DNA of 64,000 bases from Pseudooceanicola algae (GTDB lineage: Bacteria; Pseudomonadota; Alphaproteobacteria; Rhodobacterales; Rhodobacteraceae), in assembly GCF_003590145.2 (NCBI RefSeq), contig NZ_CP060436.1, positions 2,919,001 through 2,983,000 of the forward strand, read 5' to 3'. Positions 1-64,000 of this stretch are shown one piece after another. Both the position numbers and the translations under genes were made by a program. Numbering within the stretch: position 1 is the stretch's first letter; each line of letters starts with the position of its first letter. The notes beneath the pieces were generated by a model, which worked only from the letters and a program-made list of their open reading frames with translations, searched no databases and was not told the origin of the DNA.

Positions 1-2
1 AC

Positions 3-110
3 ATGGTCTCGTTAATCATGGGCCTGAGGCCGATACTCTTGTTGATCCAGGGCGTAACACTGGCCCTTGTTCTGCTGTTTCTATGGACCCGGCCTAGCGG
101 ACCCCGCTAA
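3..110 (+). CDS. possible C-terminal end of a small hydrophobic protein
   Basis: An open frame enters from the left edge, or starts at an ATG at 3 or 18, and stops with TAA at 108-110. The readable peptide is very hydrophobic (runs such as PILLLIQGVTLALVLLFLW) and would make one membrane segment followed by a short basic tail. It converges on parB and overlaps its last 17 bases. It could be the tail of a longer gene outside the window or chance. A 6-bp hairpin (95-109) sits at the parB stop. Only the edge of the gene can be seen, so no function is proposed. Confidence 0.25.
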   Translation: MVSLIMGLRPILLLIQGVTLALVLLFLWTRPSGPR

Positions 111-993
111 GGATCTGACACAATTCGTCTAGATTTTCCAAGGACTTGTAACTAATCGTAAGACGACCAGCTTCCTGACCCGGCGAATGCTCGATCTCGA
201 CATTCATACCAATCGCCGCCGAAAGATCCGCTTCCAACGCACGGGTGTCCGCATCCTTGTCGCCCGTAGGCTGGGATCGTACACGGGGCGCCTTGGGGGC
301 CGAGTCCTGTTTTTTGAGCATCTGTTCGGTTGCCCGGACCGACAGACCTTCGGCAACGACCTTGCGCGCCATGCCCACAGGATCGTCTGAAGTAATCAGC
401 GCCCGCGCATGGCCGGCGGAAAGATCGCCATCCTGGACCATCCCACGCACTTCGTCCGGCAGTTGCAGAAGACGCATCAAGTTGGCGATATGGCTCCGGC
501 TCTTGCCCAACACCTGCGCCAAACGCTCCTGTGTATGACCGAATTTTTCCATCAATTGCCGAAAACCAGCCGCTTCTTCGATCGGATTGAGGTCGGCGCG
601 CTGAATATTCTCGATAATCGCGACTTCCAGGACCTCTGTGTCGTCGAAGTCGCGTACAATTACCGGCAATTCGTGAAGTTGCGCCATCTGAGAGGCCCGC
701 CACCGGCGCTCCCCTGCCACAATTTCATAGGCTTCAGGATGTCCGCGTTTTGGACGCACAATCAAGGGTTGAATAACGCCCTTTTCGCGGATCGACGCGG
801 CCAGTTCTTCGAGCTGCGGCATCGTAAATGTGCGGCGTGGCTGGTCGGGATTGGGCGAAACGCTTTCGATCGGCACCATCATATCCGGCCGACGCGCGCC
901 TGAACCGCCCTTGGCCCCCTCTTCAGAGGACACATCAGCCATCAACGCCGAAAGACCGCGTCCAAGGCCGCGCGGCTTTTTCTTCTTGTCCAT
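94..993 (-). CDS. parB: chromosome partitioning protein ParB
   Basis: ParB is the CTP-dependent clamp that loads at parS, spreads on DNA and, with ParA, segregates newly replicated origins. From the start chosen here the protein has 299 residues. A basic N-terminal ParA-interaction peptide (RGLGRGLSALMAD) is followed by the CTP-binding GERRWR motif, the ENIQRADLNPIEEA box and a helix-turn-helix (QERLAQVLGKSRSHIANLM). The ATG at 993 is preferred because family members usually begin a few residues before RGLGRGL. An in-frame ATG at 1029 would add 12 residues and overlap parA by 20 bases. It lies directly downstream of parA as the last gene of an rsmG-parA-parB run, and two parS sites lie nearby (2382, 4281). 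Confidence 0.96.
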   Translation of the reverse strand: MDKKKKPRGLGRGLSALMADVSSEEGAKGGSGARRPDMMVPIESVSPNPDQPRRTFTMPQLEELAASIREKGVIQPLIVRPKRGHPEAYEIVAGERRWRASQMAQLHELPVIVRDFDDTEVLEVAIIENIQRADLNPIEEAAGFRQLMEKFGHTQERLAQVLGKSRSHIANLMRLLQLPDEVRGMVQDGDLSAGHARALITSDDPVGMARKVVAEGLSVRATEQMLKKQDSAPKAPRVRSQPTGDKDADTRALEADLSAAIGMNVEIEHSPGQEAGRLTISYKSLENLDELCQILSGVR

Positions 994-1009
994 CGGGGTA
1001 TCTTCGGTC

Positions 1010-1819
1010 TCAGGCAATTGCGGGCTCATTCTTTTTCAAAACCTCTTCTGCGAGGGCACGGTAGGCCATTGCCCCCTTCGATGTCGGGTCAAAATTCAGC
1101 ACCGGCATCGCAAAGGACGGCGCCTCGCTTACCCGGACGTTACGCGGCACGATGGTGTGGAAAACCATGTCACCAAGATAGTCCCGCGCGTCCTGCTCCA
1201 CCTGCTGACTTAGATTATTGCGCGTGTCGAACATCGTCAGCACGATTCCTTCAATGCGCAGCTTGTCGTTGGCCGTCTGACGGACCTCTCGGATGGTCAT
1301 CATCAGTTGAGACAACCCTTCCAACGCAAAAAATTCGCTCTGCAGAGGGACCAGAACAGAATGCGCCGCCACCATTGCGTTGACAGTCAACAAACTGAGG
1401 GAAGGAGGGCAGTCAATAAGTACGAAATCAAAGCCAAAATCAGCCATTTGCGGTGACCGCAACTTGTCCCGCAACATCTGGACACGGTTCCCATTGGAAA
1501 CAAGCTCAAGATCCGCCGAAGCAAGGTCGACATTGGCCGGCACTATGTGCAAATTTGAGATGGAAGTTGGCTGAATAACGTCGTCCAACTCGACGTCGTC
1601 GAGGATCAGATCATAGGTCGTAACTTTTCGGTCTTCATTCGCAATCCCCAGACCAGTTGAGGCATTTCCCTGTGGATCGAGATCGACCACGAGAACCTTA
1701 CGTCCCTGCTCTACCAATGCTGCGCCAAGATTGATCGCCGTCGTGGTCTTGCCCACCCCACCCTTCTGGTTGGCAACCGCAATGATCCGCGGCACTAGAC
1801 TGGAGTCTGGATTATACAC
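1010..1819 (-). CDS. parA: chromosome partitioning ATPase ParA (Soj-like)
   Basis: ParA is a Walker-type ATPase that binds DNA non-specifically as an ATP dimer and is released by ParB, moving origin regions apart. The 269-residue protein shows the deviant Walker A motif KGGVGKTT (about 19-26), the DLDPQGNAS motif (about 46-54) and a Walker B-like LIDCPPSLSLLTVNA. This is the usual chromosomal Soj length without an N-terminal HTH. Its start overlaps the end of rsmG by 8 bases, suggesting translational coupling; a GTG nine codons later would also fit. It is followed by parB. Confidence 0.96.
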   Translation of the reverse strand: MYNPDSSLVPRIIAVANQKGGVGKTTTAINLGAALVEQGRKVLVVDLDPQGNASTGLGIANEDRKVTTYDLILDDVELDDVIQPTSISNLHIVPANVDLASADLELVSNGNRVQMLRDKLRSPQMADFGFDFVLIDCPPSLSLLTVNAMVAAHSVLVPLQSEFFALEGLSQLMMTIREVRQTANDKLRIEGIVLTMFDTRNNLSQQVEQDARDYLGDMVFHTIVPRNVRVSEAPSFAMPVLNFDPTSKGAMAYRALAEEVLKKNEPAIA

Positions 1820-2423
1820 GGACGATTCCTTTGATTTTCAGGATCACGGCTTGTTCATCAGTTCTACTCGCCAAGCTCGTCCAGTTAAAGTGCCAATGGC
1901 GTTCTGCCTCTTCAACTTCCGCCTTCCAGCGGGCCCCCTTGGGGAAAACGGCCATCCCATCAGCAGAGAGATGCCGAGAGGCGAAATCGAGAAGCTCTGT
2001 GAGGCTTGCGAGAGCCCGCGCAGTCAACACATCTGCACCCAAACTTGGTATTTCCTCAATTCTCTCGGCTAGAACTTGAATATCAAGGCCCGCTTCCCGC
2101 GCAACATTGCGGAGAAAAGCACATTTCCTTTGATCAGATTCGACAAGAGTGATCCGACCTTCAGGGTGGAACTCCGCACTGTAAATCGCCGCAACCAGAC
2201 CCGGAAACCCTCCTCCACTCCCAAGATCGGCCCAGTGGGAAAAATTGTTCGCCAATTTGAAAACCTGAACAGAATCAAGGATATGTCGATTCCAAAGATT
2301 TGGAATCGTGGATTTGGCAACCAGGTTTATCTTTGGATTCCACTTGGTTAGAAGATTGGCATAGATATCCAGTCTCTCGAGTGTTTCACGTGAAACACTC
2401 TGCGCAATGATCTCCCTACTCAT
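1812..2423 (-). CDS. rsmG: 16S rRNA (guanine527-N7)-methyltransferase RsmG
   Basis: RsmG (GidB) methylates N7 of G527 in 16S rRNA using SAM; loss gives low-level streptomycin resistance in other bacteria. The 203-residue product has the SAM-binding loop [11 protein letters not shown] (about 65-75), the [19 protein letters not shown] segment and TARALASL, all typical of the family. The start codon overlaps the mnmG stop by four bases. Codons 9-14 (reading VSRET) contain a perfect parS site, so the N-terminal peptide is partly dictated by ParB binding. Confidence 0.95.
2382..2397. promoter_or_regulatory. parS: parS site 1 (inside rsmG)
   Basis: A perfect 16-bp palindrome TGTTTCACGTGAAACA, identical to the broadly conserved bacterial parS consensus, lies within the 5' end of rsmG. 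ParB encoded at 94-993 is expected to load here. It is about 5.4 kb from the putative oriC. Confidence 0.93.
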
Positions 2424-4297
2424 GCAGACTTGCCCCGCCTTTCACGATTGAGGCGGGCAAGAATCAAAGCCAAAGCCGCTGGCGTCATGCCCTCAATTCG
2501 GCCCGCTTGAGCCAAGTTGGCTGGACGAACCCTGACAAGCTTGGATTTCAACTCGTTGGACAACCCATCCAATCCTTCATAGGCAAATTCGTCTGGAATA
2601 ACCCGATCTTCATCCTTACGAAGACTCTGTGCGTCCACCGCTTGGCGAGCAATATAAGTCGCATACAAGGCTTCCCGACCCAATTGCGTCTGAATGTCCT
2701 GCGGTACTTTTATGAGATCAGGCTCAACAGTTCCCAGGTCTTCAATGGAGACATTCGGAAACGCCAGAACCTCAAAGAGGTTTCGCATTTTACCATCCTC
2801 TCCCACCTTAATACCGCCCTCATTGAGCGTCTTCGGGGATACCGACCGAGATTTTAGCAACGTACGCCCCGCCTCCAGGGCTTCCAACTTGACCGAAAAT
2901 ACTTCAGCTCGGCGTTTTCCAACCAAACCCAGCTCGATCCCCTTGGGTGTTAGGCGTTGATCAGCATTGTCCGCACGCAAAGAAAGACGGTATTCCGCGC
3001 GAGAAGTAAACATACGGTACGGCTCCGATACCCCCCGCGTCGTCAGATCATCGACCATAACACCAATATAGCTGTCCGATCGGCTGAAAGTCACGGCGTC
3101 ACGACCCAACGAATGGTGTGCGGCGTTCAAACCAGCTACAAGACCTTGTGCCGCAGCTTCCTCATATCCCGTCGTTCCGTTGATCTGACCAGCCAGGAAA
3201 AGACCGGGAACATCGCGCAAAGAAAGTCGGGAATCCAGCGCCCGTGGGTCGACGTAATCGTATTCGATTGCGTATCCCATTTGGGTAATTTGGACATCCT
3301 CCAAACCCCGGATGGAGCGAACATAGGCTTCCTGAACCTCTGCAGGCAGAGATGTGGATATACCGTTCGGGTAGATGGTATGATCGTCCAGTCCCTCGGG
3401 TTCCAGAAACACCTGGTGCGAACTTTTGTCCGCAAAACGGACAACTTTATCTTCGATCGACGGACAGTATCGCGGGCCGACACCATCGATGTGACCACCA
3501 TACATGGCTGACCGAGACAGGTTTTCACGAATGATTTCATGAGTCTTCTCGTTGGTATGGGTCACACCGCAAGACACTTGACGAACAGCTAACCCACTGG
3601 AAAGAAATGAGAAAAACACTGGATCTTCGTCTCCTGGCTGAAGGTCCAGGGTTTTCCAATCAATTGTGCGACCGTCCAAGCGAGGCGGTGTTCCGGTCTT
3701 CAGCCGCCCGAGAGGAAGACCAAAATCATCCAATCGGTCACCTAGCCTATTCGCCGCAGAATCCCCCATTCGACCGCCCGAATAGTGTTGATCTCCGATA
3801 TGAATGATGCCCCGCAGGAAGGTCCCTGTTGTCAGTACGACGGAATTTGCGCGAATTTCGGCACCATCAGCAAGACGAACCCCAGCTACGCGGTTGCCGT
3901 CCATCAGGAAGTCCACGATTTCACCGACCAAGACCTCCAGTCCCGGACATGTCTGCATTTCGGAAAGCATTTCGCGACGGTAGATTGCTCGGTCAGCCTG
4001 AGCTCTCGGCCCCTGCACCGCTGGACCCTTTCGCCGGTTCAATAAGCGAAACTGGATACCTGCTTTATCTGCAACTCGACCCATAACGCCATCGAGGGCA
4101 TCGATTTCTCGTACAAGATGGCCCTTTCCCAATCCGCCGATGGCCGGATTACAAGACATCACCCCAATTCCGTCGAGCTTGAGCGTAATCAGTGCGGTTC
4201 GCGCGCCGACACGGGCTGATGCATGAGCTGCGTCACAGCCTGCATGCCCGCCCCCGACCACGATGACATCGAAATTTGTATGTTTCACGTGAAACAC
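2420..4297 (-). CDS. mnmG: tRNA uridine-34 5-carboxymethylaminomethyl modification enzyme MnmG
   Basis: MnmG (GidA) works with MnmE to install the cmnm5 group on the wobble uridine of several tRNAs, using FAD, NADH and a folate-derived carbon. The 625-residue product has the FAD-binding [10 protein letters not shown] motif (about 15-24), [13 protein letters not shown] and the [12 protein letters not shown] segment. The start is GTG at 4297, directly abutting a parS palindrome that supplies codons 1-6 (MFHVKH), a known coincidence at this locus. It is two bases downstream of mnmE and overlaps rsmG by four, so the genes form one transcription unit. Confidence 0.96.
4281..4296. promoter_or_regulatory. 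parS: parS site 2 (at the mnmG start)
   Basis: A second perfect TGTTTCACGTGAAACA palindrome, 1.9 kb from the first. It overlaps the GTG start codon and first codons of mnmG, with the mnmE stop a few bases upstream. ParB bound here would sit over the mnmG initiation region. Confidence 0.93.
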
Positions 4298-4299
4298 TC

Positions 4300-5583
4300 C
4301 TACTTCCCGATACAGAAACTGGAAAAGATCTCATCCAGAAGGGCTTCTACATCAACGATCCCGACCAGAGAGTCCAAAGCGCGGATTGCGGACCTCAATT
4401 CCTCGGCAATCAAATCCTCGCTATACATCGGGTCCTTCAACATATCACGAGCGTGGGACAAATCCACCAATGCCCTTTGAATGGCCGCTTGATGTCTGTG
4501 ACGCGTGGCGGTTCCAACAAGAGCAGTCCTTTTGCGGAAAGTCTCGGTCAGCGTCCCAATCAGTTCTGGAACACCTTGACCCGAGACGCCACTGATCCCT
4601 GATGTGTCACCCGTGACGTCGGCTTTTCCCGAGAGAGCCAGATCATCTTTCAGCAAGTCAAATACTGGTACTTCCCCCGGTTCAAGAAGGTAGATACGAA
4701 GATCTGCCTGCCTCGCACGTTCCCTCGCCCGCGAGATCCCGATGGCTTCAACCTCGTCATCGGTCTCTCGCAAGCCGGCGGTATCCAGCAAAGTCACCGG
4801 CAGCCCATTGAGATCCATGCGAACCTCGATCACGTCCCGCGTGGTTCCTGCGACAGAGGAAGTAATTGCTGCATCCCGACCGGCCAAGTAATTGAGAAGT
4901 GTGGATTTTCCTGCATTTGGGGCACCAAGGATCGCGACCTCGAAACCATGACGAACGCGTTCAGCGACCAAAGCCCCCCTGGCTTGAGACTCCAGGCCTT
5001 CTGCAAGCGAAACCAGTAGGGCATTTACCTCTGGCCGGACGTCGACTGGTACATCTTCATCGACAAAATCAATCACGGCTTCCAGCAAGGCCGCTGCACG
5101 GATCAGATCCCGCCGCCAGTCCTGCACCAGCGCCCCCAGTTTACCCGAGAAAACCCGTTGAGCCTGCCGCCGTTGCGCATCGGTTTCGGAATCGATCAGA
5201 TCTGCAAGCCCTTCGACCTGCGCGAGGTCCATCTTGCCGTTTTCCAAAGCACGCCGGGTGAACTCTCCTGCGTCGGCCATGCGTAATTCCGGAACCCCCC
5301 CAAGGAGTCGCATCACAGCAGAGACGATGGCGGGGCTTCCGTGGAGATGAAGCTCCACAACGTCTTCGCCGGTAAAGCTGTGCGGGCCCTCGAAGTAGAG
5401 CACCAAAGCTTGGTCAAGAACCGCCCCATCATCCTCCAGAAGGCGACGAAGCACGCCCTTGCGCGGCTCCGGACGGGCAACGCCAAAGGCCCCGAGTGCG
5501 GCAAGCGACGCGGGGCCCGAAATTCTGATGACGGAAACCCCTGCCCGGCCGGGGGCCGAGGCAAGGGCAAAGATCGTGTCCAT
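4300..5583 (-). CDS. mnmE: tRNA modification GTPase MnmE
   Basis: MnmE is the GTPase and folate-binding partner of MnmG in U34 modification. The 427-residue protein begins with the folate-binding TrmE N-domain ([20 protein letters not shown]), then a helical domain with an inserted G domain: G1 GAPNAGKST (220-228), G2 GTTRD (246-250), G3 DTAGLR (267-272). The invariant C-terminal CIGK, whose Cys is catalytic, is present. The expected G4 motif NKxD reads GKAD here, which is unusual. It lies 27 bases downstream of rho and two upstream of mnmG. Confidence 0.96.
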
Positions 5584-5610
5584 TGCAATTATCCTGGGGC
5601 GACGCCCCGA

Positions 5611-6894
5611 TCAGGTGTTCATGGAATCGAAGAAGTCCGAGTTTGTCTTGGTCTGCTTCAGCTTGGAAATCAGGAACTCGATCGCATCGGTGGTGCCCAT
5701 GGGGTTCAGGATCCGGCGCAATACGAAGGTTTTCTGCAGATCAACCTTGTCGACCAGAAGATCCTCTTTCCGGGTGCCGGACTTGAGAATGTCCATCGCC
5801 GGGTAAACGCGTTTGTCGGCAATCTTGCGATCCAGAACAATCTCGGAGTTACCCGTTCCCTTGAATTCTTCGAAGATGACTTCGTCCATCCGCGATCCGG
5901 TATCGATCAGCGCTGTGGCGATGATGGTCAACGAGCCACCTTCCTCGATATTCCGGGCAGCGCCGAAGAACCGTTTCGGACGTTGCAGAGCGTTCGCATC
6001 GACACCGCCGGTCAGGACCTTGCCGGACGATGGCACAACCGTGTTGAATGCCCTACCAAGTCTTGTGATCGAATCCAGAAGAATAACTACATCTCGTTTA
6101 TGTTCGACTAGGCGCTTGGCCTTTTCGATGACCATTTCCGACACGGCCACGTGGCGTGTTGCCGGCTCGTCGAAGGTCGATGAGATCACTTCACCCTTCA
6201 CCGACCGCTGCATGTCGGTCACCTCTTCAGGGCGTTCGTCGATCAGCAGGACGATCAGATAGATCTCCGGGTGATTTTTCTCGATCGAATTCGCGATATT
6301 TTGCAACAGAACGGTCTTACCGGTCCGCGGGGGCGCGACAATCAAGGACCGCTGCCCCTTCCCGATCGGCGCGACAAGATCGATGATCCGGGCGGAACGG
6401 TCGCGGATCGTCGGGTCTTCGACCTCCATCTTCAGGCGCTCGTCCGGGTATAGCGGCGTCAGGTTGTCGAAGGCGATCTTGTGACGGGCCTTTTCAGGCT
6501 CTTCAAAGTTGATCTGAGTAACCGAGGTCAGGGCAAAGTACCGCTCGTTCTCGTCCGGCGCCTTCATCAACCCTTCGACCGTGTCCCCGGTGCGCAGCGA
6601 CCATTGACGGATCATGTCGGGCGAAACGTAGATGTCATCGGGACCCGACAGGTAGTTCGCCTCGGGCGAGCGCAGGAAGCCGAAACCATCCTGCAGGACC
6701 TCCAGCACGCCGTCGCCACCGATCTGCCAGTCCTCATCCGCCAATTCACGGAGGATCTGGAACATCATCTCGCCCTTGCGCATGGTCGAGGCGTTCTCGA
6801 TCTCGAGCTCCTCTGCCATGGCGAGCAGATCCTTGGGGCTTTTTGCCTTGAGATCAGCAAGGTTCAGGGCGTTTTCGGTAACGATCTCGTTCAT
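5611..6894 (-). CDS. rho: transcription termination factor Rho
   Basis: Rho is the hexameric RNA helicase that ends transcription at untranslated RNA. The 427-residue product has an N-terminal Rho_N helical region, the RNA-binding cold-shock fold with RNP1-like DGFGFLRS (69-76), Walker A APPRTGKT (187-194), Walker [15 protein letters not shown] and the Q/R-loop region [13 protein letters not shown]. Length matches the family. It is the first gene of the rho-mnmE-mnmG-rsmG-parA-parB run and has its own predicted promoter about 100 bases upstream. Confidence 0.97.
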
Positions 6895-6987
6895 CTGGGA
6901 AAAGTATCCTCGGACCGGCCCGAAAAGGGCACTCGGTCAATCATCTGTATGGGAAACGGCGACGCCCGGACGGGCAGCTTGGCAAGC

Positions 6988-7016
6988 GATATAAGGCCGG
7001 CTGGGGCCGGAGTCAA
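6988..7016 (-). promoter_or_regulatory. predicted sigma-70 promoter of rho
   Basis: On the minus strand TTGACT (7011-7016) and TATATC (6988-6993) are separated by exactly 17 bases, close to the housekeeping consensus. Transcription would start near 6981, giving rho a leader of about 85 bases. The spacer is GC-rich and partly palindromic (CCGG repeated at both ends). In other bacteria rho controls itself through its leader; whether that holds here cannot be read from the sequence. Confidence 0.55.
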
Positions 7017-7068
7017 TCATTCCTGATCCCAGGCGATTCAAATCGGGCTCAGCGCGCTGCAGCCCCCG

Positions 7069-7515
7069 TCAGAACTTCACTACGACCGAAGCAACGATGA
7101 CGATCATCAGCAAGGTCGGAACTTCGTTCATCATCCGGTAACGCCTTCCTGGCAGGCTGTTTTCACCGCGTTCGAAGTCCTTTCGACGTTTGCCAAGCCA
7201 ATGATGAAACCAGGTCATGCCCAGAACAGCCGCTGCCTTCGTCCAGGGCCAGACCATGGACCAGGCAACAATCCCCGGCGTGAAGACAAGGCAAAGGCCG
7301 AAAATCCATGTCGCGATCATCGCCGGGTTCATGATCGCGCGCAAAAGCCGGTATTCCATCACCTTGAACAGGCTGTCGATCTCGGCGCTGGCGCCCTTTT
7401 CCGCGTGATAGACGAAGAGACGCGGAAGATAGAACAGGCCCGCCATCCAAGCGATCACCGAAACGATATGAAGCGTCTTGGTCCATGGATAGGCCAGAGC
7501 CAGGAAATCCTGCAT
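7069..7515 (-). CDS. hemJ: protoporphyrinogen IX oxidase HemJ
   Basis: HemJ is the membrane enzyme that oxidises protoporphyrinogen IX to protoporphyrin IX in heme and chlorophyll synthesis in many alphaproteobacteria and cyanobacteria. The 148-residue protein has about four membrane segments and the family features YPWTKTLHIVSVIAWMAGLF, with the conserved heme-ligand His in the first helix, and LPRLFVYH. The ATG at 7515 is chosen because it follows a good ribosome-binding site (AGGGAGAA); an upstream in-frame ATG at 7539 lacks one. It is transcribed away from the putative origin. hemE, often found beside it in relatives, is not here. Confidence 0.88.
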   Translation of the reverse strand: MQDFLALAYPWTKTLHIVSVIAWMAGLFYLPRLFVYHAEKGASAEIDSLFKVMEYRLLRAIMNPAMIATWIFGLCLVFTPGIVAWSMVWPWTKAAAVLGMTWFHHWLGKRRKDFERGENSLPGRRYRMMNEVPTLLMIVIVASVVVKF

Positions 7516-7540
7516 GTCGTTCTCCCTACGGTCCCACACC

Positions 7541-7949
7541 TCATAACAATCAATACAAATTAAAAGAAAGATTGTTGTTTGATGTAGTCCCTTTTCTTCC
7601 TGTGGATCAAAGACTCCTGCACAGAGTTATCCACAGGGGGAGGAATCATGGGATAACCCCTGTAGAGCCGTGGAAAGATTTCCAGGAAACTCTCAAAAAG
7701 GTATGAATACAGGGGTTTGTAGCGGGTCTTTCCTGTGGATATCCCGACCTCCGAAATGGGGATGAAACAAGGGATTTCCCTTGCATGACGGCTTTCCAAC
7801 TTATCCTTATCCACGCAGGACGGTTTGCCCCGGGCGTCGGAACAACAGGGTGAGTCGCACACAGCCCACCGGGACTCCTTGCGTCCAGCCCCTTTTTTTC
7901 CCAGAAGAAGCAGCACGCTATCTCTGAGTTCTGCACGAAGTTATCCACA
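7541..7949. other. oriC: putative chromosomal replication origin (oriC)
   Basis: This roughly 400-base gene-free stretch between hemJ and maf has two perfect DnaA boxes TTATCCACA (7627-7635 and 7941-7949) and three one-mismatch boxes: TGATCCACA (complement of 7601-7609), ATATCCACA (complement of 7734-7742) and TTATCCACG (7807-7815). A strikingly A+T-rich tract (about 7541-7585) at the hemJ side would suit an unwinding element. Flanking genes run away from it in both directions, parAB and two parS sites are within 6 kb, and the maf-aroE-coaE-dnaQ-secB order matches the oriC flank known in Caulobacter. The last DnaA box overlaps the maf start codon. Apparent reading frames across it lack support. 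Confidence 0.85.
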
Positions 7950-8548
7950 TGTCGCAAAAAATCATCCTGGCTTCCGGTTCTGCCATCCGGGCAGAGCTTT
8001 TGACCCGCGCCGATGTCCCGTACGAGGTCGTAAAGCCCCGTGTGGACGAGGAAATGGTGCGCGCCTCCCTTCTGGCCGAAGGCGAAAGCCCCCGAAACCT
8101 GGCCGATGCGCTGGCGCAGTTGAAATCCGAACGGGTGGGCATGAAACATCCCGACGCCCTGACCATCGGTTGCGATCAGGTGCTGGATTGCGAAGGTAAG
8201 GTGTTTTCGAAACCCGAAACGCCGGAACAGGCGCGGGATCAGATCTCTGCCCTGTCGGGCAAAGGCCATAGCCTACATACCGCCGCGGTGATCCACGAAG
8301 GCGGCCGCCCGGTCTGGCGCAAGTCGGCCGAGGTCAAGCTGACCATGCGCACACTTTCCGACAGCTATATCGGCAGCTATGTCACGCGGAACTGGCCGGC
8401 GATTTCCTGGTCTTGCGGCGCCTATCAGGTCGAAGCCGAAGGCAGCCGGTTGTTTTCCCGTATCGATGGCGACTACTTTGCCATACTTGGTCTGCCGCTG
8501 CTGGAAATTCTGGATTACCTGATCCTGAGAGGAGCCCTGGAGACATGA
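7949..8548 (+). CDS. maf: Maf-family nucleotide pyrophosphatase
   Basis: Maf proteins hydrolyse non-canonical or modified nucleoside triphosphates to monophosphates, keeping them out of RNA and DNA. The 199-residue product has the family start IILASGSAIRAELL, the catalytic Asp region TIGCDQVLD and the Lys of FSKPETPEQA. The substrate class (dTTP/UTP type or m7GTP type) is not clear from sequence. The ATG overlaps a DnaA box at the edge of oriC and only a weak ribosome-binding site (GAAG) is present. Its stop overlaps the aroE start. Confidence 0.92.
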   Translation: MSQKIILASGSAIRAELLTRADVPYEVVKPRVDEEMVRASLLAEGESPRNLADALAQLKSERVGMKHPDALTIGCDQVLDCEGKVFSKPETPEQARDQISALSGKGHSLHTAAVIHEGGRPVWRKSAEVKLTMRTLSDSYIGSYVTRNWPAISWSCGAYQVEAEGSRLFSRIDGDYFAILGLPLLEILDYLILRGALET

Positions 8549-9378
8549 GCCACGAGTCCATTCCCCTGGCGGGTGTCATCGGCTTTCCGATCATCCATTC
8601 CCGGTCGCCTCAACTGCATGGTCATTGGCTGAAAACACTTGGTCTGCGCGGGCATTACGTGCCGATGGAGGTCCATCCCGACAACCTTGCCGAAGCCTTG
8701 CAGGCGTTGCCGAAACTGGGCTTTGTCGGCGTCAATGTGACCATGCCCCATAAGGAAGCGGTGTTGGAACTGGCCAGCCATGTGACCGACCGCGCCAGCC
8801 TGATCGGGGCGGCGAATACCCTGATTTTCCGTGAAGACGGGACGTTTCATGCTGATAATACCGATGGTTACGGATTTATCGAAAACCTGCGTCAGAATGC
8901 GCCCGATTGGGATCCGCAGGTGGGTCCGGCGGCCATTCTGGGCGCCGGGGGCGCCGCGCGGGCCGTTGTAGTGTCGCTACTGGATGCTGGTGTTCCCGAA
9001 GTCATGATCTCCAATCGCACGCAGCTGCGGGCCGAGCGTCTTGCGCAGGATTTCGGCAACCGGGTGACAGCAGTGGATTGGGGGCATGCCAGTCGGATGA
9101 TCGGCGAAGCCGCGCTGGTGGTGAATACCACCTCTCTCGGGATGGCCGACAAGCCGGAACTGAAGGTCAACCTGGATGGGCTGCACGCCGGTCAGGTGGT
9201 AACGGACATTGTTTATAACCCACTGAAAACAAAACTTCTTGCGCGGGCCGAGGCGCAGGGCTGCGTGACCGTGGACGGCCTTGGCATGTTGTTGCACCAG
9301 GCAGTGCCGGGGTTCGAACGCTGGTTCGGCATCAAGCCCAAGGTCACCGAAGCCCTGCGCGACGCGACGCTGGGATGA
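8545..9378 (+). CDS. aroE: shikimate dehydrogenase
   Basis: AroE reduces 3-dehydroshikimate to shikimate with NADPH in aromatic amino acid synthesis. The 277-residue protein shows GFPIIHSRSPQLH (substrate serines), NVTMPHKEA with catalytic Lys70, ADNTDGYGF, the nucleotide-binding GAGGAARAV, NRT (NADP phosphate contact) and C-terminal GLGMLLHQAVPGFERWFG. The ATG at 8545 overlaps the maf stop (ATGA) and sits behind a GGAG-type site. It overlaps coaE by four bases, so maf-aroE-coaE-dnaQ are translationally linked. Confidence 0.96.
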   Translation: MSHESIPLAGVIGFPIIHSRSPQLHGHWLKTLGLRGHYVPMEVHPDNLAEALQALPKLGFVGVNVTMPHKEAVLELASHVTDRASLIGAANTLIFREDGTFHADNTDGYGFIENLRQNAPDWDPQVGPAAILGAGGAARAVVVSLLDAGVPEVMISNRTQLRAERLAQDFGNRVTAVDWGHASRMIGEAALVVNTTSLGMADKPELKVNLDGLHAGQVVTDIVYNPLKTKLLARAEAQGCVTVDGLGMLLHQAVPGFERWFGIKPKVTEALRDATLG

Positions 9379-9965
9379 GTTTTCTGCTTGGCCTCACCGG
9401 CTCTATCGGGATGGGGAAATCGACGACTGCGGCGATGTTCAGGGACGCTGGCTGCGCGCTATGGGATGCGGACGCGGCGGTGCACCGGCTTTACGGTCCG
9501 GGCGGCGCAGCGGTGGCGCCGCTGGCAGCCGCCTTTCCGGATGCGGTGCAGGACGGACAGGTGTCGCGCCCGGCGCTGAAGGTGATCATTGCGCAGGATC
9601 CCACGGCTTTGGGCCGGATCGAGGCCATCGTGCATCCGCTTGTCGGTCAAGACCGTGCGGATTTTATCGCGGGCACGACTGCGGACATCGTGGTGTTCGA
9701 CATCCCGCTATTGTTCGAGGGCGGGATGCAGGACCAGATGGACGCGACGGCGGTTGTCACCACCACTAGCGCCGAACAACGCGCCCGCGTTCTGGCGCGC
9801 GGTACCATGAGCGCGGCGGATTTCGACCTGATCCTGGCGCGGCAGATGCCCGATGCGGACAAACGCACCCGGGCGACATATATCATCGAGACGGATACGC
9901 TTGACCATGCCCGCCAGCAGGTTCTGGCGATCGTCGATCAGATTAGGGGAGCCTCCCATGCGTGA
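9375..9965 (+). CDS. coaE: dephospho-CoA kinase
   Basis: CoaE phosphorylates the ribose 3'-OH of dephospho-CoA with ATP, the last step of coenzyme A synthesis. The 196-residue protein begins with the P-loop [12 protein letters not shown] (6-17), followed by [11 protein letters not shown] and [11 protein letters not shown], all diagnostic. It overlaps aroE by four bases and dnaQ by eight. Confidence 0.95.
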
Positions 9966-10656
9966 AATCGTGATGGATACCGAGACGACAGGGTTCGAAC
10001 CCGAACAGGGCGACCGTCTGGTCGAAATCGGCGGTGTCGAACTGCTGAACCATATGCCGACGGGCCGCACCTATCATGTCTACATCAATCCCGAACGCGA
10101 AGTCCCCGAAGAGGCGTTCAAGGTGCACGGCCTCAATTACGAATTCCTGAAGGACAAGCCGCTGTTCCGCGAGGTTGCGCAGGATTTTCTGGATTTCATC
10201 GGTGACGCAAAGCTGGTGATCCACAATGCGGCCTTCGACATGAAGTTCCTGAACGCGGAACTGGGCTGGCTGAAGATGCCGCTTATCCCCTGGGAGCAGG
10301 CGCTGGACACGCTGGCCATCGCGCGCAAGAAATACCCCGGTTCTCCGGCGTCCCTGGATGCGCTTTGTCGGCGCTTCGGCATCGACAATTCCTCGCGGAC
10401 CCTGCACGGCGCGCTGCTCGATTCCGAAATCCTGGCAGAGGTCTATCTTGAGCTGATCGGCGGGCGACAACCTGATCTGGTTCTGGCACCAACCTCGGAC
10501 GGCGGGCATTCCGCCGATGGGACCGAGACATGGCGCCCCCGTCCCCGCCCGGTGCCGCTGCCATCACGGCTGACGGAAAGCGAAAGCGCCGCCCACCACA
10601 GCTTTGTCGAAAAGCTGGGCGAGACGGCGCTTTGGAAGAAATTAAACGCTGGCTGA
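9958..10656 (+). CDS. dnaQ: DNA polymerase III epsilon subunit (3'-5' proofreading exonuclease)
   Basis: DnaQ is the proofreading subunit of the replicative polymerase. The 232-residue product has the DEDDh exonuclease motifs: Exo[10 protein letters not shown] (Asp7, Glu9), Exo[19 protein letters not shown], and Exo[17 protein letters not shown] with the catalytic His and Asp. The ATG at 9958 opens exactly at the family N-terminus ([12 protein letters not shown]) within the end of coaE. The C-terminal part after about residue 175 is low-complexity and should bind the polymerase subunit. It converges on secB. Confidence 0.95.
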
Positions 10657-10675
10657 GACGGCCGGCGGTAGGGGC

Positions 10676-10690
10676 CGCGCCGGAGGCGCG
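10676..10690. terminator. hairpin between convergent dnaQ and secB
   Basis: CGCGCC and GGCGCG (6 bp, 3-base loop) form a compact GC hairpin in the 45-base gap between the two gene ends. There is no T run, so it may only be a weak or Rho-assisted end. Confidence 0.3.
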
Positions 10691-10701
10691 ACCGGATCGG
10701 A

Positions 10702-11199
10702 TCAGTTCGGCAGCGGCTGCTCGGCCGGCTGGGCGGCGGCACGGCGCTGAAGCTCTGCGCGGTAGAGAGCGACGAAATCGATCGTGTCGAGGTTCAGCGG
10801 CGGGAAGCCCCCGTCGCGGGTCACGTCCGACACGATGCGGCGCACGAAGGGGAACAGCATCCGCGGGCATTCGATCAGCAGGAAGGGGTGCATCTGTTCG
10901 TCCGGCACGCCTTCGATGTTGAACAGGCCGACATATTCCAGTTCGAGCAGGAACATCGGCTCGGCGGTTTCCTTGGCGTTCGAGGTCACGGTCAGCTTCA
11001 TCAGCACTTCGTACTGGTTGCCGGTCTCGCGCTTCTTTGCATCCAGGGCGACCTGAACCTTCACGTCGGGCTGGACCTGGCCGGTCGCCGGCTTGCGCGA
11101 CAGGATGTTCTCGAAGGACATGTCCCGGATGTATTGGGTCAGGACGTTCATCTTCACCTGGGGCGCCTGGGGCGCGGCGCCGTTTTGGTCTTCAGTCAT
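10702..11199 (-). CDS. secB: protein-export chaperone SecB
   Basis: SecB is a tetrameric cytoplasmic chaperone that keeps preproteins unfolded and delivers them to SecA. The 165-residue protein shows the conserved VLTQYIRDMSFEN segment, the LELEYVGLFNIEG strand and the ECPRMLFPFVRRIVSDVTRDGGFPPLNLDTIDF-type core (read in two parts here). The ATG is preceded by AGGAG. It lies downstream of fxsA on the same strand, 99 bases apart. Confidence 0.96.
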   Translation of the reverse strand: MTEDQNGAAPQAPQVKMNVLTQYIRDMSFENILSRKPATGQVQPDVKVQVALDAKKRETGNQYEVLMKLTVTSNAKETAEPMFLLELEYVGLFNIEGVPDEQMHPFLLIECPRMLFPFVRRIVSDVTRDGGFPPLNLDTIDFVALYRAELQRRAAAQPAEQPLPN

Positions 11200-11298
11200 C
11201 GGACAGCTCCTGCGGAGTAAATTTTGATCGTCGCGGTGGTAGCAGTATCTGCCATGTGCCTCAACGATTGTTTACCAGCGGTCCCCCTGCCGGACGGA

Positions 11299-11832
11299 TC
11301 AGTGCCGCGTCCAGCCAGAGGGGCGGTGCGTCGGGGATTTCGGCGGATCGACTTCGGTATATTCGCCCTCGATCACGTCCGGATAGCGCGCGGGCGATTG
11401 TCCGGGGCCGCGATCCTGCGGGCGTCCCTGCGGTTGCGCGCCCGGCCCGCTTCCCCCCGGCCCGCTTCCCATCGAAAAGCTTTGCACCTTCACCCGTTTT
11501 TTCAGAAAGGTGAAAGCGGCATGGCGAAACGCCGGGGTCAGCAGGGCAAAGCCGAGCGCATCCGTGAAGAAACCGGGCGTGACCAGCAGTGCGCCGGCGA
11601 GCAGGATCATCGCGGCATCGGCCAATGGCGCCGAAGGGTCGGAGAGTTCGTTGAAGCTGCGTCGGATCTTGTCCAGCGCCTGTGCCCCCTGTTTACGCAC
11701 CAGCCAGGTGCCCAGAATGGCCGTGCCAAGCACGATGGCAAGCGTCCAGCCAAGGCCGATCAGACCCCCGACCTGGATGAACAGGGCGATCTCGATCATC
11801 GGAATCGCGATAAAGGCCAATAGCAGCCACAT
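11299..11832 (-). CDS. fxsA: FxsA family membrane protein
   Basis: FxsA proteins are small inner-membrane proteins; in E. coli overproduction relieves F-plasmid exclusion of phage T7, but the native role is unknown. The 177-residue product begins MWLLLAFIAIPMIEIALFI and has about three to four hydrophobic segments followed by a long hydrophilic, proline- and glycine-rich C-terminus. The ATG at 11832 is chosen because it is at the family N-terminus and follows an AGGAG site. It is divergent from timA; this pairing beside secB is common in the group. Confidence 0.85.
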   Translation of the reverse strand: MWLLLAFIAIPMIEIALFIQVGGLIGLGWTLAIVLGTAILGTWLVRKQGAQALDKIRRSFNELSDPSAPLADAAMILLAGALLVTPGFFTDALGFALLTPAFRHAAFTFLKKRVKVQSFSMGSGPGGSGPGAQPQGRPQDRGPGQSPARYPDVIEGEYTEVDPPKSPTHRPSGWTRH

Positions 11833-11936
11833 GAAACTTACTCCTTGTTCTCCGCAAACGTGGACTTGCGGACCCTTGATGCCTACATAGGGATCAGACC
11901 AAGTTTTACCAATGTCCGGAGGCCCTAGAGGTTCTG

Positions 11937-12596
11937 ATGTCGTCGCCAATTCTCCAGCTTCTGGTTCTCGCCGGGATCGCAATCTTCCTCATCCTGCGTC
12001 TGAAGAACGTTCTGGGCACGCGAGAGGGCTTTGAAAAGCCGCCAGTGCCGACGCAACCGCAACCCGATGCCCGGACCGGCACCTTCGAGGTGATCACCGG
12101 CGGCCCGGATCCCGATATCACGGATCATGTGGCAGAAGACAGCCAGGCCGCCCGTGCCCTGACCCAGATGAAGGGGCTCGAACCCGATTTCAGCGTTTCC
12201 GAATTCCTCGGCGGGGCCCGCGCGGCCTATGAAATGATCCTGATGGGCTTTGAAAAAGGCAACCTTGAGGATGTGAAGGGTCTGTTGGGCGAAGACGTGC
12301 ACGAAAGCTTTGCCGAGGTCATCGCGGCCCGCGAACAGCAGGGCCTGACTGTCGATGCCGAATTCGTCGGCATCCGGGAGTTGACCCTGGTGGGCGCAGA
12401 GTTCGACCCGGCCACATCTCGCGCGGAGCTGACGGTGCGCTTCCTTGGCCAACTGACGCAGGTCGTGCATGATTCAAATGGAGCGGTGGTCGAAGGCGAG
12501 CCGGGCAAGGTGAAAACGCAGCGCGATATCTGGACCTTCGAACGCCAGATGGGCGTTGACGACCTGAACTGGCAACTGGTCGCGACGGGGGAATGA
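11937..12596 (+). CDS. timA: Tim44-domain protein (TimA)
   Basis: This is a bacterial relative of the mitochondrial import protein Tim44. The 219-residue protein has an N-terminal membrane anchor (LQLLVLAGIAIFLILRL), a short linker and a Tim44-like domain from about residue 75 to the end, ending with VKTQRDIWTFERQMG. In Caulobacter TimA is membrane-bound and periplasmic-facing in topology reports; its substrate is not established. The stop overlaps the mltA start, so the two are probably co-translated. Confidence 0.85.
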   Translation: MSSPILQLLVLAGIAIFLILRLKNVLGTREGFEKPPVPTQPQPDARTGTFEVITGGPDPDITDHVAEDSQAARALTQMKGLEPDFSVSEFLGGARAAYEMILMGFEKGNLEDVKGLLGEDVHESFAEVIAAREQQGLTVDAEFVGIRELTLVGAEFDPATSRAELTVRFLGQLTQVVHDSNGAVVEGEPGKVKTQRDIWTFERQMGVDDLNWQLVATGE

Positions 12597-13885
12597 CCCT
12601 GGGGGCGCCGGCTGCATATGCCTGCGCCCGCCTGCGGGCCGCTCTCTGCCGATCCGATCTGAAAGGCCCGCCCACGCGGGCCTTCTTGCTGTCTGCCCTG
12701 ACGCTGATCGCCCCGCTGCATGCTTTGCAGGCGCAGGAGGCTGATCCGCCGACCATCGATGCCGCAGCCGAGGCAACCCCCGGCCCTTCCCCCGCTGATC
12801 CTCAGTCCGAAGCGGCCGTGCAGGTCGCCAGTCCGCGCCCTGTCGCAGCACCGGCTGTCCTGCCCGTGCCGCTGGACCTGCCCGCGGAACCCGCGCCCGA
12901 ACTGACCTATTCCGTTCTCACCTTCGCCGATCTGCCCGGCTGGGCGGGGGACGATCACCTTGCGGCCCTGACGGTCTTTTTGAAGACCTGCGGTGACCTG
13001 CGCGAAGCTGATTGGGCGGCGATCTGCGCCCTGGGCCGCAAGCAGGCCGAAAGCCCCCGGTCGGCGCGGGCCTTCTTCGAACTGGTTTTCACCCCGGTGT
13101 TGATCCAGGACGGCGCTCCGATGGTCTTTACCGGTTACTACGAACCCGAACTGGCCGGATCTCGGGACTGGGATGTGCATTACCCCTACCCCGTTTACGC
13201 GCTGCCGCCCGAAGCGCCCTCGGGCGAAAGCTGGCTGACCCGGGCGGAGATCGAGACGACGGGCGCGCTCAAGCACCGGGGGTTGGAGATCGGCTATGTC
13301 GGCGATCCGGTAGCGCTGATGTTCCTGCAGATCCAGGGATCGGGGCGCATCACGCTGGAAGACGGTCGTCAGATCCGGCTGGGCTATGCCGGTCACAACG
13401 GCCATGACTACCGGTCGATCGGGCAGGAAATGGTGCGGCGCGGGATCTATGACGCCAGTCAGGTCTCGGCGCCGGTGATCTCGAACTGGGTGCGGCGGCA
13501 TCCGGTCGAGGGGGCCGAACTGCTGCGCACCAATCCCTCCTACGTTTTCTTCCGCGAAATCACCGATGCCAAGCCGGATGACGGTCCGCGCGGGGCGATG
13601 AACCGCGCCCTGTCGGCAGGACGCAGCCTTGCGGTCGATCCCCGCTATGTGCCATTGGGGGCCCCGGTCTGGATCGAGAAGAAGGGGTTTCGCGCCATGC
13701 GGCGGTTGATGGTGGCGCAGGATACCGGATCGGCGATCAAGGGGCCGCAGCGGGCCGATGTCTTTACCGGTACGGGCCGCGCGGCGGGCCGCGAAGCACA
13801 GCGGATGCGCGACACTGGCCGTATGGTTGTCCTGCTGCCGATCCAGCGCGCCTATGCAATGCTGGAAGAGGGGTCCGCCCTGTGA
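12593..13885 (+). CDS. mltA: membrane-bound lytic murein transglycosylase A
   Basis: MltA cleaves the MurNAc-GlcNAc bond of peptidoglycan, forming 1,6-anhydro-MurNAc ends. The 430-residue protein has a hydrophobic signal segment (AFLLSALTLIAPLHALQA), a Pro/Ala-rich linker, the MltA domain (MVFTGYYEPELAGSR, QIQGSGRI) and the C-terminal 3D domain (VAQDTGSAIKGPQRADVFTG) with the catalytic Asp region. The first 28 residues before the signal segment are unusual, so a later non-ATG start is possible. It overlaps timA and smr. AmgK-MurU (28-29.7 kb) would recycle its products. Confidence 0.93.
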   Translation: MTLGAPAAYACARLRAALCRSDLKGPPTRAFLLSALTLIAPLHALQAQEADPPTIDAAAEATPGPSPADPQSEAAVQVASPRPVAAPAVLPVPLDLPAEPAPELTYSVLTFADLPGWAGDDHLAALTVFLKTCGDLREADWAAICALGRKQAESPRSARAFFELVFTPVLIQDGAPMVFTGYYEPELAGSRDWDVHYPYPVYALPPEAPSGESWLTRAEIETTGALKHRGLEIGYVGDPVALMFLQIQGSGRITLEDGRQIRLGYAGHNGHDYRSIGQEMVRRGIYDASQVSAPVISNWVRRHPVEGAELLRTNPSYVFFREITDAKPDDGPRGAMNRALSAGRSLAVDPRYVPLGAPVWIEKKGFRAMRRLMVAQDTGSAIKGPQRADVFTGTGRAAGREAQRMRDTGRMVVLLPIQRAYAMLEEGSAL

Positions 13886-14502
13886 GCCGCCGTCGTCGCC
13901 TGCGCCCCGAAGAGCTTGACCTGTGGAACAAGGTCGCCGGCACCGCCGAACGGCTGACCCGCGATCAAAAGACCCTTGCCCCGCAGCACCCCGTGGCCAA
14001 GGCACCGGCCCCGGTGCGGCCCGTGGACCCCCCGGCCACCGCCCCGCGGATCGAACCCTTTCGCCTGGGTGACAAGCTGGGCGGCAAGGCGTCGCGCAAC
14101 GCCGGGGCGCATGATCTGCTGGCGCCGATCCATGAGCGGCTTCATGGCGCGCCGCTGCGGATGGACAAGAAGACCCACGGCAAGATGAAGAAGGGCAAGC
14201 TGTCGCCCGAGGCCCGGATCGACCTGCACGGGATGACCGTGGATCGCGCGCATCGGGCGCTGACGGCGTTCCTGCTGCGGGCGGCGACCAATGAAAACCG
14301 TCTGGTGCTGGTCATCACGGGCAAGGGCAGGGTCCGGGACGAAGACGGCCCGATCCCGGTGCGTCACGGCGTGCTGCGCCACCAGATGCCGCATTGGCTG
14401 TCGCAGCCGCCGTTGTCGCACCTGGTGCTTCAGGTGACCCCGGCCCATGCCGTTCATGGCGGGACCGGGGCCTATTACATCTACCTGCGCCGCAACCGCT
14501 GA
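13882..14502 (+). CDS. smr: Smr/MutS2-type endonuclease-domain protein
   Basis: Smr domains bind or cleave nucleic acids; in bacteria they are linked to ribosome rescue and DNA processing, but this subgroup is uncharacterised. The 206-residue product starts with GTG, overlapping the mltA stop. Its C-terminal half is the Smr domain: RIDLHGMTVDRAHRAL, LVLVITGKGR and HAVHGGTGAYYIYLRR. The N-terminal half is basic and probably disordered. It converges on the MFS gene. Confidence 0.9.
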   Translation: MSRRRRLRPEELDLWNKVAGTAERLTRDQKTLAPQHPVAKAPAPVRPVDPPATAPRIEPFRLGDKLGGKASRNAGAHDLLAPIHERLHGAPLRMDKKTHGKMKKGKLSPEARIDLHGMTVDRAHRALTAFLLRAATNENRLVLVITGKGRVRDEDGPIPVRHGVLRHQMPHWLSQPPLSHLVLQVTPAHAVHGGTGAYYIYLRRNR

Positions 14503-14526
14503 GGCAGGGCTGCAGGCAGGCGTTGG

Positions 14527-15993
14527 TCAGTGTGCGCCGGGATGCGCACCGCCCGACGCTGGCGGCCGGCGCACGAAGAACCCGGCAACGATCAGCAACA
14601 GGGAAATCGTCGCGGCAACGGTAAAGGCTCCGTGCAACCCGAACTGGGTCGCCACGACCATCTCTGCGCCGCTGTCGAGCGCCGCACCGATCCGCAGCGA
14701 CATGACCGATATGAACAGCGCGATCCCGGCCGCACCGGACACCTGCTGGATCGTTCCGATCACGGCGCTGCCATGGGGGTAGAGCTCGGGTGGAAGCGAC
14801 CCCAGGCTGGAAGTGAAGAGCGGCGTGAAGAGCAGGGCCAGACCGGCGCTCAGCAGCATGTGGCAGACCAGAACCAGAGCGAAGGGCGACCCGATGCCGA
14901 GCATGGTCATCGACCACAGCCCTGCGCTGACCAGGATGGCACCGGGAATGACCAGCTTGCGGGCACCGAGACGGTCGAACAGGCGACCGACGAAGGGCGC
15001 CAGCAGGCCCATTGTCATGCCGCCGGGCAGCAGCAGCAGGCCGGAGTGAAGCTCGTCCAGCCCAAGGACGTTCTGCATGTAGATCGGCAGCAGGATGATC
15101 ATGCCGAACAACGCCATCATGGCGAGGCCCATCATGATGACCGATACCGCGTAAACCCGCACGCCAAGGGTGCGCAATTCCAGCAGGGCCCGGCCTTCAC
15201 GGCCAAGGCGCAGCTGGCGCCTTACGAAGATGGCCAGCACCACGATGCCCAGCACCAGCGGCAACCAGACCGGTACCGGCCCTCCGGCGCCATGGCCTTC
15301 GCCGATGGTGGACAGGCCGTAGACCAACGACCCGAAGCCGATAGCCGACAGCGGCACCGACAGCAGATCCAGCCGGGCCTTGCGCGGCTCGGTCACGTTC
15401 TGCAGCCAGAAATACCCAAGTGTCAGAGTCGCGAGCCCGATGGGCAGCATGATGATGAACATCCAGCGCCAGGCCAGCCAGTGCAGGATCAGCCCGGAAA
15501 TCGTCGGCCCGATGGCCGGAGCCACCGAGATCACGATCGAGATATTGCCCATGGTGCGCCCGCGCCGTTCGGCGGGAACAAGGTTCATCACCGTGGTCAT
15601 CAGAAGCGGCATCATGATCGCCGTGCCCATGGCCTGAACGATCCGTCCCAGGATCAGGAAACCTAGCCCCGGCGCCATGGCACAGAGCAGTGTTCCCGAG
15701 CAGAAAAAGCCCATCGCCATCAGGAAAACCGTGCGGGTATGCAGGCTTTGCATCAGGAAACCGGTGATCGGGATCACCACGGACATGGTCAGCAGAAAGG
15801 CCGTGGTCAGCCATTGCGCTGCGCTGGCCGTGACGGCGAGATCGTTCATGAGGCGCGGCAGGGCGACGCTCATGATCGTTTCGTTCAGGATGACCGTGAA
15901 GGTCGACACCATCAGCACGCCGATCACCAGACGGTCGCGGGCGGCGTTATCGGGGCTTGCAGCAGGCGCGGGTCGAGGTGCGCTAGGTTGCAT
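14527..15993 (-). CDS. MFS transporter, DHA2 (EmrB/QacA) type drug efflux protein
   Basis: A proton-driven exporter of the 14-helix DHA2 subgroup. The roughly 488-residue protein has many membrane helices, motif LNETIMSVALPRLMNDL in helix 1 (the D/E-x-T-I-V-N-V-A-L-P signature region), QWLTTAFLLTMSVVIPITG in helix 2 and GRIVQAMGTAIMMPLL. The ATG at 15993 follows GAGGATT; an upstream frame to 16080 looks untranslated. No regulator or membrane-fusion partner is beside it, so its substrate is unknown. Confidence 0.87.
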   Translation of the reverse strand: MQPSAPRPAPAASPDNAARDRLVIGVLMVSTFTVILNETIMSVALPRLMNDLAVTASAAQWLTTAFLLTMSVVIPITGFLMQSLHTRTVFLMAMGFFCSGTLLCAMAPGLGFLILGRIVQAMGTAIMMPLLMTTVMNLVPAERRGRTMGNISIVISVAPAIGPTISGLILHWLAWRWMFIIMLPIGLATLTLGYFWLQNVTEPRKARLDLLSVPLSAIGFGSLVYGLSTIGEGHGAGGPVPVWLPLVLGIVVLAIFVRRQLRLGREGRALLELRTLGVRVYAVSVIMMGLAMMALFGMIILLPIYMQNVLGLDELHSGLLLLPGGMTMGLLAPFVGRLFDRLGARKLVIPGAILVSAGLWSMTMLGIGSPFALVLVCHMLLSAGLALLFTPLFTSSLGSLPPELYPHGSAVIGTIQQVSGAAGIALFISVMSLRIGAALDSGAEMVVATQFGLHGAFTVAATISLLLIVAGFFVRRPPASGGAHPGAH

Positions 15994-16256
15994 TCGGGGA
16001 ATCCTCGTTTGCGCCCGGCTGCCAGGGTGGCTCGGGCGGTCTTCGGCGAAGCTGTGACCCCGAACCGGACGCAAAGTCAACCGGTGCGGGCGCAGGCAGG
16101 GTTGTGCCGGAATGCAGATGGGGCGCGGGTAAAATCGTTACAATCGGGACGATCCCGCCCTTGCGCCCCCTGCCCTTTCATCCCCCGTTCCGCAGCCCGC
16201 CTTGCAGCCTTGGCCCGGCCCCGGCAAGGTACGCCCGAAACGGGTAGGAGGCCCCC

Positions 16257-17147
16257 ATGCGCATTCTTTTCACCGGCGGTTCCGGCAAGGCCGGCCGTCA
16301 CGCGATCACCTATCTTCTGAAACAAGGACACCGGGTGCTGAACGTGGACCGGGTGCCGCTTGACCTGCCGGGCGTGGAAACCCGCATTGCGGATATCACG
16401 GACGCGGGCCAGGTCTTTGACATCATGGCAAGTTACGCGGGGCTTGATGAGCTGGAGGCCGGGACCGGCGTGCCGCGCTTTGACGCAGTGGTGCATTTCG
16501 CCGCCATTCCCCGCATCCTCGTGACCTCGGACAACGAATGCTACCGGGTGAACACGCTTGGGACCTACAACATGCTGGATGCGGCGGTGAAGCTGGGGGT
16601 GAAGAAGGTGATCTTTGCCTCCTCCGAAACCACCTATGGCATCTGTTTCGCGGACGGAGAGCGCAAGCCCGCGTACATCCCGGTCGATGAACAGCACCCC
16701 ACCGTACCCGAGGACAGCTATGCCATGTCCAAGGTGGTGAACGAGGTCACGGCGCGCAGCTTTCAGCAACGGTCCGGCATCGACATCTACGGGCTGCGGA
16801 TCAACAACGTGATCGAGCCGCATGAATACGCCCGCGACTTTCCGAAATACATCGCCGACCCGGCGCTGCGGCGGCGCAACATCTTTGCATATATCGACGC
16901 GCGGGATCTGGGGCACATGGTCGATTGCTGCCTGAAGACCGATGGGCTGGGGTACGAGGTCTTCAACGTCTCGAATGACGATTCCTCGGTCGATCTGCCC
17001 GCGGAGGAGGTCATCGCGCGGTTCTATCCCCGCGTGCCGCTGCGCGAAAAGATGGGGTCGCAGGATACGTTCTATGCCAATGACAAGGCCAAGCGGATGG
17101 TCGGCTTTGCGCCGAAACATGGCTGGCGGCGGTATGTCGGCGGCTGA
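16257..17147 (+). CDS. NAD-dependent epimerase/dehydratase (extended SDR)
   Basis: A 296-residue nucleotide-sugar-epimerase-like protein of the extended short-chain dehydrogenase family. It has the dinucleotide motif FTGGSGKAG (5-13), DRVPLD after strand 2, and the catalytic YAMSK (Tyr and Lys) after SSETTYG. A strong ribosome-binding site (AGGAGG) precedes the ATG. The true substrate cannot be set from sequence and no sugar-pathway genes are adjacent. It converges on hslU. Confidence 0.82.
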   Translation: MRILFTGGSGKAGRHAITYLLKQGHRVLNVDRVPLDLPGVETRIADITDAGQVFDIMASYAGLDELEAGTGVPRFDAVVHFAAIPRILVTSDNECYRVNTLGTYNMLDAAVKLGVKKVIFASSETTYGICFADGERKPAYIPVDEQHPTVPEDSYAMSKVVNEVTARSFQQRSGIDIYGLRINNVIEPHEYARDFPKYIADPALRRRNIFAYIDARDLGHMVDCCLKTDGLGYEVFNVSNDDSSVDLPAEEVIARFYPRVPLREKMGSQDTFYANDKAKRMVGFAPKHGWRRYVGG

Positions 17148-17161
17148 ACGGGGCGCCTGAC

Positions 17162-17191
17162 GCCCAAGGGGGCAAGGCGCCCCCCTTGGGC
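17162..17191. terminator. bidirectional terminator between the epimerase gene and hslU
   Basis: GCCCAAGGGGGC (17162-17173) pairs with GCCCCCCTTGGGC (17179-17191) with one bulged C and a five-base loop. It lies in the 50-base gap between two convergent genes. There is no strong T run on either side. Confidence 0.55.
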
Positions 17192-17198
17192 CGGTATC

Positions 17199-18502
<1,304 letters not shown>

Positions 18503-18506
<4 letters not shown>

Positions 18507-19579
18507 GAGATCTCCGTTCGGTAGGGGGGCAGCCGGTCCTTGCCGGGAAAGCCCGGAAGGGCGCGCAGCAGGGCACCGCGGACCTGAATCCAGAAGCTGC
18601 CGAGGAGTGTGAGGAAGAGACCGATGAACAGGAAGACGAAAACCCAGTTTCCGCCGGTGCCCGAGACATCGGTGACATAGGACAGAAGAAAGATGAAATA
18701 GCCGATCCCGGCGGTCAGGAAGGACCTGCGATCCAGGATCAGCGCCAGCAGGGCGATGACCAGCAAGGCCAGCCCCATCAGGCCATAGCCGGTGCCCGGC
18801 CCCATGCCCATGCAGGTCTGGGCGACCGTATGCACCAGCGCCCCGGCGGCCACGATATGCAGCCAGAAGCCCGATGCCGACGTCCGTCCAAGGCGATGCG
18901 GGTCGCGCATGTCGAACCAGGTTCCGGCGATCAGCGCCGCCAGCCCGACAGCCAGCGTGCCCCAGGACACCAGCCCGCCTTCGGTCAGGTCGAAGGGGTT
19001 CGTGACCCCCGATTGCGCGCCACTGGCGGTGGCCATCATCATGACCGCGCCAAAGGCCGCGATCCCTACAAGGAACATGGTGAAGGGCACCCGAAAGACC
19101 CGGTACCACAGCAGCAAGGCGGCAATGACGATGCCAAAGGTCATCAGCCAGGCCGTCGCGCCCGGCTGTTCCGTCAGCAACCGGGACATCGGCGTGCCGG
19201 GCAGCCAGAAGTCAAAGCGATCCGCCGCAATCCCCAGAATGGCCAGCCCAAAGGCCGAAACCAACAGGATCGAGGGCAGCATCATCCGCCGCTTCAGGGT
19301 GAAATAGCGCGCCAGCAGCCACAGGCAGATGATGCCGACCCCCATGACCCAGGTCACGCTGGTTGCCAGCGCCAGGCCGAAGCCGCCGAAGATCAGGATG
19401 CCAAGGCCGACCGAGACGAAGATCTCGGAGAAGCCACGAAACAGTTCGAAGGGCTCGTCTTCGGCCTGCCGTGCCCCGGCGCGGATCTGTGACAGGGTCG
19501 CCAGTTCGGCCGCCTGCGCTTCGTTCAGATGACCTGCGGCGACAGCGGCGCGAAGATCGTCCTGGGTGATGTCAGCCAT
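18503..19579 (-). CDS. DUF2157-like multi-pass membrane protein
   Basis: A 358-residue protein with a soluble N-terminus (about residues 1-45, [22 protein letters not shown]) resembling DUF2157 starts, followed by some ten hydrophobic helices. No catalytic motif was recognised. Its stop overlaps the hslU start (ATGA) and hslV lies 74 bases beyond its stop-to-start side upstream, so it is inside the hslV-hslU operon and should be made with the protease. The function is unknown. Confidence 0.75.
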
Positions 19580-19653
19580 GGGGATGCTCCGCCCGCCGGG
19601 GGGCCTGAATGAAATTGCGGATCATGGTCCGGTTCGTCCCTGCAGGGGCACGA

Positions 19654-20217
19654 TCAGGCCGCGCCTTCGATCCGTTCGACCGTCAGCTTGCCGTTCGTGT
19701 AGACGCAGATGTCCGATGCGATGGCCATTGCCTTGCGGGCGATGTCCTCGGCGTCCTCGACGTGGTCGTAAAGACCGCGCGCCGCCGCCAGGGCAAAGTT
19801 GCCGCCCGATCCGATGGCCGCGATGTCGTTCTCGGGCTCCAGGACGTCACCGGCGCCGGTGATCACGAAAAGCTCGGTCCCGTCGGTGACGATCAGCATT
19901 GCTTCCAGCTTTTGCAGGTACTTGTCGGTCCGCCAGTCCTTGGCAAGATCGACGCTGGCGCGCGCCAGCTGGCCGGGCGTCGCCTCCAGCTTGGCTTCAA
20001 GGCGTTCCAGCAGCGTGAAGGCATCGGCGGTCGATCCGGCAAATCCGCAGACCACGTCATGGCCTCCGGGCGACAGCCGCCGCACCTTGCGCGCGGTGCC
20101 CTTGATGACGGTCTGCCCAAGCGAGACCTGCCCGTCCCCCGCGACCACAACGCGCCCGCCCTTGCGCACACCGATGATCGTCGTGCCGTGCCAGCCGGGA
20201 AATTCGCTTTCTGCCAT
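19654..20217 (-). CDS. hslV: HslUV protease peptidase subunit HslV
   Basis: HslV (ClpQ) is the proteasome-beta-like peptidase of HslUV. The 187-residue product carries the N-terminal threonine region [12 protein letters not shown], where the short leader is removed to expose the catalytic Thr, and the conserved [15 protein letters not shown] and [19 protein letters not shown] segments. The ATG at 20217 follows AAGGAG. It is the first gene of hslV-membrane protein-hslU. Confidence 0.96.
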
Positions 20218-20242
20218 GTTCCACTCCTTAAGTCTGCTGGGG

Positions 20243-20271
20243 TATATGATGGCCTGCGACCGGTGGGGCAA
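20243..20271 (-). promoter_or_regulatory. predicted promoter of the hslV-hslU operon
   Basis: On the minus strand, TTGCCC (20266-20271) and CATATA (20243-20248) lie 17 bases apart, some 25 bases upstream of the hslV start. The -35 core CTTG with a CATATA-type -10 resembles alphaproteobacterial heat-shock (RpoH) promoters as well as sigma-70, which would suit a heat-shock protease. The sigma factor cannot be assigned from the sequence alone. Confidence 0.4.
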
Positions 20272-20337
20272 GTGTCGCAGGCCCGGAAAGCCACATCCCG
20301 CTTGCCGCAACGCATTGGCGTGGCTAGCCTGCGCGCC

Positions 20338-21261
20338 ATGGATCAGACTCGCGAGATGCGTATCTACCTTGACCCCGTGCTTGCCCGAAGCGCCGGGGCC
20401 GGAGAGCATAATTTCCTGAACCTCGTCACCGGCGTTCTGCGCGAGGCGGATTTTCGCGTCGAGATCTGTGAAACCGGGCCCGAGGCCCGTGCGCTGGCGC
20501 CACGCAAGCCGGGCCATGCGCTGTTTCACATGGAACAACCGACCCACGACCGGGCGCTGGTGTTCCGGCGGGTTTATCACTATCCGTTCTGGGCCATCGA
20601 GCCCTATGCCGAGCGCTGGCAATGGCGGGTTGCACAGACCCCGTTTCCCGCGGCCGAGGTCAATCGCAACACGGCAAAGACGTTCTTTGATCGCTGGCAG
20701 ACCAAGCTGTTCGGCGCAGCGGCCAATGACACCAGCCGGGACGGTTTCGTATATGTCCCGCTACAAGGTCGCCTGCTGAACCACCGCAGTTTCCAAAGCT
20801 GCGCGCCGGTCGAAATGCTGGAACGGATCCTGGATGCCGACCCCGTACGCCGCATCCTGGTGACCCTGCACCCCAAGGAAACCTATAGTCCCGATGAACT
20901 GAGTGCGGTCGAAAAGCTGTCCCGGAAATACCCCCGCCTGTCCCTGACCAAGCGTCCGATGCAGGACTGCCTGCAACATTGCGATTATGTCGCTGCGGAA
21001 AATTCCTCGGTCGCGTTCTCGGGGTACTTCTTCCGCAAGCCGGCGCTTCTGTTTGCGCAGATCGACTTTCACCACATCGCGCTCGGCCCGGATGATTTCG
21101 ACCGCGTGGCGCACCACGCCCCGGACTACGAGGGCTATATCTGGTGGTTCTGGCAGAGGATGAGCATAAATGCAGGGCGTGAGGACGCGCCACAAAAGAT
21201 CGCAAATGCCCTGCGCCGCTGTGGTGTCCCCCTGTCGCGCTATGATGTCACGAAGCAGTGA
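20338..21261 (+). CDS. conserved hypothetical protein, possible capsule/glycan-transferase fold
   Basis: A 307-residue soluble protein without signal peptide or membrane segment. Its C-terminal part ([17 protein letters not shown], then [20 protein letters not shown]) resembles the donor-binding half of capsule-type (GT-B) glycosyltransferases, where an ENSSV-like loop contacts the nucleotide sugar. The N-terminal part ([24 protein letters not shown]) is not recognised. The ATG at 20338 lacks a clear ribosome-binding site; the next ATG is at 20356. It is divergent from hslV and converges on trxA. The function is only suggested by the fold resemblance. Confidence 0.7.
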
Positions 21262-21270
21262 GCGGACATG

Positions 21271-21295
21271 AAAAAGGCGCCCGAAGGCGCCCTTT
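21271..21295. terminator. bidirectional terminator between the hypothetical gene and trxA
   Basis: GGCGCC (21276-21281), loop CGAA, GGCGCC (21286-21291), with an A run before and CTTT after, in the 60-base gap between two convergent genes. Confidence 0.65.
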
Positions 21296-21322
21296 CCGAG
21301 AAATCGCACTATTGAAAGCGGG

Positions 21323-21643
21323 TCAGATCGACTCGTTGATCCAGTTCTGCAGAGCGGCCTTGGGGGCAGCGCCGGTGCGGTTCGACACGATCTCGCCGTT
21401 CTTGAAGATGAACAGCGCGGGGATGCCACGGACACCCATCGCCTGAACGGAAGTGGGGTTGGAATCCGCATCCACCTTTACGATTTTCAGTTTGCCTTCC
21501 ATCTCTTCCGAGATTTCTTCCAACGCGGGGGCAATCTGTTTGCAGGGGCCGCACCATTCGGCCCAGATATCCACCAGCACGGGCAGATCGGAGTTTTTCA
21601 CTTCGGCTTCGAAGGTTTCGTCGGTGACGGGGTGGGTCGTCAT
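21323..21643 (-). CDS. trxA: thioredoxin 1
   Basis: Thioredoxin is the general cytoplasmic disulfide reductant. The 106-residue protein has the active site WAEWCGPCK (Cys31, Cys34), the buried Asp (LVDIWAEW), cis-proline region [15 protein letters not shown] and normal length. AAGGAGAG precedes the ATG. It follows addA on the same strand by 54 bases and may share its transcript, an arrangement seen in relatives. Confidence 0.96.
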
Positions 21644-21697
21644 TTCATCTCTCCTTGAAAGGAATTTGACTGAACCTAAGAGCGTGGACCGGGCGGG

Positions 21698-24600
21698 TCA
21701 AGAAGGCCTCGCCTCTTGCAAGGCTGCCATGACCAGATCGTCTGGCAGATGCATCAAGGTCGCGTTGCGGGTCCAGAGCAATGCCGTGCGAATGGGCAAA
21801 TCGGGATAGATCTGTGCCAGCGCGGCGCGATAGGCGCCCATTTGCTGCAACAGCCCGCCGGGGACAGCGTCGGGGTGGTCGGGCACCACGGCATTGGTCT
21901 TGAAATCCACCGCCAGAACGTGATCGGGCGTGATGATCAGCCGGTCGATCGTGCCGTGAATGCGCGCGCCCCCCAACTCCGGCAGGCTGGCGGTGATCGA
22001 AACCTCGGCCAGCGCATCGGTGGTGAACAGCGGCCCGGTGCTGTCCTTGCTCAACACCGCCCGCGCCTCGGCCAGCAGCAGAAGCAACTCGTCACCCTCG
22101 GCGGCGTCCGCTCCGCCGGAAAGCAGCCGCGCGGCAGCCTCGGGTTGGGCTTCGCGGGGGATCACGGGCAGATGCTCCAGCAACAGGTGAACCTGCCGGC
22201 CCCGTCGCTTGGCAGCCTCTTCGTCCAGCCCTGCTTCGCCCGGCAGCGCCTTGGCCCCGCCGAGGTCGGAGGGACTGAGCGTTGGCGCATCGACCTCGGG
22301 CGCCGGTGCGTGGGTCGTGGCCCAGTCCGGCAGCTCCACCGGGGTCACCACGCGCGGCGGGTCCTCTTGAAATTCAAGGTTCGTCCAATCGCCGGTCTCA
22401 AGCCGCAGGCCGTCGCCGCCCGGCAAGGGGAAGATCTCGGCGCCCATTTCCTCCATCGCGGCGCCGATGCGGGCGTACCAATCCTTGCCCTCTTTCCCCA
22501 GGGTCCCTGCCCCGGCAACGATCAGCCATTTCTCGGCCCGGGTCATGGCGACGTAAAGCAGCCGGTCCATCTCCTGCAGCAACTTTTCCACCTTGGCTTC
22601 GCGCAGCGCGCGATAGGCGGCGGGGGCGTCGTCCTTGGCCATGGACCACAGCGGCAGATCCCCGGCCGGCACGACCTTGTCGTCGAACTTCGGCGCCGAG
22701 ATCAGGGTTTCCGGCAGGATCACCACCGGCGCTTCCAGCCCCTTGGAGCCATGCACCGTCATCACCCGGATCTGGTCGCCCGCGCTGTCAAGCTGGCGTT
22801 TGATTTCCAGCGCGCCGGCATCCATCCAGACCAGAAACCCGGTCAGGCTGGGCACTTCGGTCTGTTCGTAGACCAGCGCCTGATCCAGCAGGGCGTCGAT
22901 GCCATCTTCGGCCTCGTCCCCCAGCCGCCCCAGCAGTTTGCGCCGCCCGTCGTGCCGGGTCAGGATGCGTTCGACCAGGTCGAAGGGGCGTAGGAAATCC
23001 GCCAGCCCCAGCAGATCCCAGAGGATGGCGAGGGTCTGGGGATAGTCGTGGGGGCGCTCCTCCATCGCCTGCCAGAGCGTCATGCGTGCGGGGCGCTTGT
23101 GGGCAAGATCATAAAGCGCCTGTTCGTCCCAGCCGAACAGCGGCGATTTCAACGTGGCGGCCAGCGACAGGTCGTCTTCGGGCAGGGCGAGAAAGTTCAG
23201 CAGCGCGCCGATGTCGCGCACGGCAAGTTCGGCGGCTACCTTCAGCCGGTCGGCTCCGGCGATGGGCAGGTCGGCCTGCTTGCAGGCGCGGATCAGTTCG
23301 TTGAACAGGGCCGATCTTCGACGCACCAGGATCAGGATATCCCCCGCCCTGACGGATCGCGCAACATACGTTCCTGTATGTCCAACTTCTTCTGCAATTA
23401 CATGTGGCTTATCCAGCATCTCGCGGATCTGTCCGGCGATCATCTGCGCAAGAAAGACGTTGTGGTTTGTCTCGGCCAGCTTGTCGACAGGATCGAACCA
23501 GGCGCGTTCTTCCCTGCCCGAAGTCTTGTCGACCAGCGGCCACAGATCGACCCGTCCCGGCATGGCCTGCTTGAAGGCGCGGTGCCGCTGATCGGTGGTA
23601 AAGCCGGCCTCGTCCCGTCCGTCGAAGACACGGTCGACCAGCCCCAGGATCGCCTCGGCCGAGCGGAAGGAATATTCCAGTTCCAGCACCTGAAGCGGTT
23701 GGCCTGTCGGTTCCAACTGGCCGCCGAATTCACGCCGCATGCGGTCGAATTCGGATGGATCGGCGCCCTGGAAGGAATAGATCGACTGCTTCTTGTCGCC
23801 GACGACGAAGATCGTGCGCTGAACCTCGTCGCGGGCCCCTGCCCCGGCGGTGAATTCGCGCGCCAGGGCGGCGACCACTTGCCATTGCACCGGCGAGGTA
23901 TCCTGCGCCTCGTCTACCAGAATGTGGTCGATCCCGCCATCCAGACGCCAGAGCACCCATTGTGACACCGCGCTGTCGGTCAGCAAATCGCGGGTGCGCA
24001 GGATCAGATCGTCGAAATCCAGCCAGCCGCGCGCCTCTTTTGCCGCGTCGTAGCCGGGCAGGAAGGCACGGGCAAAATCATGCAACACCTCGGCCTTGCG
24101 CCGGGCGGCCAGAGCCAGCCGGGTTTCGCGCGCCTCGGAGACACGGGCCTGCCAATCCTGCAGTTCCGGCATCAGGTGGGGAAAGGCATCCTTGACCGCC
24201 TTGCCGGGAAACCGGGACGAGGGCGAAAACGGCTGCTTGGCTGCGGCGCCGACCAGGAACCGGTCTTCCAGCACCGGCAGCGCGTCTAGGCTACGCTCGG
24301 TGATCTGCGACAGGGACTCCAACGCGGTCTGGTCGCCCTTGGTGGTGCCGCTGCGCAGGGCCTCGATCAGGCGGGGCAACAGATCCAGATCGGCGGGGGT
24401 AAAGGCGAGGTCAAGCAGCCCGTCATCCGTCTCTCCGGCGGTCAGACCAAGTGCGGCATCCAGCGCGTCGCGGTCCAGCGGGGCGGCGAAAAGATCGCGG
24501 TGCTTGGCGATTTCGGCGGTCAGGTCGCGAAAGCTTTCGTCGCGCAGGGCCAGCGCGGCGCGGGTCAGCACATCGGCTTGCGGACCATTCGCGATCCCTT

Positions 24601-25099
24601 CGACCACGCTGTCGCGCAGGATCAGGGCATTGCGGTCGTCGATTTCCTGAAACTGCGGCGAGACCCCGGCTTCCAGCGGAAACCGTCGCAACAGCGCCGC
24701 GCAAAAGGAATGGATGGTCTGAATCTTCAGCCCGCCGGGCGTTTCGATAGCCGAGGCAAACAGCGTCCGCGCCCGCGCCAGCCGGTTGGCGTCGATCTGT
24801 GTTTCCACGCCCAGACGGGCCAGCGCATTGCGCAGATCCGCATCCCCCAGCATCGCCCATTCCCCAAGGCGCCGGAACAGCCGGTTCTGCATCTCCGAGG
24901 CGGCGGCCTTGGTATAGGTCAGGCACAGGATGTTCTGCGGCGAAACCCCGTCCAGCAGCAGCCGCGCCACCCGGTCGGTCAGCACGCGGGTCTTGCCGCT
25001 GCCCGCATTCGCCGACAACCAGGTCGAGGCATCGGGCCGCGCCGCCAAAATCTGACGCGCCGAGGCCGGATCGCGGGGCGTCTCTGTCACGTCGTTCAT
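21698..25099 (-). CDS. addA: AddA, helicase-nuclease subunit of the AddAB recombination complex
   Basis: AddAB is the RecBCD counterpart that resects double-strand breaks for RecA-dependent repair. AddA (1133 residues) is the UvrD-like 3'-5' helicase: Walker A NAGSGKT (31-37), motif LCLTYTKAAASEMQNRL, Walker B LVDEAQDTSPVQW, and VMTVHGSKGLEAPVV. At the C-terminus a RecB-type nuclease domain has GTIDRLI and VDFKTNA (about 1065-1070). The ATG at 25099 overlaps the addB stop. The partner addB is frameshifted in this sequence. Confidence 0.95.
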   Translation of the reverse strand: MNDVTETPRDPASARQILAARPDASTWLSANAGSGKTRVLTDRVARLLLDGVSPQNILCLTYTKAAASEMQNRLFRRLGEWAMLGDADLRNALARLGVETQIDANRLARARTLFASAIETPGGLKIQTIHSFCAALLRRFPLEAGVSPQFQEIDDRNALILRDSVVEGIANGPQADVLTRAALALRDESFRDLTAEIAKHRDLFAAPLDRDALDAALGLTAGETDDGLLDLAFTPADLDLLPRLIEALRSGTTKGDQTALESLSQITERSLDALPVLEDRFLVGAAAKQPFSPSSRFPGKAVKDAFPHLMPELQDWQARVSEARETRLALAARRKAEVLHDFARAFLPGYDAAKEARGWLDFDDLILRTRDLLTDSAVSQWVLWRLDGGIDHILVDEAQDTSPVQWQVVAALAREFTAGAGARDEVQRTIFVVGDKKQSIYSFQGADPSEFDRMRREFGGQLEPTGQPLQVLELEYSFRSAEAILGLVDRVFDGRDEAGFTTDQRHRAFKQAMPGRVDLWPLVDKTSGREERAWFDPVDKLAETNHNVFLAQMIAGQIREMLDKPHVIAEEVGHTGTYVARSVRAGDILILVRRRSALFNELIRACKQADLPIAGADRLKVAAELAVRDIGALLNFLALPEDDLSLAATLKSPLFGWDEQALYDLAHKRPARMTLWQAMEERPHDYPQTLAILWDLLGLADFLRPFDLVERILTRHDGRRKLLGRLGDEAEDGIDALLDQALVYEQTEVPSLTGFLVWMDAGALEIKRQLDSAGDQIRVMTVHGSKGLEAPVVILPETLISAPKFDDKVVPAGDLPLWSMAKDDAPAAYRALREAKVEKLLQEMDRLLYVAMTRAEKWLIVAGAGTLGKEGKDWYARIGAAMEEMGAEIFPLPGGDGLRLETGDWTNLEFQEDPPRVVTPVELPDWATTHAPAPEVDAPTLSPSDLGGAKALPGEAGLDEEAAKRRGRQVHLLLEHLPVIPREAQPEAAARLLSGGADAAEGDELLLLLAEARAVLSKDSTGPLFTTDALAEVSITASLPELGGARIHGTIDRLIITPDHVLAVDFKTNAVVPDHPDAVPGGLLQQMGAYRAALAQIYPDLPIRTALLWTRNATLMHLPDDLVMAALQEARPS

Positions 25100-28016
25100 T
25101 CCACGGGCCTTTCGTCGGGATCCTGCGTCACGTCCCATTCGCCATGCCGGGCCAACTGGTCGTAATCACTGACATCCGTCATCTCGAACATGGCGCGGCG
25201 GGCGGTATAGCCCTTGGTCGGGTCCATCCAGCGGGTCGCCAGTTCGGTGAATTCCTCCCAGATCTGGCCGGGGGATTCCTCGTCCAGCGGGGCGGGCAGT
25301 TCGATGGGTTTGGGACCAAGCCCGATATAGACCGCGCCGGCCACGTCGCGCGGGCCGATGTCGCCAAAGCCCGCCCGTTCGGCAATCGCGGCCTCCAGCA
25401 GCAGTTGCTTGTCAAAGTGCTTCTGCTTGTCTTTCGACGGCGGCGTGCCGGTCTTGTAATCGAACAGGTGATAGCGCCCGGCGTGGTCCAGATCGATCCG
25501 GTCGGCCTTTGCCGCCAGGGTCAGGCCCAGTCCGGCGATTTCGGCCTTGCCCTGAAGTTCGTTCAGGATCTGCGCGGCCTCAAGCTGGCGGGCGGCTTCG
25601 CGTTCGGTGAACCAGGGCGCGATGCGGGCAAAGCGGGCACGCCAAAGGGCGCGGGTCTCGCCCCAGGGAACCTCGCGCAACAGGACCTCTTCGGCCTTGG
25701 CGATCAGGGTGGCCGGGTCGTTGGCGATCTTGCCGTCGGTCACGTCGCGGATGAAGCTTTCGATCACCTCGTGGCTGATGATCCCGCGCAGCATGGCATC
25801 GGGTTCGCGCATCAGCGGGTTGAGCCGTCGCAGCCGCAGGACCCGCTTGGCATAGATCGCGTAGGGATCCCGGATCAGCCGTTGCACATCCGTCACCCAG
25901 AGCTCTTTGGGGCGGGCTTCGACGGGGGCGCCGGCGCGGGGCGCGGGGCGGGCGGAATGGGTTTCGGGGCTTCGACCAGCCGGGCCCGTTCCAGCCATAC
26001 GTTGCCGTTCGTTTCCATTTGCCGCAAGGCCGCATCACCGGTGGCGCCCAGACCCCCCAACAGGTTGGTCAGGCGGTTCAACCAGCGGGACGGCACCGTT
26101 TCGGCATCCTGAGATCGCACGGCGCGAGACAGCCAGACCTCGCGCGCGCCGATGGCCTGTTGAAAATCATGCGCCGACAGGCCGATCTGGCGTTCCGGCA
26201 GCAACAGCCCGGCCTGTTGCCGCATCCGGCGGTTCAGCCAGGGGTCGGGCGTCGATGCCTCGGGCCAGGTACCTTCGTTGAGCCCGCCAAGGATCACCAG
26301 ATCGGCGCCCTGCACGCGGGCTTCCAGCGTGCCCCAGATCAGGATACGCGGATGCGGCGCCTCGGGGTTGCGGACCTCTTCGCCCGAAACCAGCGCGTCG
26401 AAAAGGTCGGCGTAGTCACGGGCGGAAAACTCGCCGCCAAAGCCTGCGTCAGCGCCAAGGCTCTGCATCAGCTCCTGCGCCTTTTCCCCGGCGTCGCGTT
26501 GCCACAGCTTGCTGGTGCCGCTGGAATCACTGCCGTGGGCGATGCGGTTGGCGCGCGTCAGGTGGTCGTCGACCCGGCCGGCCAGTGGCATCTGGCCGGG
26601 GCGTGTAGAATCGAGGATCACTTCGCAAAGCCAGTCCGACCAGCTTTCGGCGAACTCTCCGCTTTGGCGCGCGGCAAAGGCGCGGATGTCGTCGATGCAG
26701 GGACGCGGCCGGGCCTCGGCCCGCAGGTAAAGCTCCAGGCGACGGGTCAGGGTCAGGTGGTTCAGGCGATACGCTGCCGAATGGGTCAGCGGGTGCTTCA
26801 GCAGGGCAAGCAATTCCACGGCCGAAGGGGCGCCTTCGGCAAGCCGCGCGACCTGACGCAACAGGCGGCCGGGTGGTGTGACTTGCAAGGGCGTGCCGGC
26901 GGAATCGTCCGGGATGATCCCCCAGCGGCCAAGCGCGGCCGAGACCTGACGTGACAACATCCGGTCGGGGGTGATCAGCGCCGTGACCTGTCCGTCCTCG
27001 GCGGCCTTGCGCAGGCGCAGCGCGATGGCCATCGCCTCGGCCCGTGGCGACGGCGCCTTGAGCAGGGTAATCCCGCGCGTCGGCACGTCCAGATCGCCCA
27101 GACGAGGGCCTTCGGTCAGCCATTGGTGGGTGACAGGGGCCGGGCGCACGGCGAGCGAAATCAACTTGTTCCGGGCGCGGTTCGTGCCGATGTCGGGGGT
27201 CCAGCGGGTGACCTCATCCGCGCCTATTCCGAGGCCAAGCATCAACTTTCGGAAGCGGAACTGGGGGTGATCTTCGCCGGTCAGGGGGTCATCCAGACGC
27301 TGCCAGATCGATTCCGGCTGTTCGAAGTCGAAACCGGGCAGGATCAGGGCGCCTTGCGGCAGGCGCGCGACCGCCTGCATCAACAGGTTCGTGGCGCCGC
27401 GCGACCCCGTGGACCCGGCCAGCAGGACGGGGTGCTGTGGTGGATTTGCCTGCCATTCCGCGACAAGGGTTTCCACGATGAGGCGTTGCCGGGCCTCGGG
27501 GTCCAGCAGACCTTCTTCGCGCGGCAGGCTGTTGACGATACCAAGGAACCTTTGCGCCCGCGTCCAATGCCCCGACAGGTCGCTGACGTCGAGCGCGGCG
27601 ATGTCCTCGGCTGTGACCTTTTCGCCCTGCATCTCGTCCAGCAACCGCGCCAGGCTATCTGCCAGATCGTAAAGAGAGGCGCGCGGTGCCAGGTCGGGTT
27701 CCGCGTCCAGCAACGCCGAGATCAGGCGGATCAGTTCCAGACGCCTGCGTATGCCGGAAACGGCGGGTGGGATCGGGGCGGCGCAGTGAAGATCGGTCAG
27801 CAACTGAATCCGGGGCAGCAGTCCCGGCGGCCCGGCATCGTACAGCGCGCGGATCCGGCGCGACATCCGCCGCGTGTTGACAACCAGTTGGACCTGCGCG
27901 ACGGCATGGGGCGGCTGGCCTGCCATGCGATCGGTCAGTCCGCGCAGCAGGGCGGCAGGGAAATCCGCGCCGGGCGGCAGGCCGAAGACGCGGGGCCGGT
28001 CCGAAGCTTCAAACAT
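25096..28016 (-). pseudogene. addB: addB, frameshifted (AddAB repair nuclease subunit)
   Basis: AddB pairs with AddA and supplies the second nuclease. The reading frame from the ATG at 28016 runs for 707 codons and ends at 25893, the last nine residues being out of frame. A second frame continues to 25096 with KELWVTDVQRLIRDPYAIY and the RecB-type nuclease motifs (KADRIDL, LFDYKTGTPP). Adding one C to the five-C run (G run at 25924-25928 on the plus strand) would join them into a protein of about 974 residues, the normal AddB length. It is either a real frameshift that removes the nuclease, or a homopolymer sequencing error. All other reading is intact. Confidence 0.88.
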
Positions 28017-28692
28017 CGGGGGTGTTCAGCATTGCCTCGGCCTCGGCGATATTCTCGGGGCGGCCAACATCGCACCAGAGGCCGGGATAGGGCTGGGCGA
28101 ACAGCCGCTTGCGGGCGATCATGCGCTCCCACAACTTCCAGACGGAAAAGGCCGGGCCTTCGATTTCGCTCAGCAAGTCGGTCTTGAGGATTTGCGCCCC
28201 GGTATAGTTCAGGCCCGCACCGGGGGTCACGCGCCCTTCGGCGTCCAGCGTGAAATCCCCCGTTCCGGGGTGGCCGCGACTGTTGTCCGGACTGACGCAC
28301 AGCAGCAGCCCGTCCATCCTTTCGGGGTCCCATCCCTCCAGCAGTACCTTCAACGCCGGCGGGCCGGCCCAGACCGCATCGGTATTCAGGCAGAACACCG
28401 GGCCGTTTCCCAGCAGCGGCAGCGCGTTCAGCAACCCGCCCCCGGTATCAAGGATGTCGGGGCTTTCGCGGTTCACGGTCACCCCGGTTCCGGCAAGATG
28501 CCCTTCGACCTGATCGGCCATGTAATGTGCGTTCGCCACGGTCACGAGGCTCGGCAGACCGGCGGCCTGGTCGCGCGCGTGATCAATCAAAGCCCTGCCC
28601 GCCACGGGGATCAGAGGCTTGGGGCGGCTGTCGGTCAGTGGGCGCATCCGGGTGCCGAAACCGGCGGCGAAAAGCATCAGGGCAGCGGGCAT
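28009..28692 (-). CDS. murU: N-acetylmuramate 1-phosphate uridylyltransferase MurU (nucleotidyltransferase)
   Basis: MurU makes UDP-MurNAc from MurNAc-1-phosphate in the cell-wall recycling route that bypasses MurA, the fosfomycin target. The 227-residue product shows the nucleotidyltransferase signature LFAAGFGTRMRPLT with PKPLIPVAGRALI, the DTGGGLLNAL loop and a metal-binding FCLNTDAVW. The call as MurU rests on pairing with amgK directly upstream (overlapping 16 bases); by itself it is only a sugar-1-phosphate nucleotidyltransferase. An ATG at 28701 is an alternative start, but sits too close to the AAGGA site. It overlaps addB by eight bases. Confidence 0.85.
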   Translation of the reverse strand: MPAALMLFAAGFGTRMRPLTDSRPKPLIPVAGRALIDHARDQAAGLPSLVTVANAHYMADQVEGHLAGTGVTVNRESPDILDTGGGLLNALPLLGNGPVFCLNTDAVWAGPPALKVLLEGWDPERMDGLLLCVSPDNSRGHPGTGDFTLDAEGRVTPGAGLNYTGAQILKTDLLSEIEGPAFSVWKLWERMIARKRLFAQPYPGLWCDVGRPENIAEAEAMLNTPDV

Positions 28693-29696
28693 GTGGCACA
28701 TTTGTCCTTCAGGATCTTCAGGGCTTCGGGGGTCGGGGCGGGCAGGTCATGCATCAGGCCCTTGCGCAGCCGATCCATGCCGGGCCGGTCGAGACTGCGC
28801 AGCAGGTAGCCCCAGACGCGGGGGATCAGATCGACGTAATGTGCCCTGCCATAGGCCATCGACAGGCGCGCGAAAACGCCGAGGATACGCAGGTTGCGCT
28901 GAACGCTGAGCAGGTCATAGGCGGCGCGGAAGGCCTCCGGCTCCAGTCCCGCGCGCGTGGTGAAATGGGCGATCATCGCCTCTTCCAGATCGGCCGGGAC
29001 ATCGCGGCGGGCGTCCTGCAGAAGCGAGACCAGATCATAGGCGCGGTGACCCAGCATGGCGTCCTGGAAATCAAGCTGACCGACCCGGGCGACCCCGTCA
29101 CGTTCGGGCAGCCAAAGCAGGTTTTCAGCGTGGTAATCGCGCAGGATCAGGACCTCGGGGGTGCCGGTGAGATCCCGCAGCATCTTGTTGAATTCGAGCG
29201 TGAAATCTTCGCTGTTTTCGGGCAGTTCCCCGGTCACGCCGGCGGCGTACCATTCATGGGCCAGCACGGCCATCTGCGTCATCAGCGGCGGATCATAGGG
29301 CGCGGTACCCTTGGGTGGCTTGCCGGAATGCAGGGCGATCAGCGCTTCGACCGCAGCGGTATATAGCGGGACTTCAAGCGCGGGATCATCTGCCACGACC
29401 CGCGCAAACAGGCCATCGCCGAGGTCTTCCAGCAGCAGGAACCCCCGGGCCTCGTCCGCCGCAAGGACTTGCGGTGCGGACAGGCCAAGGGCCGTCAGGT
29501 GGCGCGCGATCCGCACGAAGGGGCGCACGTCCTCTCCCTTTTCGGGGGGCGCGTCCATCAGCACGGCGCTGCCGCCATCGGGCGAGGTAAGCCGGTCGTA
29601 TTTTCGCATCGATGCATCACCCGCCAGCGGCGCGACCTGCGCCCCAGCCCATTCGGTGCCTGCGATGAAATTCAGTTTGTCGTCCTGTCGGCTCAT
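28677..29696 (-). CDS. amgK: N-acetylmuramate/N-acetylglucosamine kinase AmgK
   Basis: AmgK phosphorylates the anomeric OH of MurNAc and GlcNAc in peptidoglycan recycling. The 339-residue protein has the aminoglycoside-phosphotransferase fold: GDASMRKYDRL, LLLEDLGDGLFA, catalytic ILRDYHAENLLW (about 182-193) and the metal-binding LDFQDAMLGHRAYDLVSLLQD. The ATG at 29696 overlaps the tsaE stop (ATGA) and its own end overlaps murU, giving a tsaE-amgK-murU-addB-addA unit. Confidence 0.88.
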   Translation of the reverse strand: MSRQDDKLNFIAGTEWAGAQVAPLAGDASMRKYDRLTSPDGGSAVLMDAPPEKGEDVRPFVRIARHLTALGLSAPQVLAADEARGFLLLEDLGDGLFARVVADDPALEVPLYTAAVEALIALHSGKPPKGTAPYDPPLMTQMAVLAHEWYAAGVTGELPENSEDFTLEFNKMLRDLTGTPEVLILRDYHAENLLWLPERDGVARVGQLDFQDAMLGHRAYDLVSLLQDARRDVPADLEEAMIAHFTTRAGLEPEAFRAAYDLLSVQRNLRILGVFARLSMAYGRAHYVDLIPRVWGYLLRSLDRPGMDRLRKGLMHDLPAPTPEALKILKDKCATCPLP

Positions 29697-30172
29697 GCGA
29701 AAACCCCCTTGAGCGCGGCGCGCGTACCGCCGGGGATGGTGACGCGCAGCTGTCGGGTGTCGTCTTGATCGGGAACGGTGACAAAGTCCATGCACAGGCC
29801 CGCAGACGGCGTCAGATCGCCCAGCCTGTCGGGCCATTCGATCAGGCAGATCGCCTCTGCAAAGGCGTCCTCGAGGCCCAGTTCCACGGCCTCCAGCGGA
29901 TTGCTCAGCCGGTAAAGGTCGGCATGCCACAGCGGCCCGGCGGTCGTGTCGTATTCCTGTACCAGCGTGAAGGTGGGCGAGGGAACATCCTCGGGCACCT
30001 CTAGCAGCGCCTGGATCAGGCTGCGGGCGAAATGCGTCTTGCCCGCGCCGATGCCGCCCGACAGCAGCAGCACATCGCCGGGCCGCATCAGGGGCGCCAG
30101 ACGCTGCGCCAGGGCGCAGGTCGCCTCGGGCGATGTCAGGGTCAGTTCGGTGCTATGGGGATCGCTGTTCAT
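29693..30172 (-). CDS. tsaE: tRNA threonylcarbamoyladenosine synthesis ATPase TsaE
   Basis: TsaE is the small ATPase that resets the TsaD-TsaB complex during t6A37 synthesis in ANN-decoding tRNAs. The 159-residue product has Walker A GGIGAGKTHFAR (39-50), SPTFTLVQEYDT and LWHADLYRL, typical of the family. Its partner TsaD is at 58476-59567. TsaE is the first gene of the unit that continues through amgK, murU, addB and addA. The next gene upstream is pcaF, a catabolic gene with no evident link. Confidence 0.93.
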   Translation of the reverse strand: MNSDPHSTELTLTSPEATCALAQRLAPLMRPGDVLLLSGGIGAGKTHFARSLIQALLEVPEDVPSPTFTLVQEYDTTAGPLWHADLYRLSNPLEAVELGLEDAFAEAICLIEWPDRLGDLTPSAGLCMDFVTVPDQDDTRQLRVTIPGGTRAALKGVFA

Positions 30173-30250
30173 GTGGCAAGAGTAACGCCCGCGGGTCGGC
30201 CCGCAAGCGTGATCTCCTGCCGCATGAAGATCCTTGCCGATCCGGTTGGA

Positions 30251-31453
<1,203 letters not shown>

Positions 31454-31481
31454 GGCATTGTCCTTTTGGGGTCAGGTTGGG

Positions 31482-31507
31482 TCCCGGCGGGCGATGCCGC
31501 CGGGACA
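31482..31507. promoter_or_regulatory. intercistronic hairpin between pcaJ and pcaF
   Basis: GTCCCGGCGG and CCGCCGGGAC form a perfect 10-bp stem with a six-base loop in the 59-base gap between pcaJ and pcaF. No T run follows in the direction of transcription, so it looks like a transcript-stabilising or processing element, not a full terminator. Confidence 0.5.
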
Positions 31508-31512
31508 GCCGG

Positions 31513-32187
31513 TCACAGTTCGGGAACGTTCAGCTCCGCGACATCGCCGTCGATGTGCAGCTCGGCCCCGGTCAGGGCGCGCAGGTGGTCCATCGAGATC
31601 TGCGGCAGCTTTTCACGCAGCACGAAATGCCCGTCCTCGATATCGACCACGGCAAGGCTGGTATAGACGCGGGTCACGCAGCCCACGCCGGTCAGCGGAA
31701 AGGTGCAGCTTTCGACCAGCTTGGGATCGCCCTTCTTGGTGACGTGATCGGTGATAACCGCGACACGTTTGGCCCCATGCACAAGGTCCATCGCACCGCC
31801 GACGGCGGGCACGCCCTTGTTGCCGACGCGCCAGTTGGCAAGGTCGCCGTTCTGCGCCACCTGCAACGCGCCAAGGATGGCGACATCCAGGTGCCCGCCC
31901 CGGACCATGCCGAAGCTGTCTGCATGGTGGAAGAAGGCCGCGCCGGGCTTCAGCGTCACGGCTTTCTTGCCGGCGTTGATAAGGTCCCAGTCCTCGGTTC
32001 CCGGCTCGGGCGCGGGGCCGAAGTTCAGGATGCCGTTCTCGGTGTGGAAGATCGCCTCGCGACCCTCGACGGTGTATTGCGCGACCATCTCGGGGAAGCC
32101 GATGCCGAGATTGACGTAGGCGCCGTCCTCGATGTCCTGCGCGGCGCGCCAGGCGATCTGGGCGTTGGAAAGTTTCGCGTCGGTCAT
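31513..32187 (-). CDS. pcaJ: 3-oxoadipate CoA-transferase subunit B
   Basis: PcaI-PcaJ transfers CoA from succinyl-CoA to 3-oxoadipate. The 224-residue B subunit has the LGIGFPEMVAQY segment, the catalytic Glu50 in HTENGIL and the GGHLDVAILGALQV and NWRVGNKGVPAVGGAMDL regions. SCOT-like succinyl-CoA:3-ketoacid transferases are close relatives; neighbouring pcaF and an IclR regulator favour 3-oxoadipate. It overlaps pcaI by four bases. Confidence 0.9.
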   Translation of the reverse strand: MTDAKLSNAQIAWRAAQDIEDGAYVNLGIGFPEMVAQYTVEGREAIFHTENGILNFGPAPEPGTEDWDLINAGKKAVTLKPGAAFFHHADSFGMVRGGHLDVAILGALQVAQNGDLANWRVGNKGVPAVGGAMDLVHGAKRVAVITDHVTKKGDPKLVESCTFPLTGVGCVTRVYTSLAVVDIEDGHFVLREKLPQISMDHLRALTGAELHIDGDVAELNVPEL

Positions 32188-32903
32188 GCCTTGGCCCCTT
32201 CATAGGTTGCGCCGGCCCGGATCAGGGTCTCTTCCTGCTGCGGGTCGGTGACTTCGACCAGCGTGTCGACGTAAAGGCCGGGGGTGATGACGTTTTCCGG
32301 CTCGATCCCGCCGGGAGCGAGGATCTGACGAGCCTGCACGATGGTGGTGGTGGCCGCAGCCGCCATCAGCGGATTGAAGTTCCGCGCCGCCATCCGGTAG
32401 GTCAGGTTGCCGTAGGTGTCGGCGGTATCGGCCTTGAGCAGTGCGAAATCGGCCTTCAGCCAGCGTTCCTGCACGTAGGAGCGTCCGTCGAATTCCCCGA
32501 CGGGTTTGCCCTCGGCGAGTTCGGTCCCGTAGGAGGACGGCGTGTAGAAGGCCGGGATCCCTGCCCCGGCGGCACGGATGCGTTCCGCCAGCGTGCCCTG
32601 CGGCACCAGCTCCAGCGCGATTTCACCGGCAAGATAGCGGTCGGTGAAGGCGCGGGGGTCGCTGCTTTTGGGGAAGGAACAGATCATCTTGGCGACCATC
32701 CCCGCATCTATCATCGCGGCGATGCCGATGCGGCCGTTCCCGGCGTTGTTGTTGATGACCGTCAGGTCCTTCGGGCCGGCGTCGATCAGGGCGTGTATCA
32801 GCTCGATCGGGGCGCCGGAGCCGCCGAAACCGCCGATCATGACCACCGCACCGTCCGGGATTCCCGCGACCGCCTCGGCAAGGCTGGGGCAAATCTTGTC
32901 CAT
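32184..32903 (-). CDS. pcaI: 3-oxoadipate CoA-transferase subunit A
   Basis: The A subunit of the 3-oxoadipate:succinyl-CoA transferase, 239 residues. It shows VMIGGFGGSGAPIELIHAL (about 21-39) and the LTYRMAARNFNPLMAAAA region typical of CoA-transferase family I A subunits. The ATG at 32903 follows GGAGACG. It is the first gene of pcaI-pcaJ-pcaF and is divergent from the IclR gene at 33009, with an inverted-repeat operator between. Confidence 0.91.
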   Translation of the reverse strand: MDKICPSLAEAVAGIPDGAVVMIGGFGGSGAPIELIHALIDAGPKDLTVINNNAGNGRIGIAAMIDAGMVAKMICSFPKSSDPRAFTDRYLAGEIALELVPQGTLAERIRAAGAGIPAFYTPSSYGTELAEGKPVGEFDGRSYVQERWLKADFALLKADTADTYGNLTYRMAARNFNPLMAAAATTTIVQARQILAPGGIEPENVITPGLYVDTLVEVTDPQQEETLIRAGATYEGAKA

Positions 32904-32958
32904 AGAGCGTCTCCTTTGCCGGTGATTTATGGGCCCGCCCCCCTCGACGGCAAGAAAG

Positions 32959-32997
32959 TTTGTGCGATATGCTACATTTGTACGGATAACGCACAAA
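32959..32997. promoter_or_regulatory. probable operator of the pca genes (IclR-type inverted repeat)
   Basis: TTTGTGCGATAT (from 32959) and its inverted copy ending at 32997 (TTTGTGCGTTAT on the other strand) match at 11 of 12 positions, with centres about 27 bases apart. They lie between the divergent pcaI and IclR genes. PcaU/PcaR-type IclR proteins bind such repeated 10-bp elements, so this is the expected control site of both directions. The binding itself is inferred. Confidence 0.6.
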
Positions 32998-33008
32998 TGG
33001 GGGCGGCG

Positions 33009-33764
33009 ATGAACCCACGCGACATGATCTCTGGCCTCGCCAAGGGCCTTTCGGTGATCGAAACCTTTTCGGCCGATCATCCGCGCCAGTCGATCACCGA
33101 GGCCGCGCAGGCTTCGGGCCTTGATCGCGCCACGGCGCGGCGCTGCCTGCTGACCCTGACAGAGCTCGGCTATGCGCAGTATGACGGCAAGTACTTTACC
33201 CTGACCCCGCGCGTGCTGCGGCTGGGGACGGCCTGCCTTGCCACCCTGCCCCTTGCGCAGATCGTGCAGCCCTCGCTGGACCTGATGAGCGCGGAACTGG
33301 GCGAAAGCTCCTCGGTTTCCGTGCTGGATGATCTGGAGGTCGTCTATGTCGCCCGCGCCGCGCAGCGGAACCTGATGTCCATCGCGCTGATGCCGGGATC
33401 GCGCCTGCCGGGGTATTGTACTTCGATGGGGCGTGTCCTGTTGGCCGCCCTGCCCGAGACAGAGGCGCGGGCGCGGCTGGATCGCATGGCGCTGGTCGCG
33501 CGGACCGAGTTGACGGAAACCGACCCCGACCGCCTGATGGCCCGCCTGGCCGAGATCCGTGCGCAGGGTCACGCCGTGATCGACCAGGAGGTAGAGATGG
33601 GCCTGCGATCCATCGCCGTGCCGGTGCTGGATGCCCATGGTCGCACCGTCGCCGCGCTGAACATCGGCCTGCCTGTGCGCGGCGAAAACCCCGAAGACAT
33701 CGTCACCCGCTACCTGCCGCCCCTGCTGACCCTTCAGGCCGAACTGCGTCGGGTGCTTACGTGA
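33009..33764 (+). CDS. pcaR: IclR-family regulator of the pca genes (PcaR/PcaU-like)
   Basis: A 251-residue IclR protein: winged HTH at the N-terminus (SITEAAQASGLDRATARRCLLTL), then an effector domain with RSIAVPVLD and AALNIGLPV. PcaR and PcaU proteins activate pcaIJF on sensing beta-ketoadipate. The call is by divergence from pcaI. The ATG at 33009 is chosen; one at 32997 overlaps the operator. Its end overlaps the end of the Lrp-type gene on the other strand by eight bases. Confidence 0.85.
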   Translation: MNPRDMISGLAKGLSVIETFSADHPRQSITEAAQASGLDRATARRCLLTLTELGYAQYDGKYFTLTPRVLRLGTACLATLPLAQIVQPSLDLMSAELGESSSVSVLDDLEVVYVARAAQRNLMSIALMPGSRLPGYCTSMGRVLLAALPETEARARLDRMALVARTELTETDPDRLMARLAEIRAQGHAVIDQEVEMGLRSIAVPVLDAHGRTVAALNIGLPVRGENPEDIVTRYLPPLLTLQAELRRVLT

Positions 33765-34239
33765 GATCCGGCGCCTTCTGTTCGATCACCGCTTCCATCG
33801 CCACGTAGGTCGAGGTCGCCGAGACATGCGGCAGGGTCGATATCTTTTCGCCCATCACCTGCCGATAATCGGCGATATCGCGGGTGCGTACCTTGAGAAG
33901 GTAATCGAATCCGCCTGCAATCATGTAGCATTCCTCGATCTCGGGGATGGTGCGGGCGGCGGCGTTGAAACGGCTCAGGGCCTCTTGGCGGGTGTCGGAC
34001 AGGCGGACCTCGACAAAGGACACATGGGTCAGGCCCAGCTTGATCGGGGACAGCACGGCGCGGTAGCCGGTGATCAGCCCGCCGGCCTCCAGCGCCCTGA
34101 TGCGGGCCGCGACCGGGGTTTTTGACAGGCCGACCTTGCGGGCTAGTTCAGCTACCGGGATGCGGGCATCGGCGGTCAGTTCGGCCAGGATCTTGCGATC
34201 CATGGCATCCAGATCGGGCTTTGGTCTGTCAGGGTGCAT
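33757..34239 (-). CDS. putR: Lrp/AsnC-family regulator, probably of putA
   Basis: A 160-residue Lrp/AsnC protein: HTH PVAELARKVGLSKTPVAARIRALE (about 28-51, read as two halves) and the RAM ligand domain (VSFVEVRLSD to MEAVIEQ). It is divergent from putA by 122 bases. In Rhodobacter, PutR of this family switches on putA in response to proline; the call rests on that precedent and position. The PutA here lacks its own ribbon-helix-helix domain, so an external regulator is expected. Confidence 0.85.
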   Translation of the reverse strand: MHPDRPKPDLDAMDRKILAELTADARIPVAELARKVGLSKTPVAARIRALEAGGLITGYRAVLSPIKLGLTHVSFVEVRLSDTRQEALSRFNAAARTIPEIEECYMIAGGFDYLLKVRTRDIADYRQVMGEKISTLPHVSATSTYVAMEAVIEQKAPDLT

Positions 34240-34267
34240 AAGGGCGGGCCTATCGTCTGTCGGGGCT

Positions 34268-34310
34268 GCTGAATTTGGTCCTATCGCCGCAAGTATAGCC
34301 CTATTTCAGC
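34268..34310. promoter_or_regulatory. candidate operator between putR and putA
   Basis: Inverted half-sites GCTGAATTTGG (34268-34278) and CCTATTTCAGC (34300-34310) share GCTGAA and GG ends, with centres about three helix turns apart. They lie in the divergent putR-putA gap, where an Lrp-type dimer pair would bind. A possible -10 TATAGC lies between them at 34294-34299. Confidence 0.4.
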
Positions 34311-34361
34311 CGAAACGACCATTCGGGATGCGATACAAAGGTCCAAACGGTGGAGAGTGAC

Positions 34362-37300
34362 ATGACCCGGTTCGAAGAAATGCAAGGCAAGGCGAAACAT
34401 GCACCCGAAGCCGAGGTGCTCGACTGGCTGGTGGCCCAGACGGATCTGGCCAAACCCGCGCGCGAGATGATCTCGCACCGGGCGGTGGATTTCGTGAAAA
34501 AGATCCGGACCTCGAAGAAACCCACGTTGATGGAACAATTCCTGGGCGAATACGGGCTGTCGACGCGCGAAGGCGTGGCGCTGATGTGCCTGGCCGAAGC
34601 CATGCTGCGGGTGCCGGACCGTCTGACCATCGATGCGCTGATCGAAGACAAGATCGCGCCGTCGGACTGGTCCAGCCACATGGGGCAGGCGTCTTCTCCG
34701 CTGGTCAATGCCTCGACCTGGGCGCTGATGCTGACCGGTCGGGTGCTGGAAGACGAAAAGCCTGGCATGGCCTCGACCCTGCGGGGCGCTGTGAAGCGTC
34801 TTGGCGAACCGGTGATCCGCGCAGCCGTGACCCGCGCGATGAAGGAAATGGGCCGCCAATTCGTGCTGGGCGAATGCATCTCCAAGGCGCTGGACCGGTC
34901 CAAGCCGCTGGAAAGTCAGGGCTATACCTATAGCTACGACATGCTGGGCGAGGCGGCGATGACCGCCTCGGATGCGGCGCGCTATGCCAAATCCTACAGC
35001 GATGCGATCGCGGCGATTGCCAGGGCCTGCACCAAGGGCTCGGTCGAGGCGAACCCCGGCATTTCGATCAAGTTGTCGGCCCTGCACCCCCGCTACGAGG
35101 TTGCGCAGGAAGACCGCGCGATCGAGGAAATGGTGCCCGTCGTGCGCGATCTGGCACGTCAGGCGGCGCGGGCCGGGATGGGTTTGAACATCGATGCCGA
35201 GGAACAGGACCGGTTGGTGCTGTCCCTGAAGGTCATCGAGAACGTGCTGGAAGACGAGGAGCTTGCCGGTTGGGATGGTTTCGGCGTCGTGGTGCAGGCC
35301 TATGGCAAACGCGCCGGACAGGTCATCGACTGGCTTTACGAACTGGCGACCCGGCTGGACCGGCGCATCATGGTACGGCTGGTCAAGGGCGCCTATTGGG
35401 ACACCGAGATGAAGCATGCCCAGGTCGAAGGGCATGAAGATTTCCCGCTGTTCACCACCCGACCCGGTACCGATGTCAGCTATATTGCGAATGCCCAGAA
35501 GCTGATCCGCTATGCCGACCGGATCTATCCCCAGTTCGCCACCCACAACGCCCATACCGCTGCCGCTGTTTTGGAGATGGTTGGCAACATTTCCTATGAA
35601 TTCCAGCGGCTTCACGGAATGGGCGAGCGTCTGCACGACATCATCCTGAAAGAGACCAAGTCGCGTTGCCGGATCTATGCGCCGGTGGGGGCGCACCGGG
35701 ATCTGCTGGCCTACCTGGTGCGGCGGCTGCTGGAAAACGGGGCGAATTCCAGCTTTGTGAACCAGGTCGTCGATGCCCGGGTCACGCCCGAGATCATTGC
35801 GCGCGATCCCTTCGAAATGCTGGCCGAAGCACGGCGCCCCGCCGGGCTGGACCTGCCCGACAGGATCTTCGGGGATCGGCGGAACTCACGCGGTTTCGAT
35901 CTGACCGATGCAACGGAACTGGCGCGGATCGACGCGGCGCGTGACGTGGCGGTGCCAGATGCGACGCCGCTGGTGGCCGGGGTGGTTTCCGGCCAGACGC
36001 GCGCGGTTTGGAACCCCGCCACCGGCGCCATCGTCGCCCAGGTGACCGAGGCGGATGCCGATTGTGTCGAGGCCGCGCTGGCCGCTGCCGCCCGCTGGAA
36101 GGCCTCGCCGCAAGAACGGGCCGAGGTCCTGCGCCGGGCGGCGGATCTCTACGAGGAACACTTTGGGTCGCTGTTCGCGACCCTGACGCAGGAGGCCGGC
36201 AAAAGCCTGCCCGATGCGGTGGGTGAGCTGCGCGAAGCTGTCGATTTCCTGCGCTATTACGCGGATCAGGGCGCGGTGCGCAGCGATGCGGCGCGCGGAG
36301 TCTTTGCGGCGATCAGCCCGTGGAACTTTCCACTGGCGATTTTCACAGGACAGATCGCGGCCGCATTGGCGGCGGGCAATGGCGTGGTGGCGAAACCGGC
36401 GGAGCAGACCTGCCTTGTCGCGGCGATGGCCGTGCGCCTGTTGCACGAGGCTGGTGTGCCGGTGAGGGCGCTGCAATTGCTGCCCGGCGATGGCGCGGTG
36501 GGCGCTGCGCTGACCGGCGATGCACGGATCGCGGGCGTGGCCTTTACCGGCTCGACCGAAACGGCCAGAAAGATCCGGCTGAACATGGTGGACACCCTCG
36601 ACCCCGGCGCACCGCTGATCGCGGAAACTGGCGGGTTGAACGCGATGATCGTGGACTCGACCGCGCTGCCCGAACAGGCGGTGCGCGACATCGTCGCCTC
36701 GGCGTTCCAGAGCGCAGGACAAAGGTGTTCTGCCCTGCGCTGCCTCTACGTTCAGGAAGATATCGCGCCGCAGATGATCGAGATGATCAAGGGCGCGATG
36801 AACGAGCTGCGGGTCGGCAACCCCTGGAACCTCAGCACCGATGTCGGTCCGGTGATCGACGCCGAGGCCCGCGACGGGATCGAAGCCTATCTGGCCGAGC
36901 ACGCGGATCAGGTGCTGCACCGGCTGGAAACGCCGCAAGGCGGCACCTTCATACCGCCGGTGCTGCTGAAGGTCGGGGGCATTGCCGAGATGGACCGCGA
37001 AGTCTTTGGCCCCGTGCTGCATCTGGCGACCTATCGGGCGGCGGATCTGGACAAGGTGATCGCGGCGATCAATGCGACCGGCTATGGGCTGACCTTCGGG
37101 CTGCATACCCGGATCGATACCCGTGTGCAGGAGGTGTCCGACGCGATCCACGCCGGGAACATCTATGTGAACCGCAACCAGATCGGCGCGATCGTGGGTA
37201 GCCAACCCTTTGGCGGAGAGGGGCTTTCCGGTACGGGCCCCAAGGCGGGGGGACCCCATTACGTCACCCGGTATCAGTGCCCCACCGCCTGTGATGCGGC

Positions 37301-37697
37301 GATACCACAGGCGCCGGTCACGGACCTGATCTTGCCCGGCCCGACCGGAGAACTGAACCGCCTGAGGCTGAGCGCGCGCGCGCCGATCCTGTGCCTTGGT
37401 CCGGATACTGCGACGCAGGTGCAGGCCGTGGAAGCGCTTGGCGGTCGCGCGGTCGCGGCCGAAGGGATGGCGCCGCAGGATCTGCAAACCCGGTTGGATA
37501 TCGGCGGGGCAATCTGGTGGGGCGACCCGGAAGCGGCGCGCGCCTATGCCCGTGCTCTGGCGCGCCGGGATGGAGCGATCCTGCCGCTGATCACGGCCAT
37601 GCCGGACGTCGGGCATATCTTCCTGGAGCGGCATCTGTGTGTTGATACGACAGCGGCGGGGGGCAATGCCTCCCTGCTGGCGGGGGATGCGATCTGA
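34362..37697 (+). CDS. putA: bifunctional proline dehydrogenase / delta-1-pyrroline-5-carboxylate dehydrogenase PutA
   Basis: PutA oxidises proline to P5C with FAD and then to glutamate with NAD. The 1111-residue protein starts directly with a helical arm and the proline dehydrogenase barrel (RLVKGAYWDTEMKHAQVEG near 339), then the aldehyde dehydrogenase part (ISPWNFPLAIFTGQIAAALA near 650; catalytic Glu in ETGGLNAMI near 755; catalytic Cys in SAGQRCSALR near 788) and a C-terminal domain. There is no N-terminal ribbon-helix-helix, so it is not a self-repressing PutA. The ATG at 34362 follows GTGGAGAG; a GTG at 34350 is less likely. Confidence 0.96.
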   Translation: MTRFEEMQGKAKHAPEAEVLDWLVAQTDLAKPAREMISHRAVDFVKKIRTSKKPTLMEQFLGEYGLSTREGVALMCLAEAMLRVPDRLTIDALIEDKIAPSDWSSHMGQASSPLVNASTWALMLTGRVLEDEKPGMASTLRGAVKRLGEPVIRAAVTRAMKEMGRQFVLGECISKALDRSKPLESQGYTYSYDMLGEAAMTASDAARYAKSYSDAIAAIARACTKGSVEANPGISIKLSALHPRYEVAQEDRAIEEMVPVVRDLARQAARAGMGLNIDAEEQDRLVLSLKVIENVLEDEELAGWDGFGVVVQAYGKRAGQVIDWLYELATRLDRRIMVRLVKGAYWDTEMKHAQVEGHEDFPLFTTRPGTDVSYIANAQKLIRYADRIYPQFATHNAHTAAAVLEMVGNISYEFQRLHGMGERLHDIILKETKSRCRIYAPVGAHRDLLAYLVRRLLENGANSSFVNQVVDARVTPEIIARDPFEMLAEARRPAGLDLPDRIFGDRRNSRGFDLTDATELARIDAARDVAVPDATPLVAGVVSGQTRAVWNPATGAIVAQVTEADADCVEAALAAAARWKASPQERAEVLRRAADLYEEHFGSLFATLTQEAGKSLPDAVGELREAVDFLRYYADQGAVRSDAARGVFAAISPWNFPLAIFTGQIAAALAAGNGVVAKPAEQTCLVAAMAVRLLHEAGVPVRALQLLPGDGAVGAALTGDARIAGVAFTGSTETARKIRLNMVDTLDPGAPLIAETGGLNAMIVDSTALPEQAVRDIVASAFQSAGQRCSALRCLYVQEDIAPQMIEMIKGAMNELRVGNPWNLSTDVGPVIDAEARDGIEAYLAEHADQVLHRLETPQGGTFIPPVLLKVGGIAEMDREVFGPVLHLATYRAADLDKVIAAINATGYGLTFGLHTRIDTRVQEVSDAIHAGNIYVNRNQIGAIVGSQPFGGEGLSGTGPKAGGPHYVTRYQCPTACDAAIPQAPVTDLILPGPTGELNRLRLSARAPILCLGPDTATQVQAVEALGGRAVAAEGMAPQDLQTRLDIGGAIWWGDPEAARAYARALARRDGAILPLITAMPDVGHIFLERHLCVDTTAAGGNASLLAGDAI

Positions 37698-37707
37698 AGT
37701 CGGGAAA

Positions 37708-37760
37708 GGGGCTCTGCCCCGTCTCCGTGCCGGAGACTCCCCGGGATATTTGAAACAGGG
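37708..37760. repeat. palindromic intergenic element, possible dispersed Rhodobacteraceae repeat
   Basis: Two adjacent hairpins, GGGGC TCT GCCCC (37708-37720) and GTCTCC GTGCC GGAGAC (37721-37737), are followed by the sequence CCCCGGGATATTTGAAACAG. From memory, very similar blocks recur many times in Roseobacter-group genomes just after genes. Only one copy is in this window, so repetition cannot be shown here. Confidence 0.45.
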
Positions 37761-37783
37761 AAACATGGTCAGGGGCACGCGGG

Positions 37784-37813
37784 GGCCGGCCTCGGGGTGT
37801 TCCGGGGCCGGCC
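37784..37813. terminator. bidirectional hairpin terminator between putA and the SDR gene
   Basis: GGCCGGCC (37784-37791) pairs with GGCCGGCC (37806-37813), continued inward by four more pairs around a GGTGTT loop, 12 bp in all. It lies between convergent putA and the SDR gene at 37824. There is no long T run. Confidence 0.6.
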
Positions 37814-37823
37814 TTGGGTCGGG

Positions 37824-38564
37824 TCAGCAGGTGTAATTGAGACCCTGACGACCGCCGTCGATATAGAGGGTCTCGCCGGTGATGTAGCTGGATTTCGGAC
37901 CGGCCAGGAAGGCGACGGCTTCGGCAACTTCGCGGGCGGTGCCCATGCGTTTCAGGGGGGTGCGGGACATGGCGGTATCCATCGCCGCAGGGTTCGAGTT
38001 CACCGCCGCCATCATCGCCGTGTCGATGGAGCCGGGGCCGACCGCGTTGACGCGGATGTTATGCGGGGCGAGGGCGAGGGAGGCGGCCTTGGTAAAGCCG
38101 GTGACGCCGGCCTTGGAGGCGACATAGGAACTGATCGCCGGGTTGGCCAGAAGTGCGGCGATCGAGGACATGTTGACGATTGCGCCTTGGATGCCGGCGG
38201 CGATCATCAGGTTCGCGGCCGTCTGGTTGGCGACGAAGGTGCCGGTCAGGTTGAGGTCGATCACCCGTTTGAAATCCTCGACCGAGCATGTCAGGAAATC
38301 GCCCGCAACCGCGATCCCGGCGCAATGGGCCAGGGCCGTGGGCGCGCCGTGGTCTTCGGCGATCCGGGCGAAGGTGGCCTTGACCGCGGCCGGGTCGGCC
38401 ATGTCGCAGATATAGCCGGGGGCGCCGAGGGTTTCGGCGCTGGTCAGCACCTTTTCCTGCACGTCGACAAGTACCGGGGCAAAGCCCTGTTCGGCGAGGA
38501 CCTCGGCGCAGGTAAAACCGATGCCCTGGGCGGCGCCGGTCACGATGGCAATGGGTTTGGTCAT
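37824..38564 (-). CDS. short-chain dehydrogenase/reductase
   Basis: A 246-residue classical SDR: cofactor motif TGAAQGIG (9-16), NMSSIAALLANPAISSYVASK with catalytic Ser, Tyr and Lys, and the end region YITGETLYIDGG. An NAD(H)-type binding is suggested by LVDV after the second strand. It is the last gene of the FAD oxidase-hyuA-hyuB-SDR operon, two bases after hyuB, with a good site (GGAGACTGAC) before ATG 38564. The substrate may be an alcohol or keto product of that pathway; this is inference. Confidence 0.85.
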   Translation of the reverse strand: MTKPIAIVTGAAQGIGFTCAEVLAEQGFAPVLVDVQEKVLTSAETLGAPGYICDMADPAAVKATFARIAEDHGAPTALAHCAGIAVAGDFLTCSVEDFKRVIDLNLTGTFVANQTAANLMIAAGIQGAIVNMSSIAALLANPAISSYVASKAGVTGFTKAASLALAPHNIRVNAVGPGSIDTAMMAAVNSNPAAMDTAMSRTPLKRMGTAREVAEAVAFLAGPKSSYITGETLYIDGGRQGLNYTC

Positions 38565-38565
38565 G

Positions 38566-40215
38566 TCAGTCTCCGTCTTCTGCCAGCCCGTAGCATTCGC
38601 GGGCCTGGTCTGGGGTGATGTATCCGGCGGCAAGGTCGGCGCGGATTGCGGCCTTGTCGCGATCGCTGGGCGCACCGTAGCCGCCGCCGCCGGGAAGGGA
38701 CAGGCGCAGACGCGCGCCGGCGGGCACATGTTGGCGCCCCTTGGCGCGCAGCTTGGTGCCATCGGTGAGTTCGACCCGGCCGGGCGCCCCGGGCAGGCCA
38801 CCATCGCGGCCTCTGGCGGGGTGGTCGACCCGGTCGAACATGGCATTGAACCAGAAATTATAGCCGTCGCGCGCCTCTATCTCGATCACCTGGCCGAGGC
38901 CGCCACGGAATTGCCCCGCGCCCCCTGAACCGGGGCGCAGGTCCTTGCGCCACATGATGATCGGGCCGACCTGTTCGGTGACCTCGACCGACATTGTCTT
39001 GACGCCGGAGGGAAAGGCGGTGGCCGACAACCCGTCCAGACGGGGACGCGCACCGGTGCCACCGGAGTTGAACATCAGCACTTCGGCCGGGGGCAGGGCG
39101 CTTTCGGGGTCTGTCGCGCGGGCCGAGATCTGGATATTCCAGAGGGCCGAGGCCCCTTCGGCCGGGACGGTGCCGGGCAGGGCCTTGTGCAGCGCGCCCA
39201 GCACCACGTCGGGCACCAGGTGACCTATCACATGGCGTACCGAGACCGGCGCGGGGCGCCGCGCCGCCAGGATGCAGCCTTCGGGCGCCGAGATCGCGAA
39301 AGGTTCCAGCGAGCCGGTGTTGTTCGGCACCTCCGGCGCGATGGCGCATTTCAGCGCGTAGCAGGCATAGGCGCGGGTGTAGACCTCTGGCACGTTGACA
39401 CCGAAGCGCGACATTGGCCCGGTGCCGGTGAAATCCGCGCTGAGCCTTTCGCCCGCGATGTCCAGCGTGACGACGAGGTCGACCGCTTCGTCGTAGCCAT
39501 CGACGCGCATCCGGTTCTCGTGGCGGCCATCTGGCAGCGCAGCGATGGCGGCAAGGGTGGCGGCGCGGCTGCGCTCGAGGATGAAGGTCGAAAGCCCATC
39601 CAGATCGTCGAGGGCGAATTCGTCCAGCATGGCCTGCAGGCGCTTTTCCCCGGCCTCGTTGCAGGCGGCGAGAGAATAGAGATCGCCGATCACCTGATCC
39701 GGCTGTCGGGTATTCCAGCGCAGCAGGTCGAGCAGAATGGGCGAGACTTCTCCGCCATCGGCAAAGCGCATGATCGGGACCAGCAGCCCTTCTTCGTAGA
39801 CTTCGTTCGCATCCGGCCCAAAGCCGCGCCCGCCAATATCGACCACATGGGCGGTGCAGGCGAAGAAGCCGATATGCACCCCGGCGCGGAACACCGGTGT
39901 CGTGACGGTGAAATCATGCAGATGGCCGGTGCCCATCCAGGGGTCGTTTGTCAGGTAGACATCGCCGGGTCGGAAGGTCTGCGCGCCGATCCGGTCGATG
40001 AAATGGCCGACGCTTTCGGCCATGGCGTTGACATGGCCCGGCGTGCCGGTCACCGCCTGCGCCATCATCCGGCCTTGCCGGTCGAAGAGGCCCGCTGACA
40101 GGTCACCGGCCTCGCGGACCGAGGTGGAAAAGGCGGTGCGGATCAGCGTGGTGGCCTGTTCCTCGACCACGGCGATGAGGCGGGACCACATGATCTGGTA
40201 ATCCAGAGCGGACAT
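38566..40215 (-). CDS. hyuB: hydantoinase B/oxoprolinase family protein
   Basis: The B subunit of an ATP-dependent ring-opening enzyme of the N-methylhydantoinase / 5-oxoprolinase / acetone carboxylase superfamily. The 549-residue protein has EAGDLSAGLFDRQGRMMAQ, GDVYLTNDPWMGTGHLHD, TAHVVDIGGRGFG and the glycine-rich RPGSGGAGQFRGGLGQVIE region. A perfect AAAGGAGG site precedes ATG 40215. It is one base after hyuA. The exact substrate (hydantoin, N-methylhydantoin, oxoproline) cannot be set. Confidence 0.9.
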   Translation of the reverse strand: MSALDYQIMWSRLIAVVEEQATTLIRTAFSTSVREAGDLSAGLFDRQGRMMAQAVTGTPGHVNAMAESVGHFIDRIGAQTFRPGDVYLTNDPWMGTGHLHDFTVTTPVFRAGVHIGFFACTAHVVDIGGRGFGPDANEVYEEGLLVPIMRFADGGEVSPILLDLLRWNTRQPDQVIGDLYSLAACNEAGEKRLQAMLDEFALDDLDGLSTFILERSRAATLAAIAALPDGRHENRMRVDGYDEAVDLVVTLDIAGERLSADFTGTGPMSRFGVNVPEVYTRAYACYALKCAIAPEVPNNTGSLEPFAISAPEGCILAARRPAPVSVRHVIGHLVPDVVLGALHKALPGTVPAEGASALWNIQISARATDPESALPPAEVLMFNSGGTGARPRLDGLSATAFPSGVKTMSVEVTEQVGPIIMWRKDLRPGSGGAGQFRGGLGQVIEIEARDGYNFWFNAMFDRVDHPARGRDGGLPGAPGRVELTDGTKLRAKGRQHVPAGARLRLSLPGGGGYGAPSDRDKAAIRADLAAGYITPDQARECYGLAEDGD

Positions 40216-40216
40216 C

Positions 40217-42298
40217 TCAGCCTCCTTTCCGAAGCAGAAGAAGCGCACCGTCCGGCTGGGCGATGGCTGTGAAGGCGCTTGTGACGATGGTGGTGGTTTC
40301 GGATTCAGTGATGACGGCGGGGCCTTCGATACGCATGCCGGGGGTCATTCCGGCGCGGGGGATTTCGCATGCCTCGACGCGGCGACGCAGGGCGGCGTCA
40401 AAGACCATACGGGTCTGGCTGGTGTCTGCTTGCGTCGTGCCGAGGCTGCGGGTGACGGGCGTGGGGTCGGGCGTCTCGGTGGCGAGGGTCAGCGACCAGT
40501 TCGTGACCTCGACCGCCAGATCGTCGATGACGCGGCCGAAAAGCTGGCGATAGCACGTCTCGAAAGCGCGGCGCAGGGCGGGCAGGTCATTGGGGCCGAA
40601 GCTGTCCTGGGCCAGCGGCACCGGGATCTCCCAGCCCTGCCCGGCATAGCGCATGAAGGCGGTCAGCCGGGGAATCAGCGGCCCCTTGGTGTTGCCGAGA
40701 AACCTCGTGGCCTCGTCGTGCATCTCGGCCAGCGTCCTGTTGACCGTTGCCGCGTCGAAGCTGTCGAGGCGCTGGAACAAGCCGCGCGTCGCCTCGTAGC
40801 TGAAAGGCGCCTGCAGAAACCCGATGGCAGACCCGACGCCCGCGCCGGGCGGGATCAGCAGAGCATCTATACCCAGCTTTTCGCATTGGCGGCAGGCGTG
40901 CAGCGGCGCGCCCCCGCCAAAGGCGATCATGGTGAAGCTTTCGATGTCACGACCGTTCTCGACCGTATGGACGCGGGCTGCGTTGGCCATGTTCTCGTCC
41001 ACCATCTCTGTCACCGCGAAGGCGGCTTCGTCAGCGGTCAGGCCCGAGGGCGCAAGCGCTTGCATCGCCTTTGTCGACAGGTCGGGCGACAGAGGGATTG
41101 CGCCGCCGGCAAAGTTCTGTGGGTCCAGTCGACCCATGAGCAGGTTTGCATCGGTCACCGTCGGGTCGCTGCCGCCACGTTGGTAACAGGCGGGTCCCGG
41201 TTCCGACCCGGCCGACGCGGGGCCGACCTGCACGCGCCCCATGGCATCGACCGAAGCGATGGAGCCGCCACCGGCACCGATCTCGACCATCTCGACCACG
41301 GGGGTCGAGACGGGCATGCCGGAGCCCTTCTTGAAGCGGTAGGTCCGGGCGACCTCGAATGTATTGGCGGTCTTTGGGCGGCCGTCCTCGATCAGGCAGA
41401 TCTTGGCGGTGGTCCCGCCCATGTCAAAGCTCAGCGCGCGGGGGATGCCATGGGCGCGGGCAAGCTCGGCGGCAAAGATCGCGCCCCCGGCGGGACCGGA
41501 TTCCAGCAGGCGGACGGGCTGCTCGGCGGCGGTGTCGACCGAGATCAGCCCGCCCCCGGAATGCAGCATGTAGACCGGGGCCGGGATGTGTTCGGCGCGC
41601 AACCTTTCCACAAGGCGGCCAAGGTACGCGGCGACCTGCGGCTGCACGTAGGCATTGGCGATCACGGTGTTGAAGCGCTCGAATTCCCGCATCAGGGGCG
41701 AGATCACCGAACTGAGGGAGATCGACAGGTCGGGCAGGGCGGCGCGCAGGGCGGCGGCGACCTGCAGTTCATGGGCGCCATTGGCATAGGCGTGCAGGAA
41801 ACCGATGGCGACGGACTCATACCCGCCATCGCGGATCGTCTCGACCAACTGCGCGATTTCCGTCGGATCAAGCGGCAGCAACACCTTGCCCTCGGCGTCC
41901 ATACGTTCGCGCAGGGTGTGGCGGTGCTGCCGGGGGACCAGCGGTTCGGGCAGTTTGAGGTTCAGGTCATATTGCTCGAACCGGTTTTCGGACCGCATCT
42001 CGATCACGTCGCGAAAGCCTTCGGTGGTGACAAAGGCCATATGTGCGCCGCGCCGCTGGATCAGGGCATTCGTGACAAGCGTGGTGCCATGGATGACCTG
42101 AACGATGGCAGAGGGCGCGACATTCGCGCTGGCGCAGGCCTGGGCGATGCCGGTCAGGATCGCGTCTTCGGGGCGGCTGTAATCGGTCAGCACCTTGGCA
42201 CTGGCCAGCCCGCCGGGGTGGCTCAGGGCGACATCGGTGAAGGTGCCGCCGATGTCGACTCCGACGCGGATGGGGGCGCGGCTGGGATGGGGGGGCAT
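40217..42298 (-). CDS. hyuA: hydantoinase/oxoprolinase family protein, ATP-binding subunit
   Basis: The A subunit partner of HyuB, 693 residues, with the sugar-kinase/actin-type ATP fold: RVGVDIGGTFTDVAL at the N-terminus, HGTTLVTNALIQRRGA, LSFDMGGTTAKICLI and SVDAMGRVQVGPASAG. These proteins use ATP to open a lactam or hydantoin ring. The ATG at 42298 fits the family N-terminus. It lies ten bases after the FAD oxidase gene and one before hyuB. Confidence 0.9.
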   Translation of the reverse strand: MPPHPSRAPIRVGVDIGGTFTDVALSHPGGLASAKVLTDYSRPEDAILTGIAQACASANVAPSAIVQVIHGTTLVTNALIQRRGAHMAFVTTEGFRDVIEMRSENRFEQYDLNLKLPEPLVPRQHRHTLRERMDAEGKVLLPLDPTEIAQLVETIRDGGYESVAIGFLHAYANGAHELQVAAALRAALPDLSISLSSVISPLMREFERFNTVIANAYVQPQVAAYLGRLVERLRAEHIPAPVYMLHSGGGLISVDTAAEQPVRLLESGPAGGAIFAAELARAHGIPRALSFDMGGTTAKICLIEDGRPKTANTFEVARTYRFKKGSGMPVSTPVVEMVEIGAGGGSIASVDAMGRVQVGPASAGSEPGPACYQRGGSDPTVTDANLLMGRLDPQNFAGGAIPLSPDLSTKAMQALAPSGLTADEAAFAVTEMVDENMANAARVHTVENGRDIESFTMIAFGGGAPLHACRQCEKLGIDALLIPPGAGVGSAIGFLQAPFSYEATRGLFQRLDSFDAATVNRTLAEMHDEATRFLGNTKGPLIPRLTAFMRYAGQGWEIPVPLAQDSFGPNDLPALRRAFETCYRQLFGRVIDDLAVEVTNWSLTLATETPDPTPVTRSLGTTQADTSQTRMVFDAALRRRVEACEIPRAGMTPGMRIEGPAVITESETTTIVTSAFTAIAQPDGALLLLRKGG

Positions 42299-42308
42299 GG
42301 GCAGGCTT

Positions 42309-43571
42309 TCAGATCGACTTGAGGAATTGATGGGCGGCAAAGCCCACGCGGTAGACGCCGGCCTTCAGGCCGCGCGCGCGGTCGCGGGTCGGGGCGGTCA
42401 GGGGCAGCGGCAGGCTGTCTTCACCGGCGCCGGTCAGCAAGGCCGCGATGGCCTGGCCAAAGATCGTGCCGGTGGTGATGCCGCGCCCGTTATACCCGAT
42501 CGGCGTGTAAAGATCGGGCGCCAGGCGGTGAATGCGGGGCAGATGATCGGGGGTCATGGCGATGGTGCCATGCCAGCAGGTTTCGAACCCGACCGGGGGC
42601 AATTCGGGATAGAGCCGCTGCAGCGTCCGGTTCGCCCATCGAAGCGAGGTCCCGCGCGTGATCCGCCCCATGGAGCCGAGAATGATCCGCCCGTCCGCAT
42701 CGCGCCGCAGGGATGTCATCACCGGCGCCGTCGTCCAGAGACCCTGGCCACCGGGCAGCACATGCGCGGCCTCGGCCCCCAGCGGGGCGGTGGCGCATTG
42801 GAAGAAACTGATCGGCGTGAACCCCTGCGCCAGACCGGGCCAGAGGCCCCCGGTGTAGGCGTTGGTCGCCAGCACCACGGCGCGGGCGGTGATGTTTCCC
42901 TGCGAGGTCGTCAGATGCCAGAGATCCCCGTCGCGCCGCAGCGCCGTGACCTCGGTCCCGGTGGCGATACGCGCCCCGGCGGCACGGGCGGCACGGGCCA
43001 GCCCGCGACAATAGGCTTCGGGGTTGATGGTACCGGCCCGGTGATCCAGCAGCCCACCGTGGAACCCCCGCGTGCCGGTCAGCTTTGCGGTCTCGTCCGG
43101 GTCCAGCAGGTCGACCGGCGCGCCGATGGCGTGCCAATCCGCGGCACGGGCCTGAAGATCGCGGAACCCGGCAGGGGAATGTGCCGCGTGGATCGTGCCA
43201 TTGCGGCGTGGCTCGCATCGGATCTGGTGCTTTTCGATCAGATCGAAGACCCGCTCTGGCGCAGTGCCGAAATAGTCGATGAACTGCGCCCCCGGCCCGT
43301 CGCCCATGGTGGCGCGCACCTTGCGCGGGGGCAGCCAGACCCCGGCATTGACCAGCCCGACATTGCGCCCGGAACCGCCGAAACCCGGCCGCTCTGCCTC
43401 CAGCACAAGGCAGTCCAGCCCGGCCGTGGCCCCGTGCAGGGCGGTGGACAGGCCGGTGAATCCGGCGCCGACGATGGCAAGATCAGCATGGGATGCGCCC
43501 GCCAGGGGCGAGGCGGTTTCCGGCTCTGCTGCCGAGATTTGCCAGAGGGGGGTCGCGGAAGGGGTCCGCAT
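42309..43571 (-). CDS. FAD-dependent amine/amino-acid oxidase (DAO family)
   Basis: A 420-residue flavoprotein of the D-amino-acid oxidase/glycine oxidase superfamily, with the dinucleotide motif DLAIVGAGFTGLSTALH, a GGSGRNVGLVNAG FAD contact and a C-terminal GYNGRGITTGTIFG motif. It resembles PuuB/OrdL and sarcosine-type oxidases, so an N-methyl or secondary amine is a plausible substrate. It is the first gene of the operon. The ATG at 43571 is preferred over a TTG two codons earlier; GGAGCC lies upstream. Confidence 0.85.
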   Translation of the reverse strand: MRTPSATPLWQISAAEPETASPLAGASHADLAIVGAGFTGLSTALHGATAGLDCLVLEAERPGFGGSGRNVGLVNAGVWLPPRKVRATMGDGPGAQFIDYFGTAPERVFDLIEKHQIRCEPRRNGTIHAAHSPAGFRDLQARAADWHAIGAPVDLLDPDETAKLTGTRGFHGGLLDHRAGTINPEAYCRGLARAARAAGARIATGTEVTALRRDGDLWHLTTSQGNITARAVVLATNAYTGGLWPGLAQGFTPISFFQCATAPLGAEAAHVLPGGQGLWTTAPVMTSLRRDADGRIILGSMGRITRGTSLRWANRTLQRLYPELPPVGFETCWHGTIAMTPDHLPRIHRLAPDLYTPIGYNGRGITTGTIFGQAIAALLTGAGEDSLPLPLTAPTRDRARGLKAGVYRVGFAAHQFLKSI

Positions 43572-43612
43572 CTGCAAGGCTCCGTTCAGGGCCGCCTCCT
43601 GGCGGCAGGAGG

Positions 43613-43665
43613 ACTTTGGCGAAGGCGCGGAAGTGTGTCAATATTCAGAAATACGATTTCGAATA
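43613..43665 (-). promoter_or_regulatory. predicted promoter and upstream palindrome of the oxidase-hyuA-hyuB-SDR operon
   Basis: On the minus strand a perfect -35 TTGACA (43636-43641) lies 17 bases from a weak -10 CAAAGT (43613-43618). Just upstream an imperfect palindrome (43642-43665), TATTCAGAAAT and ATTTCGAATA, differs by one extra base. A consensus -35 with a poor -10 and an upstream palindrome suggest activation by a bound regulator, perhaps the IclR protein at 44107; the regulator is not proven. Confidence 0.45.
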
Positions 43666-43696
43666 GCGGCACATGATGATGCACAGGGAGAGGGCA

Positions 43697-44092
43697 ATGC
43701 GAAAACTGAAACGGAGTTCAGCGAATATGGTCGCGGCGGCGCGGGCGCGGATCGAAGAGGTCCCGACCGAGGCCCTTATCGCGGAATTGGGCGATCCGGA
43801 TCTGGTCATCGTGGATCTGCGCGATCTGCGGGAGCGACAGCGCGACGGTGTCATTCCCGGCAGCCTGCATGTGCCACGCGGCATGCTGGAATTCTGGATC
43901 GACCCGGAAAGCCCCTATTTCCGACCAGTCTTCGGCGAGGAGAAACGCTTTGTCCTGCATTGCGCTTCGGGCTGGCGGTCTGCGCTGTCAGCGGCGACGC
44001 TGCAGGACATGGGGCTGGAGGTCGCGCATCTGAAGGACGGGTTCAGCGATTGGAAAGCCGAAGGTGGGCCAGTGGAAGAACTTGACACCTGA
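43697..44092 (+). CDS. rhodanese-domain sulfurtransferase
   Basis: A 131-residue single-domain rhodanese: LVIVDLRDLRERQRDGVIPGS, the active-site loop LHCASGWRSA with the catalytic Cys, and LKDGFSDWKAEGGPV at the end. It may carry persulfide in thiosulfate or cyanide detoxification or sulfur trafficking. The ATG at 43697 follows AGGGAGAGG; an earlier ATG run at 43673 lacks a site. It is divergent from the oxidase gene and converges on the IclR gene. A link to the operon is not obvious. Confidence 0.85.
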   Translation: MRKLKRSSANMVAAARARIEEVPTEALIAELGDPDLVIVDLRDLRERQRDGVIPGSLHVPRGMLEFWIDPESPYFRPVFGEEKRFVLHCASGWRSALSAATLQDMGLEVAHLKDGFSDWKAEGGPVEELDT

Positions 44093-44097
44093 AGGGT

Positions 44098-44120
44098 TTG
44101 CCCGCTTCAGACGCGGGCAA
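44098..44120. terminator. bidirectional hairpin between rhodanese and IclR genes
   Basis: TTGCCCGC (44098-44105) pairs with GCGGGCAA (44113-44120), 8 bp with a seven-base loop. It overlaps the last codons of the IclR gene and lies at the meeting point of two convergent genes. Confidence 0.5.
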
Positions 44121-44907
44121 GCCGGGCGGTGACCTCTGCCGCCGCATGGCGGACCAGCGCGCCATAACGTGCCTCTGCATCGGCGGGCAGGTTGAGGTCG
44201 GGCAGCGAAATCCCGATGGCAGCGGTGACAAATCCGTCGGGCAGGGTGATCGCCGCGCCGTATCCATGCACCCGCTCGCGGAACTCTCCGGTATCGATGG
44301 CATAGCCGCGTGCGCGGATCGTGGCTATTTCAGCATCGAGCGCGGCAAGATCGGTCAGGGTCCGGTCGGTATGGCGGTCCATCCCGGTTTCGAGCAACGG
44401 GCGGAAGCGGTCGTAATTCGCCGCCAGAATCGCCTTTCCGGTCGACACCGCATGGATCGGGGCGGCACCGCCCACCGGGTTCCAGGTGCGGATCGGCTGG
44501 CGGCTTTCGATCTTGTCGATGTAGATGACGGTGCGCGCCTCGGGCACGGCAAGATAGACAGCTTCGCCGGTTTCATCCGACAGCATCCGCATCTGCGGCG
44601 CGGCCAGTTCGCGCAGGTTGAGGTTTTCGACCACGGACCGGCCCACTTGCCAGGTCTTCAGCGTCGCCTCGTACTGCTTGTCGGCGGTATGGCGGACGTA
44701 GCCCAGCACGCAAAGCGTCTGGAGCAGGCGAAAGACGTTGGACTTGGTCAGGCCAAGATCCCGCGAAAGCTCTGTCACGCCCTTGGGGCGATCGGTCGAG
44801 GTCAGCACCTCGAGGATCAGCAACCCCTTTGACAGGGTGGAATCGACCCTTGGCTGGCCGGTGATCGGCCCCGAAGTCGCGGTGGTGCCGCGCGGCGTGT
44901 CGTTCAA
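44107..44907 (-). CDS. IclR-family transcriptional regulator
   Basis: A 266-residue IclR protein: HTH GVTELSRDLGLTKSNVFRLL (about 43-62) and an IclR effector domain (APIHAVSTGKAILAAN, AAIGISLPD). The start is a TTG at 44907 preceded by GAGAGGGGAC; no ATG fits the frame. Next to the oxidase-hyu operon it probably senses that pathway's inducer. A perfect inverted repeat upstream (45009-45030) would suit autoregulation. Confidence 0.85.
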   Translation of the reverse strand: MNDTPRGTTATSGPITGQPRVDSTLSKGLLILEVLTSTDRPKGVTELSRDLGLTKSNVFRLLQTLCVLGYVRHTADKQYEATLKTWQVGRSVVENLNLRELAAPQMRMLSDETGEAVYLAVPEARTVIYIDKIESRQPIRTWNPVGGAAPIHAVSTGKAILAANYDRFRPLLETGMDRHTDRTLTDLAALDAEIATIRARGYAIDTGEFRERVHGYGAAITLPDGFVTAAIGISLPDLNLPADAEARYGALVRHAAAEVTARLARV

Positions 44908-45008
44908 ATGCTTGTCCCCTCTCCCCGGTCCGGCGGGACGATGGTCTTACCCAATCCGCGCGGACCCCTGATGGCATGCGGGCCCTCTGGCCGTATGCGC
45001 CTCGTCGA

Positions 45009-45030
45009 ATATATGATCTGTGCCATATAT
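45009..45030. promoter_or_regulatory. inverted repeat upstream of the IclR gene, probable operator
   Basis: ATATATG (45009-45015) and CATATAT (45024-45030) form a perfect 7-bp inverted repeat with an eight-base centre, 100 bases upstream of the IclR start. This AT-rich palindrome stands out in GC-rich sequence and has the size of an IclR-type operator. Confidence 0.5.
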
Positions 45031-45098
45031 CGCAACAGCAGGAACGGGATTTCGGAACGGATAGGGTGGGGGTGAAGCAGGCGCTGTCGACGGCGCGA

Positions 45099-46736
45099 CT
45101 ATTCGGCGGCGGTCTCTTCCGACAGTTCGGACAGGTCCAGCAGCGGCAGGGCCGCCTGGGTGTTCTGAAGATTGCCGAAGGTGACCATGCAGGCGCCCGA
45201 AACCAGGGGCAGCACCCGGCAGGGGATCTCGCCCGTGTCCCGTAGTACCAGGGTAAAGTGCCGGTCCGCATCGCACTTGTCGCGCCGTGTCAGAAGCTGG
45301 GTCAGCATCGGGTCCAGGTCACGCGCCTCGGTTGCGCTGCGGCTCCACATGCGATGGGCGTCGCGGATCGCGACCTCGGACAGATCGGCGTCCCTTTCGA
45401 TGCGGAACAGGTGGCGGTAGGAGGTGTTGCAATAGCTCATCATCCCCTGGGCGTCGAAGATCACGATGGCATCGGTGATCGCGTCCAGCACCGATTGCGA
45501 CAGCGAAAGCTGCTGGCGGAACCGGCGGGTCATCAGGATTTCGTCGGTAATGTCCTCGAAAAGGAAGGCGACGGCGCCATTGGGGTGCGGGCGGCCCGTG
45601 ACGCGGTAGGTGGCGCCGGTCGACAGCGACCAGGTCTCCTGATAGCGGCCATCGGCGGCGGCCGAGACCAGCGCGTTCAGTTGATCGCGCCAGGAGGCGT
45701 AGTTCTTGGGTTCCGGCATGATCTGGCGGTCGCGCAGGTTGTCGAAGAACTGCGACAGGCTGGGGCGCGAGGTCAGCAGTTCCGGCGAAAGCTGTGTAAG
45801 GTCGATCAGCGCGGGATTGAACAGGATCAGCTGGCGATCCCGGTCAAAGATCGCCAGCCCGGTGGACAGTTGCGCAAAGGTCTTGGTCAGGGTCTGCACG
45901 AAATTGCGCTGCGCCAGTTCGGCGCGCACCAGGGCGGTGACATCCTGAGCTGAACAATGCCAGCCGGCCTTTTGCCGTCGGGCCGAGACATCGAACCAGC
46001 GTTCCGGCGACCGACCGCGCGGATCCAGCATGACCCGGTAATTGAACGCCGGCTGTTCCTGCGCCACATCGGCGCTTCGCAACAGCGGGGCGGTGATGTC
46101 CTTTGACCCGGTCAGCTGTACCTCCAATTGTCGGAAGGCCGCGTTTCGGTCGGTGATCGCCCCGCTGAAATCCATCGACCACACCGGGATCGAGATCTGT
46201 TCCACGACCGACCGCAGGTTCGACAGCTGGATCCGGTTCAGCCGCGCGTTGTTGCGGTCCTGCATGCAGGGCGGTTCGGCTTCGCGCAGGGTCACGCGCA
46301 GGCGATGGCCGATCTGGCGGATCCGCAGCACTGCTTCATCCCCGCTGAGGCAGGACAGATGGATGCCGAAATTTTCCCCCGGCGACAGGGCGGGCAGATC
46401 CGGCATGGTCGGGAACCGCGGGGCAAACTGGCGGTGCAGCCGCTCCCAGTCGGATTCGTCTTCGCCGTCGTTTCCCAGAGGGTCGTGCCAGTCCTGGGGA
46501 CCGGATAGCAGCCGGTGTTCATCGAAAACGAAGACGGCATGCGTCGAGCGGGACGCCTCCAGCGTTTCGGGCAATCCGGTCTTTCCCCGCCGTGTTCCGA
46601 ACATGATCATTGCGACGCAGACCGCCGATAATCCAAGGCTCAGGACAACGGCGATAATGGATTCAGCAACGTTCAGCCCGGCCAGCTGTGCGCCGACCTC
46701 GAAATTCAACTGCAGTTCCTCCCCAATGACATTCAT
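45099..46736 (-). CDS. membrane-anchored PAS-domain protein without a kinase domain
   Basis: A 545-residue protein with one N-terminal membrane segment (SIIAVVLSLGLSAVCVAMIMFG), then at least three PAS-like repeats (SVVEQISIPVWSMDFSGAIT near 177, FAQLSTGLAIFDRDRQLILF near 309, SVLDAITDAIVIFDAQGMMSYC near 434). It ends LLDLSELSEETAAE with no histidine-kinase or output domain. It resembles the DivL-like PAS proteins found near tsaE and regB in Rhodobacter, but this is from memory. A CtrA-like box lies directly upstream. Its output partner is unknown. Confidence 0.75.
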   Translation of the reverse strand: MNVIGEELQLNFEVGAQLAGLNVAESIIAVVLSLGLSAVCVAMIMFGTRRGKTGLPETLEASRSTHAVFVFDEHRLLSGPQDWHDPLGNDGEDESDWERLHRQFAPRFPTMPDLPALSPGENFGIHLSCLSGDEAVLRIRQIGHRLRVTLREAEPPCMQDRNNARLNRIQLSNLRSVVEQISIPVWSMDFSGAITDRNAAFRQLEVQLTGSKDITAPLLRSADVAQEQPAFNYRVMLDPRGRSPERWFDVSARRQKAGWHCSAQDVTALVRAELAQRNFVQTLTKTFAQLSTGLAIFDRDRQLILFNPALIDLTQLSPELLTSRPSLSQFFDNLRDRQIMPEPKNYASWRDQLNALVSAAADGRYQETWSLSTGATYRVTGRPHPNGAVAFLFEDITDEILMTRRFRQQLSLSQSVLDAITDAIVIFDAQGMMSYCNTSYRHLFRIERDADLSEVAIRDAHRMWSRSATEARDLDPMLTQLLTRRDKCDADRHFTLVLRDTGEIPCRVLPLVSGACMVTFGNLQNTQAALPLLDLSELSEETAAE

Positions 46737-46751
46737 AGTTCTGAATGATCG

Positions 46752-46767
46752 GTAAACAACAGGTTAA
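46752..46767 (-). promoter_or_regulatory. CtrA-like box upstream of the PAS-protein gene
   Basis: On the minus strand TTAACCTGTTGTTTAC matches the CtrA consensus TTAA-N7-TTAA in all but one of the eight fixed bases and sits 15 bases from the start codon. DivL-type proteins act on CtrA in other alphaproteobacteria, which makes a feedback site plausible but unproven. One mismatched match is weak evidence on its own. Confidence 0.35.
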
Positions 46768-46876
46768 CCGAAATGCACTCGGAGTAATATATTTCGAACT
46801 AACATAATAAGAGGCACGTGTTTACGGGGAATTCATAGACGCCATTAAATACTCGGGTCGCAACGGAATTGCTGTT

Positions 46877-48370
46877 TCACCCGGTTATGGGTCGGTTTTG
46901 CCCAAGGGGTCCGGAATGTTCGCCGATCTGTGCATCGACCAGACGGCGTGGCCAGGCGACGACGACGATGGCCCCGCGCAGGGTGGCGTCCGCCGTGCCT
47001 TCGGGCGAGGCATTGGCAAAGCTCAGTTCCGCGCCGGTGCGTTCCAGCAGGGTCTTGGCGATGAAAAGGCCAAGGCCCATGCCTTCGTATTCCGGGCGGG
47101 CGATGCCTTCGGCTGGCAGGCGGCGCCGGCGCATGAAGGGGTCGCCGATGCGTCCAAGGACCGTGGCGGAAAACCCCGGACCGTCATCGGTGATGCGTAC
47201 GGTCACACGGTGATCGTCCCAGGTGCTGTCTACCCTGACCTCGGAACCGGCGAAATCGACCGCATTCTGGACCAGGTTGCGCAATCCGTGGATCAGCTCG
47301 GGGCGCCGCAGGATCAGGGGCGGGGTGTCGGTCGCTCCGCGCCTTGCCTCTTCGGGCCGAAGGGGCTGACTCGCCAAAGGCCGGCGCCGCCCGCCGTGGG
47401 ACCCGGCGTAGGTGAAATGGATGTCCTTGCCGCGCAGGCGGTGGGGTTCGGCGGCTTCTTCGATCACGGCGGACAGGGGGGCGGTCCGGATCAGCAGATC
47501 CTCCTTTCCGCTGCGCCCCATGGACCGCAGGATATCGCGGCAACGGTCGGCCTGATCGCGGATCAGCCGGGCATCGTCCTGCTGGTCGGGGTGGCCGTCC
47601 AGATCGTCGATCAGTTCGGCCGAGGTCAGCTTGATCGTGGCGAGCGGCGTGCCAAGCTCATGCGCGGCGGCCGCGACGACTCCGCCAAGGTCGGTCAGCT
47701 TCTGTTCGCGCGCCAGAGCCAGCTGCGTCGCCTGAAGCGCGTCGGACATGGAATGCATCTCGGTCACGATCCAGCGCGAATAGATGCCAAGGAAGATCAC
47801 CGCGATTACGATGGCCAGCCAATTGCCGAACAGGAACAGCTCTGCCACCTGCAGGACATTGCCCGAGGCGGTGCGCAGCGGCAGGTGATATTCGGCCAGC
47901 AGGGTGACAAGGATGATCGCGGCGGAGCCGACGAAGATGGTCGAGCGCGCCGACAGCGCCGCTGCCGAGACCGTGACGGGCCCGACGATCAGGATCGAGA
48001 ACGGGTTGTGCAGCCCGCCGGTCAGGTACAGCAGCAAACCCAGTTGCAGCAGGTCGAAGAGCACCATCAGCAGGTTTTCCGCCTCTGTCAGGCGCTTGCT
48101 TTCGGGAAAGATGATGCTGGCGATCAGGTTGCCGATCACCGACAGCCCGACAACGAACAGGCACAGCCCGTATTCCAGTTGCAGATCATAGGCTTCCGAG
48201 GCGACCAGCAGCGCCGAAAGCTGGCCCGTGATCGCCCCCCAACGCAGCAGGATCAGCGTGCGCAGACGGATCCAGTTCCCGCGATTTTCGCCCTTCAGGA
48301 TCGGAAAGGCCAGGTCCGGGGCCGTTTCCGGCGCCGCCTCGGGCAAAGGGTCGGGTCCGGTATTGGCCAT
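46877..48370 (-). CDS. regB: RegB/PrrB redox-sensing histidine kinase
   Basis: RegB is the membrane kinase that, with RegA, controls respiration, photosynthesis, nitrogen and carbon fixation by redox state. The 497-residue protein has about six N-terminal helices with the quinone-binding heptapeptide GGLHNPF (118-124), the H-box AAAAHELGTPLATI with phosphorylated His237, the redox Cys277 in RCRDILRSMG, and a C-terminal ATPase domain (NLVQNAVDFAG, GPGFSATVL, GMGLGLFIAK). All regulatory residues are present. It is divergent from regA by 277 bases. Confidence 0.95.
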   Translation of the reverse strand: MANTGPDPLPEAAPETAPDLAFPILKGENRGNWIRLRTLILLRWGAITGQLSALLVASEAYDLQLEYGLCLFVVGLSVIGNLIASIIFPESKRLTEAENLLMVLFDLLQLGLLLYLTGGLHNPFSILIVGPVTVSAAALSARSTIFVGSAAIILVTLLAEYHLPLRTASGNVLQVAELFLFGNWLAIVIAVIFLGIYSRWIVTEMHSMSDALQATQLALAREQKLTDLGGVVAAAAHELGTPLATIKLTSAELIDDLDGHPDQQDDARLIRDQADRCRDILRSMGRSGKEDLLIRTAPLSAVIEEAAEPHRLRGKDIHFTYAGSHGGRRRPLASQPLRPEEARRGATDTPPLILRRPELIHGLRNLVQNAVDFAGSEVRVDSTWDDHRVTVRITDDGPGFSATVLGRIGDPFMRRRRLPAEGIARPEYEGMGLGLFIAKTLLERTGAELSFANASPEGTADATLRGAIVVVAWPRRLVDAQIGEHSGPLGQNRPITG

Positions 48371-48555
48371 CTGCGGCTCCTCCAGCGGGACAATCCCTCG
48401 ATATGGGCCTTGATACGGGCTTGCCGGGGCGGAGGCAAATCTGACGGGGCTCCGGCGCGCGCGGACCAGGGCGGTTCCTGTCTAGGTGTTTGATAATGTT
48501 GTGGAAATTGTAAGGGTGCCGAACCCGCACCGATTGTCGCAGGGACCGGTTGCGT

Positions 48556-48584
48556 TTGACGCCGCAGGGCTTCGGGTCTAGGAT
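48556..48584 (+). promoter_or_regulatory. predicted sigma-70 promoter of regA
   Basis: TTGACG (48556-48561) and TAGGAT (48579-48584) are 17 bases apart, 64 bases upstream of the regA start, on the same strand. Transcription would begin near 48591. Confidence 0.5.
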
Positions 48585-48647
48585 CGTTGGACGCGCGCGC
48601 TGTCTCTTGCAGGGCGTTCAAGCGCAGAGCCAGAAGGACGGGTCGCT

Positions 48648-49196
48648 ATGGAAGACATGCTGGAACTCGGGGCCGACAGGACTCTGCTTCTTCTGGATGA
48701 CGATGAGCCCTTCCTGAAGCGGCTCGCCAAGGCGATGGAAAAACGCGGATTCGAGGTCGAGACCGCCGAAAGCGTTGCCGCCGGTCGGGCCATCGCCACT
48801 GCCCGCCCCCCGGCCTATGCGGTTTGCGATCTGCGGCTTGAGGATGGCAATGGTCTCGACGTGGTCGAGGTGCTGCGCGAAAAGCGCCCCGATTGCCGGA
48901 TCGTCGTGCTGACGGGGTATGGCGCCATCGCGACGGCCGTCGCGGCGGTCAAGATCGGGGCCACGGATTACCTGTCCAAGCCCGCGGACGCCATGGACAT
49001 CACCAACGCCCTGCTGGCGCGTGGCGACGAACTGCCCCCGCCGCCGGAAAACCCGATGAGCGCGGACCGCGTCCGTTGGGAACACATCCAGCGCGTCTAC
49101 GAGCTTTGCGACCGCAATGTCAGCGAAACCGCGCGGCGGCTGAACATGCACCGAAGGACTCTGCAACGCATCCTGGCGAAGCGGTCGCCGCGTTAG
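48648..49196 (+). CDS. regA: RegA/PrrA/ActR redox response regulator
   Basis: RegA is phosphorylated by RegB and activates or represses redox-controlled genes. The 182-residue protein has the receiver with acidic LDDDE, phospho-acceptor Asp61 (VCDLRLEDGNGLD) and Lys111, a proline linker (PPPPENP) and the almost invariant C-terminal Fis-type HTH (SETARRLNMHRRTLQRILAK). Its end overlaps the broken VOC gene. The senC/prrC gene that often separates the pair in Rhodobacter is absent here. Confidence 0.96.
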   Translation: MEDMLELGADRTLLLLDDDEPFLKRLAKAMEKRGFEVETAESVAAGRAIATARPPAYAVCDLRLEDGNGLDVVEVLREKRPDCRIVVLTGYGAIATAVAAVKIGATDYLSKPADAMDITNALLARGDELPPPPENPMSADRVRWEHIQRVYELCDRNVSETARRLNMHRRTLQRILAKRSPR

Positions 49197-49570
49197 GCCC
49201 CGCCGGTCAGATCCTGAGCCAGCATGAGCGCGTTTCCGTCCGGATCATAGAAGGTCGCGGTGCTGACCATGCCTTCGATAACGTCCGTCGCTCCGTCGAA
49301 TGTCACGCCTGCGGATTCCAGAGCCTTGCGCGCGGAATGGATGTCGGCGACGCCGAAGACCGGGACGGTATTGCCCGGCGCGGGTTCTGCCTATCCGCCA
49401 AGGCCAAGGGTGACGCCCGTGGTCAGGGTTTGCAATTCGCTCCAGCCGGCGTCATCCGCATGGTAGAGCAGATCGAAGCCGAGCATTTCACCATACCATT
49501 TCGCGCTGGCATGGCGGTCACGCACCGACAGCGCGAGGGTGATCGTTTCTTCAAGGGTGACGACCGGCAT
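49193..49570 (-). pseudogene. VOC-family (glyoxalase/bleomycin-resistance) gene broken by an amber codon
   Basis: From ATG 49570, behind an AGGAGG site, 59 codons read TITLALSVRDRHASAKWYGE and LGFDLLYHADDAGWSELQTL, a typical VOC start. Codon 60 (49391-49393) is TAG. Translation past it continues in the same frame with PVFGVADIHSARKALESAG and TATFYDPDGNALMLAQDL to TAA at 49193, again typical VOC. The whole would be 125 residues. GAG to TAG is a one-base change, so this looks like a recent nonsense mutation, a sequencing error, or less likely readthrough. It is divergent from the HxlR gene. Confidence 0.85.
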
Positions 49571-49588
49571 GGGGGATTCCCTCCTTGT

Positions 49589-49611
49589 ATAAAATGTAGT
49601 AACTATACTTT

Positions 49612-49613
<2 letters not shown>
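49589..49613. promoter_or_regulatory. palindromic operator between the VOC pseudogene and the HxlR regulator
   Basis: ATAAAATGTAGT (49589-49600) and ACTATACTTTAT (49602-49613) form a 12-bp inverted repeat with two mismatches and a one-base centre, in a 41-base gap. The AT-rich palindrome is conspicuous in GC-rich sequence, overlaps the HxlR start codon and lies upstream of the VOC gene, as expected for a self-regulating HxlR site. Confidence 0.6.
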
Positions 49614-52362
<2,749 letters not shown>

Positions 52363-52393
52363 GTTTACACCTTCGTCACTAAGCTATCGTAGA

Positions 52394-52412
52394 GCAATGG
52401 GCCTGCCATTGC
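52394..52412 (+). promoter_or_regulatory. hairpin in the ahcY leader
   Basis: GCAATGG (52394-52400) and CCATTGC (52406-52412) form a perfect 7-bp stem with a five-base loop, 60 bases upstream of ahcY. I could not match the leader to the SAH or SAM riboswitch consensus I know. It may be a simple leader structure. Confidence 0.35.
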
Positions 52413-52471
52413 CCGCTCGGGGACCACCTGCTATCCCGGCACAGGACCGACCCACCAGGAGACCGGACTAT

Positions 52472-53860
52472 ATGACCCAGGACTATATCGTAAAGGACAT
52501 TAACCTTGCAGACTTCGGTCGCAAGGAGCTTGATATCGCGGAAACCGAAATGCCGGGGCTGATGGCCCTGCGCACGGAATTCGGCGACAGCAAGCCGCTG
52601 AAAGGTGCGCGGATTGTGGGGTCCCTGCACATGACCATCCAGACCGCCTGCCTGATCGAAACGCTGACGGCGCTGGGCGCCGATGTCCGCTGGGCCAGCT
52701 GCAACATCTTCTCGACCCAGGACCACGCGGCCTCGGCGATTGCCGCCGGCGGTACGCCGGTCTTCGCGATCAAGGGGCAAAGTCTGGTCGAGCACTGGGA
52801 TTACCTCGACAGGTCCTTCCAGTTCCCGGACGGCGCCAACATGATCCTCGACGACGGTGGCGATGCCACGCTTTACGTCCTGCTGGGCGCGCGCGCCGAG
52901 GCGGGCGAAGATGTGCTGGGTGTCCCGACCTCGGAAGAAGAAGAGGCGATCTTTGCCCAGATCCGCAAGCGGATGGAGCAATCGCCGGGCTGGTTCACCA
53001 AGACCCGCGACGCGATCATGGGGGTCTCCGAGGAAACCACCACCGGTGTGCACCGCCTCTATGACCTGCAAAAGAAGGGCCTGCTGCCCTTCCCCGCGAT
53101 CAACGTCAACGATTCCGTCACCAAGTCGAAGTTCGACAACAAGTACGGCTGCAAGGAATCCCTGGTCGACGGCATCCGCCGCGCCACCGACACCATGATG
53201 GCCGGCAAGGTCGCCGTGGTCTGCGGTTACGGCGATGTGGGCAAGGGCTCTGCGGCTTCGCTGGCCGGTGCCGGTGCCCGCGTGAAGGTGACCGAGGTCG
53301 ATCCGATTTGCGCCCTTCAGGCCGCGATGGACGGCTTCGAGGTGGTGACGCTGGAAGATGTCGCCGACAGCGCCGATATCTTCATCACCACCACCGGCAA
53401 CAAGGACGTGATCCGCATCGAGCATATGCGCGCGATGAAGAACATGGCCATCGTCGGCAACATCGGCCATTTCGACAACGAGATCCAGGTTGCCAGCCTG
53501 AAGAACCACAAGTGGACCAACATCAAGGAACAGGTGGACATGATCGAGATGCCCTCGGGCAACAAGATCATCCTGCTGTCCGAAGGCCGCCTGCTGAACC
53601 TGGGCAATGCCACCGGCCACCCGTCCTTCGTGATGTCGGCCAGCTTCACCAACCAGGTGCTGGCCCAGATCGAACTGTTCACCAAGGGCGAGCAATACGG
53701 CAACGAGGTCTACATCCTGCCCAAGCATCTGGATGAAAAGGTCGCGGCCCTGCACCTGGCCAAGGTCGGCGCAAAGCTTAGCAAGCTGAGCCCCGAGCAG
53801 GCCTCCTACATCGGGGTCAGCAACGAGGGCCCGTTCAAGCCGGAACATTATCGCTACTGA
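52472..53860 (+). CDS. ahcY: adenosylhomocysteinase
   Basis: AhcY splits S-adenosylhomocysteine into adenosine and homocysteine, relieving product inhibition of methyltransferases. The 462-residue protein has [30 protein letters not shown], the NAD motif [18 protein letters not shown] and the C-terminal FKPEHYRY. The start at 52472 follows AGGAGA and matches the family N-terminus. It is monocistronic, ending in a strong terminator. Proximity to regA is conserved in Rhodobacter. Confidence 0.97.
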
Positions 53861-53884
53861 TCCGCGTTTCTTTCGCGATTGCCG

Positions 53885-53915
53885 AACCCCGTGGCCGAAA
53901 GGCTGCGGGGTTTTT
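53885..53915 (+). terminator. Rho-independent terminator of ahcY
   Basis: A 12-bp stem (53885-53896 with 53901-53912, two G-T pairs) closed by a GAAA tetraloop and followed by TTTTT, 25 bases after the ahcY stop. Confidence 0.9.
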
Positions 53916-54011
53916 CGTGGGCGCCTTTCGGCCTGTAGGGGGGCAGGGGTGCAACCGGGCCATACCTCGGCGCGTTTCTCCTGTAGATTGCCCCGAAAAG
54001 GAGCCGCCATC

Positions 54012-54338
54012 ATGACCCGCCCCATCCTCGCTCTGCCCGTGATCCTTGCCGTTCTGGCAGCGGGCCCCGCCGTGCAGGCCGAAGGGATCGTCGGGCTGGA
54101 CGATCCAACCGGACAATTGCAGATCCAGAACCAGCTGCGTCAGGGGGCGGATGCGCAGAAGCGGCTGAAACTGGGCAACCAGGCGTCGCAGCAATATGTG
54201 CAGGACCTTGATACCGGCACACCCCCGTCACAGGCGGCGCAGGAGTATCGGCAGCGGCTGAAGCAGATCAACGGCAACACCCTTGGGGGTCAGCCGCTGT
54301 TTTACGAAAACCAGATCCCCGGTTCGATCCTCGACTGA
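54012..54338 (+). CDS. small secreted protein of unknown function
   Basis: A 108-residue protein with a clear signal peptide (MTRPILALPVILAVLAAGPA, then VQA cleavage) and a mature part of about 85 residues rich in Gln, likely helical (QIQNQLRQGADAQKRLKLGN). No family was recognised; it should be periplasmic. AAGGAG precedes the ATG at 54012; an upstream in-frame ATG at 53949 would bury the signal peptide. It has its own terminator. Confidence 0.75.
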   Translation: MTRPILALPVILAVLAAGPAVQAEGIVGLDDPTGQLQIQNQLRQGADAQKRLKLGNQASQQYVQDLDTGTPPSQAAQEYRQRLKQINGNTLGGQPLFYENQIPGSILD

Positions 54339-54350
54339 TATCCATGACGC

Positions 54351-54383
54351 AAAAGGGCCCCGCCGAAGCAGGGCCACCTTTGT
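54351..54383. terminator. bidirectional terminator
   Basis: GGCCC (54356-54360) pairs with GGGCC (54371-54375) around a ten-base loop, with AAAAG before and CCTTT after. It lies between the convergent small secreted-protein and symporter genes. Confidence 0.45.
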
Positions 54384-54398
54384 CGCGATGTCACCGGA

Positions 54399-55943
<1,545 letters not shown>

Positions 55944-55959
55944 GACACTGCCTTTCAGC

Positions 55960-56397
55960 TCAGGGAACGATGACCGTGGGAACAGAGGCGATCTGGGCCA
56001 GACCCAGGGGCACCGACCCGAAGACCCTTGCAGAAATCGAATTAGATCCCGAACGGCCGACGAAAAGCATGGCCGCCCCAAGTTTCGTCGCCGTGGCCGA
56101 AACGATCTCGACCACCTGGCCGTATCGGATCTCGCCTGTGGCCTCGATCCCGGCGGCGGCGGCGATGGCCAGGGCGGGATCAAGGATGATCTCCTTGGCG
56201 CGGGCCAGTTCGGTCTTGCGGCGGGTGTGGCGTTCTTCGACCTCTTCCGGGGTCAGGAAGCTGTAGGGCGACCATTCCAGAACGTGGATGATATGCAGGG
56301 CAGAGCCGTCTTTCGTCGCCCGTTCAATGGCATAGCTTAACAGTGTATCCTTGTCGTCATCACCTTCATAGGCGACGATGAAGATTTCCCTTGTCAT
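55960..56397 (-). CDS. universal stress protein (UspA family)
   Basis: A 145-residue single-domain universal stress protein. The C-terminal ATP-binding pattern G-x2-G-x9-G-S is complete ([20 protein letters not shown]), so it should bind ATP. It is the first gene of a two-gene unit with the AGCS symporter, which suggests it modulates transport; this is inference. Confidence 0.9.
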
Positions 56398-56799
56398 GAA
56401 TGTCTCCCAATTCCTGTGCCCGTCAGTCCTGTTTTCCGGGACCTGTTTCGGCGTTCTGGTGGTTCTGTGCTGCGGATGGCTGAGGTGTCGCTGATCCGAT
56501 GGTCGCCAGCAGGTCCTGCGATATGCCCGGCTGCGGGGTTTGATACCGGAAAACGGCTCCGGTAGGATCAGCCTGCAACCCCCGGCTTTGCCCTGTCACG
56601 TATTTTTCACGAATTCGCCTGAAATGGGCAATGAATTGATTGCAGAGCGTAGTTTTGCTTCGGATTGCTATCTCAATTCCCCGACATTCCTGCGGTTTGG
56701 GGCAATACCGGCAATGTCTTTCCAGTGGATTAAGGGAATAGGCGGGATTCTCGGGATTTGGAATTTGCGCTGGATAGCCGATCCGGGGTATCACAGTCC

Positions 56800-56897
56800 C
56801 ACGGCCAGTAAGGCCCCGACCTTTCAGAGATCACGTGTGGTGCTAGGGAGCACGTGGGGTAACGGAGGGTAACGGGACCGGCCGACCCTCCGTTTTT
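56800..56897 (+). ncRNA. candidate small RNA ending at a Rho-independent terminator
   Basis: A plus-strand terminator (56862-56897) ends no recognisable gene. Upstream, TTGCGC (56765-56770) and GTATCA (56788-56793) are 17 bases apart and could start an RNA near 56800, about 98 bases long, with an internal GTGCT-AGGG-AGCAC hairpin. The promoter match is weak; the terminator is strong. No known RNA family is claimed. Confidence 0.4.
56862..56897 (+). terminator. strong Rho-independent terminator with no obvious gene
   Basis: ACGGAGGGT (56862-56870) pairs perfectly with ACCCTCCGT (56885-56893), a 14-base loop between, and is followed by a T run (56893-56897). The T run is on the plus strand only, so it serves rightward transcription. 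Confidence 0.8.
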
Positions 56898-57021
56898 AAT
56901 TTACGAGGTTGAGGCCTGTATCAGGGAATTCCCTTTGATCGGGCCGCTTGTCACCTGTCGCATTTCAGATCTGTTCGCGCGCTTTGCCGCCCGGTCTGAA
57001 CCGCGCAGCAAAAGAATGCCG

Positions 57022-57444
57022 TCAATCCGCTTTGGTCAGGCCCAATTCGCAGATTGCTTCCCATTCCAGGCGGGTGACCGGCTGAACCGACAGCCGGGAA
57101 TTCTTCACCAGCACCATCTCCGACAGGCGCGGGTCGGTCTTGATCCGATCCAGAGGCACCGGTTTGATGAAACTGCGCAGCGCCTTGATGTCGACGCATT
57201 CCCAGCGGGGGTCGCCGGCCTTGCTGTCGGGGTGGATCTCGGCGCAGATCTCGACAATGCCGACGACGGACTTTTCGGTCTGCGAATGATAGAAGAAACC
57301 GCGATCCCACAGGGCCATTTCCCGCATGAAATTGCGGGCCTGATAGTTGCGCACCCCATCCCATTCTTCGCCTGCGTCGCCACGGGCGACCTGATCTTTC
57401 CAGCCCCAGGTGGTGGGTTCGGATTTGAAAAGCCAGTAGCGCAT
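57022..57444 (-). CDS. EVE-domain protein
   Basis: A 140-residue EVE (PUA-like) protein related to human THYN1: MRYWLFKSEPTTWGWKDQ, WDGVRNYQARNFMREM, GFFYHSQTEKSVVGIVEI. EVE domains read modified bases in DNA or RNA. No restriction or modification gene is adjacent, so a housekeeping role is more likely. It is downstream of gpsA on the same strand by 75 bases. Confidence 0.9.
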   Translation of the reverse strand: MRYWLFKSEPTTWGWKDQVARGDAGEEWDGVRNYQARNFMREMALWDRGFFYHSQTEKSVVGIVEICAEIHPDSKAGDPRWECVDIKALRSFIKPVPLDRIKTDPRLSEMVLVKNSRLSVQPVTRLEWEAICELGLTKAD

Positions 57445-57519
57445 GGGCCGGTCACCTTCTTGCGGGAACAGAGCCCGAGCCTAGCAAAGCGGCCCGCCCG
57501 TGCAAGGGGCAGCGGGCGC

Positions 57520-58479
57520 CTATTCTTCCTTCAGCGGGCGCGACAGCAGCGCGTCCATGGCCGAGGTCACATCAAGCGCGCCGGTCACGAGGCCGGTCAC
57601 CACGCGGGTGATCGGCATGTCGAGGCCCAGTCGCGCCGCCAGCGCATCCGTCGCCTGCGCCGTTGCGGCGCCTTCGACGGTGATGGTGGGATCAAAGGGT
57701 TCGCCGCGCCCTATGGACTGGCCAAATCGGTAGTTGCGCGACCCTTCGGAGGTGCAGGTCAGCGTCAGATCCCCGAAACCCGACAGCCCGGCAAGGGTTT
57801 CGGGCTGGGCCCCAAGGGCGGCGGCCATGCGCTGCATCTCGGCGTAGCCGCGGGTGATCAGCGCGGCACGGGCGCTGTCGCCCAGACCCGCGCCGGTGCA
57901 GGCGCCGCAGGCGATGGCCATGACGTTCTTCAGCGCGCCGCCGAGTTCGACGCCGGTCAGGTCGGTCGACCGGTAAAGGCGCAGGGTCGGGGTCGACAGG
58001 CTGGCTTGCAGCGCGGCGGCCAGACCCGGTTCGGCGCAGGCCAGTGTCAGCGCCGTGGGCAGGCCGCGTGCGATATCGGTGGCAAAGCTGGGTCCCGACA
58101 GCAGGGCGGGCAGGGCGCCGGGCAGTACCTCGGCCACGACTTCAGAGGCACGCTTGCCGCTGGAAAGCTCGATCCCCTTGCAGCACAGGACAAGGGTGCG
58201 CTGGTCCAGCCGGGCGGCATGGGCCTTGAGCACCTGGCGCAGGGTTTGCATCGGCACGGCCATCAGGACCGGCCCCGTCGCGGTCAGCTCGGCAAGGTCG
58301 CCGGAACAGGTCAGCCCGTCGGGCAGGGTGACACCGGGCAGGCGCGGGCAATCGCGGCTGTCCTGCATGGCGCGCAGGCTGTCGCCGTTGCGCCCCCAAA
58401 GCCAGACCAGCGACCCGCCTTCCGCGATCGAGATGGCAAGGGCGGTGCCAAAGGCCCCGGCGCCGAGGACCGAGATCAT
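57520..58479 (-). CDS. gpsA: glycerol-3-phosphate dehydrogenase [NAD(P)+]
   Basis: GpsA reduces dihydroxyacetone phosphate to sn-glycerol-3-phosphate for phospholipid synthesis. The 319-residue protein has [48 protein letters not shown] and [15 protein letters not shown] with the catalytic Lys. It starts inside the tsaD stop (four-base overlap). Confidence 0.95.
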
Positions 58480-59567
58480 GCCTTGGCCCCCCGCTTGCCA
58501 CTGCCCAGCATCGCCGGGGCGCGGCGGTCCAGCGGCCAGCGCGGCCGGGCGGACAGGTCCATGCCGTCGCTTTCACCCACGGCATGACGTTCCATCCCGG
58601 CATAGGCGATCATCGCGGCATTGTCTGTGCATAGGGCCAGGGGCGGCGCGGTAAAGCGGGTGCCGTTCTGGTCGCAAAGCTCCTGCAGCGCAACCCGGAT
58701 CGCACCATTGGCCGCGACGCCGCCCGCGACGGCCAGAACCGGAACGGCGGGGGCGTCCTGTAGATAGATCTCCAGCGCGCGGCGGGTCTTTTCGCGCAGA
58801 GTCTCGACGATGGCGGCCTGAAACCCCGCGCAAAGGTCGGCACGATCCTGACGGTGCAGGGCATTGTCGGTCATCATTTCGTCGCGCGCCCGGAGCAGAG
58901 CCGTTTTCAGCCCCGAAAAGCTCAGGTCGCAGCCGGGGCGGTCCAGCAGCGGACGTGGAAAGCGCAGCCGGGCGGGATCGCCGGCGCGGGCCTCTGCCTC
59001 GACCGAGGGGCCGCCGGGCTGAGACAGGGCCAGCAGGCGGGCGGCCTTGTCGAAGGCTTCGCCGGGGGCATCGTCGATGGTGCCGCCGAGGCGGGTGAAA
59101 TCGTCCGGGCCGCGCACCAGCAGGAACTGGCAATGCCCGCCCGAGACCAGCAGCATGAGATAGGGAAAGGCGACCGCATCGGTCAGCCGGGGGGTCAGCG
59201 CATGGCCCGCAAGGTGGTTCACCCCGATCAGCGGCTTGCCGGTTGCCGCGGCCAGCCCCTTGGCGCACATGACGCCTGACAGCACGCCGCCGATCAGCCC
59301 CGGCCCGGCGGTGACGGCAATCGCATCGACATCGCGCAGGGCGATCCCGGCCGTTTCCAGCGCCTCGGCCACGCAATGATCCAGCCGCTCGGCGTGGGCG
59401 CGGGCGGCGATTTCGGGAACCACGCCGCCGAAGGCCGCATGCAGTTGCCCCTGCCCCTGAACGACCGAGGACAGCACGCGCGCCTCGCCCGGCGTGCCGG
59501 TGACCACGGCCGCGCCGGTATCGTCGCAACTGCTTTCAATTCCAAGAAGGGTAAGGCTGGCGGTCAT
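58476..59567 (-). CDS. tsaD: tRNA N6-adenosine threonylcarbamoyltransferase TsaD
   Basis: TsaD transfers the threonylcarbamoyl group to A37 of ANN-decoding tRNAs. The 363-residue protein has [15 protein letters not shown], the metal-binding NHLAGHAL (HxxxH), [13 protein letters not shown] and [13 protein letters not shown]. The ATG at 59567 matches the family start. TsaE is at 29693. hemC is not between tsaD and hemD here. Confidence 0.95.
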
Positions 59568-59753
59568 TTCGGTCTGACGTCCTGCTTTCGTTGCGCAATG
59601 CACCTGCCGCAGGTAACACCGTGTCAGGCCGCAAACAACTCTGCCCGGAGTTTTGCCCGCTGGCGATGGCCCGGCGGACCTTGCGCCATCACTGGCCGTT
59701 GATCCGGCACGGGGCCGCCCGCGACGGTATCGAAGATCCACGGAGGAACGCGC

Positions 59754-60482
59754 TTGCGACCCCTGGTCCTGATCACCCGGCCCGCGCCTGACGGGCAGAG
59801 ACTGGCTGACCTGTTGCAGGCAGATCCTGCCTGCGAGGTCGATATCCTTGTCAGCCCATTGCAGCAGATCGAGTTCCTGCCCCTGCCGGCCCCGGAACCG
59901 GGGACCGAGCTGATTTTCACCTCGCGCAACGGTGTGCGGGCCTGGCAGGCGGCGAATGGGCAGGGCGCCTTGCAGGCCTGGTGCGTCGGGGATGCCACCG
60001 CCTCGGCTGCGCGGGAAGCCGGTCTGGAGGCGCGCTCTGCCGCGGGTAGTGTCGAGGATCTGCTGACCTTGCTGCGCGCGCAGGCCCCTGCGGCCCCGCT
60101 GCTGCATCTCAGGGGCGAACGCCATCGCGGCGATCTGACGGGGCGTTTGCAAGCGGCCGGTTTGCTTGCGCAGGGCGTCACCGCCTACCGCCAATGCGCC
60201 CTGCCGTTTTCGCCCAAAGCGCAGACGGCGATGAAACAGGCGCCCCTGATCATCGCGCCGCTCTATTCACCGCAGGGCGCGCGGCTTTTTGCCACTGGCT
60301 GGAAAAGCGACGCTTTGCTGATGATCGGCGCTATCAGCCCGGCAATCGTTCCGATCGTGGCACCTCTGGCCGCACATGCGGTTCGGATTGCCGCTCAACC
60401 AGATGGCGTTAGCATGCTTGAAGTAATTGCTGGACTCATCGACACTTCGCATCAGCTTGAGGCATCAGAAGGGGGTGACTAA
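59754..60482 (+). CDS. hemD: uroporphyrinogen-III synthase
   Basis: HemD closes hydroxymethylbilane to uroporphyrinogen III. This weakly conserved family is recognised by [18 protein letters not shown], the [12 protein letters not shown] strand-turn (position of the conserved Ser-Asn-Ala motif), [16 protein letters not shown] and AYRQCALP. The start is TTG at 59754 behind GGAGGAAC; no ATG fits. It heads hemD-mic60-hemY. 242 residues. Confidence 0.85.
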
Positions 60483-60534
60483 GTTGGTCAAGTACCCATG
60501 ACGCCGGTTCACAGAATCAAGGGGGGTTCTACCC

Positions 60535-61938
60535 GTGGCCAAAAAACCCAAAGACGACCAGGTGGAAACCGGAAACGAGGAGACCGCGATCAGTGCCGAA
60601 AGCGCACCGCGCCCCTCTGAAACTGATCCGCAGGCCCTGACCGAAGACGATCGGGACGCAGCCGGAGTGCCCGGTAACGATGACATCGGCGTTGCACCCA
60701 GTGATACGGTGACCGCCCCGGAAGGGATCGTCGCCGGCACGCCCGACGTGATGGACGAAGACGATGCCAGTGCAGTGGCGGATGTGCCCCCCGTGGCCAG
60801 ACAGCTTGCCGCGCCCGTGCACGACCCGCGCGACGAAGCCGGGGCTGAGGCCGCGAGTCTGGGCGCCGAGGTCGAAGAGCTCATGGCGCTGGACGGAACC
60901 GCGCCCGACGACATGGCCTCTCCCGCCGCGGTGCCGCCGGAAATGGTGAACCCGGATGCGCAAACGCCTGCAAGCCCCCCATCTGCCGCCACATCCCCCA
61001 AGGCGCAGACCGAGGTCGTGAACCGCCATCGCTTCTTCCCGGCGCTGCTGGGCGGCGTGGTGGCTGCCGGTCTTGGCTTTGGCCTGGCGCTGGTGGTTCT
61101 GCCCGACGGGTTGGCCGGACTGCCGGGGCAGGGCGGGACAACGGTCAAGGATGACATGGCAACCCTGCAGGCCGAGGTTGCCGAGCTGAAATCTTCTGTC
61201 GCGCCGGTGGATCTGACCGGGATCGAGGATCGGGTGGAAACCCTCGGCTCCGGTCAATCGGGGCTGGAAAGCAGCCTGTCCGAAGCCACGGCGACGCTCG
61301 CGGCGTTGGGCGACAGGGTTGCGGCGCTGGAAGACGCTCCCGAAGATCAGGGGGTCGCGCCCGAGCAGATCGAGGGGATCAACGATCAGGTTGCGGCGCT
61401 GAAACAGGCGCTCGATGACCAGAGCGCGGCGCTGAAACAGGAAATCGAATCCGCTGCCCAACAGTCCGAGCTGAGCGCGGCGATGACCGAACTTGATGCC
61501 GCGCTGGACAGTGGCGAGGCCTATGAGGACTCCGTCGCCACGCTGTCCCGCCTCGGCATGACCGTGCCCGACGGGTTGACTGCCAATGCAGCAGGTGTGC
61601 CCACGCTGAACACGCTTCAGCAAAGCTTTCCCGATTACGCCCGCGCCGCGCTGCGCGCCACGGTGGACATGGGCGACACCAGTTCGGTCATGTCCTTCGT
61701 GAAATCGCAGCTTGGCGTGCGGTCCCTGACCCCGCAGGAAGGCGACACCACCGATGCGATCCTGTCGCGGGCCGAAGCGGCCCTGCGTGCCGGAGATCTC
61801 GACACAACGCTGAGCGAACTCGACAGCCTGCCGGAGGAAGCCAAATCCCCGATGCAGGACTGGATGGACAGCGCCCAAACCCGCGCCGAAGCTGTCGGGG
61901 CCCGTTCCGGCCTTGACGCCGCCACGCAGACGAATTGA
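60535..61938 (+). CDS. mitofilin-like membrane protein (alphaproteobacterial Mic60)
   Basis: A 467-residue protein: acidic, Ala/Pro-rich N-terminus, one membrane helix (about 170-190, LLGGVVAAGLGFGLALVVLP), a coiled-coil stretch (about 200-320) with repeated LxxxVAxL patterns, and a C-terminal mitofilin-like helical end. The mitochondrial relative shapes cristae; in alphaproteobacteria the gene sits in the heme cluster. The start is GTG behind AAGGGGGG. It is followed by hemY by 11 bases. Confidence 0.85.
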   Translation: MAKKPKDDQVETGNEETAISAESAPRPSETDPQALTEDDRDAAGVPGNDDIGVAPSDTVTAPEGIVAGTPDVMDEDDASAVADVPPVARQLAAPVHDPRDEAGAEAASLGAEVEELMALDGTAPDDMASPAAVPPEMVNPDAQTPASPPSAATSPKAQTEVVNRHRFFPALLGGVVAAGLGFGLALVVLPDGLAGLPGQGGTTVKDDMATLQAEVAELKSSVAPVDLTGIEDRVETLGSGQSGLESSLSEATATLAALGDRVAALEDAPEDQGVAPEQIEGINDQVAALKQALDDQSAALKQEIESAAQQSELSAAMTELDAALDSGEAYEDSVATLSRLGMTVPDGLTANAAGVPTLNTLQQSFPDYARAALRATVDMGDTSSVMSFVKSQLGVRSLTPQEGDTTDAILSRAEAALRAGDLDTTLSELDSLPEEAKSPMQDWMDSAQTRAEAVGARSGLDAATQTN

Positions 61939-61949
61939 GGTAGTTACGG

Positions 61950-63497
61950 ATGCTTTGGTCATTTATCAAAATCGGCGTTTTCATTTGCCTGGTGGCTGCG
62001 GCCGCCATGGGGGCGAGTTACCTTCTGGAACTCGACGGGGGCGTGCAGATCGCCTTTGGCGCCTACGAATTCAACCTGACGCCGATGCGCGCGGTGCTGG
62101 CCCTGTTGCTGCTGCTGGCAGCGGTCTGGGTGCTGTTCCGGCTGGCGGGCCTTCTGATTGCCCTGCTGCGCTTCATCAACGGCGACGAAACCGCGCTGAG
62201 CCGGCATTTCGACCGCAACCGCGAACGCAAGGGCATCCAAGCGCTGAGCGAAGGCATGATGGCCCTGGCCTCGGGCGAAGGACGCCTGGCCATGGCCAAG
62301 GCCGCGCGGGCTAAGAAATACCTTGATCGCAGCGATCTGACCAACCTGCTGACCGCCCAGGCGGCCGAGCTGACCGGCGACAAGAAGAAGCGCGAGCAGG
62401 CCTATCGCCAGTTGCTGACCGATGACCGCACGCGCTTTGTCGGTGTGCGCGGGCTGATGAAGCAGCGGCTTGAGGAAGGCGATACCGAAACGGCGATGAA
62501 ACTGGCCGAAAAGGCCTTTGCGCTGAAGCCCGGTCATGTCGAGGTGCAGGATACGCTGCTGCGCCTTCAGGCCGCCAATTCCGACTGGCAGGGCGCACGC
62601 AACACCCTGAAGGCCAAGCTGCGCACCGGGGCGCTGCCGCGTGATGTGCATCGCCGCCGTGACGCGGTGCTGGCCCTGTCCGAAGCCAAGGTGATCATCG
62701 ACGAAGATGCCTCGATCGAGGCGCGCGAAGCGGCGATCCAGGCCAACAAGCTGAGCCCCGACCTGATCCCGGCGGCCGTCTATGCCGCGCGGGCCTATCA
62801 CGAGCAGGGCAAGGACAAATACGCCAGCCGCGTGCTGCGCAAGGCATGGGAAACCAGCCCGCATCCAGACCTGGCCGTGGCTTTTGCCGCCCTCGTCCCG
62901 GACGAAACGCCCGCGGCGCGGCTGAAACGCTTCCGCGCGTTGACCAAGCTGCGTCCCGATCACCGCGAAACCCGGCTTCTGCTGGCCGAGCTGAACATCG
63001 GCGCCGAAGATTTCCCCGAGGCGCGCCGCGCCCTGGGTGATCTTGCCACGGTCAAGCCCGATGCCCGTGCGCTGACCATCATGGCGGCGATCGAACGCGG
63101 CGAAGGCAGCCCGGATGCGATCGTCAAGGGCTGGCTGACCCGTGCCGTCAGCGCCCCGCGCGGCCCGCAATGGACCTGCGAGAACTGTCATCATACCCAC
63201 ACCCACTGGGCGCCGGTCTGCGAGAACTGCGACGCCTTCGACACCCTGGCCTGGAAAGACGCCCCGGCGACGGAATACCAATCTCCGATGTCGCAGCAGA
63301 TGTTGCCGCTGATCGTCGGGCGGGTCGATGATGCGGTGAACATGCCCGTGGTCCCGACCGAACCCGCCGTGAACCCGGCTGATCCTGCGGCGCCCGTTCC
63401 GCCGGCCGACACCGCTGACGAGGTCCCGGATGCAGAGCTTCTGCCGCCCGAGGAAACGACTGCCGAGGCGGGCAGCGAGCCCAAGGTCAGGTCCTGA
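61950..63497 (+). CDS. hemY: HemY-like TPR membrane protein
   Basis: A 515-residue membrane protein with two N-terminal helices (about 5-25 and 45-75), the HemY N-domain, TPR-like repeats through about residue 400, then a Zn-ribbon-like cysteine motif (WTCENCHHTHTHWAPVCENC, about 407-426) and a Pro/Glu-rich tail. This HemY is not protoporphyrinogen oxidase but a protein of unclear role tied to heme genes. The C-x2-C pairs recall the LapB rubredoxin end. Confidence 0.88.
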   Translation: MLWSFIKIGVFICLVAAAAMGASYLLELDGGVQIAFGAYEFNLTPMRAVLALLLLLAAVWVLFRLAGLLIALLRFINGDETALSRHFDRNRERKGIQALSEGMMALASGEGRLAMAKAARAKKYLDRSDLTNLLTAQAAELTGDKKKREQAYRQLLTDDRTRFVGVRGLMKQRLEEGDTETAMKLAEKAFALKPGHVEVQDTLLRLQAANSDWQGARNTLKAKLRTGALPRDVHRRRDAVLALSEAKVIIDEDASIEAREAAIQANKLSPDLIPAAVYAARAYHEQGKDKYASRVLRKAWETSPHPDLAVAFAALVPDETPAARLKRFRALTKLRPDHRETRLLLAELNIGAEDFPEARRALGDLATVKPDARALTIMAAIERGEGSPDAIVKGWLTRAVSAPRGPQWTCENCHHTHTHWAPVCENCDAFDTLAWKDAPATEYQSPMSQQMLPLIVGRVDDAVNMPVVPTEPAVNPADPAAPVPPADTADEVPDAELLPPEETTAEAGSEPKVRS

Positions 63498-63502
63498 TCC
63501 CT

Positions 63503-63538
63503 CTCGCGCTGCGGGGCCATCAGGACCCGGAGCGCGAG
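63503..63538. terminator. stem-loop after hemY
   Basis: CTCGCGCT (63503-63510) pairs with AGCGCGAG (63531-63538), with an inner CGGG/CCCG helix, just after the hemY stop. There is no T run. It is probably the end of the hemD-mic60-hemY transcript. Confidence 0.5.
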
Positions 63539-63644
63539 GCACCGTGCAGGGGAAAATAGCACTTTCCCATGGGTCGGAGGGGTGCTATAGCCCCGCTCCA
63601 CGAGGCCCCGCCAGCCACAGGCTTGCACCGCCTCGGGAAGAAGT

Positions 63645-63720
63645 GCCGGTGTAGCTCAGCTGGTAGAGCACGTCATTCGTAATGATGGGGTCGTAGGTTC
63701 GAGTCCTATCACCGGCACCA
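63645..63720 (+). tRNA. tRNA-Thr (anticodon CGT)
   Basis: A 76-base cloverleaf: acceptor GCCGGTG with CACCGGC, D-arm GCTC/GAGC, anticodon stem CGTCA/TGATG (one G-T pair) with loop TTCGTAA, giving anticodon CGT that reads ACG, TpsiC arm with GGTTCGAGTCC and an encoded CCA end (63718-63720). A pyrimidine at 63721 follows. Confidence 0.97.
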
Positions 63721-63790
63721 CTTCTCTCCTCCCTTCCAAAGGTATCTCGCGATCCCGCTGCCAGGGACTTTGGTCGCTGTGGCATCAGCC

Positions 63791-64000
63791 CTACCAGGAC
63801 CTCGCGATACCGGCCCCGGCGTATAGCTGGCTGCGTCGGCGCACCACCGGGCTGTTGGCGGCGTCGTCCAGCAGGTAGGAATAGATCATCCCGCCCACCA
63901 CTGCCCAGTCTTCGGACACCGGTTGCACGAAGACGGCTGTCAGGCGGGCATCGCGCCAGCCCGATCTGGCGCTGTATTCGGTCAGCCCGCTGGCGGCCGA
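63791..64000 (-). CDS. MipA/OmpV family outer-membrane protein, C-terminal part
   Basis: The last 69 residues are readable before the window ends; the start lies to the right. SEDWAVVGGMIYSYLLDDAA followed by NSPVV is the characteristic end of MipA/OmpV barrels, and the chain ends GAGIARSW with an aromatic residue as in outer-membrane proteins. MipA binds MltA in E. coli; an mltA gene is at 12593, but the link is not established here. Confidence 0.75.
   Translation of the reverse strand, partial: SAASGLTEYSARSGWRDARLTAVFVQPVSEDWAVVGGMIYSYLLDDAANSPVVRRRSQLYAGAGIARSW

Follow-up and report, generated by a model that had tools for sequence, protein, structure and literature searches.

Where does replication of the Pseudooceanicola algae chromosome begin, and how should a DnaA box that runs into the start codon of a neighboring gene be read? 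The first-pass annotation placed a putative chromosomal origin between the hemJ and maf genes. We analyzed this region within a window of 64,000 nucleotides (C1:2919001–2983000, where C1 is the 3,732,046-bp contig of a 4.09-Mb genome assembled in four contigs) and compared it with the corresponding loci of relatives. As we discuss below, the GC-skew minimum, the density of DnaA boxes, the nearby parS sites, and the conservation of boxes at the same junction in relatives support the assignment of the hemJ–maf intergenic region as oriC, in which we have high confidence, and the origin is almost certainly an ordinary one of a known family type.

DnaA boxes and genes at the hemJ–maf junction

Five DnaA boxes lie in the intergenic region, all within positions 7601–7949; two are exact and three have one mismatch, in agreement with the first-pass count. 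In 1000 single-base shuffles of positions 7541–7957, none reached two exact or five one-mismatch boxes, and the shuffled means were 0.001 and 0.087, respectively. Genome-wide, 10 exact boxes occur in 4.09 Mb, two of them in this region at a distance of 314 bp, and one-mismatch boxes reach five per 420 bp here compared to two or fewer elsewhere in 44 segments (40 sampled 20-kb stretches and four parts of the window). The fourth box belongs to a tandem overlapping pair. Its loose pattern is shared by 20 of the 104 family loci, and its exact form, TTATCCTTATCC, recurs in three. The expected A+T-rich flank was also borne out, with 73% A+T at 7541–7591 as against 51% over 7541–7948; this purine-rich tract adjoins the boxes and, judging from its composition and place, is a candidate site of DNA opening.

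Genes diverge from the region as predicted, with parB, parA, gidB, gidA, mnmE, rho, and hemJ on the minus strand to the left and maf, aroE, and coaE on the plus strand to the right. The start of hemJ is more likely the ATG at 7515, which lies behind AGGGAGA, than the upstream GTG of the open-reading-frame list, and the intergenic region would thus span 7516–7948. The parAB genes and two exact parS palindromes are close by, as the first reading had it; these palindromes lie about 3 and 5 kb from the origin, and the genome contains no others even when one mismatch is allowed. The palindrome TGTTTCACATGGAACA at 20522–20537 resembles parS, with two mismatches. In 2-kb windows, G+C content is 52–59% over positions 1–9000 (parAB to maf) and 60–70% in the remainder of the window.

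The origin region contains four GANTC (CcrM) sites, to which we attach no meaning because their density across the family was 4.6 per kb, compared to 3.6 in shuffled sequences and 3.0 in maf. No Rfam match was found in 6800–8600, and the single terminator-like site was rejected as no more than chance gives.

Table 1. Features of the origin region and its surroundings, in window coordinates
Feature	Position	Strand	Remarks
parB	94–1029	-	
parA	1010–1819	-	
parS, exact 16-bp palindrome	2382–2397	.	
parS, exact 16-bp palindrome	4281–4296	.	
rho	5611–6894	-	
hemJ (UPF0093, PF03653)	7069–7515	-	start in open-reading-frame list is GTG 7539
oriC (predicted), intergenic between hemJ (-) and maf (+)	7516–7948	.	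DnaA box cluster, GC-skew minimum, junction conserved in family
A+T-rich, purine-rich flank, candidate DNA-unwinding element	7541–7591	.	73% A+T; relatives' tract at same place
Left module: GTAG (7584–7587), 13-bp spacer, DnaA box	7584–7609	.	pattern match; spacing conserved in relatives
DnaA box 1, TGATCCACA	7601–7609	-	1 mismatch
DnaA box 2, TTATCCACA	7627–7635	+	exact
DnaA box 3, ATATCCACA	7734–7742	-	1 mismatch
Overlapping DnaA box pair, TTATCCTTATCCACG	7801–7815	+	7801–7809 with 2 mismatches; 7807–7815 (TTATCCACG) with 1
Degenerate box, TTCTGCACG	7929–7937	+	3 mismatches; place of relatives' second right-edge box
DnaA box 5, TTATCCACA	7941–7949	+	exact; last A is the A of the maf ATG
maf (Maf-like protein, PF02545)	7949–8548	+	

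GC skew and the position of the origin

A change in the sign of GC skew had been named in advance as a test of the origin, and the result fits. We calculated skew for 40 stretches of 20 kb and for the window in four parts, which together make up ~23% of the chromosome (3.73 Mb). The interpolated cumulative curve had its minimum at ~2,934 kb and its maximum at ~1,031 kb, nearly opposite each other and close to half a chromosome apart, and the hemJ–maf region lies at 2,926.5–2,926.95 kb, a match to be read with a precision of tens of kb because the curve is interpolated from a 23% sample. A two-arc fit placed breakpoints at 2,937 and 1,110 kb and reduced the variance from 0.0531 to 0.0176, accounting for about two thirds of it. 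All 21 segments starting between 1.3 Mb and the hemJ–maf region had negative skew, and 21 of the 23 others had positive skew; inside the window, skew turns at 7–9 kb. The terminus lacks a second marker, since two dif patterns modeled on the E. coli site matched nowhere.

In many bacteria oriC adjoins dnaA, and in Caulobacter it adjoins hemE, the gene that also lies left of maf in 30 of 33 loci outside the family (L003–L035), but the idea that the hemJ–maf boxes are a DnaA titration or regulatory cluster and that the true origin is elsewhere, for example at dnaA (C1:2738582, 188 kb away) or hemE (C1:2504971, about 420 kb away), is rejected as very improbable, because skew changes sign at hemJ–maf, both genes lie inside the negative-skew arc with negative segments flanking 2.50 and 2.74 Mb, and neither the hemE locus (4.0 kb) nor the dnaA locus (3.5 kb) contains a one-mismatch DnaA box.

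Placement of the origin between hemJ and maf uses the same kinds of evidence as earlier work on the family. The origin of Rhodobacter sphaeroides chromosome 1 was located by cumulative GC skew, with parABS as a marker (PMC6315104, in the portion available), and 101 Rhodobacteraceae origins were called by DnaA boxes, the GC-disparity minimum, and proximity to parAB, according to the available part of PMC6699656. Some DoriC calls mismatch the true origin, and the strains tested include C. sphaeroides and Paracoccus (PMC13342612, available text).

A layout shared across the Rhodobacteraceae

Among 120 family genomes, 110 (that of P. algae included) gave maf loci, making 111 loci with the addition of Pseudooceanicola sp. 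HF7, the closest named relative among the matches listed (Maf 79% identical). We divided these into 104 loci, mostly one per genus, without PPSR (PF03618, the PPDK regulator) beside maf and seven with it, which were counted apart. Two of the remaining genomes (G016 and G040) were viewed separately, and eight without an orthologous maf match were examined through aroE. A further Maf-like gene at C1:1645489–1646028 is only distantly related, with 33% identity, and most family genomes also give two matches.

We examined 29 family loci together with flanks of 1.5 kb. Their gene order is rho-(hemJ)-intergenic-maf-aroE-coaE; hemJ was undetected in six and hemE in all 29, and the HF7 locus has this order too. 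Of the 104 PPSR-less loci, 81 show hemJ as the left neighbor and 21 show rho; the remaining two show neither, and one of them (L170) shows hemE. For 80 of the loci only ~800 bp upstream of maf was covered, so that hemJ, where it seems absent from these, may simply have been missed. We found hemE upstream of maf in G016 (L195) and upstream of aroE in G083 (L202). PF03618 has no match in the P. algae genome and is absent from 113 of the 120 sampled family genomes, which suggests an old loss. At least three one-mismatch boxes lie within 450 bp upstream of maf in 63 of the 104 loci, and three loci have none.

Thus, the first-pass statement that hemE and the PPDK regulator are missing from the flanks holds, and its description of a compact version is right in that neither gene is at the origin, but the compactness is no peculiarity of this chromosome: neighbor counts and the absence of PF03618 from 113 of 120 genomes show that most of the family shares it. 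In a Caulobacter-type arrangement, hemE-oriC-PPSR-maf, the surrounding rho-hemJ and maf-aroE-coaE genes are common to both. By contrast, hemE and PPSR do not flank the origin here, and the origin region contains no CtrA-type site within one mismatch of TTAA-N7-TTAAC, the motif used in the search. Outside the family, an open frame longer than 180 codons intervenes in 29 of the 30 hemE-maf loci, and the hemE-side intergenic regions of the 30 loci contain few boxes by the E. coli consensus, a count to which we attach no weight.

An origin next to maf is itself already published. It is described as conserved in Rhodobacteraceae on the basis of DoriC in a report on Ketogulonicigenium vulgare Hbe602 (PMC4793288), whose available text places the predicted origin directly upstream of maf. 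The P. algae boxes likewise lie directly upstream of maf at the rho/hemJ–maf junction, and we see no essential difference from that description.

The two proposed borders of the origin

The left border combines an A+T-rich tract with a spaced motif, which reads GTAG, 13 bp, TGTGGATCA in the window. In an alignment of 12 hand-picked origins, an A+T-rich purine tract is followed by a majority GGATGATGnnTTTTGTAGG and then, after a spacer, by a reverse box, in which every one of the 12 has GTGGAT. After anchoring on this box, which succeeded for 103 of the 104 PPSR-less loci and failed for one, GTAG was found within 60 bp of it in 49 (shuffled mean 22.6) and at 13–14 bp in 34. Within the genus, GTAG stands 12–14 bp from the box in 19 of 22 genomes, a set that includes P. 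algae and two genomes of 66% and 77% completeness and whose loci are not independent, as several are near-identical in the origin stretch. GATGATG occurs on this strand in 56 of the 104 loci, mostly at –365 to –305, and in reverse in two.

How might this module act? The basal unwinding system (PMC8287927 and PMC6669920, in the parts available) has in common with the window a DnaA box, a spacer of ~13 bp, and one 3'-GAT-5' at the expected place, but no run of at least three consecutive trios (NAN) occurs 0–16 bp from any box with up to two mismatches in this origin. Across the family, the trio pattern is found in 82 of 104 loci compared to 80, 81, and 70 in three shuffled controls. A canonical DnaA-trio element is therefore rejected. 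It is possible, if on balance doubtful, that the purine-rich A+T tract, GAT repeats, GTAG, 13-bp spacer, and box constitute a basal unwinding system of a divergent kind, with DnaA using some other motif in place of consecutive 3'-GAT-5' repeats. The recurrence of GTAG at a set distance in the family and the genus and the strand bias of GATGATG are consistent with such a system, as are the available passages of PMC8287927, in which 13 bp is the commonest spacer and deviant trios are suspected. Set against these observations, in addition to the trio counts, GTAG as such is only about twice as frequent as in shuffled sequences, the signal being its fixed distance, and within the genus only six of the 22 genomes have GATGATG, which the window lacks. 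We regard the left module as a candidate unwinding element of unproved type.

At the right border, a DnaA box does overlap the maf start codon, as the first-pass annotation reported. The start of maf is the only place in the genome where the 11-mer that joins box and ATG, TTATCCACATG, is found. In the 104 PPSR-less loci, a box with at most one mismatch occupies positions –8 to +1 of maf in 43 (18 exact and 25 one-mismatch), compared to a mean count of 0.47 over the other offsets from –330 to +199. The second commonest place is offset –20 (14 loci), and 34 loci have no box within two mismatches at either –8 or –20. In the genus, 19 of the 22 genomes have the box at the maf start (12 exact and seven one-mismatch), and the other three have a one-mismatch box at –9, –12, or –20. 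The start-codon box is most likely the right border box of the origin.

Two comparisons bear on whether this box belongs to the origin or to maf. First, none of the seven family loci with PPSR between the origin and maf has a box at the maf start, and each has two or three boxes in 801–861 bp across the PPSR start and the region upstream, with no common register. Second, boxes persist in some genomes without maf. Three boxes, one exact, lie upstream of aroE in L197 (G020), and four lie upstream of aroE in L199 (G100), where maf is reduced to two fragments. In L202, where aroE is the first gene at the origin junction in the absence of maf, five boxes lie between hemE and aroE, and an exact one covers aroE codons 2–5. 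The maf-less loci L196, L198, and L201 have one box each upstream of aroE, and L200 has none; the matches at L203 and L205 (G106) were to distant aroE-like genes alone and are uninformative. These comparisons, which are suggestive rather than clean, link the box to the origin rather than to maf.

The first-pass annotation also proposed that DnaA could affect the translation or transcription of maf. DnaA boxes are double-stranded DNA sites, and a direct effect on translation is therefore unlikely; an effect on transcription stands as a possibility. Sequences resembling Shine–Dalgarno 4-mers precede maf in 43 of the 104 loci (shuffled mean 16.6) and in 15 of the 43 loci with a start-codon box, counts too weak to tell how maf is translated.

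Maf is a member of a family of nucleotide pyrophosphatases that has been connected with septum inhibition. If the start-codon box were also a DnaA operator, DnaA loaded at the origin would stop RNA polymerase from starting toward maf or passing into it, and Maf would fall just before initiation and recover afterwards, with the origin assignment unaffected. We judge this unlikely. The retention of one register in the family and the genus, at the commonest box place of all, and the uniqueness of TTATCCACATG are what an operator would lead one to expect, but a fixed register can also be explained by the shared A and by descent, the near-identity of several genus loci reduces the weight of their agreement, the box seems to track the origin in the PPSR and maf-less comparisons, and no sigma-70-like promoter was found in 7400–8100. 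The reading as a border box of the origin, which asks for the fewest assumptions, is thus preferred.

The literature that we searched, with most subscription journals and DoriC outside its scope, contained no report of the start-codon box or the left module, and the available text of PMC4793288 says nothing of a start codon joined to a box. The literature match to the GAT-repeat letters was the oligonucleotide list of a paper. What is new here, as far as print was covered, is the conserved DnaA box fused to the maf ATG.

From the computed boxes, sampled skew minimum, parS sites, and conservation, we infer how the origin may work. DnaA-ATP would bind boxes from the one beside the A+T-rich flank to the one ending in the maf start and would open the purine tract beside hemJ, after which two forks would depart in opposite directions, one toward hemJ, rho, and parAB and the other toward maf, aroE, and coaE. 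ParB bound at the two parS sites would then segregate the new origins. In evolution, the loss of PPSR from the origin junction may have left maf as the first gene, with border box and start codon coming to share one A.

These results place the origin of the P. algae chromosome in the layout that is standard for its family, with PPSR absent and hemE elsewhere, and they give Rhodobacteraceae origins a testable anatomy, in which a module of constant spacing stands on the left and a border box runs into a start codon on the right. The latter makes a link between occupancy of the origin and expression of its first gene directly testable. A joint reading, in which DnaA assembly at the maf-start border box switches maf transcription in each cycle and the GAT repeats and GTAG-13-bp module open the other border, seems to us improbable; if true, it would mean that initiation is coupled to a nucleotide-pyrophosphatase or septation gene in the Rhodobacteraceae.
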